From positions 186,001 to 250,000 of the forward strand of contig CANLXH010000001.1 in assembly GCA_947495075.1 (NCBI GenBank): DNA of 64,000 nt, given 5' to 3'. Source of the stretch: an uncultured Croceitalea sp. (GTDB lineage Bacteria; Bacteroidota; Bacteroidia; Flavobacteriales; Flavobacteriaceae). Position 1 is the first letter of the stretch, and every line of letters starts with the position of its first letter. Of this stretch, positions 1-64,000 are shown in pieces. The notes beneath the pieces were generated by a model that searched no databases, was not told the origin of the DNA, and worked only from the letters and a program-made list of their open reading frames with translations. A program made the translations under genes and the position numbers.

Positions 1-2
1 CC

Positions 3-77
3 AATAAAAACAAAGCTCCATGCCAAGCAGATCCATGTTGTAGATGGGTAGTTGGAGAAGGGTGCAAGTGTGGCTAG
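3..77 (+). CDS. C-terminal end of a small cysteine-rich protein (partial)
   Basis: This is an open frame running in from the left edge and ending in TAG at 75-77. The last 24 residues contain five cysteines in the pattern APCQADPCC, then GCKCG at the very end. A clustered pattern like this suggests metal binding or disulfides, as in metallothionein-like peptides, but the family is not recognised. The start lies outside the window. The stop overlaps the stop of the converging nuclease gene by four bases. If the neighbouring integrase marks an inserted element, this gene would be part of its cargo. It could also be a chance open frame, since only 75 bases are visible. Confidence 0.45.
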   Translation, partial: NKNKAPCQADPCCRWVVGEGCKCG

Positions 78-889
78 TTATCTAAACTAAAACTTAAAAA
101 AACAGGTAAATGATCTGACAATTTTCTAGCCTTTTCTAAATTATCACAAACCCTTACAAAGTCTATTACCTCACTTTCAGTTTTAAGAATATCTTTAGAG
201 TAGAAAATGTTGTCAATAGGATGATTGAGGTACTCAAAACCATCACAAGTTCTCTTAAGTGTTGTTTTCTGATTTGAAATTGCAGCTTCGTATCCTGATT
301 TTTTAAAAAAATTAAACACTGGTTTTGACTGGTCTACATTAAAATCACCAGCTAAAATTAGAGGTGAAGTTATCTTGGTTGCTATATAACTTGTCAAAGC
401 ACTTATTTCTGCTTCTGGGTTTTTATTATATGGTCTTGAGTGAAAGTTAATAAGAGTCAATTTTTTGTTTCCTAAGTAAAAATCTATCAAAAAAGGTTCT
501 CTATCTATGACTTCATCAAGTTTCTTAATAAGGCTTCCCCTATTCTTGATTTTTATATGCTTTGTTTTCCAGACAAAAGCATATCGTTCTGTAACATATT
601 TTGGGCTATTAGTGGGGTCGCTGATAACATAGTCCCATTTTGCCCCTTTTCTGTTTAGTAAATCAGTTAATTTGGCAACTGCCTGTGCTCCACCATAACC
701 AGCAACTACTTCTTGAATCGCAACAATATCTGCTTCTCTTACTATTTCAGCTATTTGCTCTAATTCTTTGCTGTTTTTAGTTTTACCAAAGTCTTGAATA
801 TTCCAGGAAATCAAACTAATTTCATCAACCTGTGAATATGTAATAAACTGTAAAAAGATGAAAAGGAAAGCGAGTGTTTTTTTAATCAT
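74..889 (-). CDS. Secreted endonuclease/exonuclease/phosphatase family protein
   Basis: The protein belongs to the EEP (DNase I-like) fold, metal-dependent phosphodiesterases acting on nucleic acids, lipids or nucleotides. Visible motifs are SWNIQDFG near the mature N-terminus, the metal-binding glutamate in IQEVV, GDFNVD with the catalytic Asp/Asn pair, and the terminal SDHLPV carrying the catalytic His. I chose the ATG at 889, not 922, because it gives a clean signal peptide (MIKKTLAFLFIFLQFITYSQ), so the product is about 271 residues and exported. It lies between the cysteine-rich fragment and the integrase and may be element cargo. The substrate cannot be predicted. Confidence 0.85.
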   Translation of the reverse strand: MIKKTLAFLFIFLQFITYSQVDEISLISWNIQDFGKTKNSKELEQIAEIVREADIVAIQEVVAGYGGAQAVAKLTDLLNRKGAKWDYVISDPTNSPKYVTERYAFVWKTKHIKIKNRGSLIKKLDEVIDREPFLIDFYLGNKKLTLINFHSRPYNKNPEAEISALTSYIATKITSPLILAGDFNVDQSKPVFNFFKKSGYEAAISNQKTTLKRTCDGFEYLNHPIDNIFYSKDILKTESEVIDFVRVCDNLEKARKLSDHLPVFLSFSLDN

Positions 890-957
890 CAGATATAGTT
901 GTTGAACTTCTAAAGTAACCATAATACTATTGATTATTTACAGATTTCCGTAAAGCT

Positions 958-2217
958 TTAGTTGTTTTTAGCCCTTGATATTTCATTTTCAGTACTGGTC
1001 TCCGACCTTTCCAACTTCTCCTTCAAAACCGCCATATCATCACCAATTTTTTTATTGATGATTTTAGCATAGTGCTGTGTAGTCCTTAGATTTTTGTGAC
1101 CAAGGATTTTACCAACTGTTTCGATAGGAACGCCGTTAGAAAGCGTGACAGTAGTAGCAAAGGTATGACGAGCCAAATGCGTTGTAAGATTTTTTTTAAT
1201 GCCACAGAGATCAGCTATTTCTTTTAGATAGGCATTTGATTTCTGGTTGCTAAGAACAGGTAAAATACAATGTTCATTAACCACTTTAGGGTGGTCTTTA
1301 TATTTTTCAATAATGCTAAGAGCGGTTGGGAGCAAAGGGATACTTAACTTAGCATTAGTCTTAGTCCGTTTAGCCTCAATCCAAAGATTGCCATCAATGT
1401 TCTTTACTAAATTATCTTGATTCAATTTTTGAACATCGGTATATGCTAGCCCTGTATAACAGCAGAATACAAACATGTCTCTAACAATATCAATTCGAGA
1501 CCACCTTATTTCTAAGTTAATTAAACTTTCTAATTCATCATTGGATAAGAACTCTCTATCTACCCATTTGAATTTTGCCTTAAAATTGTAGAATGGGTCT
1601 CTTGCAATCCAGCCATTTGCAACCGCCATGCGGACAATCTTTTTAAAATTGTTAATGTACTTTAGGGAACTATTGTGGTTACAGTTTTTTACAGACTTCA
1701 TAAAGTAATCAAAGCGAGTAATAAACTTTAAGTCAACATCTTGAATTGGAAAATCTTCTCGTTTGTATTCATGGTTAATGAATTCAGCGATATGGTTTCT
1801 GGTTGTGAAATAGCGTTTCCAAGTACCTATAGCAAACTCCTTATCCACTAGTTTCTTCATTTGGCGATTATGTTCGTCAAAAACTTCTAGAAGCATTTTT
1901 ACCTCCCTATCCTTACCTTGATAAATATTTTTGATGTCAACCGCAGTAAATGGTTTTCCTTCTTCAATGAGCAGATGCTGTATTCTATTTATCTTATGAC
2001 GGATAGTAGTCATAAATTGGTTTAATTCCTCCGCTTCTGCACCTTTGCCTTTTAATTTATTCATTCTAGAGTCCCATTTGGTGGGATCTATTTTTCGATG
2101 TAAACTTATTGATGTACGCCTTCCACCTACCGTAATTCTTATGTATAAGCCAGCTTTTCCGTTCTTATCTCTACGCTCATCTTTTACATAAAATAATGTT
2201 GAAAATGTATTTACCAT
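958..2217 (-). CDS. Site-specific tyrosine recombinase (integrase), Bacteroidetes type
   Basis: At 419 residues this has the usual length for Bacteroidetes integrases. It has an arm-type DNA-binding N-terminus (about 1-90), a SAM-like core-binding domain (about 105-205) and a catalytic domain (about 225-400). Catalytic residues visible are His347 and Arg350 in HLARH, His374 in LGHKN, and the nucleophile Tyr383 in QHYAK. The first catalytic arginine, usually in TGLR, is replaced by Ala258 in TGLAYTDV. Loss of this arginine is known in the family (IntDOT). The gene starts 234 bases from the tmRNA 3' end, which points to ssrA as its attachment target. It is probably functional: no stop or frameshift is seen. 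Confidence 0.93.
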   Translation of the reverse strand: MVNTFSTLFYVKDERRDKNGKAGLYIRITVGGRRTSISLHRKIDPTKWDSRMNKLKGKGAEAEELNQFMTTIRHKINRIQHLLIEEGKPFTAVDIKNIYQGKDREVKMLLEVFDEHNRQMKKLVDKEFAIGTWKRYFTTRNHIAEFINHEYKREDFPIQDVDLKFITRFDYFMKSVKNCNHNSSLKYINNFKKIVRMAVANGWIARDPFYNFKAKFKWVDREFLSNDELESLINLEIRWSRIDIVRDMFVFCCYTGLAYTDVQKLNQDNLVKNIDGNLWIEAKRTKTNAKLSIPLLPTALSIIEKYKDHPKVVNEHCILPVLSNQKSNAYLKEIADLCGIKKNLTTHLARHTFATTVTLSNGVPIETVGKILGHKNLRTTQHYAKIINKKIGDDMAVLKEKLERSETSTENEISRAKNN

Positions 2218-2303
2218 TTTTAGACGTTTTTTATACCTATTAAATGTAATAAAAAGAAATTACATAATTTTGTAATTAGCTGAAAAATAGTAAATTATAA
2301 AGA

Positions 2304-2342
2304 AATCGACACCACTTTCTATTTTTAAAAAAGGTGTCGATT
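2304..2342. repeat. Perfect 10-bp inverted repeat between integrase and ssrA
   Basis: AATCGACACC (2304-2313) is repeated in inverse as GGTGTCGATT (2333-2342) around a 19-base AT-rich spacer. A third partial copy, GGTGTCG, lies at 2439-2445, seven bases from the tmRNA 3' end. Their position between integrase and target gene suggests integrase or excisionase binding sites. A terminator is unlikely because no T-run follows. Confidence 0.55.
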
Positions 2343-2395
2343 AGGTGTACTTTTATATGCTATTATTTGATATTAAATGAAACTAAATAAAATAA

Positions 2396-2428
2396 AAAAA
2401 CCTGTAAATCAGATATTTACAGGTTTTT
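2396..2428 (-). terminator. Rho-independent terminator of ssrA (bidirectional)
   Basis: A 14-bp perfect stem (2396-2409 with 2415-2428) closes a five-base loop, with a T-run on both strands. It lies 24 bases beyond the tmRNA 3' end and would stop ssrA transcripts. It also insulates ssrA from the integrase region. Confidence 0.8.
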
Positions 2429-2451
2429 GAATTAATTTGGTGTCGTAAAAG

Positions 2452-2847
2452 TGGAGCCGGGGAGAATCGAACTCCCGTCCAAACAAGCAATTATAATACT
2501 TTCTACATGCTTAGTCTTTGTTTAATTTTCGATATGTACCTGACCAAAAACCGCCCAATACATACTTAGCTTCTTAAGATTTTGGTGGTAGTGCCAAAGC
2601 GAACGCTACCCTTGTGTTGACTTTTATGGTGTCTTTAAACGAATCGCCGTCAACAAGGGCTATTCAAAGACATCTCGCTTCACTACCTTGTAGTGACGAG
2701 GCAAATCCTACTATAATTCAGATTATGCGGCAAGAGCGTAATTATTATCGCCAATTAAAAGTGTGAATCCTGAGATTAACGAGCTATAATCCAGCGCTCG
2801 ACATGCTTACATTACCATTGGTCTCGCTGTCAAAACCAGTCGGCCCC
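2452..2847 (-). ncRNA. ssrA: Transfer-messenger RNA (tmRNA)
   Basis: tmRNA rescues ribosomes stalled on broken mRNAs and tags the product for proteolysis. On the minus strand the 5' end GGGGCCG pairs with CGGCTCC at the 3' end to form the acceptor stem, followed by discriminator A and no encoded CCA. The 5' domain continues with the conserved ACTGGTTTTGACAGCGAGAC, and the 3' domain has a T-arm with GTTCGATTC. The tag reading frame at 2723-2752 encodes GDNNYALAA followed by TAA, with resume codon GGC. The length is 396 bases, normal for a one-piece tmRNA. The 3' end is the probable insertion site of the adjacent integrase element. Confidence 0.95.
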
Positions 2848-2937
2848 GTAATTCAAAGAACAATTTTAGCGTTACCCTTTAAAAAGGGTTGGGCTATTGG
2901 CAGTACATGGTACTTGCCGCTATCCCTAACGCGGGCG

Positions 2938-2971
2938 CAAAGTTAACTAAAAGTTTGCTTACCGTATGCAA
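2938..2971 (-). promoter_or_regulatory. Probable ssrA promoter
   Basis: On the minus strand TAACTTTG (2945-2938) matches the Bacteroidetes -7 consensus TAnnTTTG, and a TTG lies 23 bases upstream (2971-2969). It would give a leader of roughly 80 bases before the mature tmRNA 5' end, to be removed by RNase P. Confidence 0.5.
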
Positions 2972-3008
2972 TACCCTTACTTTAGGTCAATAATTATACC
3001 AAAACCAG

Positions 3009-4211
3009 ATGAAGTTCGGAATCATAAAAGAACGTAAGAATCCACCAGATAAAAGAGTTGTTTTGTCCCCTACATTATGCCAAAATGTACTTCATAAACA
3101 TTCTGAAGTTCAAATAGTTGTTGAGTCATCTGATATTCGAGTTTTCTCAGATAAAGAGTATTTAGAGAAAAATATCGAAATTGCTTCTAAGATGGAAAGC
3201 TGTAATGTTCTTTTAGGGGTAAAAGAAGTCCCGATTACTGCTTTGATTCCCAATAAAAAATATTTTTTCTTTTCACATACAATTAAAAAGCAAGTCTATA
3301 ATCGCAATTTGCTAAGGACAATTTTAGATAAGAACATAGAATTATACGATCATGAAGTTATCACTAATATAAAAGGGCAGCGACTAGTTGCATTTGGGAG
3401 ATATGCAGGTATTGTAGGTGCTTACAATGGAATACGTGCCTATGGGCTAAAATTTAATTTATTTGAACTACCAAAAGCCGAGTACCTAATGGACCAAGCT
3501 GCCTTAATTACAGAATTAAACAAAATACAGCTACCAAACATTAAAATACTTCTAACGGGCAGAGGTAGAGTTGGTAATGGCGCCAGAGAGATGTTAGATG
3601 CTATGAACATAAGAAAGGTAAATGTCTCAGAATATTTAGAAGGGGATTATAATGAACCCGTTTATTGCCAAATAGACGCATCAGAATATAACAAGCGCAA
3701 AGATGGTGTAAGGGGGAATAAGGCAGACTTTTTTAAAAATCCTGAAGAATACAAATCTAACTTCTTTCGCTTTGCAAAAGTTTCAGATTTTTATATTGCA
3801 GGTCATTTTTATGGGGATGGAGCTCCTTTTCTTTATACTCGTGAAGATGCAAAGCATTCAGAATTTAAAATTAAAGTGGTTGCCGATGTAAGTTGTGATA
3901 TAGACGGACCAGTTGCCACAACAATTAGGTCCTCTACAATTGCAGATCCTATTTATGGTTATGAACCACAATCAGAAACAGAAATAGATTATAAGGACAA
4001 AAATGCGATTGCCGTTATGGCGGTAGACAATTTACCTGCAGAATTGCCGCGCGATGCAAGTGATGGTTTTGGAGAAGCTTTTTCAAAATATGTAATACCT
4101 GCTTTTTTTAATGGAGACAAAGACGGTATTTTAGAAAGGGCAAGGATGACCTCTAATGGAAAACTGACAAAAAGATATAAGTATCTTCAAGATTACGTAG
4201 ACGGAAAATAA
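3009..4211 (+). CDS. Saccharopine/alanine dehydrogenase-like NAD(P)-dependent oxidoreductase
   Basis: The 400-residue protein has the AlaDH/PNT-type two-domain architecture. An N-terminal KERKNPPDKRVVLSP segment and FFFSHTIKKQ (about 86-95) resemble the lysine-ketoglutarate reductase part of saccharopine dehydrogenases. GRGRVG at 184-189 is a Rossmann nucleotide-binding loop. The likely reaction is NAD(P)-linked oxidative or reductive amination, possibly in lysine metabolism, but the substrate is inferred from resemblance only. It starts 161 bases from the divergent tmRNA gene. The downstream hydroxylase gene follows after about 60 bases, so it could share that transcript, though it looks more AT-rich. 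Confidence 0.8.
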   Translation: MKFGIIKERKNPPDKRVVLSPTLCQNVLHKHSEVQIVVESSDIRVFSDKEYLEKNIEIASKMESCNVLLGVKEVPITALIPNKKYFFFSHTIKKQVYNRNLLRTILDKNIELYDHEVITNIKGQRLVAFGRYAGIVGAYNGIRAYGLKFNLFELPKAEYLMDQAALITELNKIQLPNIKILLTGRGRVGNGAREMLDAMNIRKVNVSEYLEGDYNEPVYCQIDASEYNKRKDGVRGNKADFFKNPEEYKSNFFRFAKVSDFYIAGHFYGDGAPFLYTREDAKHSEFKIKVVADVSCDIDGPVATTIRSSTIADPIYGYEPQSETEIDYKDKNAIAVMAVDNLPAELPRDASDGFGEAFSKYVIPAFFNGDKDGILERARMTSNGKLTKRYKYLQDYVDGK

Positions 4212-4273
4212 AATTGTAATGCCATGTGTAATTCAACTGGAGTGGTATCGTTTAAAAAGTATTGTACTTTCTT

Positions 4274-5005
4274 ATGATGGATTCGGTCATAGCATATATT
4301 TTCTCCAAATGGTGGTGGACCTTCCTGTTTACTCTATTGTTTTTTACAGTACTTTATTTTGGAGGAATACTCCTCATGAATTCCATATTGGGTATTTTAA
4401 AACAAAAGAAAGTTCTGACACCTATTGTTAATTTCAAAAGACAGGGTCAGGAAAAGATAGAGATTAAAAACTCTATGGTTAGTATAGTCATATTCGCGTT
4501 GCAAGCAATTCCTTTACAAATGTTGTATCAAAATGGATTTATACAATTCAGTGAAAACGCAACATTACACCTGCTTTGGGAGATTCCTTTCCTGTTCCTT
4601 TGGAACGAGGTCTATTTTTATGCAAGTCATTGGCTACTGCACCAAAAATGGTTTTTCACAAAAGTGCATTATATACATCATGCATCGCGTGAACCAACCC
4701 TATATTCGGTATATAGTTTTCATTGGTTCGAAGCTTTTCTATTGGGCGCCGTAATTTTTTTACCGATACTTGTTCATCCTTTCCATATAGTGTCAGTCCT
4801 AAGTTTGCCCATTATAAGCATTACACTAAATTTTTTGGGACATTGGAACCATGAATGGGAAACAACAAAGAATTATGATTATCTAGGTAGGTTTACATTC
4901 CGACATACGATGCACCATAAATGGAGCATGGGAAATTTTGGATTTATGCTACCTTACCTCGATATAATTTTTAATACGGCCACACCAAAAAGAAAAATGA
5001 AATGA
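4274..5005 (+). CDS. Sterol desaturase / fatty acid hydroxylase family membrane protein
   Basis: This is an integral membrane di-iron oxygenase-type protein. Counting from a possible TTG start at 4262, the histidine clusters are HxxxH at 123-127, HxxHH at 136-140, H194/H197 in GHWNHE, and HxxHH at 215-219, the eight-histidine set of the superfamily. Hydrophobic stretches surround them. I prefer the ATG at 4274 (or 4277) over the TTG at 4262. The stop overlaps the next gene's start in ATGA, so translation is probably coupled. Family members hydroxylate or desaturate lipids. Here the partner synthase suggests an acyl chain as substrate, which is inference. Confidence 0.85.
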   Translation: MMDSVIAYIFSKWWWTFLFTLLFFTVLYFGGILLMNSILGILKQKKVLTPIVNFKRQGQEKIEIKNSMVSIVIFALQAIPLQMLYQNGFIQFSENATLHLLWEIPFLFLWNEVYFYASHWLLHQKWFFTKVHYIHHASREPTLYSVYSFHWFEAFLLGAVIFLPILVHPFHIVSVLSLPIISITLNFLGHWNHEWETTKNYDYLGRFTFRHTMHHKWSMGNFGFMLPYLDIIFNTATPKRKMK

Positions 5006-6882
5006 GTAGAGCTGTTTATATAAATGCCATTGGAAAATATTTGCCTGGCAAGCCCATAGGTAATGACGAAATGGAAGAATATTTGGGTATGATCAACGGG
5101 AAACCCTCCCGGAGCAAAAACAGGATGTTGGCCCAAAACGGTATTAAAAACAGATATTATGCGCTAGACAAGTTGCAGAAAACCACAGAATCTGTCTCTG
5201 GTATGGCCATAAAGGCAATTAATGCCTGTATGGAAAGAAGTGATATTGATAAGGAATCCATCCAATTTTTAAGTGCGGCCACCACGCAAGGAGACCTTCC
5301 CATCCCAGGTTTTGCTAGTATGGTGCATGGTGGTTCAGAACTGCCTGTCTGCGAAATATCAAGTCATCAAAGTGTATGTGCCGCGGGAATGATGGCCATA
5401 AAGAATGCATTTATGCATGTGCAGTCTGGAGAAGCGGATAATGCCATTGCCTGCGCTGGGGAATTAGCGAGTAGAATGTTTAAGGCAGAACGTTTTGAAA
5501 ATCAAGATTCAATACATGAGAAAGGTTCACTTCCTTTAGAGACAGATTTTTTAAGATGGATGCTCTCCGATGGGGCTGGTGCTTTTTTAATGCAGCAGAA
5601 ACCTGCGACGGATACATTTTCCTTAAAAATAGAATGGATTGAACTAAAATCACACGCAACTCTTTTTGAACCATGCATGTATACTGGTATGAACAAGACA
5701 GCAGATGGCCAGCAGGGTCAATCGTGGATTGATTATAAAAGTTTTAGTGATGCGGACAAGGCCGGGGCAATTAATCTAAAACAAGACATTAGACTTGTAA
5801 ATCATATCGTAGGTCTAGGAGTGCAGCATTTTTTTCAGCTGATTGATGAGTCAAAGATGAATCCCAAAAAGCTAGATTGGTTCCTTTGCCACTATTCCTC
5901 CGAATATTTTAAGCAACCAATACTTGATCTATTGAACAAGGGAGGCGTTGAAATTCCTGAAGAAAAATGGTTTACGAACCTGCATTCCAAGGGCAATACC
6001 GGATCTGCTTCCATATTTATTATGCTAGAAGAACTATTGAACACTAAAGATTTAAAAGATGGTCAAAAGATTCTTTGTATGGTCCCGGAAAGTGGGCGTT
6101 TTATTACTTCGTTCATGTTACTTACAGTAGTTGGCCCTACAAGCAAAAAAAAGGAATTACCGCTTACAGCGAAAGATGAGATTCTGGCCCCTTTAATCTC
6201 AACAGAAGGTAAACCCATACAAGAATGGTTGGTAAGAGGCCTTACCTCTGTCTGGGTAGATTTTGAAAATGACCTACGTACCGTGCCGATTATTAAAAAG
6301 ATCTATAATGGTACAATTACTCTTGAAGACTATCGGTTGCTGCTTTTGAACCTACGTCAACAGGTGGTAGATGGATCGCAATGGATTGCCAGGGCCGCTT
6401 CTAACGTTAGTATGGAATATTTTGATGTACGCTCTTCCTTTATTTCCCATTCGAGGGACGAGCACCGCGATTACCAAATGCTAGAGAGGAACTATATTAA
6501 CTGCGGGGGCATAAAAGATGATCTTTACCAAGGTGAAAAGAATGTAGGTAGCGAGGCCTTAAGTGCCTTTATGTTCCACACGGCAAGCCAACCAAATCCC
6601 TTTGCTCTGCTTGGGGCAATGTTTATCATTGAAGGCCTTGGCAATAGAATTGCTGGTAAATGGGGTAGAGCTGTACAGCAATTATTAAATTTGAATGATG
6701 ATCAGGTCTCTTTCTTTACCTATCATGAGATCAGTGATAGTAATGAAAACCATTTCGAAAGGTTCGAAAATGCAATAAATTCTGATGCGTTGACCCAAGA
6801 TTTGGCAAAAAAAATTCTGAAGACGGCCAAGGTCGTTGCCAAATTGTACCGCATGCAATTGGCAGAGATTGGTAACTATTAA
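5002..6882 (+). CDS. Ketoacyl-ACP synthase III fused to a heme-oxygenase-like (di-iron?) domain
   Basis: The N-terminal part (about 1-380) is a thiolase-fold KAS III-like synthase with a complete triad: Cys126 in SVCAAG, His297 in CHYSSE and Asn332 in KGNTGSAS. Such enzymes condense acyl-CoA or acyl-ACP with malonyl-ACP or another acyl chain. The C-terminal part (about 395-626) is all-helical and resembles iron-containing redox enzymes of the heme-oxygenase-like fold. Candidate metal ligands are Glu487/His488 in SRDEHRD, Glu544 in FIIEG, His575, Asp579 and His584 in YHEISDSNENHFE. Free-standing KAS III enzymes have roughly 320-350 residues, so this is a true fusion. It lies in one transcript with the hydroxylase before it and the unknown gene 15 bases after it. 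Confidence 0.85.
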   Translation: MSRAVYINAIGKYLPGKPIGNDEMEEYLGMINGKPSRSKNRMLAQNGIKNRYYALDKLQKTTESVSGMAIKAINACMERSDIDKESIQFLSAATTQGDLPIPGFASMVHGGSELPVCEISSHQSVCAAGMMAIKNAFMHVQSGEADNAIACAGELASRMFKAERFENQDSIHEKGSLPLETDFLRWMLSDGAGAFLMQQKPATDTFSLKIEWIELKSHATLFEPCMYTGMNKTADGQQGQSWIDYKSFSDADKAGAINLKQDIRLVNHIVGLGVQHFFQLIDESKMNPKKLDWFLCHYSSEYFKQPILDLLNKGGVEIPEEKWFTNLHSKGNTGSASIFIMLEELLNTKDLKDGQKILCMVPESGRFITSFMLLTVVGPTSKKKELPLTAKDEILAPLISTEGKPIQEWLVRGLTSVWVDFENDLRTVPIIKKIYNGTITLEDYRLLLLNLRQQVVDGSQWIARAASNVSMEYFDVRSSFISHSRDEHRDYQMLERNYINCGGIKDDLYQGEKNVGSEALSAFMFHTASQPNPFALLGAMFIIEGLGNRIAGKWGRAVQQLLNLNDDQVSFFTYHEISDSNENHFERFENAINSDALTQDLAKKILKTAKVVAKLYRMQLAEIGNY

Positions 6883-6897
6883 TACCTTTAATGACCT

Positions 6898-7794
6898 ATG
6901 TTGCATAAGAGTGAATATTTTGAGGCATTGGAGAACAATCCAAAAGATCCAAGTCATTGGCATACACTTTATTTAGACAAAAGTATTCCCTTTAGCCCTG
7001 ATGCCAAGGCAGCCTTTCTTTATGATTCGGGGAGAAAATCCAGACAGTTCCTGTTACCTTTTGTTAGGGTTTTTTCAAGATTGTTTATTATTCTGATGCA
7101 AATTTTCAAGGCTATTTCACCAAACTTGATTAATGCTCCGAAAATGCTGCATCGGTCTTTGTATTTTGGAATGAAATATATGGTCACCCCCGAAGCTAAT
7201 TTCTTAATATTGAGACATTTTTACCTTGGTTCCGAAATTTTGAAGTTTATCAAGGATAATGTAAGGGGCTCTGAGGAAATTCCCATGAATCCCTTAAAGC
7301 CTATATCGGTGGGCGAAGTAAGGAATAATTTGTTCTTAGATCATGATTTAAACTTGTATAATTTTATCATAAACCTTAATAAAGCTATCGCTGATAAGGG
7401 ATTGAAAATAAAAAAAGTCAATAAACCGGATTTTAGTGCTTTGACCATTGGAGAAATTCCCTTTGAAGATTTTAGAGACAGGTGGTCCAACTTCATAGAT
7501 CTATCCACGGCGATTGAAATTTTTACTCCAGTTTACCAATTTTTTCTAACAGACAATGATTTTTGGAGAGCCAGCAATTCGTTGCAATTGGATGAAGTTA
7601 TCGGTATTTATGCTACCACCATTATGGACTGCCCCGAAAAATTGATTGGATTGAACAATAAGCATCCTATGATACCTTTACCCACCTATGGAGCGGCCTT
7701 TCGCCTCACTTTACATGGTCTTTCTACTGAGATATTACATGCACTTTTGGTAGGCGCAAAAAAACAAATGGTCAATGTTCCAGAAGCATTATAG
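6898..7794 (+). CDS. Unrecognised protein linked to the KAS III fusion
   Basis: I do not recognise this 298-residue protein family. The N-terminus is soluble with SHWHTLYLDKS. A hydrophobic segment near residues 53-75 (LLPFVRVFSRLFIILMQIF) may bind a membrane. A second conserved-looking stretch, TPEANFLILRHFYLGSEIL, follows near 100-120, and histidines recur (HRS, RHFY, DHD, LHGLSTEILH). It follows the KAS III fusion by 15 bases and is surely co-transcribed. A role as partner or modifying enzyme for the same acyl product is inferred from position alone. No signal peptide is seen. Confidence 0.75.
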   Translation: MLHKSEYFEALENNPKDPSHWHTLYLDKSIPFSPDAKAAFLYDSGRKSRQFLLPFVRVFSRLFIILMQIFKAISPNLINAPKMLHRSLYFGMKYMVTPEANFLILRHFYLGSEILKFIKDNVRGSEEIPMNPLKPISVGEVRNNLFLDHDLNLYNFIINLNKAIADKGLKIKKVNKPDFSALTIGEIPFEDFRDRWSNFIDLSTAIEIFTPVYQFFLTDNDFWRASNSLQLDEVIGIYATTIMDCPEKLIGLNNKHPMIPLPTYGAAFRLTLHGLSTEILHALLVGAKKQMVNVPEAL

Positions 7795-7798
7795 TGAT

Positions 7799-7820
7799 GT
7801 CTATTACCTAGATAATAGAC
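7799..7820. other. Small hairpin between convergent genes
   Basis: GTCTATTA (7799-7806) and TAATAGAC (7813-7820) form an 8-bp stem around a six-base loop just after the unknown gene's stop. It could end the upstream three-gene transcript, but no clear T-run follows, so it is a weak terminator at best. Confidence 0.3.
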
Positions 7821-7879
7821 TAATAAAAGACCTTAACGGGCCTTGAAGATTATGTAGACTATAAGAATAGTTAAGTATT

Positions 7880-8995
7880 TTAATTTTTAACAGCAACTTC
7901 CCAAGATATAATAGGATGCTTCTTTGGTGTCACGTAAGCTCCTATAGCCTTCAATTTAAGTGTTATCGTCTCAACAACTTTCAAAGTTTTTATTTCCAGT
8001 GTCTTGGTCTCACCACTGGCTATCTCAAAGACCGGTGAATTTCCATAGAGGGTATATTCCATTTGGTTTTCAAAAAGAAGTTTATTGCTAGAAATATTGG
8101 TGACTTCTACTGCAAGAATTTGAGTATCTTTTAGATAAGAAGCTTTTTTTATTGCTAAACAAGCTTGTAACAACGGTTTTACATATTCTGGTCTGCCCAC
8201 GAACAATTCATTAAAAACAGCCACGGTTCTACCTGCAAAAAGGGCCTCTTTAATACTTTCAGGAGTTTTTTCTTTTGCAAAGATTAAGGTTATGGGCCTA
8301 GTATCCCCTTTTTCAATATAATCCCAATCTATTAACCCATGAACGTCGCTAGTACCCATAACGGTCAAGTTGTTTTTGAGCGCCAAGGCAAATGATTCTT
8401 TATCATACAATCCAGAATTAATAACTTCGATACCGTGCAGTTCTTTTCTTTTAACCCGTTCTTCTTGGAAATTAGTCCAAATAGGATCTCCGGTGGGCGA
8501 TAACCACGATGCATTGGGATGATTCCAAAAAATAAAGGCTCCTTGTTTTTTGGCTGCTGCAAATTGGAGTACAGAATCTTTATCCATCAATGTATTGGCA
8601 TCTTTAATAAACACCGCATTATTATGTCCCGTTGGGTTACTTCGTGTAATTTCGGAACCATTGATAATGAGCAGGTTATGGTTTTTCGCCTCTTCTACCG
8701 CCAATTCATAAGCGCGATTCCTATCAGGATGCGGAATATCTTTTGAGTGTGGTTGGTATTCCAAATGTTCGGTAATGGAAATAACATCCAGATTGTCTCT
8801 TAAGGCTTCCTGCACTCGTATATCTGGCCAAACACTACCATCAGAAAAAACACTGTGTATATGTAAATCTGTCTTCAGAGTCTTATAACCTGGAATATCC
8901 GGAAAAGATAAGGCTCTGGAGCTTTTATGGGAATGCTCCTGTGCATTAACAACGAAATATAGTAATAAGACTGAAATTAAAAGTGGTTTTTTCAT
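7880..8995 (-). CDS. Exported PHP-domain phosphodiesterase (Sb-PDE-like)
   Basis: The 371-residue protein begins with a signal peptide ending near VVNAQ, so it acts in the periplasm or outside. The PHP metallophosphoesterase motifs are present: TDLHIHSVFSDG (HxH), the metal ligand in ITEHLEY, WNHPN, and TSDVHG. The C-terminal 100 residues form a beta-rich extension. Related PHP proteins hydrolyse phosphodiesters (the Sb-PDE group). The natural substrate here is unknown. It stands alone, converging on the KAS III cluster. Confidence 0.8.
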   Translation of the reverse strand: MKKPLLISVLLLYFVVNAQEHSHKSSRALSFPDIPGYKTLKTDLHIHSVFSDGSVWPDIRVQEALRDNLDVISITEHLEYQPHSKDIPHPDRNRAYELAVEEAKNHNLLIINGSEITRSNPTGHNNAVFIKDANTLMDKDSVLQFAAAKKQGAFIFWNHPNASWLSPTGDPIWTNFQEERVKRKELHGIEVINSGLYDKESFALALKNNLTVMGTSDVHGLIDWDYIEKGDTRPITLIFAKEKTPESIKEALFAGRTVAVFNELFVGRPEYVKPLLQACLAIKKASYLKDTQILAVEVTNISSNKLLFENQMEYTLYGNSPVFEIASGETKTLEIKTLKVVETITLKLKAIGAYVTPKKHPIISWEVAVKN

Positions 8996-9079
8996 TAAGC
9001 GTAGTTATTATCCAACCAAAAATATAAGATTATTTCAGTCTTATTCTATAAACTAGTTTTAAAAAAGGTTAAGAATGGG

Positions 9080-10423
9080 TTAATCTGAATTTCCCCAATC
9101 TATTTTTTTTGAGGCAAACATGATAATTGCCAGAATTATGAAAAGCCCGATACTACCTACCAGTAAAGCATAGTTTTCTAACTGGATTATCACAAAGATG
9201 AATGCATAAAGTGCTGTCATTGAGGTGAAAATTAATAATGGGAACTTCATATTTTTTAGAATTGTTTTTGAATAAACCGTGATTAACCCAATAACTGCAG
9301 AACCAGCAATTAAATAAGCTTTCAGATAGTTTTGATGTTCTGAAATAGAAATCAGTAATGTGTAGAACATGACCAAAGCCAAGCCAATCATTAAATATTG
9401 AAAAGGATGAATGTCTATTTTACTGATTATCTGAATAAGTAAAAACACAAGCAACGTGAGTCCTATAATCATAAGACCATACTTACTGGTGCGTTCTGTT
9501 TTTTGATAATCGTCTACGGGAATTATTAAATCTGTTCCAAAAGAAAATGTGGATAAATCTGGTAACCTGTCAAAAAATTGTTGTCCAAATTGGCGGTTGG
9601 TTTCTAACACTTTCCAATTGGCATCAAAACCATCATTAGTAATTTTTTTTGTCTTGTCATCTGGTAAGAAGTTGCCATTAAAACTAGGGGAGTGCCAATC
9701 AGATTTCATATGTACCAATGTCTCCCTACCAACTGGTATAAATTGCAACTGTTCACTACCATTAATTCTTATATCCATGGAATAAGCTAAAGTGCTGTCC
9801 TTTTTTAGGTTTTTAATAAAACTACTGGATAAAGTACTCATATATTGATTATCAAACTTGGGTTTTAAGCTTAGCTTATTGGCATCTAATTGTATTTCAA
9901 TTTCATTGCGAATTCCTTTTAAGTTTGAGGTTTTTAATAAAACAGTTGCTTTATTCCAAAGAATATCTTCCTCAGGAATATCTTCGGAAGAAAAATCGAA
10001 GCCTTTAAACTTTCCTGTCAATTTAATATCTGATGTGTACACTACAGATTCATAAATACTACGTTCTAAAGATTCAGTATCAACTTCTGCATCTATATTT
10101 AGGCTTTCAGGTAAGAAATAGGCATTATGAAAAACATCTTCATAGGTTTTAATATAAGTTTTTGTTTTAGCATCAAAGACTTTTTCTTCTTTATAAGTTT
10201 TGTATGGAATCTTGATAATAGGTCCATAAAGAGTAACTTGATTTCCCCATTTCTGATTAATTTCTTGAATGACCTCTGCCTGTCTAAAACCTCTCTCTCT
10301 AATCAAATCTTTAACAAACCCTAGTGGAATTAGTAGAATTATTAATATAAACCCTACTATAAGCATTCTTGTGGAGATTGATGTTTTAAACCAGTTGCCA
10401 ATTCTATTTCTTTTTGTTTCCAT
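9080..10423 (-). CDS. creD: CreD-like inner membrane protein
   Basis: The protein has 447 residues with an N-terminal membrane anchor after a short basic cytoplasmic tail, a long periplasmic domain (about 40-310) and five or six C-terminal membrane helices. This is the layout of CreD (cell envelope integrity / colicin-tolerance protein). VIQEINQKWGNQVTLYGPIIKIPY near residues 55-78 is typical of the family. It follows a winged-helix regulator gene, and a 22-bp palindrome nearly identical to one before the upstream membrane gene sits 12 bases before its start. Envelope-stress control by that regulator is therefore plausible but inferred. Confidence 0.9.
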   Translation of the reverse strand: METKRNRIGNWFKTSISTRMLIVGFILIILLIPLGFVKDLIRERGFRQAEVIQEINQKWGNQVTLYGPIIKIPYKTYKEEKVFDAKTKTYIKTYEDVFHNAYFLPESLNIDAEVDTESLERSIYESVVYTSDIKLTGKFKGFDFSSEDIPEEDILWNKATVLLKTSNLKGIRNEIEIQLDANKLSLKPKFDNQYMSTLSSSFIKNLKKDSTLAYSMDIRINGSEQLQFIPVGRETLVHMKSDWHSPSFNGNFLPDDKTKKITNDGFDANWKVLETNRQFGQQFFDRLPDLSTFSFGTDLIIPVDDYQKTERTSKYGLMIIGLTLLVFLLIQIISKIDIHPFQYLMIGLALVMFYTLLISISEHQNYLKAYLIAGSAVIGLITVYSKTILKNMKFPLLIFTSMTALYAFIFVIIQLENYALLVGSIGLFIILAIIMFASKKIDWGNSD

Positions 10424-10434
10424 AATCTATATTT

Positions 10435-10456
10435 AAAGTGCTTTGTTTTTCAAAGT
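10435..10456. promoter_or_regulatory. Palindromic operator candidate before creD
   Basis: The 22-bp site holds GCTTTG and CAAAGT half-sites around a short T-rich centre, preceded by AAAGT. It matches the site at 11409-11430 in 19 of 22 positions and lies just upstream of the creD start. The likely binder is the winged-helix regulator encoded between the two sites (inference). Confidence 0.55.
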
Positions 10457-10471
10457 AGATTAATAAAAAAT

Positions 10472-10768
10472 TTAGTTTTGTTTTTTTATAAGATTTTCTA
10501 AAGCTTCAATATGTTTTTTAAATGCAGCTTTACCACTTCTGGTTGCTTTATATTTTGTATTGGGTTTTCGTCCAATAAATGATTTTTCAACCACTATATA
10601 ATTAGATTTCTCTAAGGTTTTAGTATGGCTGGCTAGGTTGCCATCGGTCACATCTAACAATTCTTTTAAGGTATTAAAGTCTACGCTTTCATTTACCATC
10701 AATATAGACATGATGCCCAAACGAATGCGATGGTCAAATAATTTGTTGATGTTGATAATTATACTCAT
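10472..10768 (-). CDS. Winged-helix transcriptional regulator
   Basis: This is a small DNA-binding protein of the winged-helix/ArsR-MarR-like group. The helix-turn-helix lies around VDFNTLKELLDVTDGNLASH, and the wing includes FIGRKPNTKYKAT. I prefer the ATG at 10768 (98 residues, MSIIININK) because it starts four bases after the upstream stop. Alternative in-frame ATGs at 10798 and 10843 would overlap the upstream gene. It is encoded between a membrane protein and creD, all on one strand, and probably autoregulates this module through the two palindromes. Confidence 0.85.
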   Translation of the reverse strand: MSIIININKLFDHRIRLGIMSILMVNESVDFNTLKELLDVTDGNLASHTKTLEKSNYIVVEKSFIGRKPNTKYKATRSGKAAFKKHIEALENLIKKQN

Positions 10769-10772
10769 TAGA

Positions 10773-11405
10773 TTAATTTTTTGTTCTTTTTCTATCATAT
10801 TTAAAATGCATGATAGTCCCATATAAAATATGACAAAGACCAAAACCTAATGCCCAAAAGTACAAACCGTAACCTATGTAAAAAGAAGAAATCAATCCTA
10901 TTACAATTATTGTAATGCCAAGATAACGAACATCACCTAAAGTATATTTGCTAGCATTAAGGCAAGCCAATCCATAGAATATTAATGTAGTAGATGCAAT
11001 GTATTCATAGACATCGTTCCAGAACATTGCAAAACAAAATATACCGCCAGAAACCAATGGAATTAAAAAGTTTGTGAGCATCTTTTTACTAGAAACATCC
11101 CATATTTTAAGTCCATTTCTTTTTGACTTTTTATAAGTTAAAACAATACATGTACCTGCAGCGAACACAATTACTAGAACCGCGATTAATAAAAATTTTT
11201 CTGCAGAGTTAAAAGCGATAACGAAACGTTTAAAGCCAGATTCAATTTCTATATTTTTAATAATATTATTTGCATAATAAGCACCCACCAGAGCATAGAT
11301 TCCAGCCATTATTCCAGATAAGCCACTTAATGAAATAAACCGCGAAGAACGGTTCATTAATTCCTTGATTTCGGAGATATCGTCTAAATATTTTTCTTTT
11401 GCCAT
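10773..11405 (-). CDS. Multi-pass membrane protein of the creD module
   Basis: The 210-residue protein has a short charged N-terminus (MAKEKYLDDISEIKELMNRS) followed by about six membrane helices. The family is not recognised by name. It is the first gene of a three-gene minus-strand unit with a winged-helix regulator and creD. It could be a sensor or effector for the regulator. A 22-bp palindrome overlapping a TAACTTTG promoter box lies four bases upstream of its ATG, so its transcription is likely repressible. Confidence 0.75.
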   Translation of the reverse strand: MAKEKYLDDISEIKELMNRSSRFISLSGLSGIMAGIYALVGAYYANNIIKNIEIESGFKRFVIAFNSAEKFLLIAVLVIVFAAGTCIVLTYKKSKRNGLKIWDVSSKKMLTNFLIPLVSGGIFCFAMFWNDVYEYIASTTLIFYGLACLNASKYTLGDVRYLGITIIVIGLISSFYIGYGLYFWALGFGLCHILYGTIMHFKYDRKRTKN

Positions 11406-11408
11406 TTT

Positions 11409-11432
11409 AAAGTACTTTGATATTCAAAGTTA
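11409..11432 (-). promoter_or_regulatory. Promoter with overlapping palindromic operator
   Basis: The inverted repeat ACTTTGA / TCAAAGT (11414-11420 and 11424-11430) overlaps a minus-strand TAACTTTG box (11432-11425) that matches the Bacteroidetes -7 consensus. The repeat ends four bases before the downstream ATG. It matches the site before creD in 19 of 22 positions. Confidence 0.6.
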
Positions 11433-11494
11433 ATTTATTTTTAAACATAAACCCATCATTTAACAAAATTTATGATTCTTCAGTATTTTAGCAT

Positions 11495-11869
11495 ATGAAT
11501 CCTGCAGAAACTTATATTTTAGATCAAGACGAGCCCTTTAGGAGTATACTTCTGTATTTAAAGGCAACTATTGAAGCAGTTATTCCAGATATAGAATTAA
11601 AATTCAAATGGGGTATTCCATGTTTTTATTCTGGTAAAAACCCCATTTGTTATTTAAATGCTCCAGTAAAAAAGAAGTTTGTAGATATTGCTTTTTGGAA
11701 TTCCGCTCGTTTAACAAAGCATATTGAACTAATGGTTACCGAAAAACGAAAAGTGGTTAAATCGCTTAGATATAAAACGCTTGAAGAAATTAATGATGAA
11801 GTTTTAGTTGCTGTTTTAAAGGAGGCCAATTCATTAAAAGGCAATGGTTTTTATAAGAAGAATTCTTAA
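11495..11869 (+). CDS. DUF1801 / YdhG-like protein
   Basis: The 124-residue soluble protein matches the DUF1801 (YdhG/YjbR-like fold) family: an N-terminal helix with DEPFRSILLYLKATI, then FKWGIPCFYSG and FVDIAFWNSARL. Its biochemical role is unknown; some relatives bind iron or nucleic acid. It is a single gene whose TAA ends exactly where the converging kdsA stop begins. Confidence 0.75.
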   Translation: MNPAETYILDQDEPFRSILLYLKATIEAVIPDIELKFKWGIPCFYSGKNPICYLNAPVKKKFVDIAFWNSARLTKHIELMVTEKRKVVKSLRYKTLEEINDEVLVAVLKEANSLKGNGFYKKNS

Positions 11870-12688
11870 TTACAAACTATTTATAGTTTTTCTAATAACG
11901 ACTAAATCTGTTAAAAGCTTTTCTAATAAACTTAAATCTAACATATTGGCACCATCACTTTTAGCATTTGCAGGGTCAAAATGTGTTTCCATAAAAAGAC
12001 CATCTACGCCAGCTGCTATTCCAGCTCTGGACATGGTTCCAATAAGAGCAGGCCTACCTCCGGTAACACCAGAAGATTGATTTGGTTGTTGTAAGGAATG
12101 CGTAACATCTAATACGACAGGAGCATATTGTTTCATAGTAGGGATACCCCTAAAATCAACAACCATATCTTGATAACCAAACATAGTTCCTCTATCTGTA
12201 ATCCATGCTTTTTCATTTCCAGAATCAGTCACCTTAGTAACCGCATGTTTCATGCTTTCTGGACTCATAAATTGTCCCTTCTTTATATTTACAGTTTTGC
12301 CTGTTTGTGCAGCTGCTACTACAAGGTCTGTTTGGCGTGCCAAAAATGCAGGAATCTGTAAAACATCTACATATTCTGCCGCCATTGCAGCATCCTGCTC
12401 TGTATGAATATCAGTTACTGTAGGAACTTTAAAAGTTTCTGATACTTTTTGTAGGATTTTTAAAGCCTTCTCATCACCGATTCCCGTAAAAGAATCTATT
12501 CTACTTCTATTTGCCTTTTTAAAACTTCCTTTAAAAACATAAGGTATTTTAAGCGCATCTGTTATTGCAACTACTTTTTCTGCAATACGCATAGCCATTT
12601 CTTCACCTTCAATAGCACATGGACCCGCTAAAAGAAAAAAATTATCACTATTTGTATGTTTTAGCTGCGGAATGAGACTTAAGTGCAT
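11870..12688 (-). CDS. kdsA: 3-deoxy-8-phosphooctulonate synthase (KDO-8-P synthase)
   Basis: KdsA condenses arabinose 5-phosphate with phosphoenolpyruvate in the cytoplasm, the committed step towards KDO for lipid A inner core. The protein has 272 residues. Motifs are AGPCAIEG, KGSFKKANRS, DRGTMFGYQDMVVDFRG, DVTHS and METHFDPANAKSDG. Cys24 in AGPCAIE is where metal-dependent (class II, Aquifex-type) enzymes carry a cysteine and E. coli KdsA an asparagine, so a metal-dependent enzyme is expected. It is a single gene on the minus strand. Confidence 0.95.
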   Translation of the reverse strand: MHLSLIPQLKHTNSDNFFLLAGPCAIEGEEMAMRIAEKVVAITDALKIPYVFKGSFKKANRSRIDSFTGIGDEKALKILQKVSETFKVPTVTDIHTEQDAAMAAEYVDVLQIPAFLARQTDLVVAAAQTGKTVNIKKGQFMSPESMKHAVTKVTDSGNEKAWITDRGTMFGYQDMVVDFRGIPTMKQYAPVVLDVTHSLQQPNQSSGVTGGRPALIGTMSRAGIAAGVDGLFMETHFDPANAKSDGANMLDLSLLEKLLTDLVVIRKTINSL

Positions 12689-12704
12689 ATGTATATGTTT
12701 TAGG

Positions 12705-12712
12705 CAAAAATA
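12705..12712 (-). promoter_or_regulatory. Possible kdsA -7 promoter box
   Basis: On the minus strand TATTTTTG matches TAnnTTTG, about 16 bases before the kdsA start. No clear TTG element was found at the expected upstream distance. Confidence 0.4.
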
Positions 12713-12759
12713 CTATTTTGAAAAAGTATCTGTTACTATACTACCCAAATTAACCTACT

Positions 12760-13317
12760 ATGCAAAAAAATATACTACTAGTTTTTTTGATATGCTCTAT
12801 TGGAGTCGCTGCTCAGTTTGGCAAAAACTGTGAGCTAAGACAATTAAAAATTAATTTATTTAACCCTGGTGTTGAATATGAAATGGCCTTAGGCGTAAAC
12901 AGCACTCTAGATTTTAGGGTAGCCTGGCAGGCATCTATAGAACCTGCTTCTGAGAACCCTATTGAAGATTATGATTTCTTTCCTGCAATAACAGTCCAGA
13001 ATAGATACTATCATAATTTTAATGGACGTGACAGGAGAGGAAGACAGATTTATGGAAATTCTGGAAATTATGTAGCTCCTTCAGTAGCGGTATTCTCACC
13101 TGATGCTAGAGTAATTAATAATCAAATTATTGACGGTGTTCATGGATATGCAGGTCTTGTCTATGGAATGCAGCGTAGTTATAATTCTGGTTTAAGTTTC
13201 TCTATTGACGCAGGTGCTGGTTATTATGTTGGGCCTTTTAAAGGTGGAATTCAACCTGTAGTTAATTTAAGTATTGGTTGGATAGTGAGTGAAAAACGCT
13301 GGTGCGTAGGAAAGTGA
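12760..13317 (+). CDS. Small exported beta-rich protein, paralogue 1
   Basis: The 185-residue protein has a signal peptide (MQKNILLVFLICSIGVAAQ) and a body of alternating short strands, suggesting a small outer-membrane barrel or periplasmic beta protein. It shares LKINLFNPGVEYE and a glycine-rich C-terminal part (GLVYGMQRSYNSGLSFSID) with the next gene, so the two are tandem duplicates. The function is not recognised. Two cysteines (CELR, RWCVGK) sit near the ends of the mature protein and could form a disulfide. Confidence 0.7.
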   Translation: MQKNILLVFLICSIGVAAQFGKNCELRQLKINLFNPGVEYEMALGVNSTLDFRVAWQASIEPASENPIEDYDFFPAITVQNRYYHNFNGRDRRGRQIYGNSGNYVAPSVAVFSPDARVINNQIIDGVHGYAGLVYGMQRSYNSGLSFSIDAGAGYYVGPFKGGIQPVVNLSIGWIVSEKRWCVGK

Positions 13318-13415
13318 TGTTTTTAAATCTTAGATTGTAAACTCATAATATTCTGGTTGGTTTTTGTGGTATGGTATTTGGCAACGTAAATCAATTAACT
13401 AAAAAACACCAAAAA

Positions 13416-13961
13416 ATGAAAACCAAAACTTTCCTTATTCTTTCAATTTTAATCACATTTTCTTTAAGAGGGCAAACAGATATCTATGTTGAAAAAAACC
13501 AATTCAAAATTAATTTTTTAGCGCCAAGTTTAGAATATGAAAAAAGTACTGGTCAAAGTACTACTTTAAATTTTGAAATAGGTACTGGTTTTGCATTAAG
13601 AGGAGGTTCTGAAAGGAGTACGGAATTCGGTATTTTTCCTTATGTAGAAGGTCAGTATCGTTATTATACCAATTTTAAAAGAAGATTGTCCAAAGGCAAA
13701 AATATATCTAGGAATGCGGGCAATTATCTTGCTTTGAGTATTTTATATGTTAGTGGAAATCCTATTTTAGGAGACCTAAACCTTAGTAGTAACAACAATC
13801 TATTTGTAGGTCCACTGTATGGTTTGCAGCGTACTTCTAAATCCGGATTTAATTTTGGAGTTGAGTTTGGAGCAGGCTACTTTCAAAATGATGTTCATGG
13901 AGGTCTAGGCGTTAGAGTTGATTTTAGTGTGGGCTGGGTAATCGGTAGAAACAAAAAGTAA
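13416..13961 (+). CDS. Small exported beta-rich protein, paralogue 2
   Basis: I chose the ATG at 13416, because the longer frame from 13371 would bury the signal peptide MKTKTFLILSILITFSLRGQ. The mature part carries FKINFLAPSLEYEKSTGQST and GPLYGLQRTSKSGFNFGVE, which align with the preceding gene. The cysteines of the paralogue are absent. An outer-membrane or periplasmic location is expected, and the function is unknown. It ends about 100 bases before typA, which has its own promoter. Confidence 0.7.
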   Translation: MKTKTFLILSILITFSLRGQTDIYVEKNQFKINFLAPSLEYEKSTGQSTTLNFEIGTGFALRGGSERSTEFGIFPYVEGQYRYYTNFKRRLSKGKNISRNAGNYLALSILYVSGNPILGDLNLSSNNNLFVGPLYGLQRTSKSGFNFGVEFGAGYFQNDVHGGLGVRVDFSVGWVIGRNKK

Positions 13962-14010
13962 GACCAAAACTTCCTCAAAATCAATAAGATAAAAATAACA
14001 TCTGTTTGTG

Positions 14011-14040
14011 TTGTGGCGTAGATAAATCACAGTATCTTTG
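14011..14040 (+). promoter_or_regulatory. typA promoter
   Basis: TTG at 14011-14013, a 19-base spacer and TATCTTTG at 14033-14040 fit the Bacteroidetes housekeeping promoter. The start codon is 20 bases beyond the box, so the leader is short. Confidence 0.7.
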
Positions 14041-14060
14041 CACGCTCAAAATACGAGGTT

Positions 14061-15860
14061 ATGTCTAAAATTAAGAATATTGCCATTATTGCTCACGTAG
14101 ATCACGGTAAAACTACCTTGGTAGACAAGATTATGTTTCATTGTCAATTGTTTCGTGAGAATGAAAACAAAGGTGATTTAATTTTAGATAATAACGATTT
14201 AGAACGCGAACGTGGAATAACCATCGTGTCTAAAAATGTTTCTGTTGTTTATAAAGACACCAAGATAAATATCATTGATACCCCTGGTCACGCTGATTTT
14301 GGAGGAGAAGTAGAGCGTGTGCTTAATATGGCAGATGGTGTACTTTTACTTGTAGATGCTTTTGAAGGTCCTATGCCACAAACCAGGTTTGTATTACAAA
14401 AAGCAATAGATTTAGGTCTTAAACCTTGTGTAGTTATCAATAAGGTTGATAAAGAAAACTGTACACCTGAGGAAGTTCATGAGAAGGTATTCGATTTAAT
14501 GTTTGAACTAGGTGCGGAAGAATGGCAACTAGACTTTCCTACTGTTTATGGTTCTGCAAAGCAGAATTGGATGAGTGAGGACTGGCAAAAACCGACTGAT
14601 AATATTGAGCCTTTATTGGACATGGTTATTGAACATGTACCAGAGTTTAAACCAGAGCAAGGTACAACACAGATGTTGATTACATCTTTAGATTTTTCAT
14701 CCTTTACAGGACGTATCGCGATTGGAAGACTTACTAGAGGTTCATTAAAAGAAGGACAACAAATTTCTTTAGTAAAAAGAGATGGAGCTGTGGTGAGGTC
14801 TAAAATAAAAGAGCTTTTTACGTTTGAAGGCCTTGGCCGTGTTAAAGTTCAAGAGGTTAAAACAGGAGATATTTGTGCTTTAGTGGGTGTAGAAGGCTTT
14901 GAAATAGGTGATACTGTTGCAGATATTGAGAACCCTGAAAAATTGAAAACTATTGCAATAGATGAGCCGACAATGAGTATGTTATTCACTATTAATGATA
15001 GCCCTTTCTTTGGTAAAGACGGTAAATTTGTTACATCTCGCCATATTAAAGAACGCCTAGAAAAAGAATTAGAAAAAAACTTAGCACTTAGAGTTGAAGA
15101 AACAGATAGTGCAGATAAATTTATGGTATTTGGCCGTGGTGTATTACACCTTTCTGTTTTAATAGAGACTATGCGCCGTGAAGGTTATGAATTGCAAATT
15201 GGTCAACCTCAGGTTATTATAAAGGAGATTGATGGTAAAAAATGTGAGCCAGTCGAACATTTAACTATTGATTTGCCTGAAGAAGTTTCAGGTAAAGCTG
15301 TAGAGATGGTTTCTATCCGTAAAGGTGAGATGACTAGTATGGAAGCAAAAGGTTCTCGCATGCTTTGTGAATTTATTATTCCTTCTAGGGGCATTATAGG
15401 TTTGCGTAACCAATTATTAACAGCAACTGCGGGTGAGGCTATTATGGCCCATCGTTTTTTAGAATACCAACCGTTAAAAGGAGAAATTGCCCAACGTAAT
15501 AATGGTTCTTTAGTATCGATGGAAAATGGTTCCGCAATTCCTTATTCAATAGATAAATTACAAGACCGTGGAAAGTTTTTTATAGACCCGGGAGAAGATA
15601 TTTACGAAGGACAAGTTATTGGTGAGAATTCTCGTGCAGATGATATGACTGTGAACGTTACTAAAACTAAGAAACTATCCAATGTTCGTTCAGCTGGTGC
15701 GGATGATAAAGCTAAAATTGTTCCTGCAATTAAGTTTTCATTAGAAGAAGCCTTGGAATATATTCAGAAAGATGAATATGTAGAAGTTACACCTTCATAC
15801 TTAAGACTTAGGAAAATCTATTTAAAAGAGGTAGACCGTAAGCGTAATAAAATTACTTAA
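14061..15860 (+). CDS. typA: Ribosome-associated GTPase TypA/BipA
   Basis: This is a translational GTPase of 599 residues, normal for the family, that acts on the ribosome in stress and ribosome assembly. The G motifs are visible: AHVDHGKTT (P-loop), [15 protein letters not shown] and NKVDK. They are followed by EF-G-like domains II, III and V and the BipA-specific C-terminus with RGIIGLRNQ. It is transcribed from its own promoter and converges on ppgK with no gap between the stop codons. Confidence 0.97.
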
Positions 15861-16607
15861 CTAGTATACTTTTATTTTAGAACCGGCCATCGCAGCTCCA
15901 ATAATACCAGCATGATTTTGGAGTTGAGCAGGTATTACAGGCGTATCTACATCGATATATTCTTTATATTCTTCCCAATCTTTTGATGCCCCACCACCAA
16001 GGATAATATGGTCTGGCGAGACTATTAAGTCAACGATATTTAAGAATGTATTAAATCGTTTAGACCACTTTTTATAGGAAAGCTCTTCTCTGTCAATCGC
16101 AGAACCTGCAGCCCAAGTTTCAATTTTTTTATATTTCTTGTATGGAATTTGTCCTAATTCAAAGTTTGGCAATAGCTCTCCATTAACAAATGCACCGCTA
16201 CCAAGACCTGTACCAATAGTAATTATTAGAACTAGACCTTTTAGTCCTTTTCCAATACCATAATTCATTACTGCATATCCCGCAGCATCAGCATCATTAA
16301 TTACAGAAAATTGTTGCCCAGTTGCGTCCTCAAAAAGTTTGTCTACATCCACACCTATCCATGATTGATGAAGATTACCAGCAGATTTACAAATTCCATT
16401 TTTAATAACCGTTGGAAAACCACATCCTACTGGTCCTGAATAATCAAAATGTTTAACGAGCTTAGAAACTACTTCTGCCATTGCTTCCGGCGTTCTAGTT
16501 TTTGGGGTAGGAATACGATGTCTTTTTGTAATCATTTCACCAGTTTCTATATTAACTAGTGCGCCTTTCATGCCAGATCCTCCAACATCAATACCTAAGA
16601 TTTCCAT
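15861..16607 (-). CDS. ppgK: Polyphosphate glucokinase (ROK family)
   Basis: The enzyme phosphorylates glucose using polyphosphate (and usually ATP) in the cytoplasm. The 248-residue length is typical for Ppg[15 protein letters not shown] is the phosphate-1 motif, NDADAAG carries the catalytic Asp, and GTGLGSG is phosphate 2. The ROK zinc-cysteine motif is missing, as in other PpgK proteins. Its ROK fold is clear. The polyphosphate preference is inferred from length and the overall pattern. It may be transcribed separately from the ftsE unit, which lies behind it on the same strand. Confidence 0.85.
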
Positions 16608-16692
16608 ATTTGGATAAAAATTTTATTTGGCAAAGAAACAAAATTCTTTCCTTAGGGTATTTCATGTTTTGATAGAATGTTAATAATCAGGC

Positions 16693-17124
16693 TTAAAGTG
16701 TTTCTTCTAAAGGCTCAATAAAATAATCTATAGAATTAAGTGAATGATTAGGGTCTATAAAATCAAGCAGTTTGTCAATTGCTTTTCCAAAACCGGTAAG
16801 AGTGTTTAATTGCTTGTTTTTTCCTAATGCACTGGATATAGTTTCATCTCTATTTCCAAATTTATATCCTCCTTTTTTTATCCAAATAATATTAAATAAA
16901 TGTTGCATAACTACATTTCCTAGTTGATCTATAGAAACTGCAATTTTTAGTGCATATTCACCAATCCCTTTTAGTCCTTTAGTAAAAAATTGCTGTAAAA
17001 AACCAAAAATAAAGCCGAGTATGCCAGTAGTTAGAAGTAAGACAATAGAAATTAATAAAAGTAACAACCCAATTAAAGGATTGGTTTTTTTAGCTTTTTC
17101 ACCATCAACTTCTTTGTAAACCAT
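16693..17124 (-). CDS. Membrane-anchored hypothetical protein downstream of ftsE
   Basis: The 143-residue protein begins with a short charged segment and then a strong hydrophobic region (about 17-48, PLIGLLLLLISIVLLL) that is probably one hairpin or two membrane helices. The rest is soluble and amphipathic. The family is not recognised. Its start lies three bases beyond the ftsE stop, so the two are co-transcribed and probably coupled. A link to the FtsE ATPase is possible, but it does not resemble FtsX. Confidence 0.65.
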   Translation of the reverse strand: MVYKEVDGEKAKKTNPLIGLLLLLISIVLLLTTGILGFIFGFLQQFFTKGLKGIGEYALKIAVSIDQLGNVVMQHLFNIIWIKKGGYKFGNRDETISSALGKNKQLNTLTGFGKAIDKLLDFIDPNHSLNSIDYFIEPLEETL

Positions 17125-17127
17125 GAT

Positions 17128-17811
17128 TTATACTGCTTTTTGTATTACCTCGAACATTTTGCTGCTATCGCATTTAATAGTTTTATGTGGATACTTTAGA
17201 ATTAACGCATAGTCATGAGTTGCCATGATAATTGTACGTCCACTATCATTAATTTCTTGTAAAACTCGCATTACTTCAACACTTGTTTGTGGGTCCAGAT
17301 TTCCTGTTGGTTCATCGGCAAGAATAAGTTCAGGGTCATTTAATAAAGCTCTAGCTATAGCAATACGTTGTTGTTCACCTCCAGATAGCTCGTGAGGAAA
17401 TTTAAAACCCTTAGTTTTCATGCCAACCTTGTCCAGAACTTCTTCAATTTTTAAATCCATTTTAGAAGCATCTGTCCATCCTGTAGCTTTTAGAACAAAT
17501 TTTAGATTGTTATTTATATTACGGTCAGAGAGTAATTTAAAATCTTGAAAGACAATACCTAATTTTCTTCTTAAAAATGGAATCTGTTTTTCTTCCAGGG
17601 ATTTAAGGTTAAAATCTACTATGCTACCATAGCCTTCTTTTAATGGTAAATCTCCATAAAGTGTTTTCATAAAGCTACTTTTTCCGCTTCCAGTCTTTCC
17701 AATAACGTAAACAAAATCTCCTTTTTTTACTTCGAGCGTAACATTATTTAGAATCAGATTTTCATTCTGAAAAATGGCAACATCCTGTAATTTTAGTATG
17801 GTTTCGGGCAT
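17128..17811 (-). CDS. ftsE: Cell division ABC ATPase FtsE
   Basis: The 227-residue ABC ATPase has Walker A GKTGSGKSS, signature LSGGEQQ, Walker B LILADEPTGNLD and the switch histidine in MATHD. The sequence fits FtsE, which with FtsX activates peptidoglycan hydrolases at the septum. LolD-type ATPases are close relatives, so the assignment is not absolute. No ftsX is found in the window; the only neighbour on this transcript is the small membrane protein. Confidence 0.82.
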   Translation of the reverse strand: MPETILKLQDVAIFQNENLILNNVTLEVKKGDFVYVIGKTGSGKSSFMKTLYGDLPLKEGYGSIVDFNLKSLEEKQIPFLRRKLGIVFQDFKLLSDRNINNNLKFVLKATGWTDASKMDLKIEEVLDKVGMKTKGFKFPHELSGGEQQRIAIARALLNDPELILADEPTGNLDPQTSVEVMRVLQEINDSGRTIIMATHDYALILKYPHKTIKCDSSKMFEVIQKAV

Positions 17812-17944
17812 TTTTTATATTTAAGAAAATAAAGGTACGAAGTTCTAAAAATACTTTGAATGTTAAATTTTGAAAGGCATTAAACATACTTTGGCGCAGA
17901 TTTTGACGTTATGGTATCATCAATCGAGAACAGCGTAGAACACT

Positions 17945-20900
17945 ATGAATCGGAGAACCACTGCATTTCTATTCCTAATTTTCTTAGGATTTACCTTTTT
18001 AGGTACAGCACAAGAAACTAAAATTTACTCTCACGAACAGAAGCAATTTCAAGATGCTTTGGCTTTGTATAATAATCAACAATACCAAGCCGCTCAATCA
18101 CTATTCGAAAAAGTAAAAGAAAAAACCAACGATTACGAAACGGAAGCAAATAGTAGCTATTATGCCGCAAATGCTGCTATTCGTTTAAATCAGCGTGGTG
18201 CTGATAAATTAATGGAAGATTTTGTAGAACGTTATCCAACTTCTACCAAAAGAAACTCTGCATTTATGGATGTAGCAGACTATTATTTTGAAACAGGTAA
18301 ATACCCTTATGCTTTAAAATGGTATAAAAAGGTTGATAAAACGGCTATGTCTAATAAAGACGAAGAACGTTTTAATTTTAATAATGGATATTCATTGTAT
18401 GCGTCAAAAAAACCAAAAGAGGCAGAGCGCTATTTAAGTAGAGTTAGTAACTCGCCAAAATATGGCTCTCAAGCAAAATATTACTTGGGATACATAGCCT
18501 ATGAGCAAGATGATTATGATGAGGCCAGCGCCCGTTTCGATAAAATAACAGACCCTAAGCTTTTAGAAGAAAAGCTTTCTTATTATCAGGCAGATTTAAA
18601 TTTTAAGTTGGGCAATTTTGAAAAGGCTATTGAAATGGCAAAAAAACAATTGCCAAAATCAGATAGACGTGAAATTTCCGAACTAAACAAAATAATAGGG
18701 GAAAGCTATTTTAACCTAAAGAACTATAGTGAAGCTGTTCCTTTTCTAAAGCAGTATAAAGGTAAACGTGGGCGTTTTAATAATACGGATTATTATCTTT
18801 TAGGATATAGTTATTATAAACAAGATGATTTTGAATCTGCTATTGGGCAGTTTAATAAAATAATTGGAGGAAACAATAGCGTTGCTCAAAATGCCTACTA
18901 TCATTTAGCGGAGTGTTATTTAAAGTTGGATAAAAAGTCTGAAGCATTAAATGCTTTTAGAAATGCTTCTGAGATGAATTTTAATCCAGAGATAGAAAAA
19001 GATGCCCTTCTAAATTATGCCCGCTTAAGCTATGAAATAGGTAATGCCTATGAACCTGTTCCTCAAGTAATGACTACTTATTTAGATAAGTATCCAAAAG
19101 ATGAGTATCAAGAAGAATTACAAGAACTTTTGGTAGATTCTTACATTACCTCAAAGAATTTTGAAGGAGCCATACAGCTTTTAGAAAAGAATTCGAGTTA
19201 TGCTAGTGATGAAACTTATCAAAAAGTGGCTTTTTATAGTGGTGTAGAATTATTTATAGACAATAAGTATGATGAAGCTTTAGAACGATTTACAAAATCA
19301 CTAAAAAAATCTGAAAACCCAGTTTATGAAGCTCGCTCCCAATATTGGAAGGCAGAATCTGCATATCGCTTAAATCAGTTTGATGATGCTTTGGTTGGTT
19401 TTAACCAGTTTAAGAAAAACCCTAATGCAAAGAATGTAGAAGAGTATAATCAAATTGATTACAACTTAGGGTACAGTTATTTTAAAGTAAAAGATTATAC
19501 CAATGCAATAAGTTATTTTAAAAGTGTAACTGAGAAAGATACAGATGAAGAAAGACTGAATGATGCATATCTAAGATTAGGAGATAGCTATTTTGTTACT
19601 AGTAAGTATAAGACTGCGAGTGCTGCTTATGATGAGGCTAGCAAACGTAATGGTCCTGAACGTGATTACGCAGCATTTCAGAAAGCAATAAGTAGTGGTT
19701 TTCTAGGAAATAATACAGCTAAGATTGATGGTTTAAACAAATTCATTAATAGATATCCTAAATCTTCTTTAAGAGACGATGCACTTTTTGAGCTGGGAAA
19801 TACCTATGTTAAAGTAGCTAAAGAGACGCAAGGATTAGCAGCTTATGATAAACTAATAAATCAATTTAGCAAAAGTAAATTTGCCCCACGTGCCTTATTG
19901 AGACAAGGTCTGGTACATTATAATGCTAATAGAAACGAACAAGCATTAACAAAATTAAAGGGTGTAGTTGCAGAGTACCCAAATACTCCAGAAGCAAAAC
20001 AAGCGGTTGCTACAGCTAAATTGGTGTATGTAGACTTAGGCAGAGTAAGTGAATATGCCGCTTGGGTTCGTAATCTTGATTTTGTTGAAGTTACGGATTC
20101 CGAATTGGATGCCGCTAGTTTTGAAGCAGCCGATAGAAAATATGCTCAAGGTAATACAGAGGCTGCCATACGCTCATACGAAGATTATTTAAAGGAATTT
20201 CCAAACGGTTTGGAGGCTGTTAAGGCTAACTTTAATCTTGCACAACTCTATTTCTCTAAAAATGATAAAGATAAAGCTCTTGTTAAATTTAAAAATGTTG
20301 CTACCAGTGGCACGGGAGAATATACAGAGCAAGCACTTACGAGAGTTTGTGAAATCTATGTAAGCAAGCAGGATTACCAAAACGCGATACCTTATTTACA
20401 AGAATTGGAAGGTATTGCAGAAATAAGCCAAAATAGAACTTTTGCACAATCTAATTTAATGAAAGGCTATTATGGACAAAAGAATTATGAGCAGACATTG
20501 GCTTATGCGGAAAAAGTACTTAATGCCCCTAAAATAGACAATAGAATCAGGAGTGATGCTCAAATTATGATTGCGCGTTCCGCTATTGAAACTGGTAATG
20601 AACAATTAGCAGAAACTGCTTTTGCTGAAGTTAAAAAGATTGCTTCGGGCGAAACTGCAGCAGAAGCATGGTACTATGATGCCTACTTTAAAAATAAAAA
20701 CCAAGATTTTGAGTCTTCCAATACTTCTGTTCAAAAATTAGCCAAAGACTACGCTTCGTACAAAGAATGGGGAGGTAAAGGTTTAGTGATAATGGCTAAA
20801 AATTTCTATGCTCTCGGAGACGCTTTTCAAGCCACTTATATTCTAGATAGCGTAATAGAAAATTTTTCAGAGTACAATGATATTGTTGCCGAAGCAAAGG

Positions 20901-20968
20901 GCGAATTGGCTTTAATAAAATCGCGGGAAGCAGAAATAAATTCATCAGTCAATCCAAACGAGAACTAA
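17945..20968 (+). CDS. Exported tetratricopeptide-repeat protein (1007 residues)
   Basis: A signal peptide (ending near FLGTAQ) precedes an almost continuous array of TPR units. Many repeats carry the YxxAxxxFxK pattern, for example YDEALERFTKSL and YTNAISYFKSV. The protein should form a long periplasmic superhelix that binds partner proteins. The next gene, an outer-membrane barrel, follows after 10 bases, so the two probably work as one envelope complex. The function is not known from sequence. Some repeats resemble those of BamD/YbgF-type proteins. Confidence 0.88.
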   Translation: MNRRTTAFLFLIFLGFTFLGTAQETKIYSHEQKQFQDALALYNNQQYQAAQSLFEKVKEKTNDYETEANSSYYAANAAIRLNQRGADKLMEDFVERYPTSTKRNSAFMDVADYYFETGKYPYALKWYKKVDKTAMSNKDEERFNFNNGYSLYASKKPKEAERYLSRVSNSPKYGSQAKYYLGYIAYEQDDYDEASARFDKITDPKLLEEKLSYYQADLNFKLGNFEKAIEMAKKQLPKSDRREISELNKIIGESYFNLKNYSEAVPFLKQYKGKRGRFNNTDYYLLGYSYYKQDDFESAIGQFNKIIGGNNSVAQNAYYHLAECYLKLDKKSEALNAFRNASEMNFNPEIEKDALLNYARLSYEIGNAYEPVPQVMTTYLDKYPKDEYQEELQELLVDSYITSKNFEGAIQLLEKNSSYASDETYQKVAFYSGVELFIDNKYDEALERFTKSLKKSENPVYEARSQYWKAESAYRLNQFDDALVGFNQFKKNPNAKNVEEYNQIDYNLGYSYFKVKDYTNAISYFKSVTEKDTDEERLNDAYLRLGDSYFVTSKYKTASAAYDEASKRNGPERDYAAFQKAISSGFLGNNTAKIDGLNKFINRYPKSSLRDDALFELGNTYVKVAKETQGLAAYDKLINQFSKSKFAPRALLRQGLVHYNANRNEQALTKLKGVVAEYPNTPEAKQAVATAKLVYVDLGRVSEYAAWVRNLDFVEVTDSELDAASFEAADRKYAQGNTEAAIRSYEDYLKEFPNGLEAVKANFNLAQLYFSKNDKDKALVKFKNVATSGTGEYTEQALTRVCEIYVSKQDYQNAIPYLQELEGIAEISQNRTFAQSNLMKGYYGQKNYEQTLAYAEKVLNAPKIDNRIRSDAQIMIARSAIETGNEQLAETAFAEVKKIASGETAAEAWYYDAYFKNKNQDFESSNTSVQKLAKDYASYKEWGGKGLVIMAKNFYALGDAFQATYILDSVIENFSEYNDIVAEAKGELALIKSREAEINSSVNPNEN

Positions 20969-20978
20969 AAAGATAAAA

Positions 20979-22730
20979 ATGTCTAAGTCATATATTCTAT
21001 TTTCCATCATTGTTTTGAGCCTTTTTAGGGTGGTTCAGGCCCAAGAAACTGAAGATATCGGTACTGAGACGGTTACTGTAGTTAAACCCTACACACCAAC
21101 CGTCTCGGATGCCTTTAAAATTAAATCTGTACCTAGTTTAAACGATTCTATTGTGCTTCAAAAGAAGAAAATCAACTATAGTATTTTTTCTGTTCCTGTA
21201 GCTTCAACTTTTACTCCGGCTAAAGGGCAAGCGTCACGCGTAGAGAAAACTCCAGCACCAACTTTGTATAATTCATATGCTTCTGTTGGTTTAGGAAATT
21301 TTAATAATGCTCTAGTTGATTTTTATACCAGTAGAGAATTTAATCGTGGTGAGGATTTATTAGATTTTGGACTAAGTCATCATTCTTCTAGAGGAAATAT
21401 TGATAGCACTCCTTTAGAGACAGACTTTTATGATACAAAATTTGATGTTTCTTATGCTAAAAAAGACCGTGATATGGATTGGGGTGCTAGTATTGGACTG
21501 CAACACCAATTGTACAACTGGTATGGTTTGGAAAGAGGAGTTTTTACTGAAGAACAAGTAGCGTCTATAGATGAACAGCAGAATTATTTTAATGCCCAAG
21601 CTAAAGCACATTTAAACCTAGAAGATTCCTTTTTTAAAAGTGGAAAGATTTTAATTAGAAGGTTCTGGGATGCAGTTGAATCTGGTGAAAATAGAATAGT
21701 ATTAGAGCCTTCTATTGAGTTGCCAATAACAGAAGAATTGGTAACTATAAATACGAGACTAGACTACCTGGGAGGCAATTTTAAGAATTCAAGTCTAAAT
21801 AATACCGATAACATAGCTGAAATTGATTATGGACTTTTTCAAGTAGCTATTAATCCTAGTTTACTAATATTACGAGACGATTTAACTGTTAATCTTGGAG
21901 CTAATTTTGTATATGGGACTGATTTAGAAAATAATGCGGGTAATTTTTATATTTATCCAGCTATTACAGCATCATACCGTCTTTTAGATGAGCAAGTTAT
22001 CGCATATGGTGGATTAGAAGGTGATTTAAAGCAGAACTCCTATTATGATTTTGTAAATGAGAACCCTTATGTTTCCCCAACGCTGGACATCCAACCTACA
22101 GACCAACAATACGAAGCCTATGCAGGTTTAAAGGGACAGCTTTTTTCTAATGTTGGTTATAATATAAAAGGGTCCTATACAGCAGAAAATAGACGTCCTT
22201 TGTTTTTGTTAAATCCACAAAATGTGGATAGAGGTGATGAAAAAGGATACAATTTTGGAAACTCTTTTCAGGTATTTTATGATGATGTAAAAACCTTAGG
22301 AATTTTTGGTGAATTAAATATAGATGTGAATCGAAATTTTACTTTAGGACTAAATGCCGAAGTTTATGATTATAGTACTGAAACTGATAACCCAGCATGG
22401 AACTTACCAAATATAAAGAGTTCTTTATTTATGGATTATCAAATTTCTGATAAATGGTTTATGGGAGCCAATTTATTCTTTGTTGGCGAACGTGAGGATT
22501 TGGTGTCTAATGCACAAGCAAATACACCTCCAAATTTATTCCCTTCAACCATAGTAACTTTAGATAGTTTCTTTGATGCAAATGCTCATTTAGGCTATCG
22601 TTTTAATGAACAACTTTCTGTATTTGCCAAAGCATCTAATATTGCAAACAATAACTACCAGCGTTGGAGTAACTTTCAAGTTCAAGGTTTTCAAGCTTTA
22701 GCTGGTGTTTCCTATAAATTCGATTTCTAG
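20979..22730 (+). CDS. TonB-receptor-like outer membrane barrel coupled to the TPR protein
   Basis: The 583-residue protein has a signal peptide ending at VVQAQ and then a short N-terminal segment (about 25-90) with TETVTVVKPYTPTVSDAF, which recalls a TonB box but is too short for a plug domain. The rest is beta-strand-rich and ends in GVSYKFDF, a typical outer-membrane C-terminus with terminal Phe. It therefore looks like a plugless relative of TonB-dependent receptors. The ten-base spacing from the TPR gene implies a joint complex. The substrate is unknown. Confidence 0.78.
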   Translation: MSKSYILFSIIVLSLFRVVQAQETEDIGTETVTVVKPYTPTVSDAFKIKSVPSLNDSIVLQKKKINYSIFSVPVASTFTPAKGQASRVEKTPAPTLYNSYASVGLGNFNNALVDFYTSREFNRGEDLLDFGLSHHSSRGNIDSTPLETDFYDTKFDVSYAKKDRDMDWGASIGLQHQLYNWYGLERGVFTEEQVASIDEQQNYFNAQAKAHLNLEDSFFKSGKILIRRFWDAVESGENRIVLEPSIELPITEELVTINTRLDYLGGNFKNSSLNNTDNIAEIDYGLFQVAINPSLLILRDDLTVNLGANFVYGTDLENNAGNFYIYPAITASYRLLDEQVIAYGGLEGDLKQNSYYDFVNENPYVSPTLDIQPTDQQYEAYAGLKGQLFSNVGYNIKGSYTAENRRPLFLLNPQNVDRGDEKGYNFGNSFQVFYDDVKTLGIFGELNIDVNRNFTLGLNAEVYDYSTETDNPAWNLPNIKSSLFMDYQISDKWFMGANLFFVGEREDLVSNAQANTPPNLFPSTIVTLDSFFDANAHLGYRFNEQLSVFAKASNIANNNYQRWSNFQVQGFQALAGVSYKFDF

Positions 22731-22788
22731 TTCCTAGCTAAGCAGGAATCTCTTTTCAAGCATTACAATTTTCTTATCTTGGAATGCT

Positions 22789-23871
22789 ATGCGATGCGTT
22801 TTATATTATGTTTTAGGGGTTCTTTATTTTGCTAGTTACTATGTTACAGGGCAAAATCTAGTTAAAAACCCAAGCTTTGAAGATTATTATGAGTGTCCTA
22901 ATACCTTAGGAACTTTTGGCGAACATGTAAAATCATGGTCAGCACCTACAGCTGGTACAACAGACTATTTTAATACTTGTAGTGCTGTAATGAGTGCTCC
23001 TGAAAACTTTAATGGGGTTCAACAGACTAAAGACGGTCAGGCATATGCTGGCTTATATTTTTATGCTCCTGGTGATTATAGAGAATATATTCAAGTTGAG
23101 TTAAAACAGAAGCTACGTGCTAATAAAAAATATCATTTAAGTTTCTATATAAGTTTGGCAGAAGGTTCAGACTTTGCTGTCAAAGATTTTGGTGTAGTAT
23201 GTTCTTATAAGCCTATTGCGGCAAAAACTAAGAAGGAATTGTCAAAGGGTCGACTTTATGCAGAAAAAGGGAATAAGTTTCATTCTTTTGAAATAAATCA
23301 CCCTAAATTTCATGAAGATAAAAGCGATTGGTTGGCGGTTACTACTTCTTTTACGGCCAAGGGTTATGAACAGTATTTAATATTGGGTAATCTTAGAGAT
23401 AACAAATTCACACGAAAAGTACAGACAAAACGCAAAGAATCTAAAAAAGGAGCATATTACTACATAGATATGGTTTCACTTGTTTTAGAAGATACTTCAA
23501 CATTAAAAGAATTTGAACTTGAAACGGTGCATAGATTTGAAAATGTATTGTTTGATTTTGATGTGTTTCTACTAGGTACCGAGGGCAAAGAAACTATGCT
23601 TCGACTATTTAATTACCTTAAAACCAATCCAGGAATAAATATCAAAATCATTGGGCATACAGATAGCCAAGGGCCTACTCACTACAATAAGAATTTATCC
23701 ATTAAAAGAGCTAAATCTATTTCAGATTATTTAGTGGAATTAGGATTAGATAAAGAAAGAGTTAGTTTTACTGGTCATGGTAGCTCTAAACCTATTTCGA
23801 ATAATGAAACTGAAACAGGGAGGAGAGAAAATCGACGTGTAGAATTTATACTTGCTAAGACTAATTTTTAG
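22789..23871 (+). CDS. OmpA-family protein, paralogue 1
   Basis: A signal peptide is followed by a domain starting NLVKNPSFEDYYECP (about 25-240), like the N-terminal beta-sandwich of many Bacteroidetes envelope proteins, and a C-terminal OmpA peptidoglycan-binding domain (about 255-360). The OmpA motif IIGHTDSQG, with NLSIKRAKSISDYL and NRRVEF, is clear. The protein should anchor an envelope structure to peptidoglycan. It is paralogous to the gene at 24436. Its 3' end overlaps the converging gene by 11 bases. Confidence 0.88.
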   Translation: MRCVLYYVLGVLYFASYYVTGQNLVKNPSFEDYYECPNTLGTFGEHVKSWSAPTAGTTDYFNTCSAVMSAPENFNGVQQTKDGQAYAGLYFYAPGDYREYIQVELKQKLRANKKYHLSFYISLAEGSDFAVKDFGVVCSYKPIAAKTKKELSKGRLYAEKGNKFHSFEINHPKFHEDKSDWLAVTTSFTAKGYEQYLILGNLRDNKFTRKVQTKRKESKKGAYYYIDMVSLVLEDTSTLKEFELETVHRFENVLFDFDVFLLGTEGKETMLRLFNYLKTNPGINIKIIGHTDSQGPTHYNKNLSIKRAKSISDYLVELGLDKERVSFTGHGSSKPISNNETETGRRENRRVEFILAKTNF

Positions 23872-24268
23872 CCAACTGATTTTGGGATTTCTTCTCCATG
23901 AATTTTTTAAAGAAAGGCTTTAGATGATATTTTAGATTAATACTAGAATTACCACCTAGTAATTTTTTCATCTCTTCATCATATTCAAGAATCAATGCAC
24001 TGGTTTTTCCACCATCTAAAACAAAAAAGGATTCGGCTTTATACCCTTTAGATTTAATATTTATTTTCCAGTGAAAGTCTTTATTACTAGTAAGTATAAA
24101 GGCACCTTCATAATCAGTATAGGTAATGTCGTCCGTTTGATCTATTTCAACGGAAGCCATATAAATAGGAAGACCTAGCTCATCAACAATTTTTCCCGAA
24201 ATGGTATTTTGGCTCATGCCAAAAAACGGGATTAAGGTTAATAGGAGCACAATGGTTACTTTGTGCAT
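23861..24268 (-). CDS. Exported protein with carboxypeptidase-like regulatory domain
   Basis: The 135-residue protein has a signal peptide ending near FFGMSQ and a domain beginning NTISGKIVDELGLPIYMASVEI, the pattern of the CarboxypepD_reg-like beta-sandwich common at the N-terminus of SusC/TonB receptors. Here it occurs alone with a lysine-rich C-terminal tail (KPFFKKFMEKKSQ). It is inserted in opposite orientation between two OmpA paralogues, and its 3' end overlaps the first by 11 bases. The role is unknown. Confidence 0.75.
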   Translation of the reverse strand: MHKVTIVLLLTLIPFFGMSQNTISGKIVDELGLPIYMASVEIDQTDDITYTDYEGAFILTSNKDFHWKINIKSKGYKAESFFVLDGGKTSALILEYDEEMKKLLGGNSSINLKYHLKPFFKKFMEKKSQNQLAKN

Positions 24269-24435
24269 TACAATAAGATTTGGATAAGTATAACGTATTT
24301 CTTTGATAATTAGTGTGTAAAGGATGCAAAAAGCTTTATGGAGGTAAAATATAAAATCAGAATGTATAATTAAACAATATTAGAAAGAAAGGAACGTTTT
24401 TATCTGGGACGAGAACCGAAAATTAACATTTAAGT

Positions 24436-25521
24436 ATGGTGCATTTTTATTCTCGTTTTTTAGTATTAGTAGGTTTCTGCTTTATCTGTAGTTCCTCTCT
24501 TTTAGGGCAAAATTTAATTTTAAACCCAGGGTTTGAAGATTATAAAACCTGCCCCTCAAACATCACTAATTTTAATGTTTTGGTAGAAGAAGTTTCTTTA
24601 CCAACTTCTAGTTCTGGAGATTATTTTAACGAATGTGGGTCTGGAGACTTTGCTATTCCTTCAAATTTTAAAGGTGAGCAAATAGCCGCCGAAGGTAAGG
24701 GTTACTCCGGGTTGTATTTCTATGCATTAAATGATTATAGAGAATATATACAGTTAAATTCCTCAAGAACTCTTAGGGCTAAGTTCCCACATAAAATTTC
24801 CCTTAAGGTGAGCCTGGCAGAAACTTCTAGTTTTGCCTTAAAGAACATGTCTGTAGTTCTTATAAATAAGAAAGTAAAAATACCTAATAGCTCTGCCTTA
24901 ACACCTTCAAAGTTAGATTTACAAGCAGGAGTTGAATTTTATGAAGTGAAATTAACTCCAGATAAATCTATGGCAGATACAGAAGGATGGATAACACTTT
25001 CAGGTGAATTTGAGGCAAAAGGGTTTGAAAACCATCTAATTGTAGGTAATTTTCAGAATAATAATAACACTCCGCTGCTTAAAGGAGATGCGCCAGTTTT
25101 ATCTAAAGATTTCTCTTATTATTACATAGATAATTTTGTATTGGAAGAGCAACCGAGAATAGAATACGAAGAAGATAAAATTTATGTCTTGGAGCGTAAT
25201 CCATTTGAGCCAAAAGGTTATGAATTAGACAAAGAGGCAATAACCAGCGTAAAGAAAATATTCAAGTTCCTTAAGGACAATGCAGAGGTACAGATGAAAA
25301 TAACGGGTCATTCAGACAATGTAGGAAACCCGGAATACAACAAATTTATTTCTTCATTAAGAGCAAGGGCTGTTGCACTTTATTTAAAAAAGCTCGGTAT
25401 TGATGATAACCGTGTTGTATGGGAAGGAGCAGGAGACACTAAACCATTGAGAAATGGTAAAATAAAAGAAAAAGCTAACCGTAGGGTCGAGTTTGTGATG
25501 ACAACTACGGAGAACCAATAA
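24436..25521 (+). CDS. OmpA-family protein, paralogue 2
   Basis: The 361-residue exported protein has the same build as the gene at 22789. NLILNPGFEDYKTCPSN begins the N-terminal beta domain, YREYIQLN matches the paralogue's YREYIQVE, and the C-terminal OmpA domain carries ITGHSDNVG and NRRVEFVM. It should bind peptidoglycan through the OmpA domain. The two copies share length and order, so they arose by duplication. The opposite-strand gene between them must have been inserted or been part of a larger rearrangement. Confidence 0.88.
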   Translation: MVHFYSRFLVLVGFCFICSSSLLGQNLILNPGFEDYKTCPSNITNFNVLVEEVSLPTSSSGDYFNECGSGDFAIPSNFKGEQIAAEGKGYSGLYFYALNDYREYIQLNSSRTLRAKFPHKISLKVSLAETSSFALKNMSVVLINKKVKIPNSSALTPSKLDLQAGVEFYEVKLTPDKSMADTEGWITLSGEFEAKGFENHLIVGNFQNNNNTPLLKGDAPVLSKDFSYYYIDNFVLEEQPRIEYEEDKIYVLERNPFEPKGYELDKEAITSVKKIFKFLKDNAEVQMKITGHSDNVGNPEYNKFISSLRARAVALYLKKLGIDDNRVVWEGAGDTKPLRNGKIKEKANRRVEFVMTTTENQ

Positions 25522-25573
25522 AGCAGCTAAAATATACATCTGATTGCTTATTTTTGGGAAAAGTCTTTTCCTA

Positions 25574-27190
25574 ATGAAGCATTGTGTATTAGTAATTACC
25601 ATTTTATTTCTTTTTTCCTGTAACTCTAAAGAAGAGGTAGACTTAATTGTCTATAATGCAAAAATCTACACGGTTGATGATGTTTTTTCGCAAGCGTCTG
25701 CTGTAGCGATAAAAGATGGTAAGTTTGTAGCAGTTTCCAAAGATAATATTGATAACTACACAGCTAGAGAAGAACTAGATGCTGAGGGTAAAACTATTGT
25801 TCCTGGTTTAATTGATGCCCATTGCCACTTTTATGGACTGGGACTAACCCAACAAATAGTAAACCTAAGAGGTACTACCAGTTACGATGATATTCTGGAA
25901 AAAGTAGCTGAGTTCCAAAAAGAAAAACCTTCAAATTTTATTCAAGGCCGTGGATGGGACCAAAACGATTGGGAAATAAAAGAATTCCCAACAAAAGACA
26001 AATTGGACGAATTATTCCCAGATACACCAGTTGCTCTAGAGCGTGTAGATGGTCATGCTTACTTGGTAAACCAAAAAGCATTGGATTTAGCAGGCATCAC
26101 AAAAGAAACTCAAATAAGTGGAGGTGAAATTGTTAAAGATGCGAAGGGAAATCTGATAGGAGTACTAGTAGACAATCCTATGGGACTTATAGACGCTGTT
26201 ATACCCAAACCTACAAGGGCAACACAAGTACAAGCTTTAAAGGATGCTGAAAAATTATGTTTTGATTATGGACTAACAACAGTAAATGATGCAGGGCTAA
26301 ACAAAGCTACCATTGAAATGATAGATAGTCTACAGCAAATAGGAGATTTGAATATTCGAGTTTATGCTATGATTAGTAACAATACAGAAAACTTAGATTA
26401 TTATTTAGATAGAGGAATCTTTAAAACAGACAACCTAAATGTACGTTCCGTAAAGGTCTATGGAGATGGTGCTTTAGGTTCAAGGGGAGCAGCTTTACGA
26501 GAACCTTATACAGATAAAGAAGGTCATTTTGGAGCTATGATTACTCCAGTTGATGATATTGAAGCACTTGCAGAACGCATTGCGGCATCAGAATACCAAA
26601 TGAACACCCATGCTATAGGTGATTCTGCCAATATCGTGGTGTTAAGGGCATATCAAAAAGCATTAGAAGGGAAAACGGATAGACGTTGGAAGGTGGAACA
26701 TGCGCAAGTAATTTCAGAACAAGACTTTGATTATTTCAAAAACGGAATTATCCCGTCCATACAACCAACTCATGCTACGAGTGATATGTATTGGGCAGAA
26801 GACAGATTAGGTGTGGAACGTGTAAAAGGTGCTTATGCCTTTAAAACACTCTTGGATAAGGCTGGTGTGGTTGCCTTAGGGACTGATTTTCCTGTAGAAA
26901 AGGTAAGCCCGTTTTTAACCTTTTATGCAGCAGTTGCTCGCCAAGATTTAGAAAATTATCCTGAAAGGGGTTATCAAATGAAAGATGCTTTGTCTAGGGA
27001 AGAAACATTGAAAGGAATGACGATTTGGGCTGCATATTCTAATTTTGAAGAAGATGAAAAAGGAAGTATAGAAGTAGGTAAAAAAGCGGATTTTGTAATC
27101 TTAAGCGATGATATTATGGAAGTTCCAGCTTCGCAGATTCCAAATTTGAAAGCAGAACAAGTCTTTGTTGATGGGGGCAAAGTGAAATAA
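25574..27190 (+). CDS. YtcJ-type amidohydrolase lipoprotein
   Basis: I chose the ATG at 25574, giving MKHCVLVITILFLFSCNSKE, a lipoprotein signal with LFSC lipobox. The mature enzyme is of the metal-dependent amidohydrolase superfamily, YtcJ branch. LIDAHCHFYG holds the HxH metal motif, VKVYGDGALGSRGA the metal-bridging lysine region, NTHAIGD and KVEHAQV later ligands, and GTDFPVE the catalytic Asp. It probably hydrolyses an amide or related bond in the periplasm or at the outer membrane; the substrate is unknown. The downstream neighbour is a broken small gene. Confidence 0.88.
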   Translation: MKHCVLVITILFLFSCNSKEEVDLIVYNAKIYTVDDVFSQASAVAIKDGKFVAVSKDNIDNYTAREELDAEGKTIVPGLIDAHCHFYGLGLTQQIVNLRGTTSYDDILEKVAEFQKEKPSNFIQGRGWDQNDWEIKEFPTKDKLDELFPDTPVALERVDGHAYLVNQKALDLAGITKETQISGGEIVKDAKGNLIGVLVDNPMGLIDAVIPKPTRATQVQALKDAEKLCFDYGLTTVNDAGLNKATIEMIDSLQQIGDLNIRVYAMISNNTENLDYYLDRGIFKTDNLNVRSVKVYGDGALGSRGAALREPYTDKEGHFGAMITPVDDIEALAERIAASEYQMNTHAIGDSANIVVLRAYQKALEGKTDRRWKVEHAQVISEQDFDYFKNGIIPSIQPTHATSDMYWAEDRLGVERVKGAYAFKTLLDKAGVVALGTDFPVEKVSPFLTFYAAVARQDLENYPERGYQMKDALSREETLKGMTIWAAYSNFEEDEKGSIEVGKKADFVILSDDIMEVPASQIPNLKAEQVFVDGGKVK

Positions 27191-27380
27191 TAGACTTTTA
27201 CAAGATAATATTAGGTGTTATTATGGTTAGTGGGTCTATCTGGTATTTCAGGTATCTCAGGAAGATAAATCCTGAAGATGATGAGAAAAGCCCCATTGAG
27301 AAATCTTATGATATTGAAATATATTTTGGCCTATTTTTGTAATTGGCTTGATAATGATTTATCGAGAATTATTTCAATAA
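27190..27380 (+). pseudogene. Frameshifted small two-helix membrane protein
   Basis: From about 27190 the frame reads DFYKIILGVIMVSGSIWYF, then a charged loop (RKINPEDDEKSPIEKS) up to YFG. There it stops early (TAA 27340-27342). One base shifted, the frame at 27330-27380 continues PIFVIGLIMIYRELFQ and stops, giving a sensible second membrane helix. The only ATG is at 27223, inside the first helix; an ATA stands where a start is expected (27190). The gene therefore seems to have lost one base near 27329 and probably its start. A sequencing error is the alternative. Confidence 0.5.
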
Positions 27381-27401
27381 AGTTTTAAGAGTGTATAAAT
27401 A

Positions 27402-27479
27402 GTCATTTCGAAATGAAATGCAAAGTATCGATTGAGAAATCAAGAAAAAGTTAGATTTCTGACATTCACTCGAAATGAC
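27402..27479. repeat. REP-like palindromic intergenic element
   Basis: The 78-base element begins GTCATTTCG and ends CGAAATGAC (9-bp perfect inverted ends). Inner complementary segments are GAGAAATC and GATTTCT. Such GTCATTTCG-ended palindromes occur as dispersed intergenic repeats in Bacteroidetes genomes. No other copy was noticed in this window. Confidence 0.55.
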
Positions 27480-27502
27480 AAAAAGCGATAAATCGTTACA
27501 TA

Positions 27503-27536
27503 AAAAAACCTCCAAACAATTGTTTGGAGGTTTTTT
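27503..27536. terminator. Bidirectional terminator after the DUF2911 gene
   Basis: A perfect palindrome with CCTCCAAACA / TGTTTGGAGG arms is flanked by an A-run and a T-run. It lies 24 bases beyond the minus-strand stop at 27560 and can also stop plus-strand read-through from the left. The remaining intergenic DNA around it (27381-27559) holds only the REP-like element. Confidence 0.85.
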
Positions 27537-27559
27537 AAATTTTAAGACGTTCAATTAAT

Positions 27560-28099
27560 TTAGAACATAATTGGAGTAGCAACTCGTGTAGTACCCCAAC
27601 CCATTACCATATGGGTTCCACCTTCAACTTCTTTAAAAGCTATAGAAAACGCTTCTAAAGACTCAGAATCAGAACTTACCTTAGAACTGACTCTAGTTAC
27701 ATCAGCAGAGTTATCATAAGAATAAGCTCCCCATTGGTTCAAGTTTTTATTTAAAACTACCGTCCACTCACCACTACCTGGGATGGTAAACAAAGCATAA
27801 GTTCCTGCTTTTACACTTTTACCACCAAAATTAACGTCCTTGTAAAAAGTGATTTCAGGAGCTTCATTTGCTCCAGTACGCCATACTTTTCCAGCTGGTG
27901 CCAGTTCAGACATGCTACGTCCTTTTAATTGTGGTCTTCCGTAAGTAACTTTTACAGTTTTGTCAGATACCTTGTAGCTAGAAGGAAAAGTAGCAATATC
28001 AGCAGGACTTTTATCCAATCCTCCAAATTTTTGAGCTTCAGCTTCAGTACTAAAAATTAAAGTCATTGCAAAGAATGCAACAGCAACTATTTTTTTCAT
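27560..28099 (-). CDS. DUF2911 exported protein
   Basis: The protein starts with a signal peptide (MKKIVAVAFFAMTLIFSTEAEA) if the ATG at 28099 is used; an ATG two codons earlier (28105) is equally possible. The body shows the DUF2911 pattern: VKVTYGRPQLKGR, GKVWRTGANEAPEITF, and GTYALFTIPG with EWTVVLNK. This is a beta-sandwich family of unknown function found widely in Bacteroidetes. A TAGTTTTG box on the minus strand at 28140-28133 may be its promoter. Confidence 0.85.
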   Translation of the reverse strand: MKKIVAVAFFAMTLIFSTEAEAQKFGGLDKSPADIATFPSSYKVSDKTVKVTYGRPQLKGRSMSELAPAGKVWRTGANEAPEITFYKDVNFGGKSVKAGTYALFTIPGSGEWTVVLNKNLNQWGAYSYDNSADVTRVSSKVSSDSESLEAFSIAFKEVEGGTHMVMGWGTTRVATPIMF

Positions 28100-28341
28100 A
28101 ATCATGGTTTTTATTAAGTTTTCAAAACTACCTGATATTTAAATTTACTAGCCCTAAAGAGAAGTTAAAATTTCTATACTTCCAAAATGAAATGTTCCAT
28201 ACTATTTTTCTTAAATATAGTTTCAATATATATTGAATAAGTATTTTATTATTATAATATGTAATCATATAGATTAGTATTGTTTTATTAATGTAATAAT
28301 TAAATCATTTTTGATTTATAATTGTTATTAAAGTTAAAATT

Positions 28342-30012
28342 ATGTGTGGTATTGTATGTGCGTTTGATGTTAAGGAGGAAGTAGATGTTCTCCGTCCTCA
28401 ATTACTTGAGATGTCTAAAAAGATAAGACATAGGGGTCCGGACTGGAGTGGAATATTCGCAAATGAGAAAGCGGTTTTAGCGCACGAGCGTTTGGCCATT
28501 GTAGACCCAGCCTCTGGTAAACAACCACTGTTTAGCAGTGATGAGAAATTGGTATTAGCTGCAAATGGAGAAATTTATAATCATGCTGAGTTAAGAGACC
28601 AGTTTAAAGGTAAATATGCTTTTAAAACAGCATCGGACTGTGAAGTTATTCTAGCATTATATCAAGAAAAAGGTGTTGATTTCATTGATGAAATGAATGG
28701 GATTTTTGGTTTTGCCATATATGATACCGAAAAAGATGAATATTTTATAGCTCGTGACCATATGGGTATTATTCCGCTATATATTGGATGGGATAAAAAC
28801 GGAACCTTTTATGTGGCTTCAGAATTAAAAGGGCTCGAAGGCACTTGTTCCAAGATAGAGTTGTTTCCTCCAGGGCATTATATGCATAGTTCAAATGGTG
28901 AATTTGTTCGCTGGTATAAAAGAGATTGGATGGAATATGAAGCCGTAAAAGAAAACCAAACCAGTATTCAAGAAATTCATGATGCTTTGGATGCCGCGGT
29001 TAAAAGACAATTGATGTCTGATGTACCTTATGGAGTATTGCTTTCAGGTGGATTGGATTCTTCGGTTACTTCGGCAATAGCAAAAAAATATTCACAAAAA
29101 AGAATTGAATCTGGTGGTACAAAAGATGCTTGGTGGCCGCAATTACACTCTTTTTCGGTTGGTTTGGATGGTTCTCCAGATTTAGCTGCTGCTCAAAAAG
29201 TGGCAGACCACATAGGAACAGTGCATCACGAGATAAAATTTACGATACAAGAAGGTTTAGATGCTATCAAAGATGTTATTTACAATTTAGAAACGTATGA
29301 TATAACTACGATTAGAGCTTCAACACCTATGTATTTAATGGCTCGTGTAATTAAGTCTATGGGTATTAAAATGGTGCTCTCTGGCGAAGGTGCAGATGAG
29401 CTATTTGGAGGATACCTATATTTTCATAAAGCTCCAAGCGCAAAAGAGTTTCATGAGGAAACAGTTCGCAAACTAGACAAGCTGCATATGTACGATTGTC
29501 TTAGAGCAAACAAGTCTCTAGCAGCATGGGGTATAGAAGGTAGGGTCCCATTTTTAGATAAGGAGTTTATGGATGTCGCGATGCGTATCAATCCAAAAGA
29601 TAAAATGATTAATGGGAAGCGTATGGAAAAATGGGTAGTACGTAAAGCATTTGAATCTTATCTTCCTGAGAGTGTTGCATGGAGGCAAAAAGAACAATTT
29701 TCGGATGGAGTGGGATATAGTTGGATAGACACCTTAAAAGAGGTAGTTGCACAAGAAGTGAGTGATGAAATGTTAGCAAATGCACATTTTAAATTCCCTA
29801 TACAGACCCCTACGTCAAAAGAAGAATACTACTATCGCTCTATTTTTGAAGCTCATTTTCCTTCAGATGCAGCCGCATTAAGCGTTCCTCAAGAACCTTC
29901 GGTAGCTTGTAGTACCAAAATAGCATTAGAATGGGATGAGGCATTTAAGAACATGAATGACCCTTCTGGCAGGGCTGTAGCAAATGTTCATGACGATGCT
30001 TATGTACAATAA
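28342..30012 (+). CDS. asnB: Asparagine synthase B (glutamine-hydrolysing)
   Basis: The enzyme amidates aspartate with glutamine and ATP. The N-terminus MCGIVCAF provides the catalytic Cys2 of the class II glutaminase, which fixes the start. The C-terminal synthetase domain has the PP-loop LSGGLDSSV and SGEGADELFGGY. Length (556) fits AsnB. It has an AT-rich 236-base upstream region without an obvious -7 box, and a hairpin terminator follows. No clustered partner. Confidence 0.96.
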   Translation: MCGIVCAFDVKEEVDVLRPQLLEMSKKIRHRGPDWSGIFANEKAVLAHERLAIVDPASGKQPLFSSDEKLVLAANGEIYNHAELRDQFKGKYAFKTASDCEVILALYQEKGVDFIDEMNGIFGFAIYDTEKDEYFIARDHMGIIPLYIGWDKNGTFYVASELKGLEGTCSKIELFPPGHYMHSSNGEFVRWYKRDWMEYEAVKENQTSIQEIHDALDAAVKRQLMSDVPYGVLLSGGLDSSVTSAIAKKYSQKRIESGGTKDAWWPQLHSFSVGLDGSPDLAAAQKVADHIGTVHHEIKFTIQEGLDAIKDVIYNLETYDITTIRASTPMYLMARVIKSMGIKMVLSGEGADELFGGYLYFHKAPSAKEFHEETVRKLDKLHMYDCLRANKSLAAWGIEGRVPFLDKEFMDVAMRINPKDKMINGKRMEKWVVRKAFESYLPESVAWRQKEQFSDGVGYSWIDTLKEVVAQEVSDEMLANAHFKFPIQTPTSKEEYYYRSIFEAHFPSDAAALSVPQEPSVACSTKIALEWDEAFKNMNDPSGRAVANVHDDAYVQ

Positions 30013-30067
30013 AGAGGATTCTTTTGTGAGGTAAGAATCAATTTTAAATTTGTTTTAATTAGTCAAT

Positions 30068-30097
30068 AAGAAGTAGCATAAATATGCTGCTTCTTTT
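30068..30097 (+). terminator. asnB terminator
   Basis: A 12-bp stem with one G-U pair (30068-30079 with 30084-30095) is followed by T-rich sequence, 56 bases after the asnB stop. Confidence 0.65.
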
Positions 30098-30210
30098 GGT
30101 TTAGAGTTGTTTTAGTTTGGTTATTTTTTTCTATAATATTTTCCACAATTGTTGTTAATAACTTGAAGTCATGAAAATAGCACAAACCCCTAATTCTACT
30201 GGGTATTGGT

Positions 30211-30218
30211 TATATTTG
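30211..30218 (+). promoter_or_regulatory. gyrB -7 promoter box
   Basis: TATATTTG matches TAnnTTTG, 40 bases before the gyrB start. No good TTG element is seen at the expected distance upstream. Confidence 0.5.
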
Positions 30219-30257
30219 TAAGATTTGAAAATTTCAAAATAATTTAGTAAAAAATCT

Positions 30258-32198
30258 ATGAGCGAAGAAGCTAAAAAAAATCAGTATTCTGCAGATAGTA
30301 TTCAGGCCCTTGAGGGAATGGAGCACGTGCGAATGCGACCCTCGATGTACATTGGAGATGTTGGAACCAGAGGTTTACACCATTTGGTTTATGAGGTAGT
30401 AGATAACTCTATTGATGAAGCAATGGGAGGTCATTGCGATACTATATCGGTTACTATAAATGAAGATAATTCTATAACTACGAGGGATAATGGTCGTGGA
30501 ATACCGGTAGGATTGCATAAAAAAGAAGGAGTCTCTGCTTTAGAAGTTGTAATGACTAAAATTGGAGCCGGAGGTAAATTTGATAAAGATTCTTATAAAG
30601 TTTCTGGTGGTTTGCATGGTGTAGGTGTTTCTTGTGTGAATGCTTTATCTAGCCATTTAAAAGCTACTGTTTTTAGAGAAGGTAAAGTCTGGGAGCAAGA
30701 ATATGAGCGTGGTAAATCACAATATCCAGTAAAAAGTACTGGGGATACCACAGATCGTGGAACTGTAGTAACATTTACTCCGGATAATACTATTTTCTCT
30801 CAAACTACAGAATATAATTATGAAACCCTTGCTAATAGAATGCGTGAGCTTTCTTACTTGAACAAAGGGGTAAGAATTACTTTAACGGATAAGCGTAATA
30901 AAGATGAAAAAGGAGAGTTTATCTCTGATTCATTTTATTCTGAAGAAGGTTTAAAAGAATTCATCAAGTTTTTAGATGCAACTCGCGAGACACTTATACA
31001 GAATGTAATCTCAATGGAAGGTGAAAAGAATGGAATCCCTGTTGAGGTAGCTATGGTTTATAATACAGGGTATTCTGAAAATTTACATTCCTATGTAAAT
31101 AATATTAATACGCATGAAGGTGGAACACACTTATCAGGTTTCAGAAGAGGATTAACATCTACATTAAAAAAATATGCAGATGCTTCCGGAATGCTCGATA
31201 AGCTAAAGTTTGAAATTTCTGGAGATGATTTTAGAGAAGGTTTAACTGCAATAGTATCTGTAAAAGTTGCCGAGCCTCAGTTTGAAGGTCAGACTAAAAC
31301 AAAATTGGGAAACAGAGAGGTTACAAGTGCTGTAAGTCAGGCAGTATCAGAAATGCTAACCGATTATTTAGAAGAAAATCCAGACGATGCGAAACAAATA
31401 GTAGAAAAAGTAAAACTTGCCGCACAAGCAAGACATGCTGCTGCTAAGGCAAGAGAAATGGTTCAGCGTAAGAACCCAATGAGTGTTGGCGGTCTTCCTG
31501 GGAAACTTTCGGATTGTTCTGAGCAAGATGCCACAAAATGTGAAGTATTCTTGGTAGAGGGTGATTCTGCAGGAGGTACTGCAAAACAAGGTAGGGATAG
31601 AATGTTTCAGGCAATACTTCCACTTAGAGGTAAGATTTTGAATGTTGAAAAAGCCATGCAGCATAAGGTTTTTGAGAACGAAGAAATTAAGAATATTTAC
31701 ACGGCACTTGGCGTAACTATTGGTACAGAAGAAGATAGTAAAGCGCTAAATTTAGAAAAGTTGCGTTACCACAAGGTTGTAATTATGTGTGATGCCGATG
31801 TTGATGGTAGTCATATTGAAACGTTGATTCTAACTTTCTTCTTCCGCTATATGCGTGAGTTGATAGAAGGGGGTCACGTCTATATTGCAACACCGCCACT
31901 ATATCTGGTTAAGAAAGGTTCTAAGAAACGTTATGCTTGGACAGATAAAGAGCGAGATGAAATAGTGGAATCTATGGGTGGAGCCGCTGGTATTCAGCGT
32001 TACAAAGGTTTAGGTGAGATGAATGCAGAACAATTATGGGATACTACTATGAATCCTGAGTTTAGAACGCTAAGACAAGTTACTATAGATAATGCTACAG
32101 AAACAGACCGTATTTTCTCTATGTTAATGGGAGACGAAGTTCCTCCTAGACGAGAGTTTATCGAGAAAAATGCCGTTTATGCGAACATTGACGTATAA
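30258..32198 (+). CDS. gyrB: DNA gyrase subunit B
   Basis: GyrB is the ATPase subunit of gyrase, which introduces negative supercoils. The 646-residue length fits Bacteroidetes GyrB. The GHKL ATPase motifs are EVVDNSIDEA and GRGIPVG with GGLHGVG. The TOPRIM part has EGDSAGGTAKQGRDR and DADVDGSHI, and the C-terminus has QRYKGLGEMN. ParE/TopoIV B is the main alternative, but LEGMEHVRMRPSMYIGD and this overall length favour GyrB. It is a single gene with its own terminator. Confidence 0.95.
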   Translation: MSEEAKKNQYSADSIQALEGMEHVRMRPSMYIGDVGTRGLHHLVYEVVDNSIDEAMGGHCDTISVTINEDNSITTRDNGRGIPVGLHKKEGVSALEVVMTKIGAGGKFDKDSYKVSGGLHGVGVSCVNALSSHLKATVFREGKVWEQEYERGKSQYPVKSTGDTTDRGTVVTFTPDNTIFSQTTEYNYETLANRMRELSYLNKGVRITLTDKRNKDEKGEFISDSFYSEEGLKEFIKFLDATRETLIQNVISMEGEKNGIPVEVAMVYNTGYSENLHSYVNNINTHEGGTHLSGFRRGLTSTLKKYADASGMLDKLKFEISGDDFREGLTAIVSVKVAEPQFEGQTKTKLGNREVTSAVSQAVSEMLTDYLEENPDDAKQIVEKVKLAAQARHAAAKAREMVQRKNPMSVGGLPGKLSDCSEQDATKCEVFLVEGDSAGGTAKQGRDRMFQAILPLRGKILNVEKAMQHKVFENEEIKNIYTALGVTIGTEEDSKALNLEKLRYHKVVIMCDADVDGSHIETLILTFFFRYMRELIEGGHVYIATPPLYLVKKGSKKRYAWTDKERDEIVESMGGAAGIQRYKGLGEMNAEQLWDTTMNPEFRTLRQVTIDNATETDRIFSMLMGDEVPPRREFIEKNAVYANIDV

Positions 32199-32219
32199 AT
32201 AACAACGGTTTCACAACAA

Positions 32220-32248
32220 AAACTCGCTCCTACAGGGCGAGTTTTTTA
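32220..32248 (+). terminator. gyrB terminator
   Basis: A 9-bp stem (AACTCGCTC with GGGCGAGTT, one G-U pair) is followed by six T, 22 bases after the gyrB stop. Confidence 0.8.
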
Positions 32249-32270
32249 GTTTTAGGAAAAATTTTACAAA

Positions 32271-33305
32271 ATGAAGAAAATATTCCTTTTTGGTTTTATG
32301 TCTTGTTTTTCCTTTGGGTTAATGGCTCAATCAGATTTTAGCGATGTTTTTGCAGCAGGTGTAGAAGATACTGAGCGTTTTGCTAACGACTATTTTGGTC
32401 CATTGTCCGAAGCCGCTATTTTTAGTATGGGTAATGGTTGGTATAATTCTGCAGATGCCAAGCCTTTAGGAGGTTTTGAAATTTCTCTAATAGGTAATAT
32501 TACAGGCTTTAAAAATAAAGGAGATAAGAAGATATTTTTATTTGATGAGGCTAATTATACTAATTTACAACTGGTAGGCGGTAGTGATGCAAGAACAGAT
32601 ACACAATTAGTTTCTTCTGCTCTTGGAGATATTGAAGGTGTTCGTGTTTTTGTTGAAGCAGAGGTAGGACCAGGTCTACCTCCTCAACGTCAAGAATTTG
32701 AGCTTCCATCAGGTTTAGCCTCAGAAGGTTTAAACTTTGTGCCTACAGCATATTTACAAGCTAGCTTAGGATTAATTAAAGGTCTTGAAGTAAAAGCAAG
32801 GTTTTTACCTAATATTAATTTTGATGATGATGTTGAATTTGGTCTTTTTGGGGCCGGACTACAATATGATTTCACCAAAATCCTCCCGGGAGATAAAATC
32901 TTACCAGTTGCTATATCCGCTGTTATTGGATATACAAATTTGAATGCTGAGTATGATTTTACAGACCAGGGTCTTTTTGCCGGTGATAACCAACGAATAG
33001 AAACTACTTTTAACACATGGACGTTTGCGGCTATAGCTTCAACCAGATTACCAGTAATTAATTTCTATGGTGGTTTTGGTTATATAACGGGTAACTCTAC
33101 AACAGATGTATTAGGTGATTACACTGCTGGTATTGGACCTCTTTCTGAAACTGTCACAGATCCTTTTTCTATTGAAACAGAGGCTAGTGGAGTTACAGCT
33201 AATGTAGGTACTAAATTAAAACTTGGGTTTTTTAGACTAAATGTAGATTATACAATAGCTGAATTTAGTACGCTTACAGCCGGAATTAATTTTGGTTTTA
33301 GATAA
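32271..33305 (+). CDS. DUF6588-like outer membrane beta-barrel protein
   Basis: The 344-residue protein has a signal peptide ending at LMAQ and a mature sequence of glycine- and aromatic-rich strands ending in INFGFR, as expected for an outer-membrane barrel. The N-terminal segment SDFSDVFAAGVEDTERFAND, with YFGPLSEAAIFSMGNGWYN, matches the DUF6588 pattern in my memory. The function is unknown. It begins just after the gyrB terminator and has its own strong terminator. Confidence 0.72.
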   Translation: MKKIFLFGFMSCFSFGLMAQSDFSDVFAAGVEDTERFANDYFGPLSEAAIFSMGNGWYNSADAKPLGGFEISLIGNITGFKNKGDKKIFLFDEANYTNLQLVGGSDARTDTQLVSSALGDIEGVRVFVEAEVGPGLPPQRQEFELPSGLASEGLNFVPTAYLQASLGLIKGLEVKARFLPNINFDDDVEFGLFGAGLQYDFTKILPGDKILPVAISAVIGYTNLNAEYDFTDQGLFAGDNQRIETTFNTWTFAAIASTRLPVINFYGGFGYITGNSTTDVLGDYTAGIGPLSETVTDPFSIETEASGVTANVGTKLKLGFFRLNVDYTIAEFSTLTAGINFGFR

Positions 33306-33332
33306 GATAGTCTTAAGAAGATATAACATAAG

Positions 33333-33364
33333 AAAAGCCCATACTTTAAGTATGGGCTTTTTCT
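33333..33364. terminator. Bidirectional terminator between convergent genes
   Basis: A 14-bp perfect stem (33333-33346 with 33348-33361), followed by T-rich sequence on both strands. It serves the barrel gene before it and the lipoprotein gene converging from the right. Confidence 0.85.
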
Positions 33365-33387
33365 TTCATTCGCATTTAGTGTCTATC

Positions 33388-33759
33388 TTATTCCCGCTCT
33401 GCAAAAATATTTCCATTTTCGAGTGCTAATTTCTCGGGGTTTGTAGCTTGTTCAAGAGTTACTTCAATATCAGGAATATCAGTGCCGGTATAAATAATAG
33501 TATAGATATCTTCATTTAAACTCCAACTAAAATCTGTATAGAATTCTAAATCATCATTGGTGTAGCTATGATATCTCCCTAAGTAGGCATCATTAAAAAT
33601 CCATTCTTTTCGAATTTCATCTCCGTTTTTTCCATCTTGCGATAGAAGCTCTGATTTAGACCAAATTCCTAAAATAGGGTCGTTGTTTTCTGGAATCTCC
33701 GAACAATTGCTCACAGCAATAATGACCAATATGGCCAGCAATGAAAAGAACTTTTTCAT
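33388..33759 (-). CDS. Lipocalin-like small lipoprotein
   Basis: The 123-residue protein starts MKKFFSLLAILVIIAVSNCS, a lipoprotein signal with Cys19 as lipidated residue. The body, with DPILGIWSKSELL and KEWIFNDAYLGRY, resembles the small lipocalin-like lipoproteins of Bacteroidetes. The function is unknown. It is alone, facing the DUF6588-like gene across a shared terminator. Confidence 0.7.
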   Translation of the reverse strand: MKKFFSLLAILVIIAVSNCSEIPENNDPILGIWSKSELLSQDGKNGDEIRKEWIFNDAYLGRYHSYTNDDLEFYTDFSWSLNEDIYTIIYTGTDIPDIEVTLEQATNPEKLALENGNIFAERE

Positions 33760-33989
33760 GATTAAGTAGGTTATGTCTTTAATTTGGGACTATTAGAACG
33801 GGAACTTAGAAGTAGGTATTGTAAAAATTCGATGTATAACCGTTTTTGAACTATTTCTTCGCTAAAGTGTACTTTTTTTTAACATATCAGCTAAAATATG
33901 TACCTCTTAATAATACTAGTGTTGGTCTTTTTTGACTTAAAAAATCCATATTTTTACGCGATTAAAGAATCTTATAAAACCTTAATAAA

Positions 33990-34916
33990 ATGAAAGTTAC
34001 TGTTGTTGGAGCCGGAGCAGTTGGAGCAAGCTGTGCTGAATATATTGCAATTAAAAATTTTGCATCAGAAGTTGTATTATTAGACATTAAAGAAGGATAT
34101 GCAGAGGGCAAGGCCATGGATTTAATGCAGACGGCTTCTTTAAATGGATTTGATACTAAGATTACAGGTAGCACTAGTGACTATTCTAAAACTGCAAATA
34201 GTGATATTGCTGTTATCACATCAGGAATTCCTAGAAAACCAGGAATGACTCGTGAAGAGTTAATTGGTATAAATGCTGGGATTGTAAAGACAGTTTCTCA
34301 AAACTTAATTGAACATTCTCCAAATGTAACTTTAATAGTAGTTAGCAATCCAATGGACACTATGACTTACTTAGTTCATAAGACAACAAACCTGCCAAAA
34401 CATAAAATTATTGGTATGGGTGGAGCTTTAGATAGTGCACGTTTTAAATATCGTTTAGCAGAAGCTTTAGAAGCACCTATTTCTGATGTTGATGGAATGG
34501 TAATTGGAGGGCATAGTGATAAAGGAATGGTTCCGTTAATTAACCATGCTACTCGTAATAGTGTTAAGGCATCGGAATTTTTATCGCAGGATAAAATGGA
34601 TTATGTGGTACAAGAAACTAAAGTTGGAGGTGCAACTTTAACAAAACTCCTTGGAACTAGTGCTTGGTATGCCCCAGGAGCGGCAGTTTCAGGTTTAGTA
34701 CAAGCTATTGCTTGTAATCAGAAGAAAATGTTCCCTTGTTCAGCTTTTTTAGAAGGTGAATATGGTTTAAATGATATTTGTATTGGTGTTCCAGTAATTT
34801 TAGGTAAAAATGGTATCGAAAAAATTGTGGAAATAGAATTAAGCGATGCTGAAAAAGCTAAAATGCAAGAAAGTGCCGAAGGAGTAACTAAAACTAATGG
34901 ATTATTACAGTTGTAG
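33990..34916 (+). CDS. mdh: Malate dehydrogenase (LDH-like)
   Basis: The enzyme oxidises malate to oxaloacetate with NAD in the citric acid cycle. VVGAGAVGASCAE is the NAD-binding loop, SGIPRKPGMTREEL the substrate loop, VSNPMD the catalytic strand, and GGHSDKGMVPL carries the catalytic His. Length 308 is normal for the LDH-like MDH group. The preceding 230 bases are AT-rich, with only a weak TATTTTTA box near 33950. Single gene. Confidence 0.95.
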   Translation: MKVTVVGAGAVGASCAEYIAIKNFASEVVLLDIKEGYAEGKAMDLMQTASLNGFDTKITGSTSDYSKTANSDIAVITSGIPRKPGMTREELIGINAGIVKTVSQNLIEHSPNVTLIVVSNPMDTMTYLVHKTTNLPKHKIIGMGGALDSARFKYRLAEALEAPISDVDGMVIGGHSDKGMVPLINHATRNSVKASEFLSQDKMDYVVQETKVGGATLTKLLGTSAWYAPGAAVSGLVQAIACNQKKMFPCSAFLEGEYGLNDICIGVPVILGKNGIEKIVEIELSDAEKAKMQESAEGVTKTNGLLQL

Positions 34917-34938
34917 TTAAGCATCATATTAAAAAAGT

Positions 34939-34980
34939 AAAATGCCATTTCAAACCTAAAAGAGGAGGAGTGGCATTTTT
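34939..34980 (+). terminator. mdh terminator
   Basis: AAAATGCCA (34939-34947) pairs with TGGCATTTT (34971-34979) around a 23-base loop, and T-rich sequence follows. The long loop lowers confidence. Confidence 0.55.
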
Positions 34981-35016
34981 CATTCTTACTAGTCAACTAT
35001 AATTAAGAGAATTCTA

Positions 35017-35047
35017 TTGGCAAATCCTATTTGAAATGATATATTTG
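35017..35047 (+). promoter_or_regulatory. secDF promoter
   Basis: TTG at 35017-35019, a 20-base spacer and TATATTTG at 35040-35047 fit the Bacteroidetes promoter. The secDF start is 28 bases downstream. Confidence 0.65.
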
Positions 35048-35075
35048 CACGCTGTTTAAGAAAAATACGTAATCA

Positions 35076-38033
35076 ATGCAGAATAAAGGACTTATAAAGC
35101 TTTTCGCATTCCTTTTTGGTTTGGTGAGCATCTATCAATTATCATACACTTTTATCACAAGTAAGATAGAGGGTGACGCTGAAACATATGCGGTGAATCA
35201 GATTTCAGAAGCGGAAGATAATTATTTAGCAAAAAGAGAAGCTGTAGAAGCTTCTTACTTAGACTCAATTGGAGCTAACCCAGTTTTGGGATACACTAAT
35301 TATGACGATGCTAAAAAGAGAGAATTAAATAAAGGTCTTGACCTTAAAGGTGGTATTAACGTTACACTACAAATCTCTGTTAAGGATATTTTGAAAGGGT
35401 TGGCAAATAATACAAAAAGCCCAATTTTTAATAAAGCCATTGCTGATGCTGATGAAGCCTCTAAAAGTAGCGATGATACCTATTTAGAATTGTTTTTTGA
35501 AGCTTTTGATAATGTTAAAGGAGATACCAAACTAGCATCTCCAGACATATTTGCGAATAAAGGTTTAAGCGATGTTATCAATTTCCAAATGTCTGATGAT
35601 GAAGTAAAGCCTGTTATTCGAAAAAAGATAGACGAATCTATTGTTTCTGCTTTTGAAGTGCTAAGAGAACGTATAGATGGTTTTGGGGTTACGCAACCAA
35701 ACATACAAAGAGAAGGAAACTCTGGGCGTATTTTGGTAGAATTACCAGGAGCCAGAGACATTGCTCGTGCACAAGAATTACTTTCTAGTACTGCACAATT
35801 AGAATTCTGGCAGACGTATCCACAAAATAACCCAAGTTTAGGGCAATTTTTTGTGAATGCTAATGAGCGCCTTAAAGAAATACTAGAACCTGCTACAGTT
35901 GAAAAAGATACATTGTCTACTCCAGAATCTGAGATAGATTCTCTATTGTCAGATGTTGCACAAGATTCTTTAGATTTAACAGCACAGGCTAACCCACTAC
36001 TTGGTAAATTATTACCAGGAACAAATAATGCCATTGCTAGAGTAGCAATTGTTGATACTGCTGAAGTAGGGGCTTATTTAAGAATGCCACAGATAAGAAG
36101 ATTACTTCCTGCAGACATACAATTTACAAAATTTGCTTGGGAACGCCCAGCTGCTGATGTTGAAGTAGTTGGTCTTTATGCTTTACAGTCTAATCGTGAT
36201 AACACGCCAAGAATTAGTGGTGATGTTGTTTCTGATGCTCAAGATACTTTTGACCAGTTTAATAAGCCAGCTGTTAGTATGACCATGAACACTCGTGGTG
36301 CTAAAGAATGGGAAAAGTTAACTGGAGACGCATTTAACAATCAAACAGGTATTGCAATTGTTTTAGATAACAAAGTATATACTGCTCCAGGAGTTTCAAC
36401 CGGTCCTATCTCAGGAGGTCGTTCGGAGATTACAGGAACTTTTACAGTAAATGAAACTAAAGATATTGCAAACGTTTTAAGAGCAGGTAAATTACCGGCT
36501 TCTGCAGAAATTATCCAATCGGAAGTTGTTGGTCCTTCTTTAGGACAAGAAGCGATTGATAGTGGTTTTATGTCGTTTATGATAGCAATGGCATTTGTTT
36601 TACTTTGGATGATTTTCTATTACGGTAAAGCGGGTATTTTCGCAGACATTGCTTTGATTTTCAATATTGTATTGATTTTTGGAGTACTTACAAGTCTGGG
36701 AGCTGTATTAACATTACCTGGTATTGCGGGTATTGTTTTAACCATTGGTATGTCCGTAGATGCTAACGTACTTATTTTTGAACGTATTAAAGAAGAGCTA
36801 GATAGGGGTAAAGGAAAAGCACAGGCGGTTGCAGATGGTTTTAGTAATGCTTTGTCTTCTATTTTAGATGCTAATATAACCACCGGCTTAACAGCGATTA
36901 TTCTTTTCATATTTGGTTCTGGACCAATTAAAGGATTCGCTACAACCTTACTTATTGGTATTGTTACTTCTTTATTTACAGCAATATTCATTACAAGGTT
37001 ATTAGTAGATTGGTATATCTCTAAAAAAGGTAGAGACTTACAATTCTCTACGGGAATCACCAAAAACTTATTCAAGAATATGAGCATCAATTTCTTAGGG
37101 AAAAGAAAGATTGCTTATGTGATTTCCTTTATTTTAGTTGGTATTGGTGCTTTTTCGTTAGCTACAAAAGGTCTACAGGAAGGAGTGGATTTTATTGGTG
37201 GACGTTCATATCAAGTACGTTTTGAGCAAGCTGTTAACCCTTCTGAGATAGCATCTGAATTGAATGAAGTTTTTGGTAGTGCTACTGTAAAGACTTTTGG
37301 TGAATCCAATCAGATTAAAGTAACAACCGCTTATAAGGTAGATGTTGAAGGTATAGAGGTCGATGCCGAAATTCAAAATAAACTATACACATCATTACAA
37401 AAATATTTACCAGATGGTACTTCTTTTGAAGACTTTACCGTAGGTGCTTCGGAAAAATCCATTGGTATTTTACAATCGGTTAAAGTTGGTCCTACCATCG
37501 CAGATGATATTAAAAAGAATGCTTTACTAGCAATCATAGGGTCTTTAGCGGTAGTATTCTTATACATTTTATTAAGATTTAGAAAATGGCAATTCTCTTT
37601 AGGAGCTGTTGTCGCGGTATTCCATGATGTGATGATAGTATTGGGTATTTTCTCTATTACGAGCGCTATTATGCCGTTTAATATGGAAATAGATCAAGCA
37701 TTTATTGCTGCGATACTTACTGTGATAGGGTACTCGTTAAACGATACCGTGGTTGTTTTTGACCGTATTCGTGAGATTGTAAATCTAAAGGGATGGAATA
37801 AGGGAGATAATGTAAATGAGGCATTAAACAGTACCCTTAGTAGAACTTTAAATACTTCTTTAACTACCTTAATCGTACTTTTAGCAATCTTTGTTTTTGG
37901 TGGAGAATCATTAAGAGGATTTATGTTTGCAATGATTGTAGGTGTACTAGTAGGTACATATTCCTCTGTATTTATAGCGACACCAATTATGTTCGATGCA
38001 CTTAAAAAAAAAATTTCTTCGGGTAAAGAATAG
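35076..38033 (+). CDS. secDF: Protein translocase SecDF (fused SecD and SecF)
   Basis: This inner-membrane RND-type protein uses the proton gradient to help pull secreted proteins through SecYEG. It is a 985-residue fusion, the usual form in Bacteroidetes. The SecD half has an N-terminal helix, a periplasmic P1 domain with NKGLDLKGGINVTL and VLRERIDGFGV, and membrane helices with GMSVDANVLIFERIKEEL. The SecF half starts near residue 660 (KRKIAYVISF), with RSYQVRFEQAV and GYSLNDTVVVFDRIRE. The gene has its own promoter and terminator. Confidence 0.96.
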   Translation: MQNKGLIKLFAFLFGLVSIYQLSYTFITSKIEGDAETYAVNQISEAEDNYLAKREAVEASYLDSIGANPVLGYTNYDDAKKRELNKGLDLKGGINVTLQISVKDILKGLANNTKSPIFNKAIADADEASKSSDDTYLELFFEAFDNVKGDTKLASPDIFANKGLSDVINFQMSDDEVKPVIRKKIDESIVSAFEVLRERIDGFGVTQPNIQREGNSGRILVELPGARDIARAQELLSSTAQLEFWQTYPQNNPSLGQFFVNANERLKEILEPATVEKDTLSTPESEIDSLLSDVAQDSLDLTAQANPLLGKLLPGTNNAIARVAIVDTAEVGAYLRMPQIRRLLPADIQFTKFAWERPAADVEVVGLYALQSNRDNTPRISGDVVSDAQDTFDQFNKPAVSMTMNTRGAKEWEKLTGDAFNNQTGIAIVLDNKVYTAPGVSTGPISGGRSEITGTFTVNETKDIANVLRAGKLPASAEIIQSEVVGPSLGQEAIDSGFMSFMIAMAFVLLWMIFYYGKAGIFADIALIFNIVLIFGVLTSLGAVLTLPGIAGIVLTIGMSVDANVLIFERIKEELDRGKGKAQAVADGFSNALSSILDANITTGLTAIILFIFGSGPIKGFATTLLIGIVTSLFTAIFITRLLVDWYISKKGRDLQFSTGITKNLFKNMSINFLGKRKIAYVISFILVGIGAFSLATKGLQEGVDFIGGRSYQVRFEQAVNPSEIASELNEVFGSATVKTFGESNQIKVTTAYKVDVEGIEVDAEIQNKLYTSLQKYLPDGTSFEDFTVGASEKSIGILQSVKVGPTIADDIKKNALLAIIGSLAVVFLYILLRFRKWQFSLGAVVAVFHDVMIVLGIFSITSAIMPFNMEIDQAFIAAILTVIGYSLNDTVVVFDRIREIVNLKGWNKGDNVNEALNSTLSRTLNTSLTTLIVLLAIFVFGGESLRGFMFAMIVGVLVGTYSSVFIATPIMFDALKKKISSGKE

Positions 38034-38059
38034 AAAAAACTAGCTAATTCAAATAAATG

Positions 38060-38090
38060 GCCATTTGCAATTAATTGTGAATGGCTTTTT
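38060..38090. terminator. secDF terminator
   Basis: A 13-bp hairpin with two G-U pairs (38060-38072 with 38073-38085) is followed by TTTTT, between the secDF stop and the stop of the converging HEAT-repeat gene. Confidence 0.65.
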
Positions 38091-38098
38091 GCTTTATT

Positions 38099-38863
38099 TC
38101 ACTTTTGATTATAATGATTAATTATGTAGTTGATTGCTTCTTCTTGAGTGTGTATAGCAAAGTCTTTATACCTATGATGTACGTCTACTATTTCATCTAT
38201 AGCCTTTTCAACCAGTTCTTTATTGTTCCAAGTATTTAGTTCAGCTATCACAGTCTCCAAACATCCTTTTTTGTAAGCAATTTGCCCAAGAACATGAATT
38301 AATGTGTTTTTAACTCTACTCGTTTCATCATTTTGTAGTTCTTTAAGTAACGGTAGAATGTCTTGTGGATGAGTGCGCCCTATTAGTTCAATACCATGAC
38401 ATATCTCACGTCTTATCTCCTTGTTTTCATGATGTAAATATTTCTTTGCCCAAGATAAAACCGGTTTTGAATTTTTTTCACTCATCTTTTTAATTGACCC
38501 TATCACTGCATTTCTTACAGAATGATGCTCATCAAAAAGACCTTTATCAAAAAAATGTACCACGGATTCAAAATCTATTTTGCCTATCTCACCGGCTGCA
38601 TTTATTGTGGTTTGTCTTATTTTTTCCTTTTCGAAAAGGAAGAGATTATTCAATAGTGTGACAATCTGTGCTGTTGACACTTTTTTCAATTTAAAAATTT
38701 TACCGATTGCTAAATACCCAGCTTTTCTAATGTAGGTATCCTCATCCGAAAAATAAGGTATTGTATTATCTAGTAAATTGTTTTCAAAATCATTTAGGAT
38801 TTCAGTGTCAATTTTAGTTACTAAGGCGATACGGTTTTCTTTTGATAAATCATAAAACCCCAT
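38099..38863 (-). CDS. HEAT-repeat protein
   Basis: The 254-residue soluble protein is built of about six helical pairs of the HEAT/PBS-lyase type, for example YIRKAGYLAIGKIFKL, IRQTTINAAGEIGKI and VRNAVIGSIKKMS. HEAT scaffolds mediate protein contacts; DNA alkylation-repair (AlkD-like) proteins share this fold, but no catalytic Asp pattern could be assigned. It is last in a minus-strand run, six bases after the TfoX-like gene. Confidence 0.75.
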   Translation of the reverse strand: MGFYDLSKENRIALVTKIDTEILNDFENNLLDNTIPYFSDEDTYIRKAGYLAIGKIFKLKKVSTAQIVTLLNNLFLFEKEKIRQTTINAAGEIGKIDFESVVHFFDKGLFDEHHSVRNAVIGSIKKMSEKNSKPVLSWAKKYLHHENKEIRREICHGIELIGRTHPQDILPLLKELQNDETSRVKNTLIHVLGQIAYKKGCLETVIAELNTWNNKELVEKAIDEIVDVHHRYKDFAIHTQEEAINYIINHYNQK

Positions 38864-38869
38864 AACAAT

Positions 38870-39193
38870 TTATTTTGGAGGTAAAGACATTACATATTCA
38901 TGACCTTTTTTAAGATACAGTACTACTACTTTAATATCTTCCAATAAATCTTGTGGTATTAAAACATAGTCTTTCATGATTGCTCCATAAGATTTAAAAG
39001 CTTGCGCTTTATATTTAGAATCGAAGTCTATAGTATCTTCTTTTGAAAGACGAATCCCTATTTCTCCAGCTTTGTTTAGTTGAGAAAACATGTAACCATT
39101 ATCAGAAGTATAAAACATGGTTTTGCCTTTACGAACAAGTTCTGCTTTATCGACTATTTCATCATAAATTTTAAGCTGTTCTTTTAAGTCCAT
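38870..39193 (-). CDS. TfoX N-terminal-like small protein
   Basis: The 107-residue protein resembles the TfoX/Sxy N-terminal domain: KTMFYTSDNGYMFSQL, EIGIRLSKED, then KSYGAIMKDYVLIPQDLLED and an ending helix. The similarity is by eye and not strong. TfoX domains act in competence regulation in some proteobacteria, but stand-alone Bacteroidetes copies have no known role. It is co-transcribed with the HEAT-repeat gene. Confidence 0.5.
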   Translation of the reverse strand: MDLKEQLKIYDEIVDKAELVRKGKTMFYTSDNGYMFSQLNKAGEIGIRLSKEDTIDFDSKYKAQAFKSYGAIMKDYVLIPQDLLEDIKVVVLYLKKGHEYVMSLPPK

Positions 39194-39220
39194 ACCAAAA
39201 ACTATGATTTAGCCATTAAA

Positions 39221-40465
39221 TTAATGGATTTTTCCAGTATACCCATTTTTGGAAGGAATTAATTCAAAAACCTTTTGAGCCTGTAGGTCTTTTTCTTTTC
39301 TATGTGAAACAAAGATTATGGTGGTAGTACTTTTAGAAGCAATTTTATTCACTAATGAAACAAAGAGTAAGGCATTTTCATCATCTAGACCAACTGTTGG
39401 CTCGTCTAAAATTAATAATGAGGGATTTTTTATCATTGCCCTTGTAGTCATTACGACTCTTTTTTCTAAGGTTGATAATTCATGAAAATAGATGTCTTTC
39501 TTATTATTGAAGTTTAGTAATTCTAACCATTCAAAGACTAGCTTTTTTTCAGTTTCAGAAGGCTTTACGTATAATCCAATGGAGTCATGGAGCCCAGATA
39601 AGAGCATGCTTTCTACAGTATGGTATCCTCTAAATTTATCCATCATGGAAGAAGTGAAATATCCAATGTTTTTTTTGATATCCCATACACTTTCACCACT
39701 GCCTTTTTTCCTGCCAAATAAGAATAAATCTTGTCCGTATCCCTTTTCGCTGTCACCAGTAATTAAAGAGAGGAGAGTGGTTTTTCCACTCCCATTAGGA
39801 CCTATTAATTGCCAAAACTCTCCAGATTTTATATTCCAATTAATATTATAAAGAATGGGTTTGTCATTAAAGCTCACAGAAACATCTTTTAGGCGTACTA
39901 ATTCTTCTAAAAAATCTGTAGATTGGTTAAGAATTGATGGAATCTTATACTTAGAGAAATCACTTTTCTTATACCTAGTTTTATCAAGAAACTCCTTCTT
40001 ATTAATATAATGGATTAGATTGGTGCCCTTTATTTTTGCAAAGTGAGTTGTAATAGGTAAAACATCCTCTTTTCGGCTTATAATTTGTACTAAGGGTAAT
40101 CTTTTTGAAATGTCTATTAATTCTTTTCTTAATTTTTCTTGATTAGAAATATCCAGATTGTCATAAGGATTTATCAGAATTAAATATTCAGGGTTACTTT
40201 TTAAAATGTAGTTGAGCAGTACTTTTTTTCTTTCCCCACTACTCATAGAAATAAGAGATTGTTCTGTATGCGCAGTTATAATTTTTAAGCCATGTCTTTC
40301 TTCTTTGTTTATAAAATAATTAAGCTGATGGTCTGAGAAGACTTGACCATTTTTATCTTTTAGCTCTATTAATCCATATCTATTTGGATCTTCCAATAGT
40401 TCCTTGATAAAGGCTTTTATTTCAGACTTACTGTTTATTAGAATTGCGTAATGTGTATTTTTCAT
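39221..40465 (-). CDS. ModF-like twin ABC-domain ATPase with degenerate N-half
   Basis: The 414-residue soluble protein has two ABC domains, as in ModF/PhrA. The C-terminal half (from about 190) has Walker A GPNGSGKTTL and Walker B SLLILDEPTVGLDD, but its signature reads HELSTLEKR, not LSGGQ. The N-terminal half lacks a Walker A but keeps a signature-like SMSSGERKK and YLILINPYDNLD. Together they could form one complementary ATP site: Walker A from one half with the signature of the other. The name 'molybdenum transporter' is inherited from ModF and is not supported here. Confidence 0.8.
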   Translation of the reverse strand: MKNTHYAILINSKSEIKAFIKELLEDPNRYGLIELKDKNGQVFSDHQLNYFINKEERHGLKIITAHTEQSLISMSSGERKKVLLNYILKSNPEYLILINPYDNLDISNQEKLRKELIDISKRLPLVQIISRKEDVLPITTHFAKIKGTNLIHYINKKEFLDKTRYKKSDFSKYKIPSILNQSTDFLEELVRLKDVSVSFNDKPILYNINWNIKSGEFWQLIGPNGSGKTTLLSLITGDSEKGYGQDLFLFGRKKGSGESVWDIKKNIGYFTSSMMDKFRGYHTVESMLLSGLHDSIGLYVKPSETEKKLVFEWLELLNFNNKKDIYFHELSTLEKRVVMTTRAMIKNPSLLILDEPTVGLDDENALLFVSLVNKIASKSTTTIIFVSHRKEKDLQAQKVFELIPSKNGYTGKIH

Positions 40466-40508
40466 AAACCACTTAAAACTAAAAAAAACAGAATAAAATA
40501 TTAAATAT

Positions 40509-41030
40509 TCAATTATGAACCCTGTAAATAGCTACAGGATTTTCTTTGTAAGTGGTAGTTTTGTCTAGTACCATACCATTTTTAGATGCTACTCTTTTTG
40601 AGGGAATATTATCAACATGGATAATGGAAATTAAAGAGGTAGTAAATTTATGCTTAAAAGCATATTCTTTACATTTTCTTGCAGCTTCAATAGCATATCC
40701 CTTTCGCCAATACTTCGGCGAAATGGAGTAGCCTATTTCTAATTCTTCGATTCCATCAACTGTTTGTACTAATAAGCCACAAATACCAATCAGTAAGTTA
40801 GTTTCTTTATGAACCAAGGCATTCATTCCTCCTAATCCTTTTTCATAGCGCTCAAAGGTTTTATTAAATTGTTCATTACATGCCTCTTCTGGGTTTTTGG
40901 GTAATCCATTCCAATATCTAGTAGATTCTGGGTTTTCATAAAAAGGTAACCAGGAATCAAAGTCTTTTGGTGTTATTTTACGAAAGAGAAGACGTTCACT
41001 TTTTTGATTCTCTAGTAGGTATTTTGCCAT
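40509..41030 (-). CDS. GNAT-family N-acetyltransferase
   Basis: The 173-residue protein has the layout of RimJ/RimL-type acetyltransferases: SERLLFRKITPKDFDSW at the N-terminus, ELEIGYSISPKYWRKGYAIEAARK as the acetyl-CoA-binding region, and VDNIPSKRVASKNGMV near the end. It would acetylate an amine using acetyl-CoA; the substrate is unknown. It lies three bases after the DUF192 gene on one minus-strand transcript. Confidence 0.88.
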   Translation of the reverse strand: MAKYLLENQKSERLLFRKITPKDFDSWLPFYENPESTRYWNGLPKNPEEACNEQFNKTFERYEKGLGGMNALVHKETNLLIGICGLLVQTVDGIEELEIGYSISPKYWRKGYAIEAARKCKEYAFKHKFTTSLISIIHVDNIPSKRVASKNGMVLDKTTTYKENPVAIYRVHN

Positions 41031-41033
41031 AGG

Positions 41034-41519
41034 TTACCGGGAGAAAGAAATACTATCGCCAACTTCCAAAAGCCATTTTTCGGCCAGTCCAGCGTTTACC
41101 TCTAATACATATTTTGCAGGAACTTGTGAAGATAGGCTACTTTCATTGAAAGGTTTTGTGTTTTCTTGAAAACTAACTATGTTTAGGTTATCATCAATAA
41201 AAATAAGATCTAAAGGAATAACCGTATTTTTCATATAGAAATTCTGAACTTTCAACTCTTTTTGAATAAAAAGCATTCCTTGGCTTTCTTTCATTGATGT
41301 ACGGTGCATAAGACCAGTTTCTCTTTCATAATCTGTATCCGCAATTTCAATATCAAGATTAACCAGAAGCGAATCTTTCTTAAAAATTGATAGTCCACCT
41401 TCTTTAGTGAAATCGATGATTTCCGTCTTAATTTCAGTCTTTTTTTCTCCTTTACAAGAATTGAAAACAATAAGAAATACTGATAAAGAAATTACAAAAT
41501 ACCTTGAAAAATAGCTCAT
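41034..41519 (-). CDS. DUF192 lipoprotein
   Basis: The 161-residue protein has a lipoprotein signal with NSCKGE as lipobox region, then a DUF192 domain (about 50-160): ADTDYERETGLMHRTSM, QGMLFI, FYMKNTVIPLDLIFID and AKYVLEVNAG. The family's role is unknown. On the minus strand its ATG follows the lgt stop after 39 bases that are entirely heptanucleotide repeat, so its initiation region is made of repeats. Confidence 0.85.
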   Translation of the reverse strand: MSYFSRYFVISLSVFLIVFNSCKGEKKTEIKTEIIDFTKEGGLSIFKKDSLLVNLDIEIADTDYERETGLMHRTSMKESQGMLFIQKELKVQNFYMKNTVIPLDLIFIDDNLNIVSFQENTKPFNESSLSSQVPAKYVLEVNAGLAEKWLLEVGDSISFSR

Positions 41520-41520
41520 T

Positions 41521-41574
41521 TTACTACTTACTACTTACTACTTACTACTTACTACTTACTACTTACTACTTACT
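41521..41574. repeat. Heptanucleotide tandem repeat (7.7 copies)
   Basis: TTACTAC is repeated seven times without error (41521-41569) and followed by TTACT. It covers the whole lgt-DUF192 spacer, the DUF192 ribosome-binding region, and the last codons and stop of lgt (ending SSK-stop). Slippage could change the spacing between the two genes. Confidence 0.95.
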
Positions 41575-42518
41575 GGTCTAAGCATAAAGTATAACCCAAC
41601 CAGTATCATAGGTATACTAAGCCATTGGCCAGTCGTGAAAGTACCCCAAGTATCCTCAAAGCCTCCTTGACTTTTCTTAAAATACTCCACTACAAAACGG
41701 GAAGTCCATAGGCCTACCATGAAAAGGCCAAACAAGAATCCAGGTTTTTGACTTTTATTTGTTTTCCAATACACAAAATATAGTAGCCCAAATAAAATTA
41801 GGTACAAGAATGCTTCATATAATTGTGCCGGGTGTCTATATGGGATACTTTCTAAGATACTTGCATATTCAGGTTTGCTTTCTATAGCTTTATAAGCTGC
41901 ACTAGCAGTTTTTTCTTTGGTATGCCCCATTGCTTTATAAGCAGGCATATCATCAGAATCTCTAATAAAGCGAGTAGCCAAGGCAAAAGACTTATCAACT
42001 ACTTTTCCATTAATTTCCGAGTTGAAAAAATTACCGAACCTTACAAAAGCAGTACCAATAGAACTTACCACAGCAACCCTATCTAAGAGCCACATAAAAC
42101 TCATATCCTTAAATTTTCTCGAAAGAAGATACAAAGCAATAAATGCTCCAATTGTAGCTCCATGACTTGCCAATCCTGTAAAACCTGTGAATTCCCAACC
42201 ATTAATAAAACCAAATAAAGAACTATCAACATTTTCTCTAATTGGTAATAAAATTTCAAGAAGATGATCTTTATAATAATCCCAATCATAGAAAAAAACA
42301 TGTCCTAAGCGTGCTCCAAGCATTATTGAAACCACGCAGTAGACAAATAAAGAATCCAATTTTTCTAAGGATTTATTTTCATTCTTGAAAATCTGCTTCA
42401 TTAGGTACCATCCAACTACAAAAGCAAGAATCCATAAGAGATTATAGTACTTGATTTGAACAAATCCTATTTTAAATAAGATGTCATCTGGATTCCAATT
42501 AAAGCCTAAAAAATACAT
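41559..42518 (-). CDS. lgt: Prolipoprotein diacylglyceryl transferase
   Basis: Lgt is the inner-membrane enzyme that adds diacylglycerol to the lipobox cysteine of prolipoproteins, the first step of lipoprotein maturation. The 319-residue protein has about seven membrane helices. TGLASHGATIGAF carries the essential His, VRFGNFFNSEINGK the Lgt signature, and YRHPAQLYEA the C-terminal motif. Its insertion near residues 180-225 (VDKSFALATRFIRDSDD) is longer than in E. coli. The last three residues and stop lie in the heptanucleotide repeat. Confidence 0.93.
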   Translation of the reverse strand: MYFLGFNWNPDDILFKIGFVQIKYYNLLWILAFVVGWYLMKQIFKNENKSLEKLDSLFVYCVVSIMLGARLGHVFFYDWDYYKDHLLEILLPIRENVDSSLFGFINGWEFTGFTGLASHGATIGAFIALYLLSRKFKDMSFMWLLDRVAVVSSIGTAFVRFGNFFNSEINGKVVDKSFALATRFIRDSDDMPAYKAMGHTKEKTASAAYKAIESKPEYASILESIPYRHPAQLYEAFLYLILFGLLYFVYWKTNKSQKPGFLFGLFMVGLWTSRFVVEYFKKSQGGFEDTWGTFTTGQWLSIPMILVGLYFMLRPVSSK

Positions 42519-42651
42519 GCATAAAATTTTGGACTAAGATAAATAAATAGAAGTTAGACCGCTTCGCTTTTAGATATTAGATTTTAGAAAATTGTAGCCA
42601 GTGTTTGAATTTAAATTTTGAACTTGTATTTGAGTCTTGAACTTGAACTTT

Positions 42652-42873
42652 TCAAGGCACAGGGTCATAGCCGCTTCCTCCCCATGGGTTGCAACTAAAA
42701 ATACGTTTTATAGCTAACCAACCACCTTTAAAAAGACCATGCTTTTTAAGAGCTTCTAGTGTGTAGGAAGAGCAAGTTGGCGAATAACGACATGTAGCAG
42801 GAGTATAGGGAGATATTAATAGCTGATAAGCTCGTACTAAAAAGATAAAAGGAGCTATTAAAATCTTTTTCAA
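42652..42873 (-). CDS. yidD: Membrane protein insertion efficiency factor YidD
   Basis: The 73-residue protein shows the YidD pattern [39 protein letters not shown] and [13 protein letters not shown]. YidD assists YidC-dependent membrane insertion at the inner face of the membrane. It follows cysS by two bases, so they are co-transcribed. The region after it (42519-42651) is AT-rich with repeated TTGAACTTG words and no gene. Confidence 0.95.
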
Positions 42874-42875
42874 AA

Positions 42876-44357
42876 TTAACTAGTGCTAAAAGTTGTACCA
42901 TCTTTACCATCTTTAAGCTGGATGCCTAAAGCTATTAATTCGTCTCTAATTTGGTCTGAGGTGGCAAAGTCTTTGTTAGCTCTAGCTTTATTACGAAGTT
43001 CTATTAATAGATGTACTACCCCCGATAAGGTATCCGATTTTCCTTCTTTTGATGTTGGACTTTCTAGTCCAAGAACATCGAAAATAAAGTTGTCCAAAGT
43101 ATTCTGCAAGAATTTTTTATCCGTTTCAGAAATTGTTTCGGTGCCTTCTTTGATGAGGTTTATCTGTTTTGCAGCATCAAAAAGATGGGCAATCAAAATA
43201 GGCGTGTTAAAATCATCGTTCATGGCAGCATAGCACTTTTGTTGCCATGCTTTGTAATCGAAAGAGCCAGACTTTCCAGTTTCCAGACTTTCTAATGTTT
43301 TGTAGGCTTCCATTAAACGGTAATACCCTTTTTCAGAAGCTAATAGCGCATCATTACTCAGGTCAAGTATGCTTGTGTAATGCGCCTGTAGCATAAAAAA
43401 GCGAACTACTGATGGTGCAAAGGCTTTACTTAAAATATTATTGTCTCCACTAAAAATTTCATTTGGATAAATGTTATTATCCGTGGATTTTGACATTTTT
43501 TTACCGTTTAAGGTCAACATATTCGCATGCAGCCAATAATTTACTGGTGCATGGCCATTACTAGCTTCGGCTTGTGCTATCTCGCATTCATGATGAGGGA
43601 ACTTTAAATCCATTCCACCACCGTGAATATCAAAATTTTCACCAAGGTATTTGGTGCTCATGGCTGTACATTCTAAATGCCAACCTGGGAAACCGTCACC
43701 CCAGGGTGAGGGCCACCGCATAATGTGTTGTTCTTCGGCTTTCTTCCAAAGGGCAAAATCTTGAGGATTCTTTTTATCACTCTGAGCCGTAAGTTCGCGT
43801 GTGTTGGCAATCATATCTTCTAACTTGCGTCCACTAAGCTTACCATAATTATTGGTTTCATTGAACTTTACAACATCAAAATAAACAGAGCCATTAATTT
43901 CATAGCCATATCCTTTCGCTATAATATCTTTTATTATTTCTATTTGTTCGATGATATGACCAGTAGCAGTTGGCTCAATACTAGGAGGTAAAAAATTAAA
44001 TTTTTGTAAGGTTTCATGAAAGTCAACAGTATATCGTTGTACGACTTCCATAGGTTCTATCTGCTCAAGCTTAGCTTTTTTAGCAATCTTATCTTCCCCT
44101 TCATCGGCATCATTTTCCAAATGTCCTGCATCCGTAATATTTCGAACATAACGTACTTTAAACCCAAGGTGTTTAAAATATCTAAAAATCATATCAAAAG
44201 ACATGAAAGTGCGACAATTACCCAAATGAACATTACTATATACCGTTGGGCCACAAACATACATCCCAACATACCCCTCTTTTATAGGTTTAAACTCTTC
44301 TTTTTTACCCGAAAGTGAATTGTAAACTTTAAGTACCTGATTTTTGAACAATTGCAT
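42876..44357 (-). CDS. cysS: Cysteinyl-tRNA synthetase
   Basis: This class I synthetase of 493 residues charges tRNA-Cys. [18 protein letters not shown] holds the HIGH-type motif and first zinc Cys, WHLECTAMS and [11 protein letters not shown] further zinc ligands, and KKMSKSTDN the KMSKS loop. Its ATG overlaps the folE stop by one base (TAATG), so it is translated from the same transcript as folE. Confidence 0.96.
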
Positions 44358-45037
44358 TAAAATTGGGTGTCAAGGTTAATGTAATCTAAGAATTCTCTGC
44401 GTAAGGCTTCTTCTTTAAATCTACCGCCGTATTCTGCAGTTACAGTACTACTTTCAATATCTCGTATCCCTCGAGAGTTAACGCATAAGTGCTTTGCATC
44501 TATTACACATGCTACGTCTTCTGTGCCCAATACATTTTGAAGTTCTTTTACAATTTGGATATTTAGACGTTCTTGAACCTGGGGCCGTTTTGCAAAATAA
44601 TCTACAATACGATTCATCTTAGACAGCCCAACAACGGTTCCTGCAGAGATATAAGCTACATGAGCTCTACCAACAATTGGTAGTAAATGATGTTCGCAAG
44701 TAGAGTAGAGTGTAATATTCTTTTCAACTAACATTTCACCATACTTATATTTATTGTCAAAAGTTGATGAATTTGGTTTTTTATTAGGATTTAGACCACC
44801 AAAAATTTCTTTCACATACATTTTAGCAACTCTATTTGGAGTGCCACTAAGACTATCATCATTTAAATCTAAACCTAAAGTGTGCATGATATCACTAACA
44901 TTTTTCTTTATGCGCTCAATTTTTTCTTCATCACTCAATTTAAAGGCATCCTTGCGCATGGGAGTGTCAGCAGACGTACCAACATGGTCATTACCAACTT
45001 CTTCGTAGTTATTTTCCAATACTTGCTCTGTTTTCAT
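44357..45037 (-). CDS. folE: GTP cyclohydrolase I
   Basis: FolE converts GTP to dihydroneopterin triphosphate in folate synthesis. Motifs are [19 protein letters not shown] (zinc Cys and His), [13 protein letters not shown] and [15 protein letters not shown] chose the ATG at 45037 (226 residues) because a minus-strand TATCTTTG promoter box lies at 45058-45065, which leaves any longer start (45112) outside the transcript. The N-terminal 40 residues are acidic and variable. It heads the folE-cysS-yidD unit. Confidence 0.94.
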
Positions 45038-45057
45038 TTCACACCTGATAAAGGTTG

Positions 45058-45065
45058 CAAAGATA
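45058..45065 (-). promoter_or_regulatory. folE -7 promoter box
   Basis: On the minus strand TATCTTTG matches TAnnTTTG, 20 bases before the chosen folE ATG. It decides the start: an ATG at 45112 lies upstream of the box. Confidence 0.55.
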
Positions 45066-45118
45066 TACATTAATGTAGTATTTAACATCGCCGCTACAGG
45101 CTTTGACAACATAAATTC

Positions 45119-45147
45119 TTGTTAAGGGGTTTTGCTTTTTAGTTTTG
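45119..45147 (+). promoter_or_regulatory. Promoter of the first T9SS type B gene
   Basis: TTG at 45119-45121, an 18-base spacer and TAGTTTTG at 45140-45147 fit the Bacteroidetes consensus. The start codon is 24 bases further on. Confidence 0.6.
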
Positions 45148-45171
45148 TAATACTCGAATTAACAAGGATTT

Positions 45172-46974
45172 ATGCCTAAACAAGGAGTACTTTTTCTTTT
45201 TTTGGTTTTTGCCACTGGTTTTTTGAATGCTCAAGTTTCAAATGACTGCTCAAGTGCGGTACCTATTTGTGCGAATACACCCATAAATGGAGGGGCAACT
45301 GGTTTTGGTATAGATGATTTTAATGGAGAAACCAGTAGTGGCTGTTTAGAAGCTACGACTACGGGTGCTATAGAATCAAACTCGTCTTGGTATCGTTTTA
45401 GAACAAATGTATCCGGTCAATTAGGATTTAATATTAGTCATGATGCAACTGAAGATTGGGATTTTGCACTTTATCTTGCAAGTGATTGTTCTAGTCTTGG
45501 AGAACCAGTTCGCTGTAATTTCTTTGATAATAGTGATGAAAATCAATATATAGGGGTTGGTGAAGACCCCACAGGCAACACAGAATCATTGCAATATGAG
45601 GATTGGATTACTGTAGAACCTGGACAAGATTATTATTTACTACTTAATAATTTTACAAGTTCAAGCTCTGGTTTTTCTGTACAATTTACTGGAGAAATTT
45701 TTACTACAAACCCTGCTGATGCTTTAGATTGTTCTATAATCAGTAATCTTTTGGGTTCTCCTATAGCTGCTTGTGAAAACGAAACAGCAACTTTAGATGC
45801 TACAACAACTAATGCAACCAGTTACCGATGGTTTCGTGACATTGGCAGTGGATATCAGCAAATATCTGGACAATCAAACTCAACATTAACTATAAATATT
45901 GGAGCCTTATATCGGGTTGAGGTAGTTACTCCTACTGAAACAATCATAAGCGATGTACAGGTTGCATTCTCTTTAGCTCCAATAGCTGAAATGGTATCAG
46001 ATGAAGTGGTCTGTGTTAGTGCAGATGTACCTTATGACCTAAGTCAAAAAGATATTGAAGCATTGGGCAGCCAAGATACTAACATATTTACAGTAAGTTA
46101 TTACAGTTCATTTACCGATGCGCAACTTGGTGTTAATGAACTTCCAAAGTCATATTCTAAAATAGCAGGTACAGAAACCATCTATGTTAGGGTAAATTCG
46201 TTGGAAAATCCACAATGTTTTGATGCTTCAGAAAGTTTTGAATTAACTGGGATAGCAGCTCCTATTCTTGGAGTAGATCAACAAGTATTTCTTTGTGAAG
46301 ATGGTTCTACGGCTACAATTGGTCAAGCTACTTCCAATTCCAATTATGAATATTCTTGGAATACAGGTGAAATAACTCCATTTATAACAGTTTCTAACCC
46401 TGGTGTATATGTGCTGACAGCAACTACCTCTCAAGGCAGTGTGTTCTGTGTACGTACCAGAAGAATTGAAGTAGTGACTTCAATCGCTCCAGAAATTAGT
46501 GCAGTACTTATAGATGGTTTTGGTTTTAGTAGCACAGTGACAATAGAAACAGAAGTTGTTGGAGATTTCGAATATCGGTTAGACAGTGGGGAATTTCGAA
46601 CAGAACCCACTTTTAAAGACGTCTTGCCAGGCAACCACACTGTATATATGAGAGATTTAAATGGTTGTGGTGTAGTTACGGAAGAGATTGCCGTAGTAGG
46701 ATACTTTGCTTACTTTTCGCCAAACGGCGACGGAATTAATGACAACTGGTATATCGAAGGATTAGAACATTTAAATAACCCTATTGTTTCTATATACAAC
46801 AGATATGGTAAATTGATAAAGCAGCTAAGTAACAATGATTTGAGTTGGGATGGCACTTTTGCTGGGCGACAAATGCCAGAATCTGATTATTGGTTTAAGC
46901 TCACCTATACAGATGATAATGGTGCTGCAATAGTCGATAAGTTTCTGCAAAAAAACTTTGCGCTTCATAGATAG
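45172..46974 (+). CDS. T9SS type B sorting-domain protein, paralogue 1
   Basis: The 600-residue protein has a signal peptide ending at LNAQ, an N-terminal domain beginning NDCSSAVPICANTPI (about 25-185), an Ig-like part with WFRDIGSGYQQISGQSN, and the C-terminal gliding-motility-type domain (about 510-600). That domain contains FSPNGDGINDNW, YNRYGKLIK, DLSWDGTF and DYWFKLTY, the type B sorting signal that directs export by the type IX system. The product should be surface-exposed or released. It is paralogous to the next gene; its function is probably adhesion or matrix-related, which is inference. Confidence 0.9.
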   Translation: MPKQGVLFLFLVFATGFLNAQVSNDCSSAVPICANTPINGGATGFGIDDFNGETSSGCLEATTTGAIESNSSWYRFRTNVSGQLGFNISHDATEDWDFALYLASDCSSLGEPVRCNFFDNSDENQYIGVGEDPTGNTESLQYEDWITVEPGQDYYLLLNNFTSSSSGFSVQFTGEIFTTNPADALDCSIISNLLGSPIAACENETATLDATTTNATSYRWFRDIGSGYQQISGQSNSTLTINIGALYRVEVVTPTETIISDVQVAFSLAPIAEMVSDEVVCVSADVPYDLSQKDIEALGSQDTNIFTVSYYSSFTDAQLGVNELPKSYSKIAGTETIYVRVNSLENPQCFDASESFELTGIAAPILGVDQQVFLCEDGSTATIGQATSNSNYEYSWNTGEITPFITVSNPGVYVLTATTSQGSVFCVRTRRIEVVTSIAPEISAVLIDGFGFSSTVTIETEVVGDFEYRLDSGEFRTEPTFKDVLPGNHTVYMRDLNGCGVVTEEIAVVGYFAYFSPNGDGINDNWYIEGLEHLNNPIVSIYNRYGKLIKQLSNNDLSWDGTFAGRQMPESDYWFKLTYTDDNGAAIVDKFLQKNFALHR

Positions 46975-47105
46975 AATCAAAAAACTACATCATGAATAAT
47001 GTATTTTATCGATTAACTGTACTTTTTTTCGGTTTAAATATACTAAACCTTCCTTTTTTGTAGTTATCTAACATATTAAAAGCATAACATTAGCCCCACA
47101 CTACT

Positions 47106-48542
47106 ATGCGAACACTATTTAGTGCTATCTGCTTTTTGTTCCTTTTTTCTTTAGGATTAACTGCCCAGACGTCTAATTCTGGTGACTGCCGTACAGCTAT
47201 CCCAGTTTGTGCAGATGGTATGCCTATTATGCCAAATGTTGATGGAGGAGGGGATATTGATGAATTTGATTCAGATGTAATAAGACAGACTGGATGTCTA
47301 GAAAAAGGAAGTGTAGCTTCTGCAAACATTGAAAATAATACTTCTTGGTTTGTTTTTAGAGCAGGAACAGACGGTCAAATTGGTTTTGATATTGAAACGC
47401 TATCCGCTACAGCTGAATGGGACTTTGCGCTCTATGGTCCTTTTGACCAAACTGATGGTCAAAATTATTGCACAATAATTGGAGAAGGAACAGCTCAACC
47501 CATACGGTGTAATTATGAAGTTAATACAACTGGTTTCACAGGTATTGGTGTTAACCCTGGAAATGGACAAGTAGGTGCTCCTTTTGTGAAAGGAAGTCAA
47601 AATACGTATGATGAATGGTTAGATGTAGTAGCTGGAGAATTATATTACCTTTTTATTAATAACTATAATACCAATTTTAACGGTGACTCAGAACCTTTTT
47701 CACTCACATTTACAGGTTCTTCTGTAGATGCAGACCAAGATACCGCTTTAGATTGTACCCTTAGGGATGAATTTTTAGGTTTGGATATCATTGCATGTGA
47801 AGGTGATCCAGATATTATATTAAGTGCACAAAATTCACCGGCAGGACCCAATGTTACTAACATTACATGGTCTGTTGATACAGATGATGACGGCACAATA
47901 GATAATGCAAATTTGTTGAGTGGTCCAACAGAATTTGAATATACGGTTACAAGCCCTAATTCTGGACGTTATTTTGTTACTATTGAAACTCCTTTTGGAG
48001 ATGTTACAGATGATATACTAATAACCTTTTTTCCACCGCCAGAACTTGATGAGGTTATAATTGTCGAAGATTTGAGAGATAATCCGGAGGTAAATACCTA
48101 CGATATAGAAATAGTTACCTTAACTAATGGAGACTATGAGTATGCAATAAATGGCGGTGACTTTCAAGACGACCCTATATTTTTAGATGTTCCACCAGGA
48201 TTAAACACTCTTATCATTAATGATAAGAATGGTTGCGGAATGGTTGAAGAAGAATTTTTAGTTGTTGGTTATCCAAAATTTTTCTCTCCTAATGGTGATG
48301 GAATTCATGATGAATGGCAAATATTAGGGATTTCTGAATTAACTAATCCTGACATATTTATTTTTGACCGTTACGGAAAACTTTTAAAGCAAATAGACGA
48401 GAATTCTCCGGGGTGGGATGGTACTTTTAATGGTAGAGCCTTACCATCGTCTGACTATTGGTTTAAGTTAGAATATGATAGAGATGACCAAGGAGTTGTT
48501 GTTGCAAGTACTACTAGAAAACACTTTACACTTCTACGATAA
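47106..48542 (+). CDS. T9SS type B sorting-domain protein, paralogue 2
   Basis: The 478-residue protein resembles the preceding gene at both ends: GDCRTAIPVCADGMP and NNTSWFVFRAGTDGQIGFDI near the N-terminus, and FSPNGDGIHDEW, FDRYGKLLK, GWDGTFNGR and DYWFKLEYD in the C-terminal type B sorting domain. It lacks part of the middle region of paralogue 1, hence its shorter length. It is exported by the type IX system to the cell surface. The partner or ligand is unknown. Confidence 0.9.
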   Translation: MRTLFSAICFLFLFSLGLTAQTSNSGDCRTAIPVCADGMPIMPNVDGGGDIDEFDSDVIRQTGCLEKGSVASANIENNTSWFVFRAGTDGQIGFDIETLSATAEWDFALYGPFDQTDGQNYCTIIGEGTAQPIRCNYEVNTTGFTGIGVNPGNGQVGAPFVKGSQNTYDEWLDVVAGELYYLFINNYNTNFNGDSEPFSLTFTGSSVDADQDTALDCTLRDEFLGLDIIACEGDPDIILSAQNSPAGPNVTNITWSVDTDDDGTIDNANLLSGPTEFEYTVTSPNSGRYFVTIETPFGDVTDDILITFFPPPELDEVIIVEDLRDNPEVNTYDIEIVTLTNGDYEYAINGGDFQDDPIFLDVPPGLNTLIINDKNGCGMVEEEFLVVGYPKFFSPNGDGIHDEWQILGISELTNPDIFIFDRYGKLLKQIDENSPGWDGTFNGRALPSSDYWFKLEYDRDDQGVVVASTTRKHFTLLR

Positions 48543-48568
48543 AAAAAGGCTAGCGATTTGCTAACCTT
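48541..48568 (-). terminator. Terminator of the FadL-like gene
   Basis: AAGGCTAGC (48546-48554) and GCTAACCTT (48560-48568) form a stem with one mismatch. On the minus strand it is followed by a T-run, 25 bases after the stop at 48593. Confidence 0.5.
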
Positions 48569-48592
48569 ATAATTTAATTATCTTTTATTTTT

Positions 48593-50101
48593 TTAGAATT
48601 TCATTGTATATCCTAAACTAATGTTACTATTTATTCTATTCACCATAGCTGCATTTGAAGCTCCTGAATCAAAGAATAATTCGTTTGTGTCCTGTTCAGT
48701 TCTATTATATGCTAAATCTATTCTGTTAGCTCCAAAACTAAAACCAATACCGCCAGAATATCCTGTAAGGTCTCCTATTATTGTTGAATCCTCATAAGGA
48801 CTTTCTTCAAATCTATATCCCGCTCTTAAACTCACTTGGTTTATTCTATATTCACCACCAATCCTATAACTATTTACAACAGCTAATTGCTCAGAAATTA
48901 ATTCGTTTTCAGCTGCAAATGCAGCATCCGAAGTAGGTTTTAGCTCTGCTTGTGACATGTCTTGATATCCATAATCAAAACTTAATAATCCGTCTTTGCC
49001 AAATATTATAGCAGCACTTCCAGTTAATTTAGAAGGTGTTTTTATAGTATACTCTGGAAATAAACTAATAAGATTAAAATCAATTAAACTTAAGTTGGGA
49101 TTTCCAACAGGAGAATCGGTATTAATTCTTTGAGAAATATCGTCTGTAAGGCGATACCAAGTTGGTGATTGATAACTACCCCCAACACGAATGTTGTCAT
49201 TAAGTTTTGCAATTGCACCTAGACTAAAAGAAAAACCATTACCCTCTGTGTGCAAGAAATTATCAAAACTTGTAGTTTGAATATCGGAATCAGCATCATA
49301 TCCGCTTTCATCGAATGTGGTCAATTTATCATAAAAAACAGTATGAAAATTAAGAGATGCTCCCAAATATAGGTTTTCCTGATACTGCCCTGCTAAATTA
49401 AGTGTAAACTTACTATTATATCCCGTTGTTATTTGCCTATAATCTTGGTTAAGGTTTGAATACTGAGCATTGGAAAAATAACCAGTGTTCTCATCAACAT
49501 CTTCATTTGGTTCAATTAAACCAGATTGAAAACCAAGAAAAGCTTGTTGTGCTCCAAAACCAATAGATGACCCAATATCAAGATAGGCATCGTCTATACG
49601 TTCTCCATTTTGTACTCTAAGGGGGCCTAACTCCTGTCCTTGAGCAAAATTTAGGAAGTAGTTGTCTATTCCTTGAGAAGAATTTCCAGATGCCGTGAAC
49701 TGATTGTCAAAATTTTGAACCAAATCATAGTTTACTGCAAGTGATATCTTTCTCCATGGACTATCATCAGAAGCATTAAAAACAAAAACACCGCCTACTT
49801 GATTAATCTCAAGAGAGTTTATGTCAGTGTTTAAGATGCTATTCCCATAAGCAGCATCATTATTTCTGTTGTAGTTAGAACCAGTTACAGTGAACTCACT
49901 AAAATTGAAAACTGCTGATCCAGCTGGATTGATGTTTAATGAAGATAAATCTCCGCCAAGCGCACCAAAAGCGCCTCCCATTGCTTGAAACCTGGCAGTT
50001 CCTTGAAGATTATCTGTACTGTAACGTACAACATCGTTTATGTTTTGCGCACTCATATAAGTGCATAGCATACCTATGCTTAAAATAACTAGCTTTTTCA
50101 T
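48593..50101 (-). CDS. OmpP1/FadL-family outer membrane transporter
   Basis: The 502-residue outer-membrane barrel has a signal peptide ending at YMSAQ and the N-terminal FadL-family hatch signature ARFQAMGGAFGALGGDLSS followed by INPAGSAVF. It ends in LGYTMKF with terminal Phe. FadL proteins pass hydrophobic compounds, such as fatty acids or aromatics, through the outer membrane. The substrate is unknown. It is 32 bases after the low-complexity lipoprotein gene on the same strand. Confidence 0.87.
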   Translation of the reverse strand: MKKLVILSIGMLCTYMSAQNINDVVRYSTDNLQGTARFQAMGGAFGALGGDLSSLNINPAGSAVFNFSEFTVTGSNYNRNNDAAYGNSILNTDINSLEINQVGGVFVFNASDDSPWRKISLAVNYDLVQNFDNQFTASGNSSQGIDNYFLNFAQGQELGPLRVQNGERIDDAYLDIGSSIGFGAQQAFLGFQSGLIEPNEDVDENTGYFSNAQYSNLNQDYRQITTGYNSKFTLNLAGQYQENLYLGASLNFHTVFYDKLTTFDESGYDADSDIQTTSFDNFLHTEGNGFSFSLGAIAKLNDNIRVGGSYQSPTWYRLTDDISQRINTDSPVGNPNLSLIDFNLISLFPEYTIKTPSKLTGSAAIIFGKDGLLSFDYGYQDMSQAELKPTSDAAFAAENELISEQLAVVNSYRIGGEYRINQVSLRAGYRFEESPYEDSTIIGDLTGYSGGIGFSFGANRIDLAYNRTEQDTNELFFDSGASNAAMVNRINSNISLGYTMKF

Positions 50102-50133
50102 TGCTCTAAAATTTGTTTGATGAATTTATGAGG

Positions 50134-51462
50134 TTAGTTTCTTCGACCGCTACTTCTTCCACTAGATGATCTTCCACTAGAAGACCTAGAACTTCCAGAT
50201 GAACTCCTAACGCTTCCACTACTACGAGAAGAACCTCCAGAACTTCTAACACTTCCACTACTTCTAGATGAACGACTAGAACTACCAGAGCTTCTGTAAC
50301 CAGAACTTCTCGAACTACTTCCAGAACTTCTATAACCAGAGCTTCTCGAACTGCTTCTTGAAGAAGTTCTATATCCGCTACTGCGTGGAGCTGTTCTACC
50401 AGATGATTGGTATCTAGAAGAACTTCTTCCTGTAGAATTATTACGATACCCGCTACTTCTTGGAGTAGTACCTCTATATGTTTGATTTGATCGTGTTATT
50501 CCACTATATCTAGGTACAGAACGTGTACTTCTGCTACTTCTATAATTTCTATTTCTTGCAATGGCATCAGCACTTACCGATCTTCTTGCAGAAACATAAC
50601 TTCTAGAGTTTCTTGAAGTAGATGATGCACTTCTACCAACATTAGAGCGACCAGAATTTGAACGTACCCTTGATGTAGCACCAGTTCTTGTTCCAAGGTT
50701 AGATCTACCTCTAAAAGAGTTATTTGCTATGCGATTGTTGTTAAAACCTCTTCTATTATTGGTATAAGCAAAATTGTTACGGAAACCGCGGTTGTAACCA
50801 TTCCAGCCGCGACCATAATATCCTCCCCAACCATATCTACCATTCCAACCCCAGTTATTCCAACCAAAGCCACCACCCCAGCCAAAGCCAGCATTCCAGC
50901 CCCAACCAAATCCGCCGCCCCAACCAAATCTGTTCCAGCGATTAAATCTCCAAGGATTGTTCCATCCCCATCCAAAACCACCATTCCATAACCATGGGTC
51001 ATTCCATCCCCAACCAAAGCCACCGCCCCAGCCCCAGTTGTTCCAGCCATTATCATATACGTTTATGTTTACACTAGTAGGGTTATCTCCCCATGCTGGA
51101 TTACCTTCATAGTTATTATTGTATGCAAAATAATCGGTTTTTTCACCTACTTGCAAAGTGTCATTTACCACGCCGCTTGTGTAATCATCAACATCTGTAA
51201 AAACTTCACTATCAAGAATTTCACCATATTGATCTGCTTTTTGACCAAAATAGTCTCCATAAGTATTACTTTCCAATTCTTGAGTTTTAACTGCTTCAGT
51301 TGACCGCTTTTCTACACTTACAGTACGATTGCCATTTGCGTAGATGCCATCATTTTCGTAGTATGACGCCTGTTGGTATGAGCCGCAAGAGGTAAGAAAG
51401 AGGATTGCTAATAAGGATGTTATTGCAAATTGAAATTTTTGGCGGGGTAAAGTATTATCCAT
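50134..51462 (-). CDS. Low-complexity Gly/Trp- and Ser/Arg-rich lipoprotein
   Basis: The 442-residue protein starts with a lipoprotein signal (LTSC, Cys26). Residues about 35-130 are ordinary and acidic. About 135-235 consist of Gly, Trp, Asn and Phe in repeats such as GGFGWGWN. About 240-442 are almost only Ser, Arg, Gly and Tyr, with repeats such as YRSSGSSSRSSG. No known domain is recognised in the C-terminal half. The very basic tail could bind polysaccharide or nucleic acid outside the cell. It is encoded in front of the FadL-like gene and may be its partner. Confidence 0.85.
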   Translation of the reverse strand: MDNTLPRQKFQFAITSLLAILFLTSCGSYQQASYYENDGIYANGNRTVSVEKRSTEAVKTQELESNTYGDYFGQKADQYGEILDSEVFTDVDDYTSGVVNDTLQVGEKTDYFAYNNNYEGNPAWGDNPTSVNINVYDNGWNNWGWGGGFGWGWNDPWLWNGGFGWGWNNPWRFNRWNRFGWGGGFGWGWNAGFGWGGGFGWNNWGWNGRYGWGGYYGRGWNGYNRGFRNNFAYTNNRRGFNNNRIANNSFRGRSNLGTRTGATSRVRSNSGRSNVGRSASSTSRNSRSYVSARRSVSADAIARNRNYRSSRSTRSVPRYSGITRSNQTYRGTTPRSSGYRNNSTGRSSSRYQSSGRTAPRSSGYRTSSRSSSRSSGYRSSGSSSRSSGYRSSGSSSRSSRSSGSVRSSGGSSRSSGSVRSSSGSSRSSSGRSSSGRSSGRRN

Positions 51463-51560
51463 CTTTTTAAATTTTATTGTTGAACATAGTAAAAATAGTT
51501 AGTTTTACCGCTCTATTTTTCTGTTAACTTAATCACAAGTTTTGTGCCAAACTATAATAA

Positions 51561-53036
51561 ATGGGTAAAAATTTAACTACTAGAACGGAAGATTATTCCA
51601 AATGGTACAACGAACTTGTTGTAAAAGCTGACCTAGCTGAAAACTCTGGAGTAAGAGGTTGTATGGTCATAAAGCCATATGGTTTTGCTATATGGGAAAA
51701 GATGCAAGCGCAACTAGATAAAATGTTTAAAGAAACGGGACATGAAAATGCCTATTTCCCACTTTTTATTCCAAAATCCTACCTAAGTAAAGAAGCTAGT
51801 CATGTAGAAGGGTTCGCAAAAGAATGTGCTGTTGTAACTCACTATAGATTAAAAAATGCTGAAGATGGTAGTGGTATAGTTGTAGATGAAGATGCAAAAC
51901 TTGAAGAGGAACTCATAGTTAGACCAACTTCAGAAACTATTATATGGGATACTTATCGAAGATGGATACAATCCTATAGAGATTTACCATTATTAATAAA
52001 CCAATGGGCTAATGTAGTGCGTTGGGAAATGCGCACACGATTGTTTTTACGTACTGCAGAATTCTTATGGCAAGAAGGGCATACCGCACATGCAACAAAA
52101 GATGAAGCTATGGAAGAGGCCGAACAAATGATGAATGTGTATGCTGAATTTGCTGAAGAACATATGGCAGTTCCTGTGATTAAGGGAACAAAAACTGAAA
52201 GCGAACGTTTTGCAGGAGCAGAGGAAACGTTTTGTATTGAAGCTTTAATGCAAGATGGTAAAGCGCTGCAAGCTGGAACTTCACATTTCTTAGGACAAAA
52301 CTTTGCCAAGGCTTTTGATGTGAAATTTGCTAATAAGGAAGGAAAGCAAGACTTTGTTTGGGCAACTTCGTGGGGAGTATCTACTAGATTAATGGGGGCT
52401 TTGATAATGACACATAGCGACGATAACGGATTGGTTTTACCTCCTAAATTAGCTCCTATTCAGGTTGTTATAGTGCCTATTTATAAAGGTGAAGAACAAT
52501 TAGATGCTATTTCGGAAAAAGTAAATCCATTGGTAAAAGCGCTTCGTTTAAAAGGTATTACGGTGAAGTATGATAAAAGAGATACACATAAACCTGGTTT
52601 TAAATTCAATGAATACGAATTAAAAGGTGTTCCTGTTCGTATTGCAATTGGTAAACGTGATTTAGAGAATGGTACTTATGAAGTTGCTAGACGTGATACT
52701 TTAGAAAAGCAATCTGTCAATGAGGGTGAAATTATTGATAAAGTAGTTTCTTTAATGGACGAAATTCAAGAGAATATTCATAATAAAGCATTAGCACATA
52801 GGGCTTCTCATATTTCTGAAGTAGAAACCTACGATGAATTTAAAAAAGTTTTAGAAGAAAAAGGCGGTTTTATATCTGCCCATTGGGATGGCACTATTGC
52901 TACCGAAGATAAGATTAAAGAGGAGACAAAGGCAACGATTAGATGTATCCCTATTGCTGTAAAAGAGGAAGCTGGTAAGTGTATGGTTACAGGAAAACCT
53001 TCTGCACATCGGGTATTGTTTGCGAAAGCCTATTAA
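51561..53036 (+). CDS. proS: Prolyl-tRNA synthetase (archaeal/eukaryal-like type)
   Basis: The class II synthetase has 491 residues, lacks the bacterial editing insertion and fits the short archaeal/eukaryal-like ProRS type. Motif 2 is visible as [20 protein letters not shown] after [10 protein letters not shown]. The anticodon-binding domain ([14 protein letters not shown]) and the C-terminal zinc-like domain ending RVLFAKAY follow. It charges tRNA-Pro. It diverges from the low-complexity lipoprotein gene, and tRNA-Glu genes follow. Confidence 0.94.
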
Positions 53037-53052
53037 AAATTATATTTACCTC

Positions 53053-53082
53053 TTGCAATAGTTAAAAATAGTTGTATTTTTG
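53053..53082 (+). promoter_or_regulatory. Promoter of the tRNA-Glu pair
   Basis: TTG at 53053-53055, a 19-base spacer and TATTTTTG at 53075-53082 fit the Bacteroidetes promoter. The first tRNA begins 75 bases downstream. Confidence 0.65.
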
Positions 53083-53157
53083 CACCCGCCTTAGGAATAA
53101 ATTTTAAAAGTTTGCTTTTAAGGTTTGCAGCAATGCAACCCACGTTCTAATTGTAAT

Positions 53158-53229
53158 GGCCCGTTCGTCTAGGGGTTAGGACGCCAGGTTTTCATCCTGG
53201 TAACAGGGGTTCGATTCCCCTACGGGCTA
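53158..53229 (+). tRNA. tRNA-Glu (TTC), copy 1
   Basis: The 72-base gene folds as a full cloverleaf: acceptor GGCCCGT with ACGGGCT, anticodon stem CCAGG/CCTGG with loop TTTTCAT and anticodon TTC, and T-loop GGTTCGATTCC. CCA is not encoded. The second copy is identical. Confidence 0.97.
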
Positions 53230-53276
53230 CATAGTTTGGTTTAATTATATAATTGAGCCAGTATTAAATTTTTAAT

Positions 53277-53348
53277 GGCCCGTTCGTCTAGGGGTTAGGA
53301 CGCCAGGTTTTCATCCTGGTAACAGGGGTTCGATTCCCCTACGGGCTA
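53277..53348 (+). tRNA. tRNA-Glu (TTC), copy 2
   Basis: Identical over all 72 bases to the copy 47 bases upstream, so the pair is a recent duplication or kept alike by gene conversion. Both are probably transcribed from the promoter at 53053-53082. Confidence 0.97.
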
Positions 53349-53420
53349 CGAATAGAAAGTATTAATATATTGAAGTTGCGAAATAAATTCTCAACTTTAT
53401 TTACAGTTTAAATTAAGATA

Positions 53421-53672
53421 ATGGCAAATCATAAGTCAGCATTAAAGAGAATTAGAAGAAACGAAGCGGTAAGATTACGTAATAGATACCAACACAAAAC
53501 CGTGCGTAATGCAATTAAGAAACTTCGTGGAGAAGAAGATAAGAAAGCTGCAGAGACCTTGTTGCCTTCAGTTGTTAGTATGATTGATAAATTGGCTAAA
53601 AGAAACATTATTCATTCTAATAAAGCTGCCAACTTAAAAAGTAAATTAATGAGCAAAGTTGCTACTATGTAA
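53421..53672 (+). CDS. rpsT: Ribosomal protein S20
   Basis: The 83-residue basic helical protein matches S20, which binds 16S rRNA early in 30S assembly: [19 protein letters not shown] at the N-terminus and [17 protein letters not shown] at the C-terminus. It follows the tRNA-Glu pair and ends in a very strong terminator. Confidence 0.97.
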
Positions 53673-53687
53673 TTTTTGAATCTCATT

Positions 53688-53730
53688 AACTAAAAAAGCC
53701 TCAACACATACTGTTGAGGCTTTTTTAGTT
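53688..53730. terminator. rpsT terminator (19-bp stem)
   Basis: A 19-bp perfect stem (53688-53706 with 53712-53730) around CATAC, with A- and T-runs inside the arms, so it works in both directions. The stop codon and last codon of the converging membrane gene lie within its right arm. Confidence 0.93.
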
Positions 53731-54402
53731 AAAACTACTTCGTTTTCCTTTTAAAAACCCGACACAGAAAAGGATATACATAATAACTATAAATACTTGT
53801 AGGATTTTTCTAAACCTGTATTCAATCCAAATTTCTGGAAATTCAAAACCAATAAAATATAGATGAGGAAATACTAAATAAAAAATGAAGAGTCCTATAC
53901 TTATCCAAAACATAAGATTATTTTTTTGGATTATTTTAAAACCTTGTAATCTTTTTTCTTTGAAGTAAAGTGCTATGGAAAATAGCAGTGAATATGAGGC
54001 TACCATATCTGCAAAATATAAACCTGTGTGCATGGGGTCTTGTAATAAAGAACTGATAAAGAATGCTACCGTAGTTAAAATTGCTAATAGAAAAATAACT
54101 TTTTTGTATTTGCCATTTGATATTAATTTCCAGTACATCCAAAAGAAAAATAAAAAGCTTAGGATGGTGTAGAGGTTATAGATAACTACATTATGCCACG
54201 CATATTCCTTTTCCTCAAAAAAACTAAATTCTTCAAAGTTTATTATAAAATATCCGAGTGTTTCAGTGAAGAAAGTATATGCGATAAATATTGGAAAAAA
54301 CCGCATTACCGTATCAAAATACTTTTTATAGGTAAGCATAGATATTACCCAAGTAATAAAGTATACAGGAATAAAAAAACTACTTAATAAAAAATCAATC
54401 AA
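53725..54402 (-). CDS. Multi-pass membrane protein, paralogue A
   Basis: The 225-residue protein has about seven hydrophobic segments and no signal peptide. MLTYKKYFDTVMRFFPIFIAY matches VFTYKKYFDSVLRYFPIIISY of the next gene, and both end in a MYILFCVGFLKGKR-like segment. It is an integral inner-membrane protein of unknown function; the seven-helix layout recalls stand-alone sensor or chaperone membrane modules. It is the last gene of a three-gene unit starting with a lipoprotein. Confidence 0.72.
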   Translation of the reverse strand: MIDFLLSSFFIPVYFITWVISMLTYKKYFDTVMRFFPIFIAYTFFTETLGYFIINFEEFSFFEEKEYAWHNVVIYNLYTILSFLFFFWMYWKLISNGKYKKVIFLLAILTTVAFFISSLLQDPMHTGLYFADMVASYSLLFSIALYFKEKRLQGFKIIQKNNLMFWISIGLFIFYLVFPHLYFIGFEFPEIWIEYRFRKILQVFIVIMYILFCVGFLKGKRSSFN

Positions 54403-54411
54403 ATTATCTGT

Positions 54412-55095
54412 TTAGCGAAAAGCTTTTCTTTTACTTAATATAAAACCTATACTAAATAAAATATACATAATGACTATCATTAAAAAATGAAACTGTCTAA
54501 AAGGTATATATAATTCTAAAAAAAATTCTTTACAAATCTTTAGCGGTAAATAGGTGGCGTGGAAAACTAAAAGTCCCATACTCACCCAAAATAATAAGCT
54601 ATATTTTAATATTCCGAAATTGTGTTCAGTTAAGACTTTTCTAAAATAAATTATTGTGCAATAGACAAGCAATAGTACGCCAAATAAGTAAGCATATACC
54701 AAATTACCTACTAAAGGATTTTCAATAAAACAGTTAATGATATTAATTAATATAAAAATTACTCCTCCTAGTTTTATTATTTTTTTATGTTTTCTATTAG
54801 AAGATGTATTCCAAAAAACATAAAAAAAGTAGCTAAAGAAAATAAAATGGTATATGTTATAAATAATATTTGAGTAGTGCGTGTACTCATATCCAAAGAC
54901 AAGTTGAATATCTTTATTGTATACTACAAAACTTCCTAAAAGCTCAGAAAAGAAAGTATAAGAAATTATTATGGGAAAATATCTAAGTACAGAATCAAAA
55001 TATTTTTTGTAGGTAAAAACAGAGATAAACCAAGTAACTCCATAAACTATTACAAAGTAATTGTTTTTTAAAAAATTAAGAATTACTTGGTCCAT
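54412..55095 (-). CDS. Multi-pass membrane protein, paralogue B
   Basis: The 227-residue protein is built like paralogue A, with about seven membrane helices and the shared TYKKYFDSVLRYFPI, YTFFSELLGSF and MYILFSIGFILSKRK segments. The two genes are nine bases apart and arose by tandem duplication. The function is unknown. It starts two bases after the lipoprotein gene's stop, so coupling is likely. Confidence 0.72.
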   Translation of the reverse strand: MDQVILNFLKNNYFVIVYGVTWFISVFTYKKYFDSVLRYFPIIISYTFFSELLGSFVVYNKDIQLVFGYEYTHYSNIIYNIYHFIFFSYFFYVFWNTSSNRKHKKIIKLGGVIFILINIINCFIENPLVGNLVYAYLFGVLLLVYCTIIYFRKVLTEHNFGILKYSLLFWVSMGLLVFHATYLPLKICKEFFLELYIPFRQFHFLMIVIMYILFSIGFILSKRKAFR

Positions 55096-55097
55096 TA

Positions 55098-55736
55098 CTA
55101 ATTGAAATCTCCCGGCGGCGGTGGCGTACTATGGCCATCATTTAAAATTAGACTTCCATCTTGATATGGACTAAACTTTAATGATGGTAAAAAACTGGCT
55201 TTAGATTTTTGCTCCATACCTTGACCATTTCCTGAATCTTTTGGCCAATAATTTCGTATGAGCTTAGCTTCACCATCTACTCCGATGTAGAAGCCACCAT
55301 ATTCTCCATTAATATTGGCTGTAGGTAGCATAAAGACCGTATTCCTATTAGGGTCTTTTCCATCTTTCCCATAGTTGGCCAAATAAATACGTATACTATC
55401 AGGTTTTACTTTGGCTTTTTTTGCCCTCTTTTCTACATATTTAATGTATTTCTTTATGGTTTTAAAATCAAAATTTATTGCTTGAGTGGGAATAAATTCT
55501 TTTTCGGGGTTTTGAGCCATTTCAAATTCTAATATTGATTTAGCTCTGCGTGTTTCATAGTTATCACACAATTCTTTGGCTTCTCCAAGAGAAATAATGC
55601 CTCTAGGAGTTTTGGTGATTTCTTGTTCTTCCTCTTGTGGCTCTTCATTATCCTGTTTTGATTTTTCAACACAAGATGTAATTGTTAAAAATAAAATGGA
55701 AGAAAGTAGTAAGGTCCATTTTTGCTTGGTTTTCAT
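55098..55736 (-). CDS. Exported lipoprotein heading the membrane-protein pair
   Basis: The 212-residue protein has a lipoprotein signal with TSCVEK (Cys22). The body contains KEFIPTQAINFDFKTIKKYI, DSIRIYLANYGKDG and VFMLPTANINGEYGGFYI, which I do not assign to a known family, and it ends with a GHSTPPPPGDFN tail. It is first in a unit with two paralogous membrane proteins and may interact with them at the envelope. That link is positional only. Confidence 0.72.
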   Translation of the reverse strand: MKTKQKWTLLLSSILFLTITSCVEKSKQDNEEPQEEEQEITKTPRGIISLGEAKELCDNYETRRAKSILEFEMAQNPEKEFIPTQAINFDFKTIKKYIKYVEKRAKKAKVKPDSIRIYLANYGKDGKDPNRNTVFMLPTANINGEYGGFYIGVDGEAKLIRNYWPKDSGNGQGMEQKSKASFLPSLKFSPYQDGSLILNDGHSTPPPPGDFN

Positions 55737-55812
55737 AAGTATAAGGTTAAATATTTATAATTTATGGGGGAATCTTTCATTAAAGATACTATTTTCCTTA
55801 AATACAAGTACT

Positions 55813-55839
55813 AAAAAACCCAATGGTACATCCATTGGG
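55813..55839 (-). terminator. rho terminator
   Basis: CCCAATGG (55819-55826) pairs with CCATTGGG (55832-55839); on the minus strand six T follow. It lies 35 bases after the rho stop. Confidence 0.75.
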
Positions 55840-55873
55840 CTTTAAATTATGATAATCGATTTGCTTTACAAAC

Positions 55874-57469
55874 TTATTGATTCATAGTCATTAAAAACTC
55901 CTCATTATTTTTAGTTTGTTTAAAACGTTGTTCGATAAACTCCATTGCCTCAACAGGGTTCATGTCGGCTAAATACTTGCGCATAATCCACATACGCTGT
56001 ATAGTAGATTCATCTAACAATAAATCATCCCTTCGTGTACTAGAAGAAGTAAGGTCTATTGCAGGGAATATTCTTCTATTGGCGATTTTACGATCTAACT
56101 GAAGTTCCATATTACCGGTACCTTTGAATTCTTCAAAGATTACCTCGTCCATTTTAGAACCAGTTTCTGTAAGTGCTGTTGCAATTATAGATAATGAGCC
56201 TCCACCTTCTATATTACGGGCTGCACCAAAGAAGCGTTTTGGTTTATGTAATGCATTTGCATCTACACCACCACTTAATACTTTACCAGATGCTGGTTGA
56301 ACAGTATTGTACGCTCTTGCTAAACGCGTGATAGAATCTAATAAAATAACGACGTCGTGACCACATTCTACCAAACGCTTTGCTTTTTCTAAAACAATAT
56401 TAGCTACGCGTACATGCTCAGTTGCTTCTTTGTCAAAAGTTGACGCTACAACTTCACCACGTACATTACGTTGCATGTCTGTTACCTCTTCTGGGCGTTC
56501 ATCTATTAATAATATAATTTGATAAACTTCTGGATGATTGGCAGCAATACCATTTGCAATATCTTTAAGTAACATGGTTTTCCCAGTTTTAGGTTGCGAT
56601 ACAATCATACCACGTTGTCCTTTTCCTATGGGAGAAAATAAGTCGATAATTCGTGTTGAAATTGAAGACTGTCTTTCTGCTAATTTAAAACGCTCATCAG
56701 GAAATAATGGCGTTAAATGCTCAAAAGAAACCCTATCACGAACTATTTTAGGGTCTATTCCATTAATCTTATTCACTTTAATAAGTGGAAAATATTTCTC
56801 TCCTTCTTTTGGAGGTCTTACGTTTCCTAAAACGGTATCTCCAGTTTTTAATCCAAACAAACGAATTTGTGATTGTGATACATAAATATCATCTGGTGAT
56901 GATAAGTAGTTATAATCAGATGATCTTAAAAAGCCATAACCATCCTGCATTATATCAAGGACTCCCTCACTTTCAATAATACTATCAAATTCGAATTCAG
57001 GCGCCTTGTAACGGTTTTTTAAATCCTTGTCAAAATTGCTGCTCTTTTTCTCGTGCTGTGGTCTTGGGTTAGGCTTGCGATTTTGATTTTTTTGTTGAGG
57101 ATTGGATTTATGCTGCTCTCTTTTTTGAGTTGGGTTATTTTTTTGAGGCTCTCTTTTTTCTTTAACAACTTCGCCATTATCGGTGTTAGGCTCCGTGCTT
57201 TCTTTTGTATCGATATTAGGAGAATCCTCACTTTTTTCAACTGCCTTTTTGATAGGTCTTGGTCTTGGCCTAGGTTTTGGCTTTGCCTCTTTAGTTTCTG
57301 TAGTTGGTGCAGTTTCTGCAACAGCTTTTGGATTAGATGCTTGAACATCTAAAATTTGGTAAACTAAATCTAGTTTTTTGGTTGTCTTGAACTTAGGAAT
57401 GTTAAGTCCTTTTGCTATTTCCTGTAATTCAGGAAGCTTTTTTGCTTTTAGATCTGAAATCTCGAACAT
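55874..57469 (-). CDS. rho: Transcription termination factor Rho
   Basis: Rho is the hexameric RNA helicase that ends transcripts. The 531-residue protein has an N-terminal Rho_N helical domain ([19 protein letters not shown]), then a long low-complexity linker of Pro, Arg, Lys, Asn and Gln (about 55-145), the RNA-binding cold-shock domain ([20 protein letters not shown]) and the ATPase core with [10 protein letters not shown] (Walker A), [10 protein letters not shown], and the R-loop SGGVDANAL. The linker makes it longer than E. coli Rho (419), as in other Bacteroidetes. It stands alone. Confidence 0.96.
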
Positions 57470-57630
57470 TAAGTAATCAATAAGTTAAACTTGTTATCTA
57501 ATTTTGAAGTAAAATGTTATTGGGATATTACGTTTGGGAAAGATGTTCCCGGGTAAGTATGCTAATTAATAACAGTACAATTATACAAATTATTTTTTAA
57601 GAAGAACTGTTTATTTATCGAAAAGACACG

Positions 57631-57638
57631 TATTTTTG
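57631..57638 (+). promoter_or_regulatory. -7 box of the DUF4293 gene
   Basis: TATTTTTG matches TAnnTTTG, 22 bases before the ATG at 57661. No clear TTG element precedes it. Confidence 0.5.
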
Positions 57639-57660
57639 CTTAGAATAAGGCTAAAAAGCA

Positions 57661-58071
57661 ATGATTCAAAGAATTCAGACGTTTTATTTACTACTAGTAA
57701 CACTTTTAGCAGGTGTTGTACCATTTTTTGTTAATCTATGGGTAGTAAACGATAATGTGTTATTCTTTGCTAAAGATGAGATTACTATTTCAGTAGTTTT
57801 TTATGTAATTGCTGCTTTAGCATTGCTTACTATTTTTCTTTTTAAGAAAAGACAAAATCAATTCGTGGTGAACAGAGTTAATATGATATTTAATCTTTTT
57901 TTACTAGGATTTTTCGTTTACCGATCGCTAAACTTATCCGGAGAAACGGCGGTTTCAGAGAAGGGTATTGGGATGCTGATTCCTGTATTTTCTATCGTTT
58001 TTCTAGTTCTGGCCAACAGAGCTATCAAAAAGGATGAAGATCTTGTAAAATCTGTTGATCGTTTGCGTTAA
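57661..58071 (+). CDS. DUF4293 membrane protein
   Basis: The 136-residue protein has four membrane helices and starts MIQRIQTFYLLLVTLLAGVV, the DUF4293 opening. The family occurs in Bacteroidetes, often next to rho as here, and has no known function. It is transcribed away from rho from its own -7 box, and a strong terminator follows. Confidence 0.85.
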   Translation: MIQRIQTFYLLLVTLLAGVVPFFVNLWVVNDNVLFFAKDEITISVVFYVIAALALLTIFLFKKRQNQFVVNRVNMIFNLFLLGFFVYRSLNLSGETAVSEKGIGMLIPVFSIVFLVLANRAIKKDEDLVKSVDRLR

Positions 58072-58099
58072 ACCTAACATCTTAGTAGTATTAGTGCGT

Positions 58100-58129
58100 A
58101 AAACCCCGATGATATCATCGGGGTTTTTT
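58100..58129. terminator. Terminator after the DUF4293 gene
   Basis: AACCCCGATGAT and its complement form a perfect palindrome that ends in six T, 28 bases beyond the stop. It also faces the minus-strand gene ending at 58155, for which an A-run gives a T-run on that strand. Confidence 0.9.
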
Positions 58130-58154
58130 GTTTTAATTCTATTTACACATAATC

Positions 58155-59018
58155 TTATTCAGTAACTGCCATTAAATCAGCTACAGTAAAACCATTATTA
58201 AATTTGATGTCTGTAAGCGTCTGCACTAAATTTGGATTTTCTGAGTATCCATTTTCGCTTGGCAAATAATAACTACGTTTTGTTGCAATCATTTGTCCAT
58301 CAACATCTTTATATTCATAGTCTGCTATTATTACAGGCTCTTCAACACTCATAAAAGGTAATGAAAAATAAAAACGGTCAATTAATTTAGTTTCAGGATT
58401 TACATACAGAATATAAATATCATTTTGTTCTTTACCAGTAATAGCTGGGTCATAGGTGACATTTAATTTGTCATAAGTTTTACCATTAAGTTCTTCTTTT
58501 CCTAGGTAAGTAGTAATAGTTCCTTTATCATTTAATTTATAAGGCATCACAAACCAAAAATAGTTCGCTTTTCTAAGAAAATCTCCGACTACGTTTGCTT
58601 GTTGGTCACTATTTTTAGTCCCATTAACCATTACTATTGTTTCTTTACCATCAAAACATTGTGTTACTTCCCCCTCAACTTCTGGCATTACATTAATTTC
58701 ATGTTTGGTGTAGTGACCATAAGAAGCTTCAGAATCAAAAATGTATCTTTCTGTTGATATATCATATTTATTATCGTTTGTACTGTGATAATTATACGTG
58801 TATTGAACATCATTCTTACTCCAAAGATTTCCCCAACCACCATGAGCATATTCTATAGCAGCTAAAACGGTCTCTGGCTTATTCGTGTCATAGACAGGCT
58901 CTTTTTTCATTTCTGTAGCCACCATTTCTTTTTCTTCTATTTTTTTTGCTTTCTCACCACAAGATGCTAGAACAAAAAGTAGAGCTAATGCAATAAACTT
59001 AAAATTTTGTGTTTTCAT
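58155..59018 (-). CDS. DUF6503 lipoprotein
   Basis: The 287-residue protein has a lipoprotein signal with LASCGE. The mature part begins with an acidic linker and then AIEYAHGGWGNLWSKNDVQYTY, a pattern of the DUF6503 group, whose beta-rich fold resembles LolA/outer-membrane lipoprotein-sorting proteins. The function is unknown. On the minus strand it follows the PqqB-like hydrolase after 66 bases and may share its transcript. Confidence 0.72.
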   Translation of the reverse strand: MKTQNFKFIALALLFVLASCGEKAKKIEEKEMVATEMKKEPVYDTNKPETVLAAIEYAHGGWGNLWSKNDVQYTYNYHSTNDNKYDISTERYIFDSEASYGHYTKHEINVMPEVEGEVTQCFDGKETIVMVNGTKNSDQQANVVGDFLRKANYFWFVMPYKLNDKGTITTYLGKEELNGKTYDKLNVTYDPAITGKEQNDIYILYVNPETKLIDRFYFSLPFMSVEEPVIIADYEYKDVDGQMIATKRSYYLPSENGYSENPNLVQTLTDIKFNNGFTVADLMAVTE

Positions 59019-59084
59019 ATTATGTTAAAATTGTTTTGAATCTTTAGACGTATAAAATAATCTTGCTTACAGTAAAAACTTAAT

Positions 59085-60029
59085 CTATAACCCAATTTGT
59101 TGGCCAAATTGAGAAATATTAAAACCTTTACTCAAAACCAATTTCCCCTGCTCGCTATTTACATTCAATAGTGGGTTAGTATGATTGAAATGAATAAAAT
59201 GGATTTTAGCTTTTTCTATTGTTGATAGATTTTTAAATAGTTCCATACTTTCTACTACGAATGGGTGCGGAATTTCAGAAATATCACGGTTATTAATCTC
59301 TACCCCATCAAAAAAAGTAGCATCTAAGAAAGCATAATCTACTTTTTTAATTTCTTCGATGATATTGGTACTCCATTTAGACCATTTGTCAATATCTGGA
59401 ATAAAGAGAGCAGATTTGTGAGGTCCAATTATTTTATAGCCTACTGTTTCGGAGAATTCATCACGATGTGGAACTAGAAATGGGATAACAGATAAGTTTT
59501 CTGTAAGCTTTACTTCTTTTTCATGTTTAATTTTTTGAAGAGAAATATTTCCAAGTTTAAGTAATTGATTCCAAGGACCATTATTAGTGAGGAAAGTTTC
59601 CATTAAAGGCATTACGTAAACAGGAACATTTTTTGAACCTAAAGCTTCTCTTCCCAAATACATTAACCCAGTGTAATGTCCTATATGCGCATGCGTTAAG
59701 AAAATCCCTTCTGGTGTTTCGGTTTTTGAATTAGCATACTCTTTAAGTAGTTTAAACTGTGAAGGCATATCTGGTGTGGCCTCCAATAGGAATGTTTTAT
59801 TGTTTTCATGGTCAACTATTCCTAAAGAAACTACTTTTCTGTGTGGATTCGGTTTTGAAAACAAAGCTTCGCAACATTCTTTTTTACAAGCAATTTGCGG
59901 ACTTCCTGCATCCTGAACGGTTCCTAAGATTAAAATTGAAACCTTTGATTCTTTAACTTGTTTGTTTTGACCTTGACATCCAAAGAAAACCGAGAACAAG
60001 AAAAACGATAGTATAATTCTCATAATCAT
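59085..60029 (-). CDS. PqqB-like metallo-beta-lactamase-fold lipoprotein
   Basis: The 314-residue protein has a lipoprotein signal (FFGCQG) and the metallo-hydrolase motif THAHIGHYTG (HxHxxH), followed by VPHRDE and DIDKW, as in the PqqB branch of the metallo-beta-lactamase fold. No pqq biosynthesis genes are nearby, so a role in PQQ synthesis is unlikely. The ATG at 60029 overlaps the upstream stop in ATGA, so it is preferred over the ATG at 60023. Substrate unknown. Confidence 0.82.
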   Translation of the reverse strand: MIMRIILSFFLFSVFFGCQGQNKQVKESKVSILILGTVQDAGSPQIACKKECCEALFSKPNPHRKVVSLGIVDHENNKTFLLEATPDMPSQFKLLKEYANSKTETPEGIFLTHAHIGHYTGLMYLGREALGSKNVPVYVMPLMETFLTNNGPWNQLLKLGNISLQKIKHEKEVKLTENLSVIPFLVPHRDEFSETVGYKIIGPHKSALFIPDIDKWSKWSTNIIEEIKKVDYAFLDATFFDGVEINNRDISEIPHPFVVESMELFKNLSTIEKAKIHFIHFNHTNPLLNVNSEQGKLVLSKGFNISQFGQQIGL

Positions 60030-60520
60030 CTATTACCCAATTCTATTACTTCCAAGTTTTTAATTTTTTTTCCATCTATAACAAAACGAAGCATTGTTCT
60101 AACTTGATGAAAACCGTGCTTACCACATGCACCTGGATTCATATGTAGTAAATCATATTTTTTATCATTCATAACTTTAAGGATATGTGAGTGTCCACAA
60201 ATAAAAAGTTTTGGAGGGTTATTTTTAATTACTTCCCTTACACGAGTATTATATTTAGTAGGATATCCACCAATGTGCGTAATCCAAACATCTACATCTT
60301 CACAAAAAAAACGATTATGCTCTGGAAACTCTTTCTGAATAATATGGTCATCTATATTACCATAGACCCCACGAACAGGTTTTATGCTTTTTAATGTATC
60401 TGTGACTTCTAAACTTCCAATATCGCCTGCGTGCCATATTTCATCTACTTGTCTAGCATATTTTAAGATGTCATTATCTATGTGGCTATGGGTGTCAGAA
60501 AGTAGAAGTATTCTTGTCAT
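60026..60520 (-). CDS. YfcE/MJ0936-type metallophosphoesterase
   Basis: The 164-residue cytoplasmic protein has all motifs of the small calcineurin-like phosphodiesterases: LLSDTHSH, HAGDIGS, GNIDDH, THIGG and CGHSH. Such enzymes cleave phosphodiesters or phosphoproteins. It is the first gene of a coupled pair with the PqqB-like hydrolase; the ATGA overlap implies co-translation. It diverges from truA. Confidence 0.9.
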   Translation of the reverse strand: MTRILLLSDTHSHIDNDILKYARQVDEIWHAGDIGSLEVTDTLKSIKPVRGVYGNIDDHIIQKEFPEHNRFFCEDVDVWITHIGGYPTKYNTRVREVIKNNPPKLFICGHSHILKVMNDKKYDLLHMNPGACGKHGFHQVRTMLRFVIDGKKIKNLEVIELGNR

Positions 60521-60576
60521 AACCCTAAAAATATGCTAAAAAGAACAGACATAATTTACCTTGCTACAGATTCAAG

Positions 60577-60584
60577 TATCTTTG
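60577..60584 (+). promoter_or_regulatory. truA -7 promoter box
   Basis: TATCTTTG matches TAnnTTTG, 25 bases before the TTG start of truA. It supports the TTG start because no ATG lies between it and the gene. Confidence 0.55.
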
Positions 60585-60608
60585 CTTTGCTAAAAGTAGC
60601 GGTTTACT

Positions 60609-61349
60609 TTGAGATATTTTATCCAATTTGCTTATTTCGGGAAAGGGTATCATGGTTGGCAAATTCAACCAAATGCTATCACTGTACAACAAATCTTAGA
60701 AGAGGGTTTGTCTATGTTATTGCGTTCTAAAGTTTCGGTAATGGGAGCTGGCAGAACAGATACAGGTGTTCATGCAAAAGAAATGTACGCTCATTTTGAC
60801 TTTCTCGAAATAGGAGATGCTATGGATTTAACCCATCGCCTAAATAAATATCTGCCATCTGATATTGCTGTAAAATCAATATTCCAGGTTAAAGACGATG
60901 CCCATGCCAGGTTTGATGCCATCCAACGTACCTATGAGTATTGGATTCTTCAGGAAAAGAACCCTTTTTACATTGATGCTGCATATTTTATATGGCAATC
61001 TTTAGATATTACAGCCATGAATATGGCCGCTAAAATTCTAATGGAGTATGAGGATTTTGAATGTTTTTCCAAATCCAATACAGATGTAAAAACTTATAGA
61101 TGTAAAATTGAGAAAGCGGTTTGGGAGAAAAAAGATGAGAAACTTATTTTTACAATTAAGGCAGATAGATTTTTAAGAAATATGGTACGCGCTATTATTG
61201 GAACTTTACTTGAAGTTGGTTTGCATAAAATAGAGCCAGAAACTATTCGAGAAATTATTAAAAGTAAAGATAGGGGTAAGGCAGGGACATCTGTCCCAGC
61301 AAAAGGATTATATTTAACAAAGGTTTTATACCCTGAAAATAGTATTTAA
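60609..61349 (+). CDS. truA: tRNA pseudouridine synthase A
   Basis: TruA makes pseudouridine at positions 38-40 of tRNA anticodon arms. The motif GAGRTDTGVHA carries the catalytic Asp, and RYFIQFAYFGKGYHGWQIQPN is the standard N-terminus. Translation must start at TTG (60609): in that frame a stop lies at 60597 and no ATG precedes the conserved RYFIQFAY. The stop overlaps the ATG of the ABC exporter by one base. Confidence 0.95.
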   Translation: MRYFIQFAYFGKGYHGWQIQPNAITVQQILEEGLSMLLRSKVSVMGAGRTDTGVHAKEMYAHFDFLEIGDAMDLTHRLNKYLPSDIAVKSIFQVKDDAHARFDAIQRTYEYWILQEKNPFYIDAAYFIWQSLDITAMNMAAKILMEYEDFECFSKSNTDVKTYRCKIEKAVWEKKDEKLIFTIKADRFLRNMVRAIIGTLLEVGLHKIEPETIREIIKSKDRGKAGTSVPAKGLYLTKVLYPENSI

Positions 61350-63121
61350 TGAGCCAAGAAAAAGAGACTGGAAAAGCATTTGATTTTGGACTGTTTAAAC
61401 GTGTTTTTGAACATACTAAACCATACAAGCTTATTTTTTTTGGAGTAGCATTAGTCGCTATTTTACTTTCGGCTTTTGCAGTTTTTACGCCACTTATTAT
61501 TGGTGATGTTATTGACAACGCGATAACAAATAAAGACTCGGAAAGACTTTTGTTTTTGGTGATTGCGATGCTAGGAGTTCTTATAGGGGAGGTTACCTGT
61601 CAACTACTATTTACCTATTATGCCAACCTACTTGGGGAATCTGTTATTAAAGACATTAGAATTCGCTTGTTTGAAAAGATTATGGGTTTTAAGATGACCT
61701 ATTTTGATAATTCTTCTATAGGAATCTTGGTTACTAGGGCAGTTGCAGATATGCAACGTATTGGAGAGATTTTTAGTCAAGGATTTTTTGTTATCGTTGC
61801 CGATCTTTTGAAAATGTTAGTAGTTGCGGTCGTCATGTTGGTGATGAATTGGAAATTAGCACTAATTGTATTCGGAATTTTACCGGTTATTCTCTATGCA
61901 ACTAGATTGTTCCAAAAGGCAATGAAATCTGCATTTATAGAAGTAAGAGCTCAGGTTTCTAATCTAAATTCTTTTGTGCAAGAACGTATTGCAGGAATGA
62001 AAATAGTACAATTGTTTAATAGAGAAGAAATAGAGAAAGAGAAATTTAGAGGTATAAACGAAAAACACCAAAATGCTTGGCTCAGAACAGTTTGGTATAA
62101 CTCTATATTTTTTGCAGTAGCAGAGTTATTAGGAGCGGTAAGTATTGGACTTATTGTTTGGTTTGGAGGGCTACAAAACGTTACAGGAATCGATGCAGGT
62201 GAGTATGGTGATATTTTTACTTTTATTCTTTTTTCCGGAATGTTATTTAGACCGCTTAGACAAATTGCGGATAAGTTTAATACGCTGCAGATGGGTATGG
62301 TCGCGGCTAATCGAGTATTTAACATATTGGATACAGAAAGTAAAATTCTTAATAAAGGAACTGTTGAAAAACAAGAAATGAAAGGAGCTATTAAATTTTC
62401 AGATGTCCGTTTTGGATATATAGAAGATGAAGAAGTTTTGCATGGGATTTCTTTTGATGTAAAAGCTGGAGAAACTATAGCAATTGTTGGTTCTACTGGC
62501 GCTGGGAAATCTACGATTATTAATCTTTTAAACCGTTTCTACGAGATTAACTCAGGAACTATTCTAATAGATGGTATAGATATTCAAAAATATACACTAG
62601 AGTCGCTTCGTTCTCATATCGCCGTGGTACTTCAAGATGTTTTCCTTTTTGCCGATACAATCGCCAACAATATTTGCTTGAAGGATAAAACCATAGCTAT
62701 TAAGGACATTGAGGCAGCAGCAAAGCAGATTGGAGTTCATGAATTTATTTCAAGCTTACCAGGGAGGTATCAATATAATGTAAAAGAACGAGGGACTATG
62801 CTTTCTAGTGGTCAACGACAGCTCATTGCATTTTTAAGAGCTTATGTAAGTAATCCAAGTGTTTTAGTATTAGATGAAGCCACCTCTTCAATAGATACCT
62901 ATTCTGAGCAATTAATTCAACAAGCAACTGAGAAAATTACGGAAGGTAGAACCTCCATTATAATTGCACACCGTTTGGCTACCATTAAAAAGGCTGATAA
63001 AATTTTAGTTATGGATGCTGGCAAAATTGTGGAGAGTGGTACCCATAAAGAACTTCTTGAAAAAGGTGGTTATTATAGCAATTTATATGAAGCGCAATTT
63101 TTAGCAGAGGAAGTGGCTTAA
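61349..63121 (+). CDS. MsbA-like ABC exporter (fused membrane and ATPase domains)
   Basis: The 590-residue half-transporter has six membrane helices (about 35-330), then the ATPase domain with Walker A GSTGAGKSTI, signature MLSSGQRQL, Walker B VLVLDEATSSID and switch His in IAHRL. It resembles the MsbA/multidrug exporter group and would work as a homodimer. The substrate could be a lipid or drug. Translationally coupled to truA. The stop is only one base from the converging DUF3667 stop. Confidence 0.92.
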   Translation: MSQEKETGKAFDFGLFKRVFEHTKPYKLIFFGVALVAILLSAFAVFTPLIIGDVIDNAITNKDSERLLFLVIAMLGVLIGEVTCQLLFTYYANLLGESVIKDIRIRLFEKIMGFKMTYFDNSSIGILVTRAVADMQRIGEIFSQGFFVIVADLLKMLVVAVVMLVMNWKLALIVFGILPVILYATRLFQKAMKSAFIEVRAQVSNLNSFVQERIAGMKIVQLFNREEIEKEKFRGINEKHQNAWLRTVWYNSIFFAVAELLGAVSIGLIVWFGGLQNVTGIDAGEYGDIFTFILFSGMLFRPLRQIADKFNTLQMGMVAANRVFNILDTESKILNKGTVEKQEMKGAIKFSDVRFGYIEDEEVLHGISFDVKAGETIAIVGSTGAGKSTIINLLNRFYEINSGTILIDGIDIQKYTLESLRSHIAVVLQDVFLFADTIANNICLKDKTIAIKDIEAAAKQIGVHEFISSLPGRYQYNVKERGTMLSSGQRQLIAFLRAYVSNPSVLVLDEATSSIDTYSEQLIQQATEKITEGRTSIIIAHRLATIKKADKILVMDAGKIVESGTHKELLEKGGYYSNLYEAQFLAEEVA

Positions 63122-63122
63122 T

Positions 63123-63893
63123 TTATTTTTGAATAAAATCTTCTAGATTTATAGTTCCAAAAATTAATCCAATTATTATAGCTAAAACGCCAATACCCAT
63201 CATTACAATAAGAAACATAAAGAAATAACCGAAAGCTCGCAAAATAGCACTTCCTGCTCCAATTTTATGAGCTCTTTTCAGAACATAAAATTGATAGCCA
63301 ATAGAAAAGGTTAAAAAAATCCAGTTAAAAATATCATAACGAAATTCAAAAATGCTGAAAACAATAAGCCCCAAAATTACTTGAACAAATGATATTTGTC
63401 CTGTGGTATAAGCATTAGTTATCAAATGTTCTGTATAATTGAGTTTTCTTTTATCTAAGAATAATATCCATGTCATTAAGGCATAAACAGGAATTAATAA
63501 ATATGAAATTATGGCTTGATAGTCGATTACAAAATCCATGTTGGGTGTAGAAGCATTCTCAGGATTAAAGCTGCTTTCGGTAAGGTTTATATGGTATATA
63601 TCCCTTAAAACAAAAAATAAAACACCAGATAGTGTAATTGCAATTGCAAAAAAGCTAATTGGATTCATATATTTTTTACGTGCTCCAGAAATAAAACTTT
63701 CTATAACGACTTCTGGTTTAGTAAAAAGATGTTTTATGGTTTTAAATAGCGTATTATCAAGGTCAAAAACTTGAAATTTTAAATCTTGCCAAATATTTTT
63801 TAAGGTTAATCGATTACGGATTATTTTTCCCCCACAGTTTGGACAGTAACTAAAATCTGAACGAAGACTATTTTCGCATGTTTTACAAATCAT
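63123..63893 (-). CDS. DUF3667 membrane protein
   Basis: The 256-residue protein begins with a zinc-ribbon-like MICKTCENSLRSDFSYCPNCGG (four Cys), then a linker and TIKHLFTKPEVVIESFISGARKKYMNPISFF, the DUF3667 signature, and about five membrane helices. The function is unknown. Its ATG overlaps the stop of the diadenylate cyclase gene by one base (TAATG), so the two are translated together. Confidence 0.88.
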   Translation of the reverse strand: MICKTCENSLRSDFSYCPNCGGKIIRNRLTLKNIWQDLKFQVFDLDNTLFKTIKHLFTKPEVVIESFISGARKKYMNPISFFAIAITLSGVLFFVLRDIYHINLTESSFNPENASTPNMDFVIDYQAIISYLLIPVYALMTWILFLDKRKLNYTEHLITNAYTTGQISFVQVILGLIVFSIFEFRYDIFNWIFLTFSIGYQFYVLKRAHKIGAGSAILRAFGYFFMFLIVMMGIGVLAIIIGLIFGTINLEDFIQK

Positions 63894-64000
63894 TACTCCA
63901 AATCCTTTTTAATCATTTCGGTAAGTTCTTCTAGATTTTTATAGAGTACAAACTCTCCATTCTTAATATAGGATATAAGACCGGTTTCTTCACTAACTAC
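63893..64000 (-). CDS. Diadenylate cyclase, C-terminal end (partial)
   Basis: The minus strand from the right edge reads VVSEETGLISYIKNGEF and then a helical tail ending KKDLE and TAA. The VVSEETG motif is the conserved C-terminal signature of the DAC domain in CdaA/DacA-type cyclases, which make c-di-AMP. Only 35 residues are inside the window, so the call is by motif. It overlaps DUF3667 by one base. Confidence 0.75.
   Translation of the reverse strand, partial: VVSEETGLISYIKNGEFVLYKNLEELTEMIKKDLE

What the first reader, a model, noticed from the sequence alone, without database searches (positions are those of the whole stretch)
5002..6882. KAS III fused to a heme-oxygenase-like oxidase domain
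One polypeptide joins a complete Cys-His-Asn ketoacyl synthase with a helical domain carrying Glu/His/Asp candidates for a di-iron centre. Heme-oxygenase-like di-iron oxidases such as UndA convert fatty acids to alkenes, and others hydroxylate or cleave N-bearing substrates. A condense-then-oxidise enzyme could make a terminally modified or shortened acyl product in a single step.
Basis: partly seen in the sequence, partly recalled or inferred. Interest (0 to 1): 0.8.

Follow-up and report, generated by a model that had tools for sequence, protein, structure and literature searches.

The report
Ring-forming ketosynthase fused to iron-oxidase domain
Many bacteria carry one protein that joins a fatty-acid-condensing enzyme, related to those that build resorcinol-type lipids, to a domain that looks like an oxygen-using iron enzyme, and it nearly always sits beside a gene of unknown function, which points to an unexplored way of making ring-shaped lipids.

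Summary
Window 5002-6882 (+) encodes a 626-aa fusion of a KAS III-type ketosynthase (1-378) and a heme-oxygenase-fold domain (394-626). Of 80 relatives read (of 201 found), 78 keep the fused ORF; the others are a broken ORF and a contig edge. The ketosynthase is not FabH-like: its nearest named family is StlD/DarB, which makes 2,5-dialkylcyclohexane-1,3-diones, but it scores under that family's cut-off and groups apart from true DarB. The second domain folds like 3DDE, CADD and UndA. It keeps five of six motif positions of heme-oxygenase-like dimetal oxidases; the second ligand, normally His, is Asp490, and an extra His483 is invariant seven residues earlier. DUF6999, of unknown fold and function, follows in 79 of 80 loci; a fatty-acid-hydroxylase-family gene precedes in 56. 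In a Pseudoalteromonas plasmid the three genes are separate, in the same order. A DarA-like gene, present beside all 22 DarB loci checked, was not found in the window's genome or in 4 of 6 other fusion genomes. Best reading: the ketosynthase makes a (carboxy)cyclohexanedione and the oxidase domain oxidises it, perhaps by UndA-like oxidative decarboxylation. Substrate and metal geometry are unproven. No description in print was seen in the searches run.

The parts
5002..6882 (+). KS::HO-like fusion protein, 626 aa
   Evidence: 78 of 80 relatives with the same fused ORF
5002..6135 (+). Ketosynthase domain, nearest to StlD/DarB (residues 1-378)
   Evidence: NF005293 E 5.1e-131, under its cut-off; 5gk0 StlD E 4e-86; tree
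5377..5379 (+). Codon of KS active-site Cys126 (with His297 at 5890-5892 and Asn332 at 5995-5997)
   Evidence: 79 of 79 invariant; assignment as the triad is recalled family knowledge
6136..6180 (+). Linker, residues 379-393; the stretch from position 378 to 393 is 12-17 residues in 78 of 79 fusions, 51 in one
6181..6879 (+). Heme-oxygenase-like domain (residues 394-626)
   Evidence: PF14518 at E <= 0.01 in 80 of 81 rows; AF2 mean pLDDT 90.2; Foldseek 3dde, CADD, TenA, UndA
6448..6471 (+). First metal-site helix: His483, Glu487, (His488), Asp490; Asp490 sits where other HDOs have His
   Evidence: His483/Glu487/Asp490 fall within 60 degrees on a helix wheel, His488 does not
6631..6633 (+). Codon of Glu544, second-helix ligand candidate
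   Evidence: 81 of 81
6724..6753 (+). His575, Asp579, His584, third-helix ligand candidates; two extra residues between Asp579 and His584 in 42 of 81 rows, the window's included
4262..5005 (+). Fatty-acid-hydroxylase superfamily protein (PF04116); ATG at 4274 is the likelier start (judgement); overlaps the fusion gene by 4 bases
   Evidence: E 5.2e-19; a homologue upstream within 1.5 kb in 56 of 80 loci
6898..7794 (+). DUF6999 protein (PF22523), near-constant partner
   Evidence: E 8.5e-118; downstream within 1.5 kb in 79 of 80 loci; AF2 pLDDT 87.5, best PDB match E 0.72

Best explanation
A two-step enzyme for a ring-forming lipid pathway. The StlD/DarB-related KS joins a beta-ketoacyl thioester to an alpha,beta-unsaturated acyl thioester and closes a (4-carboxy-)2,5-dialkylcyclohexane-1,3-dione (inferred from its relatives). 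The fused heme-oxygenase-like oxidase, using a dimetal (probably di-iron) site and O2, then oxidises that ring: either to a dialkylresorcinol, doing the work of the flavodoxin-like DarA, or to a hydroxylated/quinoid ring. One concrete route is UndA-like: take the hydrogen beta to the 4-carboxylate, lose CO2, and let the resulting cyclohex-4-ene-1,3-dione tautomerise to a resorcinol. DUF6999 acts in the same pathway, and the hydroxylase-family protein, where present, tailors the product. Shown: fusion, families, fold, conservation, gene order. Inferred: substrate, metal content, chemistry, roles of the neighbours.
For: KS nearest to StlD/DarB, triad intact. The fold is that of dimetal oxidases among others, and five of six motif positions are kept. 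No His in the first helix in 75 of 79 rows, against a heme site. Pseudoalteromonas sp. THAF3 encodes KS, HO and DUF6999 as three adjacent genes in the same order, so the domains belong together. A DarA-like gene lies beside the KS in 22 of 22 stand-alone DarB loci, and none was found among the ORFs of the fusion loci. DarA-like is not found in the window's genome or in two Paenibacillus, Pedobacter caeni and Sphingobacterium mizutaii; Maribacter halichondriae and Chitinophaga sp. YR627 rang as positive controls. In kin of this KS the nearby oxidase differs: an FMO-like flavoprotein near KS and a weak DUF6999 in G507, an FAD monooxygenase two genes downstream in Streptomyces. A passage of PMC5515871 says DarB makes 4-carboxy-2,5-dialkylcyclohexane-1,3-diones; a table in PMC3949708 names DarA the DAR aromatase.
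Against: The KS scores 437.2 and 400.2 bits on the StlD/DarB and DarB models (cut-offs 450, 550), whereas a true DarB scores 594.3 and 646.4; the Pseudoalteromonas and Streptomyces kin score lower still on the first (372.1, 381.9). The second canonical ligand is Asp, so the metal site may be different or weak. Two extra residues lie in the third helix in the window's clade, where model confidence drops to 64 (block 181-190). TenA and true heme oxygenases also match the fold. Two of six other fusion genomes have DarA-like. No acyl carrier, acyl-supply or electron-donor gene is conserved beside it: apart from the core genes no cluster reaches more than 8 of 81 loci.
Confidence: 0.42

Rival explanations
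1. The KS makes a linear condensed acyl product and the oxidase decarboxylates, cleaves or hydroxylates it.
For: HDOs such as UndA act on fatty acids (review PMC13108848, part 1 of 6 read); KAS III enzymes normally make linear beta-ketoacyl chains (recalled); a fatty-acid-hydroxylase-family gene lies upstream; the KS falls under the StlD/DarB cut-offs.
Against: StlD/DarB is still far ahead of the best FabH-type model (E 5.1e-131 against 5.1e-25), and StlD is the best solved relative.
Confidence: 0.22
2. The oxidase acts before condensation, for example desaturating an acyl thioester to supply the enoyl partner for the KS, with no action on the ring.
For: HDOs PolF and MboA can desaturate (PMC13108848); the DarB reaction uses a 2-enoyl partner (passage of PMC5515871).
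Against: Enoyl thioesters are already made by fatty acid synthesis and beta-oxidation (recalled); flavin monooxygenases near kin KS suggest a later tailoring step.
Confidence: 0.12
3. The heme-oxygenase-like domain is catalytic without metal, or only structural, as in TenA/PqqC-type members of the fold.
For: TenA, PqqC and heme oxygenase structures also match the model; the second canonical ligand is lost.
Against: His483, Glu487, Asp490, Glu544, His575, Asp579 and His584 are invariant in 79 of 79 fusions, and the third-helix His/Asp/His set is shared with stand-alone HDO-type proteins (23, 24 and 24 of 24 rows).
Confidence: 0.15
4. It is a heme-binding heme oxygenase fused to a KS.
For: Weak Heme_oxygenase (PF01126) hits in 3 of 81 rows; heme oxygenases among the fold matches.
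Against: No first-helix His in 75 of 79 rows (that the proximal heme ligand lies there is recalled); PF14518 in 80 of 81.
Confidence: 0.03

Closest known systems
StlD / DarB ketosynthases (stilbene, dialkylresorcinol, flexirubin pathways)
   Same: Nearest named KS family, triad, length of the KS domain, occurrence in Bacteroidota
   Different: Separate group in the tree and under the family cut-offs; fused to an oxidase; neighbour DUF6999 instead of a DarA-like gene; 37-45% identity to most stand-alone KS matches in the family
Heme-oxygenase-like dimetal oxidases (UndA, CADD, SznF, BesC, FlcD)
   Same: Fold; Glu487, Glu544, His575, Asp579, His584 at motif positions
   Different: Asp490 in place of the second-ligand His; extra invariant His483; joined to a ketosynthase
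3DDE (Sden_3740, Shewanella denitrificans), uncharacterised structure
   Same: Best structural match, TM 0.83; the one PDB sequence-profile hit with E below 0.001
   Different: Not fused to a KS (239-residue chain); carries the His that the fusion lacks (alignment)
FlcD (HDO with deviant motif, passages of PMC11363339)
   Same: Precedent for a departure from E-H-E-H-(D/E)-H
   Different: FlcD loses the last two ligands; here the second changes from His to Asp

Membership tests
StlD/DarB ketosynthase | NCBIfam cut-offs: NF005293 (450 bits), NF053539 DarB (550 bits) | tested here: not met
   437.2 and 400.2 bits; a true DarB, L017, scores 594.3 and 646.4
StlD/DarB ketosynthase | Cys-His-Asn triad | tested here: met
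   79 of 79
StlD/DarB ketosynthase | Groups with Flavobacteriaceae DarB in a tree | tested here: not met
   13 DarB rows form one group (99/98); the 22 fusion rows with the Pseudoalteromonas and Streptomyces KS form another (96/94). No characterised StlD or DarB was in the tree.
StlD/DarB ketosynthase | Forms a cyclohexanedione | not testable with these tools
   needs an enzyme assay
Dialkylresorcinol (darAB) pathway | DarA-like gene present | tested here: not met
   no match in the own genome, 2 of 6 other fusion genomes positive; the query is the gene beside DarB in L017, called DarA by position and recall, with no NCBIfam hit at E <= 1e-20
Heme-oxygenase-like dimetal oxidase (HDO) | Heme-oxygenase-like helical fold | tested here: met
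Heme-oxygenase-like dimetal oxidase (HDO) | Pfam PF14518 gathering score | tested here: met
   34.3 bits against 28.9; the separate Pseudoalteromonas HO protein has no PF14518 hit at E <= 0.1
Heme-oxygenase-like dimetal oxidase (HDO) | E-H-E-H-(D/E)-H ligand motif (3H/3C) | tested here: not met
   E-D-E-H-D-H in 81 of 81 rows, plus His483; five of six positions kept
Heme-oxygenase-like dimetal oxidase (HDO) | Binds two metals, activates O2 | not testable with these tools
   no coordinates of the model and no assay
Canonical heme oxygenase | Proximal His in the first helix (recalled) | tested here: not met
   no His at 404-426 in 75 of 79 rows, the window's included

The most novel reading that the evidence does not exclude
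A one-protein, O2-dependent route to aromatic lipids: the KS closes a 4-carboxy-cyclohexanedione and the fused oxidase, with a new ligand set (His483/Glu487/Asp490 - Glu544 - His575/Asp579/His584), aromatises it by oxidative decarboxylation, replacing the flavodoxin-like DarA, while DUF6999, a helical protein without a known fold match and with many invariant His/Asp/Glu, performs a further unknown step of a new lipid family spread over Bacteroidota, Bacillota and Gammaproteobacteria.
Probability: 0.2. Interest if true: 0.85.

Novelty: new variant of a known kind. Interest (0 to 1): 0.6.

Why it matters
If right, HDO chemistry extends to oxidation of a polyketide-type ring, with a non-canonical metal site, and a widespread two-gene core (fusion plus DUF6999; the genome scan found 201 relatives of the HO domain, and 78 of the 80 returned are intact fusions) would define an uncharacterised lipid class. 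In four of the eight Flavobacteriaceae genomes with the fusion a separate DarB-like KS is also present, so the two systems coexist and are not the same.

Tried and rejected
FabH-like KAS III: rejected, the StlD/DarB model is ahead by about 106 orders of magnitude in E-value. Heme oxygenase proper: unlikely. Upstream AlaDH-like gene 3009-4211 as operon member: unlikely; in eight loci including the window it sits by the tmRNA gene, and in L050 it stays there while the fusion lies about 4 kb away. Streptomyces 321-aa neighbour as a hidden DUF6999: not supported (no Pfam hit; hhalign probability 0.1). DUF6999 structure search: no informative match. Plasmid search with DUF6999: one record. A search for DUF6999 centred on Proteobacteria was not possible; the control genome Caulobacter vibrioides rang for both DUF6999 and PF14518 but could not be opened.

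Bias and limits: the genome scan selected on two peptide patterns, one containing Glu487, His488 and Asp490, so their invariance in the 80 loci is partly selected; the Pseudoalteromonas copy, found by tblastn, keeps them too. Glu544, His575, Asp579 and His584 lie outside the patterns. Only 80 of 201 relatives were returned. One search aligned 12 of 81 fusion rows, the Pseudoalteromonas and Vibrio rows and 24 stand-alone rows; of the 27 loci, L144 and L160 gave no row and L147 is the window itself. Of the 24, L137 is probably a wrong-frame ORF and L155 is truncated; both stay in the counts. The DUF6999 alignment used 59 of the 80 copies at hand. Two structure models were made, each of one domain or protein alone; none of the whole fusion or a dimer.

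Full report
What is there. The ORF at 5002-6882 (+) is 626 aa. It starts four bases inside the upstream gene (4262-5005, PF04116 fatty-acid-hydroxylase superfamily, E 5.2e-19) and is followed after 15 bases by a DUF6999 gene (6898-7794, PF22523, E 8.5e-118). The genome (3.73 Mb, 15 contigs) gave two matches to the protein: this one and a weak partial one (E 5.4e-6, 26% over residues 9-157). Its one PF14518 match is this protein.

The ketosynthase. Residues 5-377 match NCBIfam StlD/DarB (E 5.1e-131, 437.2 bits; cut-off 450) and the narrower DarB model (400.2 bits; cut-off 550), ahead of the best FabH-type model (E 5.1e-25); residues 1-377 match solved StlD 5gk0 (E 4e-86). A stand-alone DarB (L017) scores 594.3 and 646.4 bits on the same two models, so the fusion KS is kin, not a plain member. 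Cys126, His297 and Asn332 are invariant in 79 of 79 full fusions. In a 40-row tree the 13 DarB rows form one group (99/98); the 22 fusion rows with the KS of Pseudoalteromonas (separate HO gene) and of a Streptomyces plasmid form another (96/94), which the long-branched KS of genome G507 joins at 80/95. Of 299 family genomes searched, 58 had a match at E <= 1e-10 and 8 had it over the whole fusion; four of these eight also had a separate KS match.

The oxidase domain. An AF2 model from 81 rows (mean pLDDT 90.2, pTM 0.89) matches 3dde (TM 0.83), CADD (0.75-0.76), TenA, heme oxygenases and UndA (0.62-0.66); of 746 matches with E <= 10, 71 have E <= 0.001 (best 50 seen). PF14518 is found at E <= 0.01 in 80 of 81 rows. 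The canonical motif is E-H-E-H-(D/E)-H (passages of PMC11363339), three His and three carboxylates (PMC13108848, first of six parts and passages). Alignment with 24 stand-alone rows puts Glu487 on the first Glu (E in 21), Asp490 on the second ligand (His in 22), Glu544 on Glu (24), His575 on His (23), Asp579 on Asp (24) and His584 on His (24); a profile comparison with a Vibrio HDO gives the same register. A first HMMER alignment with 3dde was one residue off on this helix, with a gap, so the register there is good but not beyond doubt. His483 is invariant and on the same helix face as Glu487 and Asp490, so a 3H/4C-type set His483, Glu487, Asp490, Glu544, His575, Asp579, His584 is possible (inference). 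In 39 of 81 rows the third helix reads H-x3-D-x2-H; in 42, with the window, two residues are added between Asp579 and His584. Distances could not be measured, since no coordinates are given.

Gene company. A scan of GTDB genomes found 201 relatives of the HO domain, of which 80 were returned: mostly Bacteroidota (Maribacter, Flagellimonas, Aquimarina, Chitinophaga, Niastella, Pedobacter, Sphingobacterium, Echinicola and others, one MAG labelled Kapaibacterium) and two Paenibacillus. KS and HO are one ORF in 78 of 80. DUF6999 follows within 1.5 kb in 79 of 80 (in L085 the contig ends about 460 bases after the fusion; in L084 DUF6999 is in two ORFs). An FAH-family gene precedes within 1.5 kb in 56 of 80 and is missing in all Chitinophaga, Niastella and Paenibacillus loci with room upstream and in some Muricauda, Flagellimonas and other loci. 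Apart from these no gene cluster reaches more than 8 of 81 loci. Among 296 phylum genomes four have the HO domain; the same four have the strong DUF6999 matches in a 395-genome search, and the fifth, weak one (G507, 32.2 bits) lies near a KS and an FMO-like flavoprotein, with no HO-domain ORF seen in the stretch. In Pseudoalteromonas sp. THAF3 KS, HO and DUF6999 are three neighbouring genes in the same order: the fusion joined partners that already sat side by side, or was later split. DUF6999 is a helical protein with no fold match (pLDDT 87.5; best PDB E 0.72); of 14 His/Asp/Glu/Arg positions counted in 59 rows, 12 are invariant (H273, E278 and H281 among them) and two vary only between Glu and Asp.

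Mechanism. DarB is reported to give 4-carboxy-2,5-dialkylcyclohexane-1,3-diones (passage of PMC5515871) and DarA is named the aromatase (table in PMC3949708). The gene taken here as DarA is the 307-aa flavodoxin-like protein (recalled description) beside DarB in L017; a relative lies beside the KS in 22 of 22 stand-alone DarB loci, and none among the ORFs of the fusion loci. The window's genome has no match to it; of six other fusion genomes four lack it and two have it, one of them Maribacter halichondriae, reported flexirubin-positive (passages of PMC10942906). So the fusion does not depend on DarA. The simplest joint reading is that the HO domain oxidises the ring the KS makes. UndA-like removal of the hydrogen beta to the carboxylate with loss of CO2 would give the resorcinol directly; hydroxylation is equally open. 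This step is inference.

Print. No listed title or abstract in the searches (open-licence PMC texts only) describes the fusion or DUF6999; DUF6999 gave no paper. The one paper listed for heme oxygenase-like plus ketosynthase concerns SznF-type enzymes (passages of PMC10849742). The 2026 HDO review has no hit for fused, fusion, polyketide or aromatiz-. Subscription papers are mostly not held, so this is no proof of absence. Public annotation names parts of it (beta-ketoacyl-ACP synthase III, iron-containing redox enzyme family protein, hypothetical protein).

Noticed in passing
window 2451-2847 (-) and 958-2217 (-): tmRNA gene (tag GDNNYALAA) beside an integrase-family gene; a tmRNA gene lies near the fusion locus also in L032, L033, L044, L045, L046, L049 and L050 (7 of 15 loci scanned), suggesting a shared location and perhaps an integration site.
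   Followed up: partly
window 6898-7794: DUF6999: helical protein without a PDB fold match, with invariant H85, R106, H107, H149, D150, D221, D232, E233, H256, H273, E278, H281 in 59 of 59 rows; perhaps a metal enzyme itself.
   Followed up: partly
L132 7703-15349: Streptomyces plasmid cluster with a KS of the fusion group, ACPs, FabF, FabG, FAD monooxygenase, P450 and SCP2 protein: a possible related product.
   Followed up: no
L126 1404-5132 (-): DUF6999-like gene, DarB-like KS and FMO-like flavoprotein on one strand, without an HO domain seen nearby.
   Followed up: partly
control genome Caulobacter vibrioides: Both DUF6999 and PF14518 ring; whether they neighbour a KS could not be seen.
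   Followed up: no
L133 5822-9425: Vibrio plasmid block: thermostable hemolysin-annotated gene, AMP-binding protein, stand-alone HDO, SDR; AMP-binding annotation also lies under HDO matches in four Pseudoalteromonas records.
   Followed up: no
L064 9613-10341, L079 9893-10606: Sinomicrobium loci have a second, distant fatty-acid-hydroxylase-family gene downstream of DUF6999 (25% identity).
   Followed up: no
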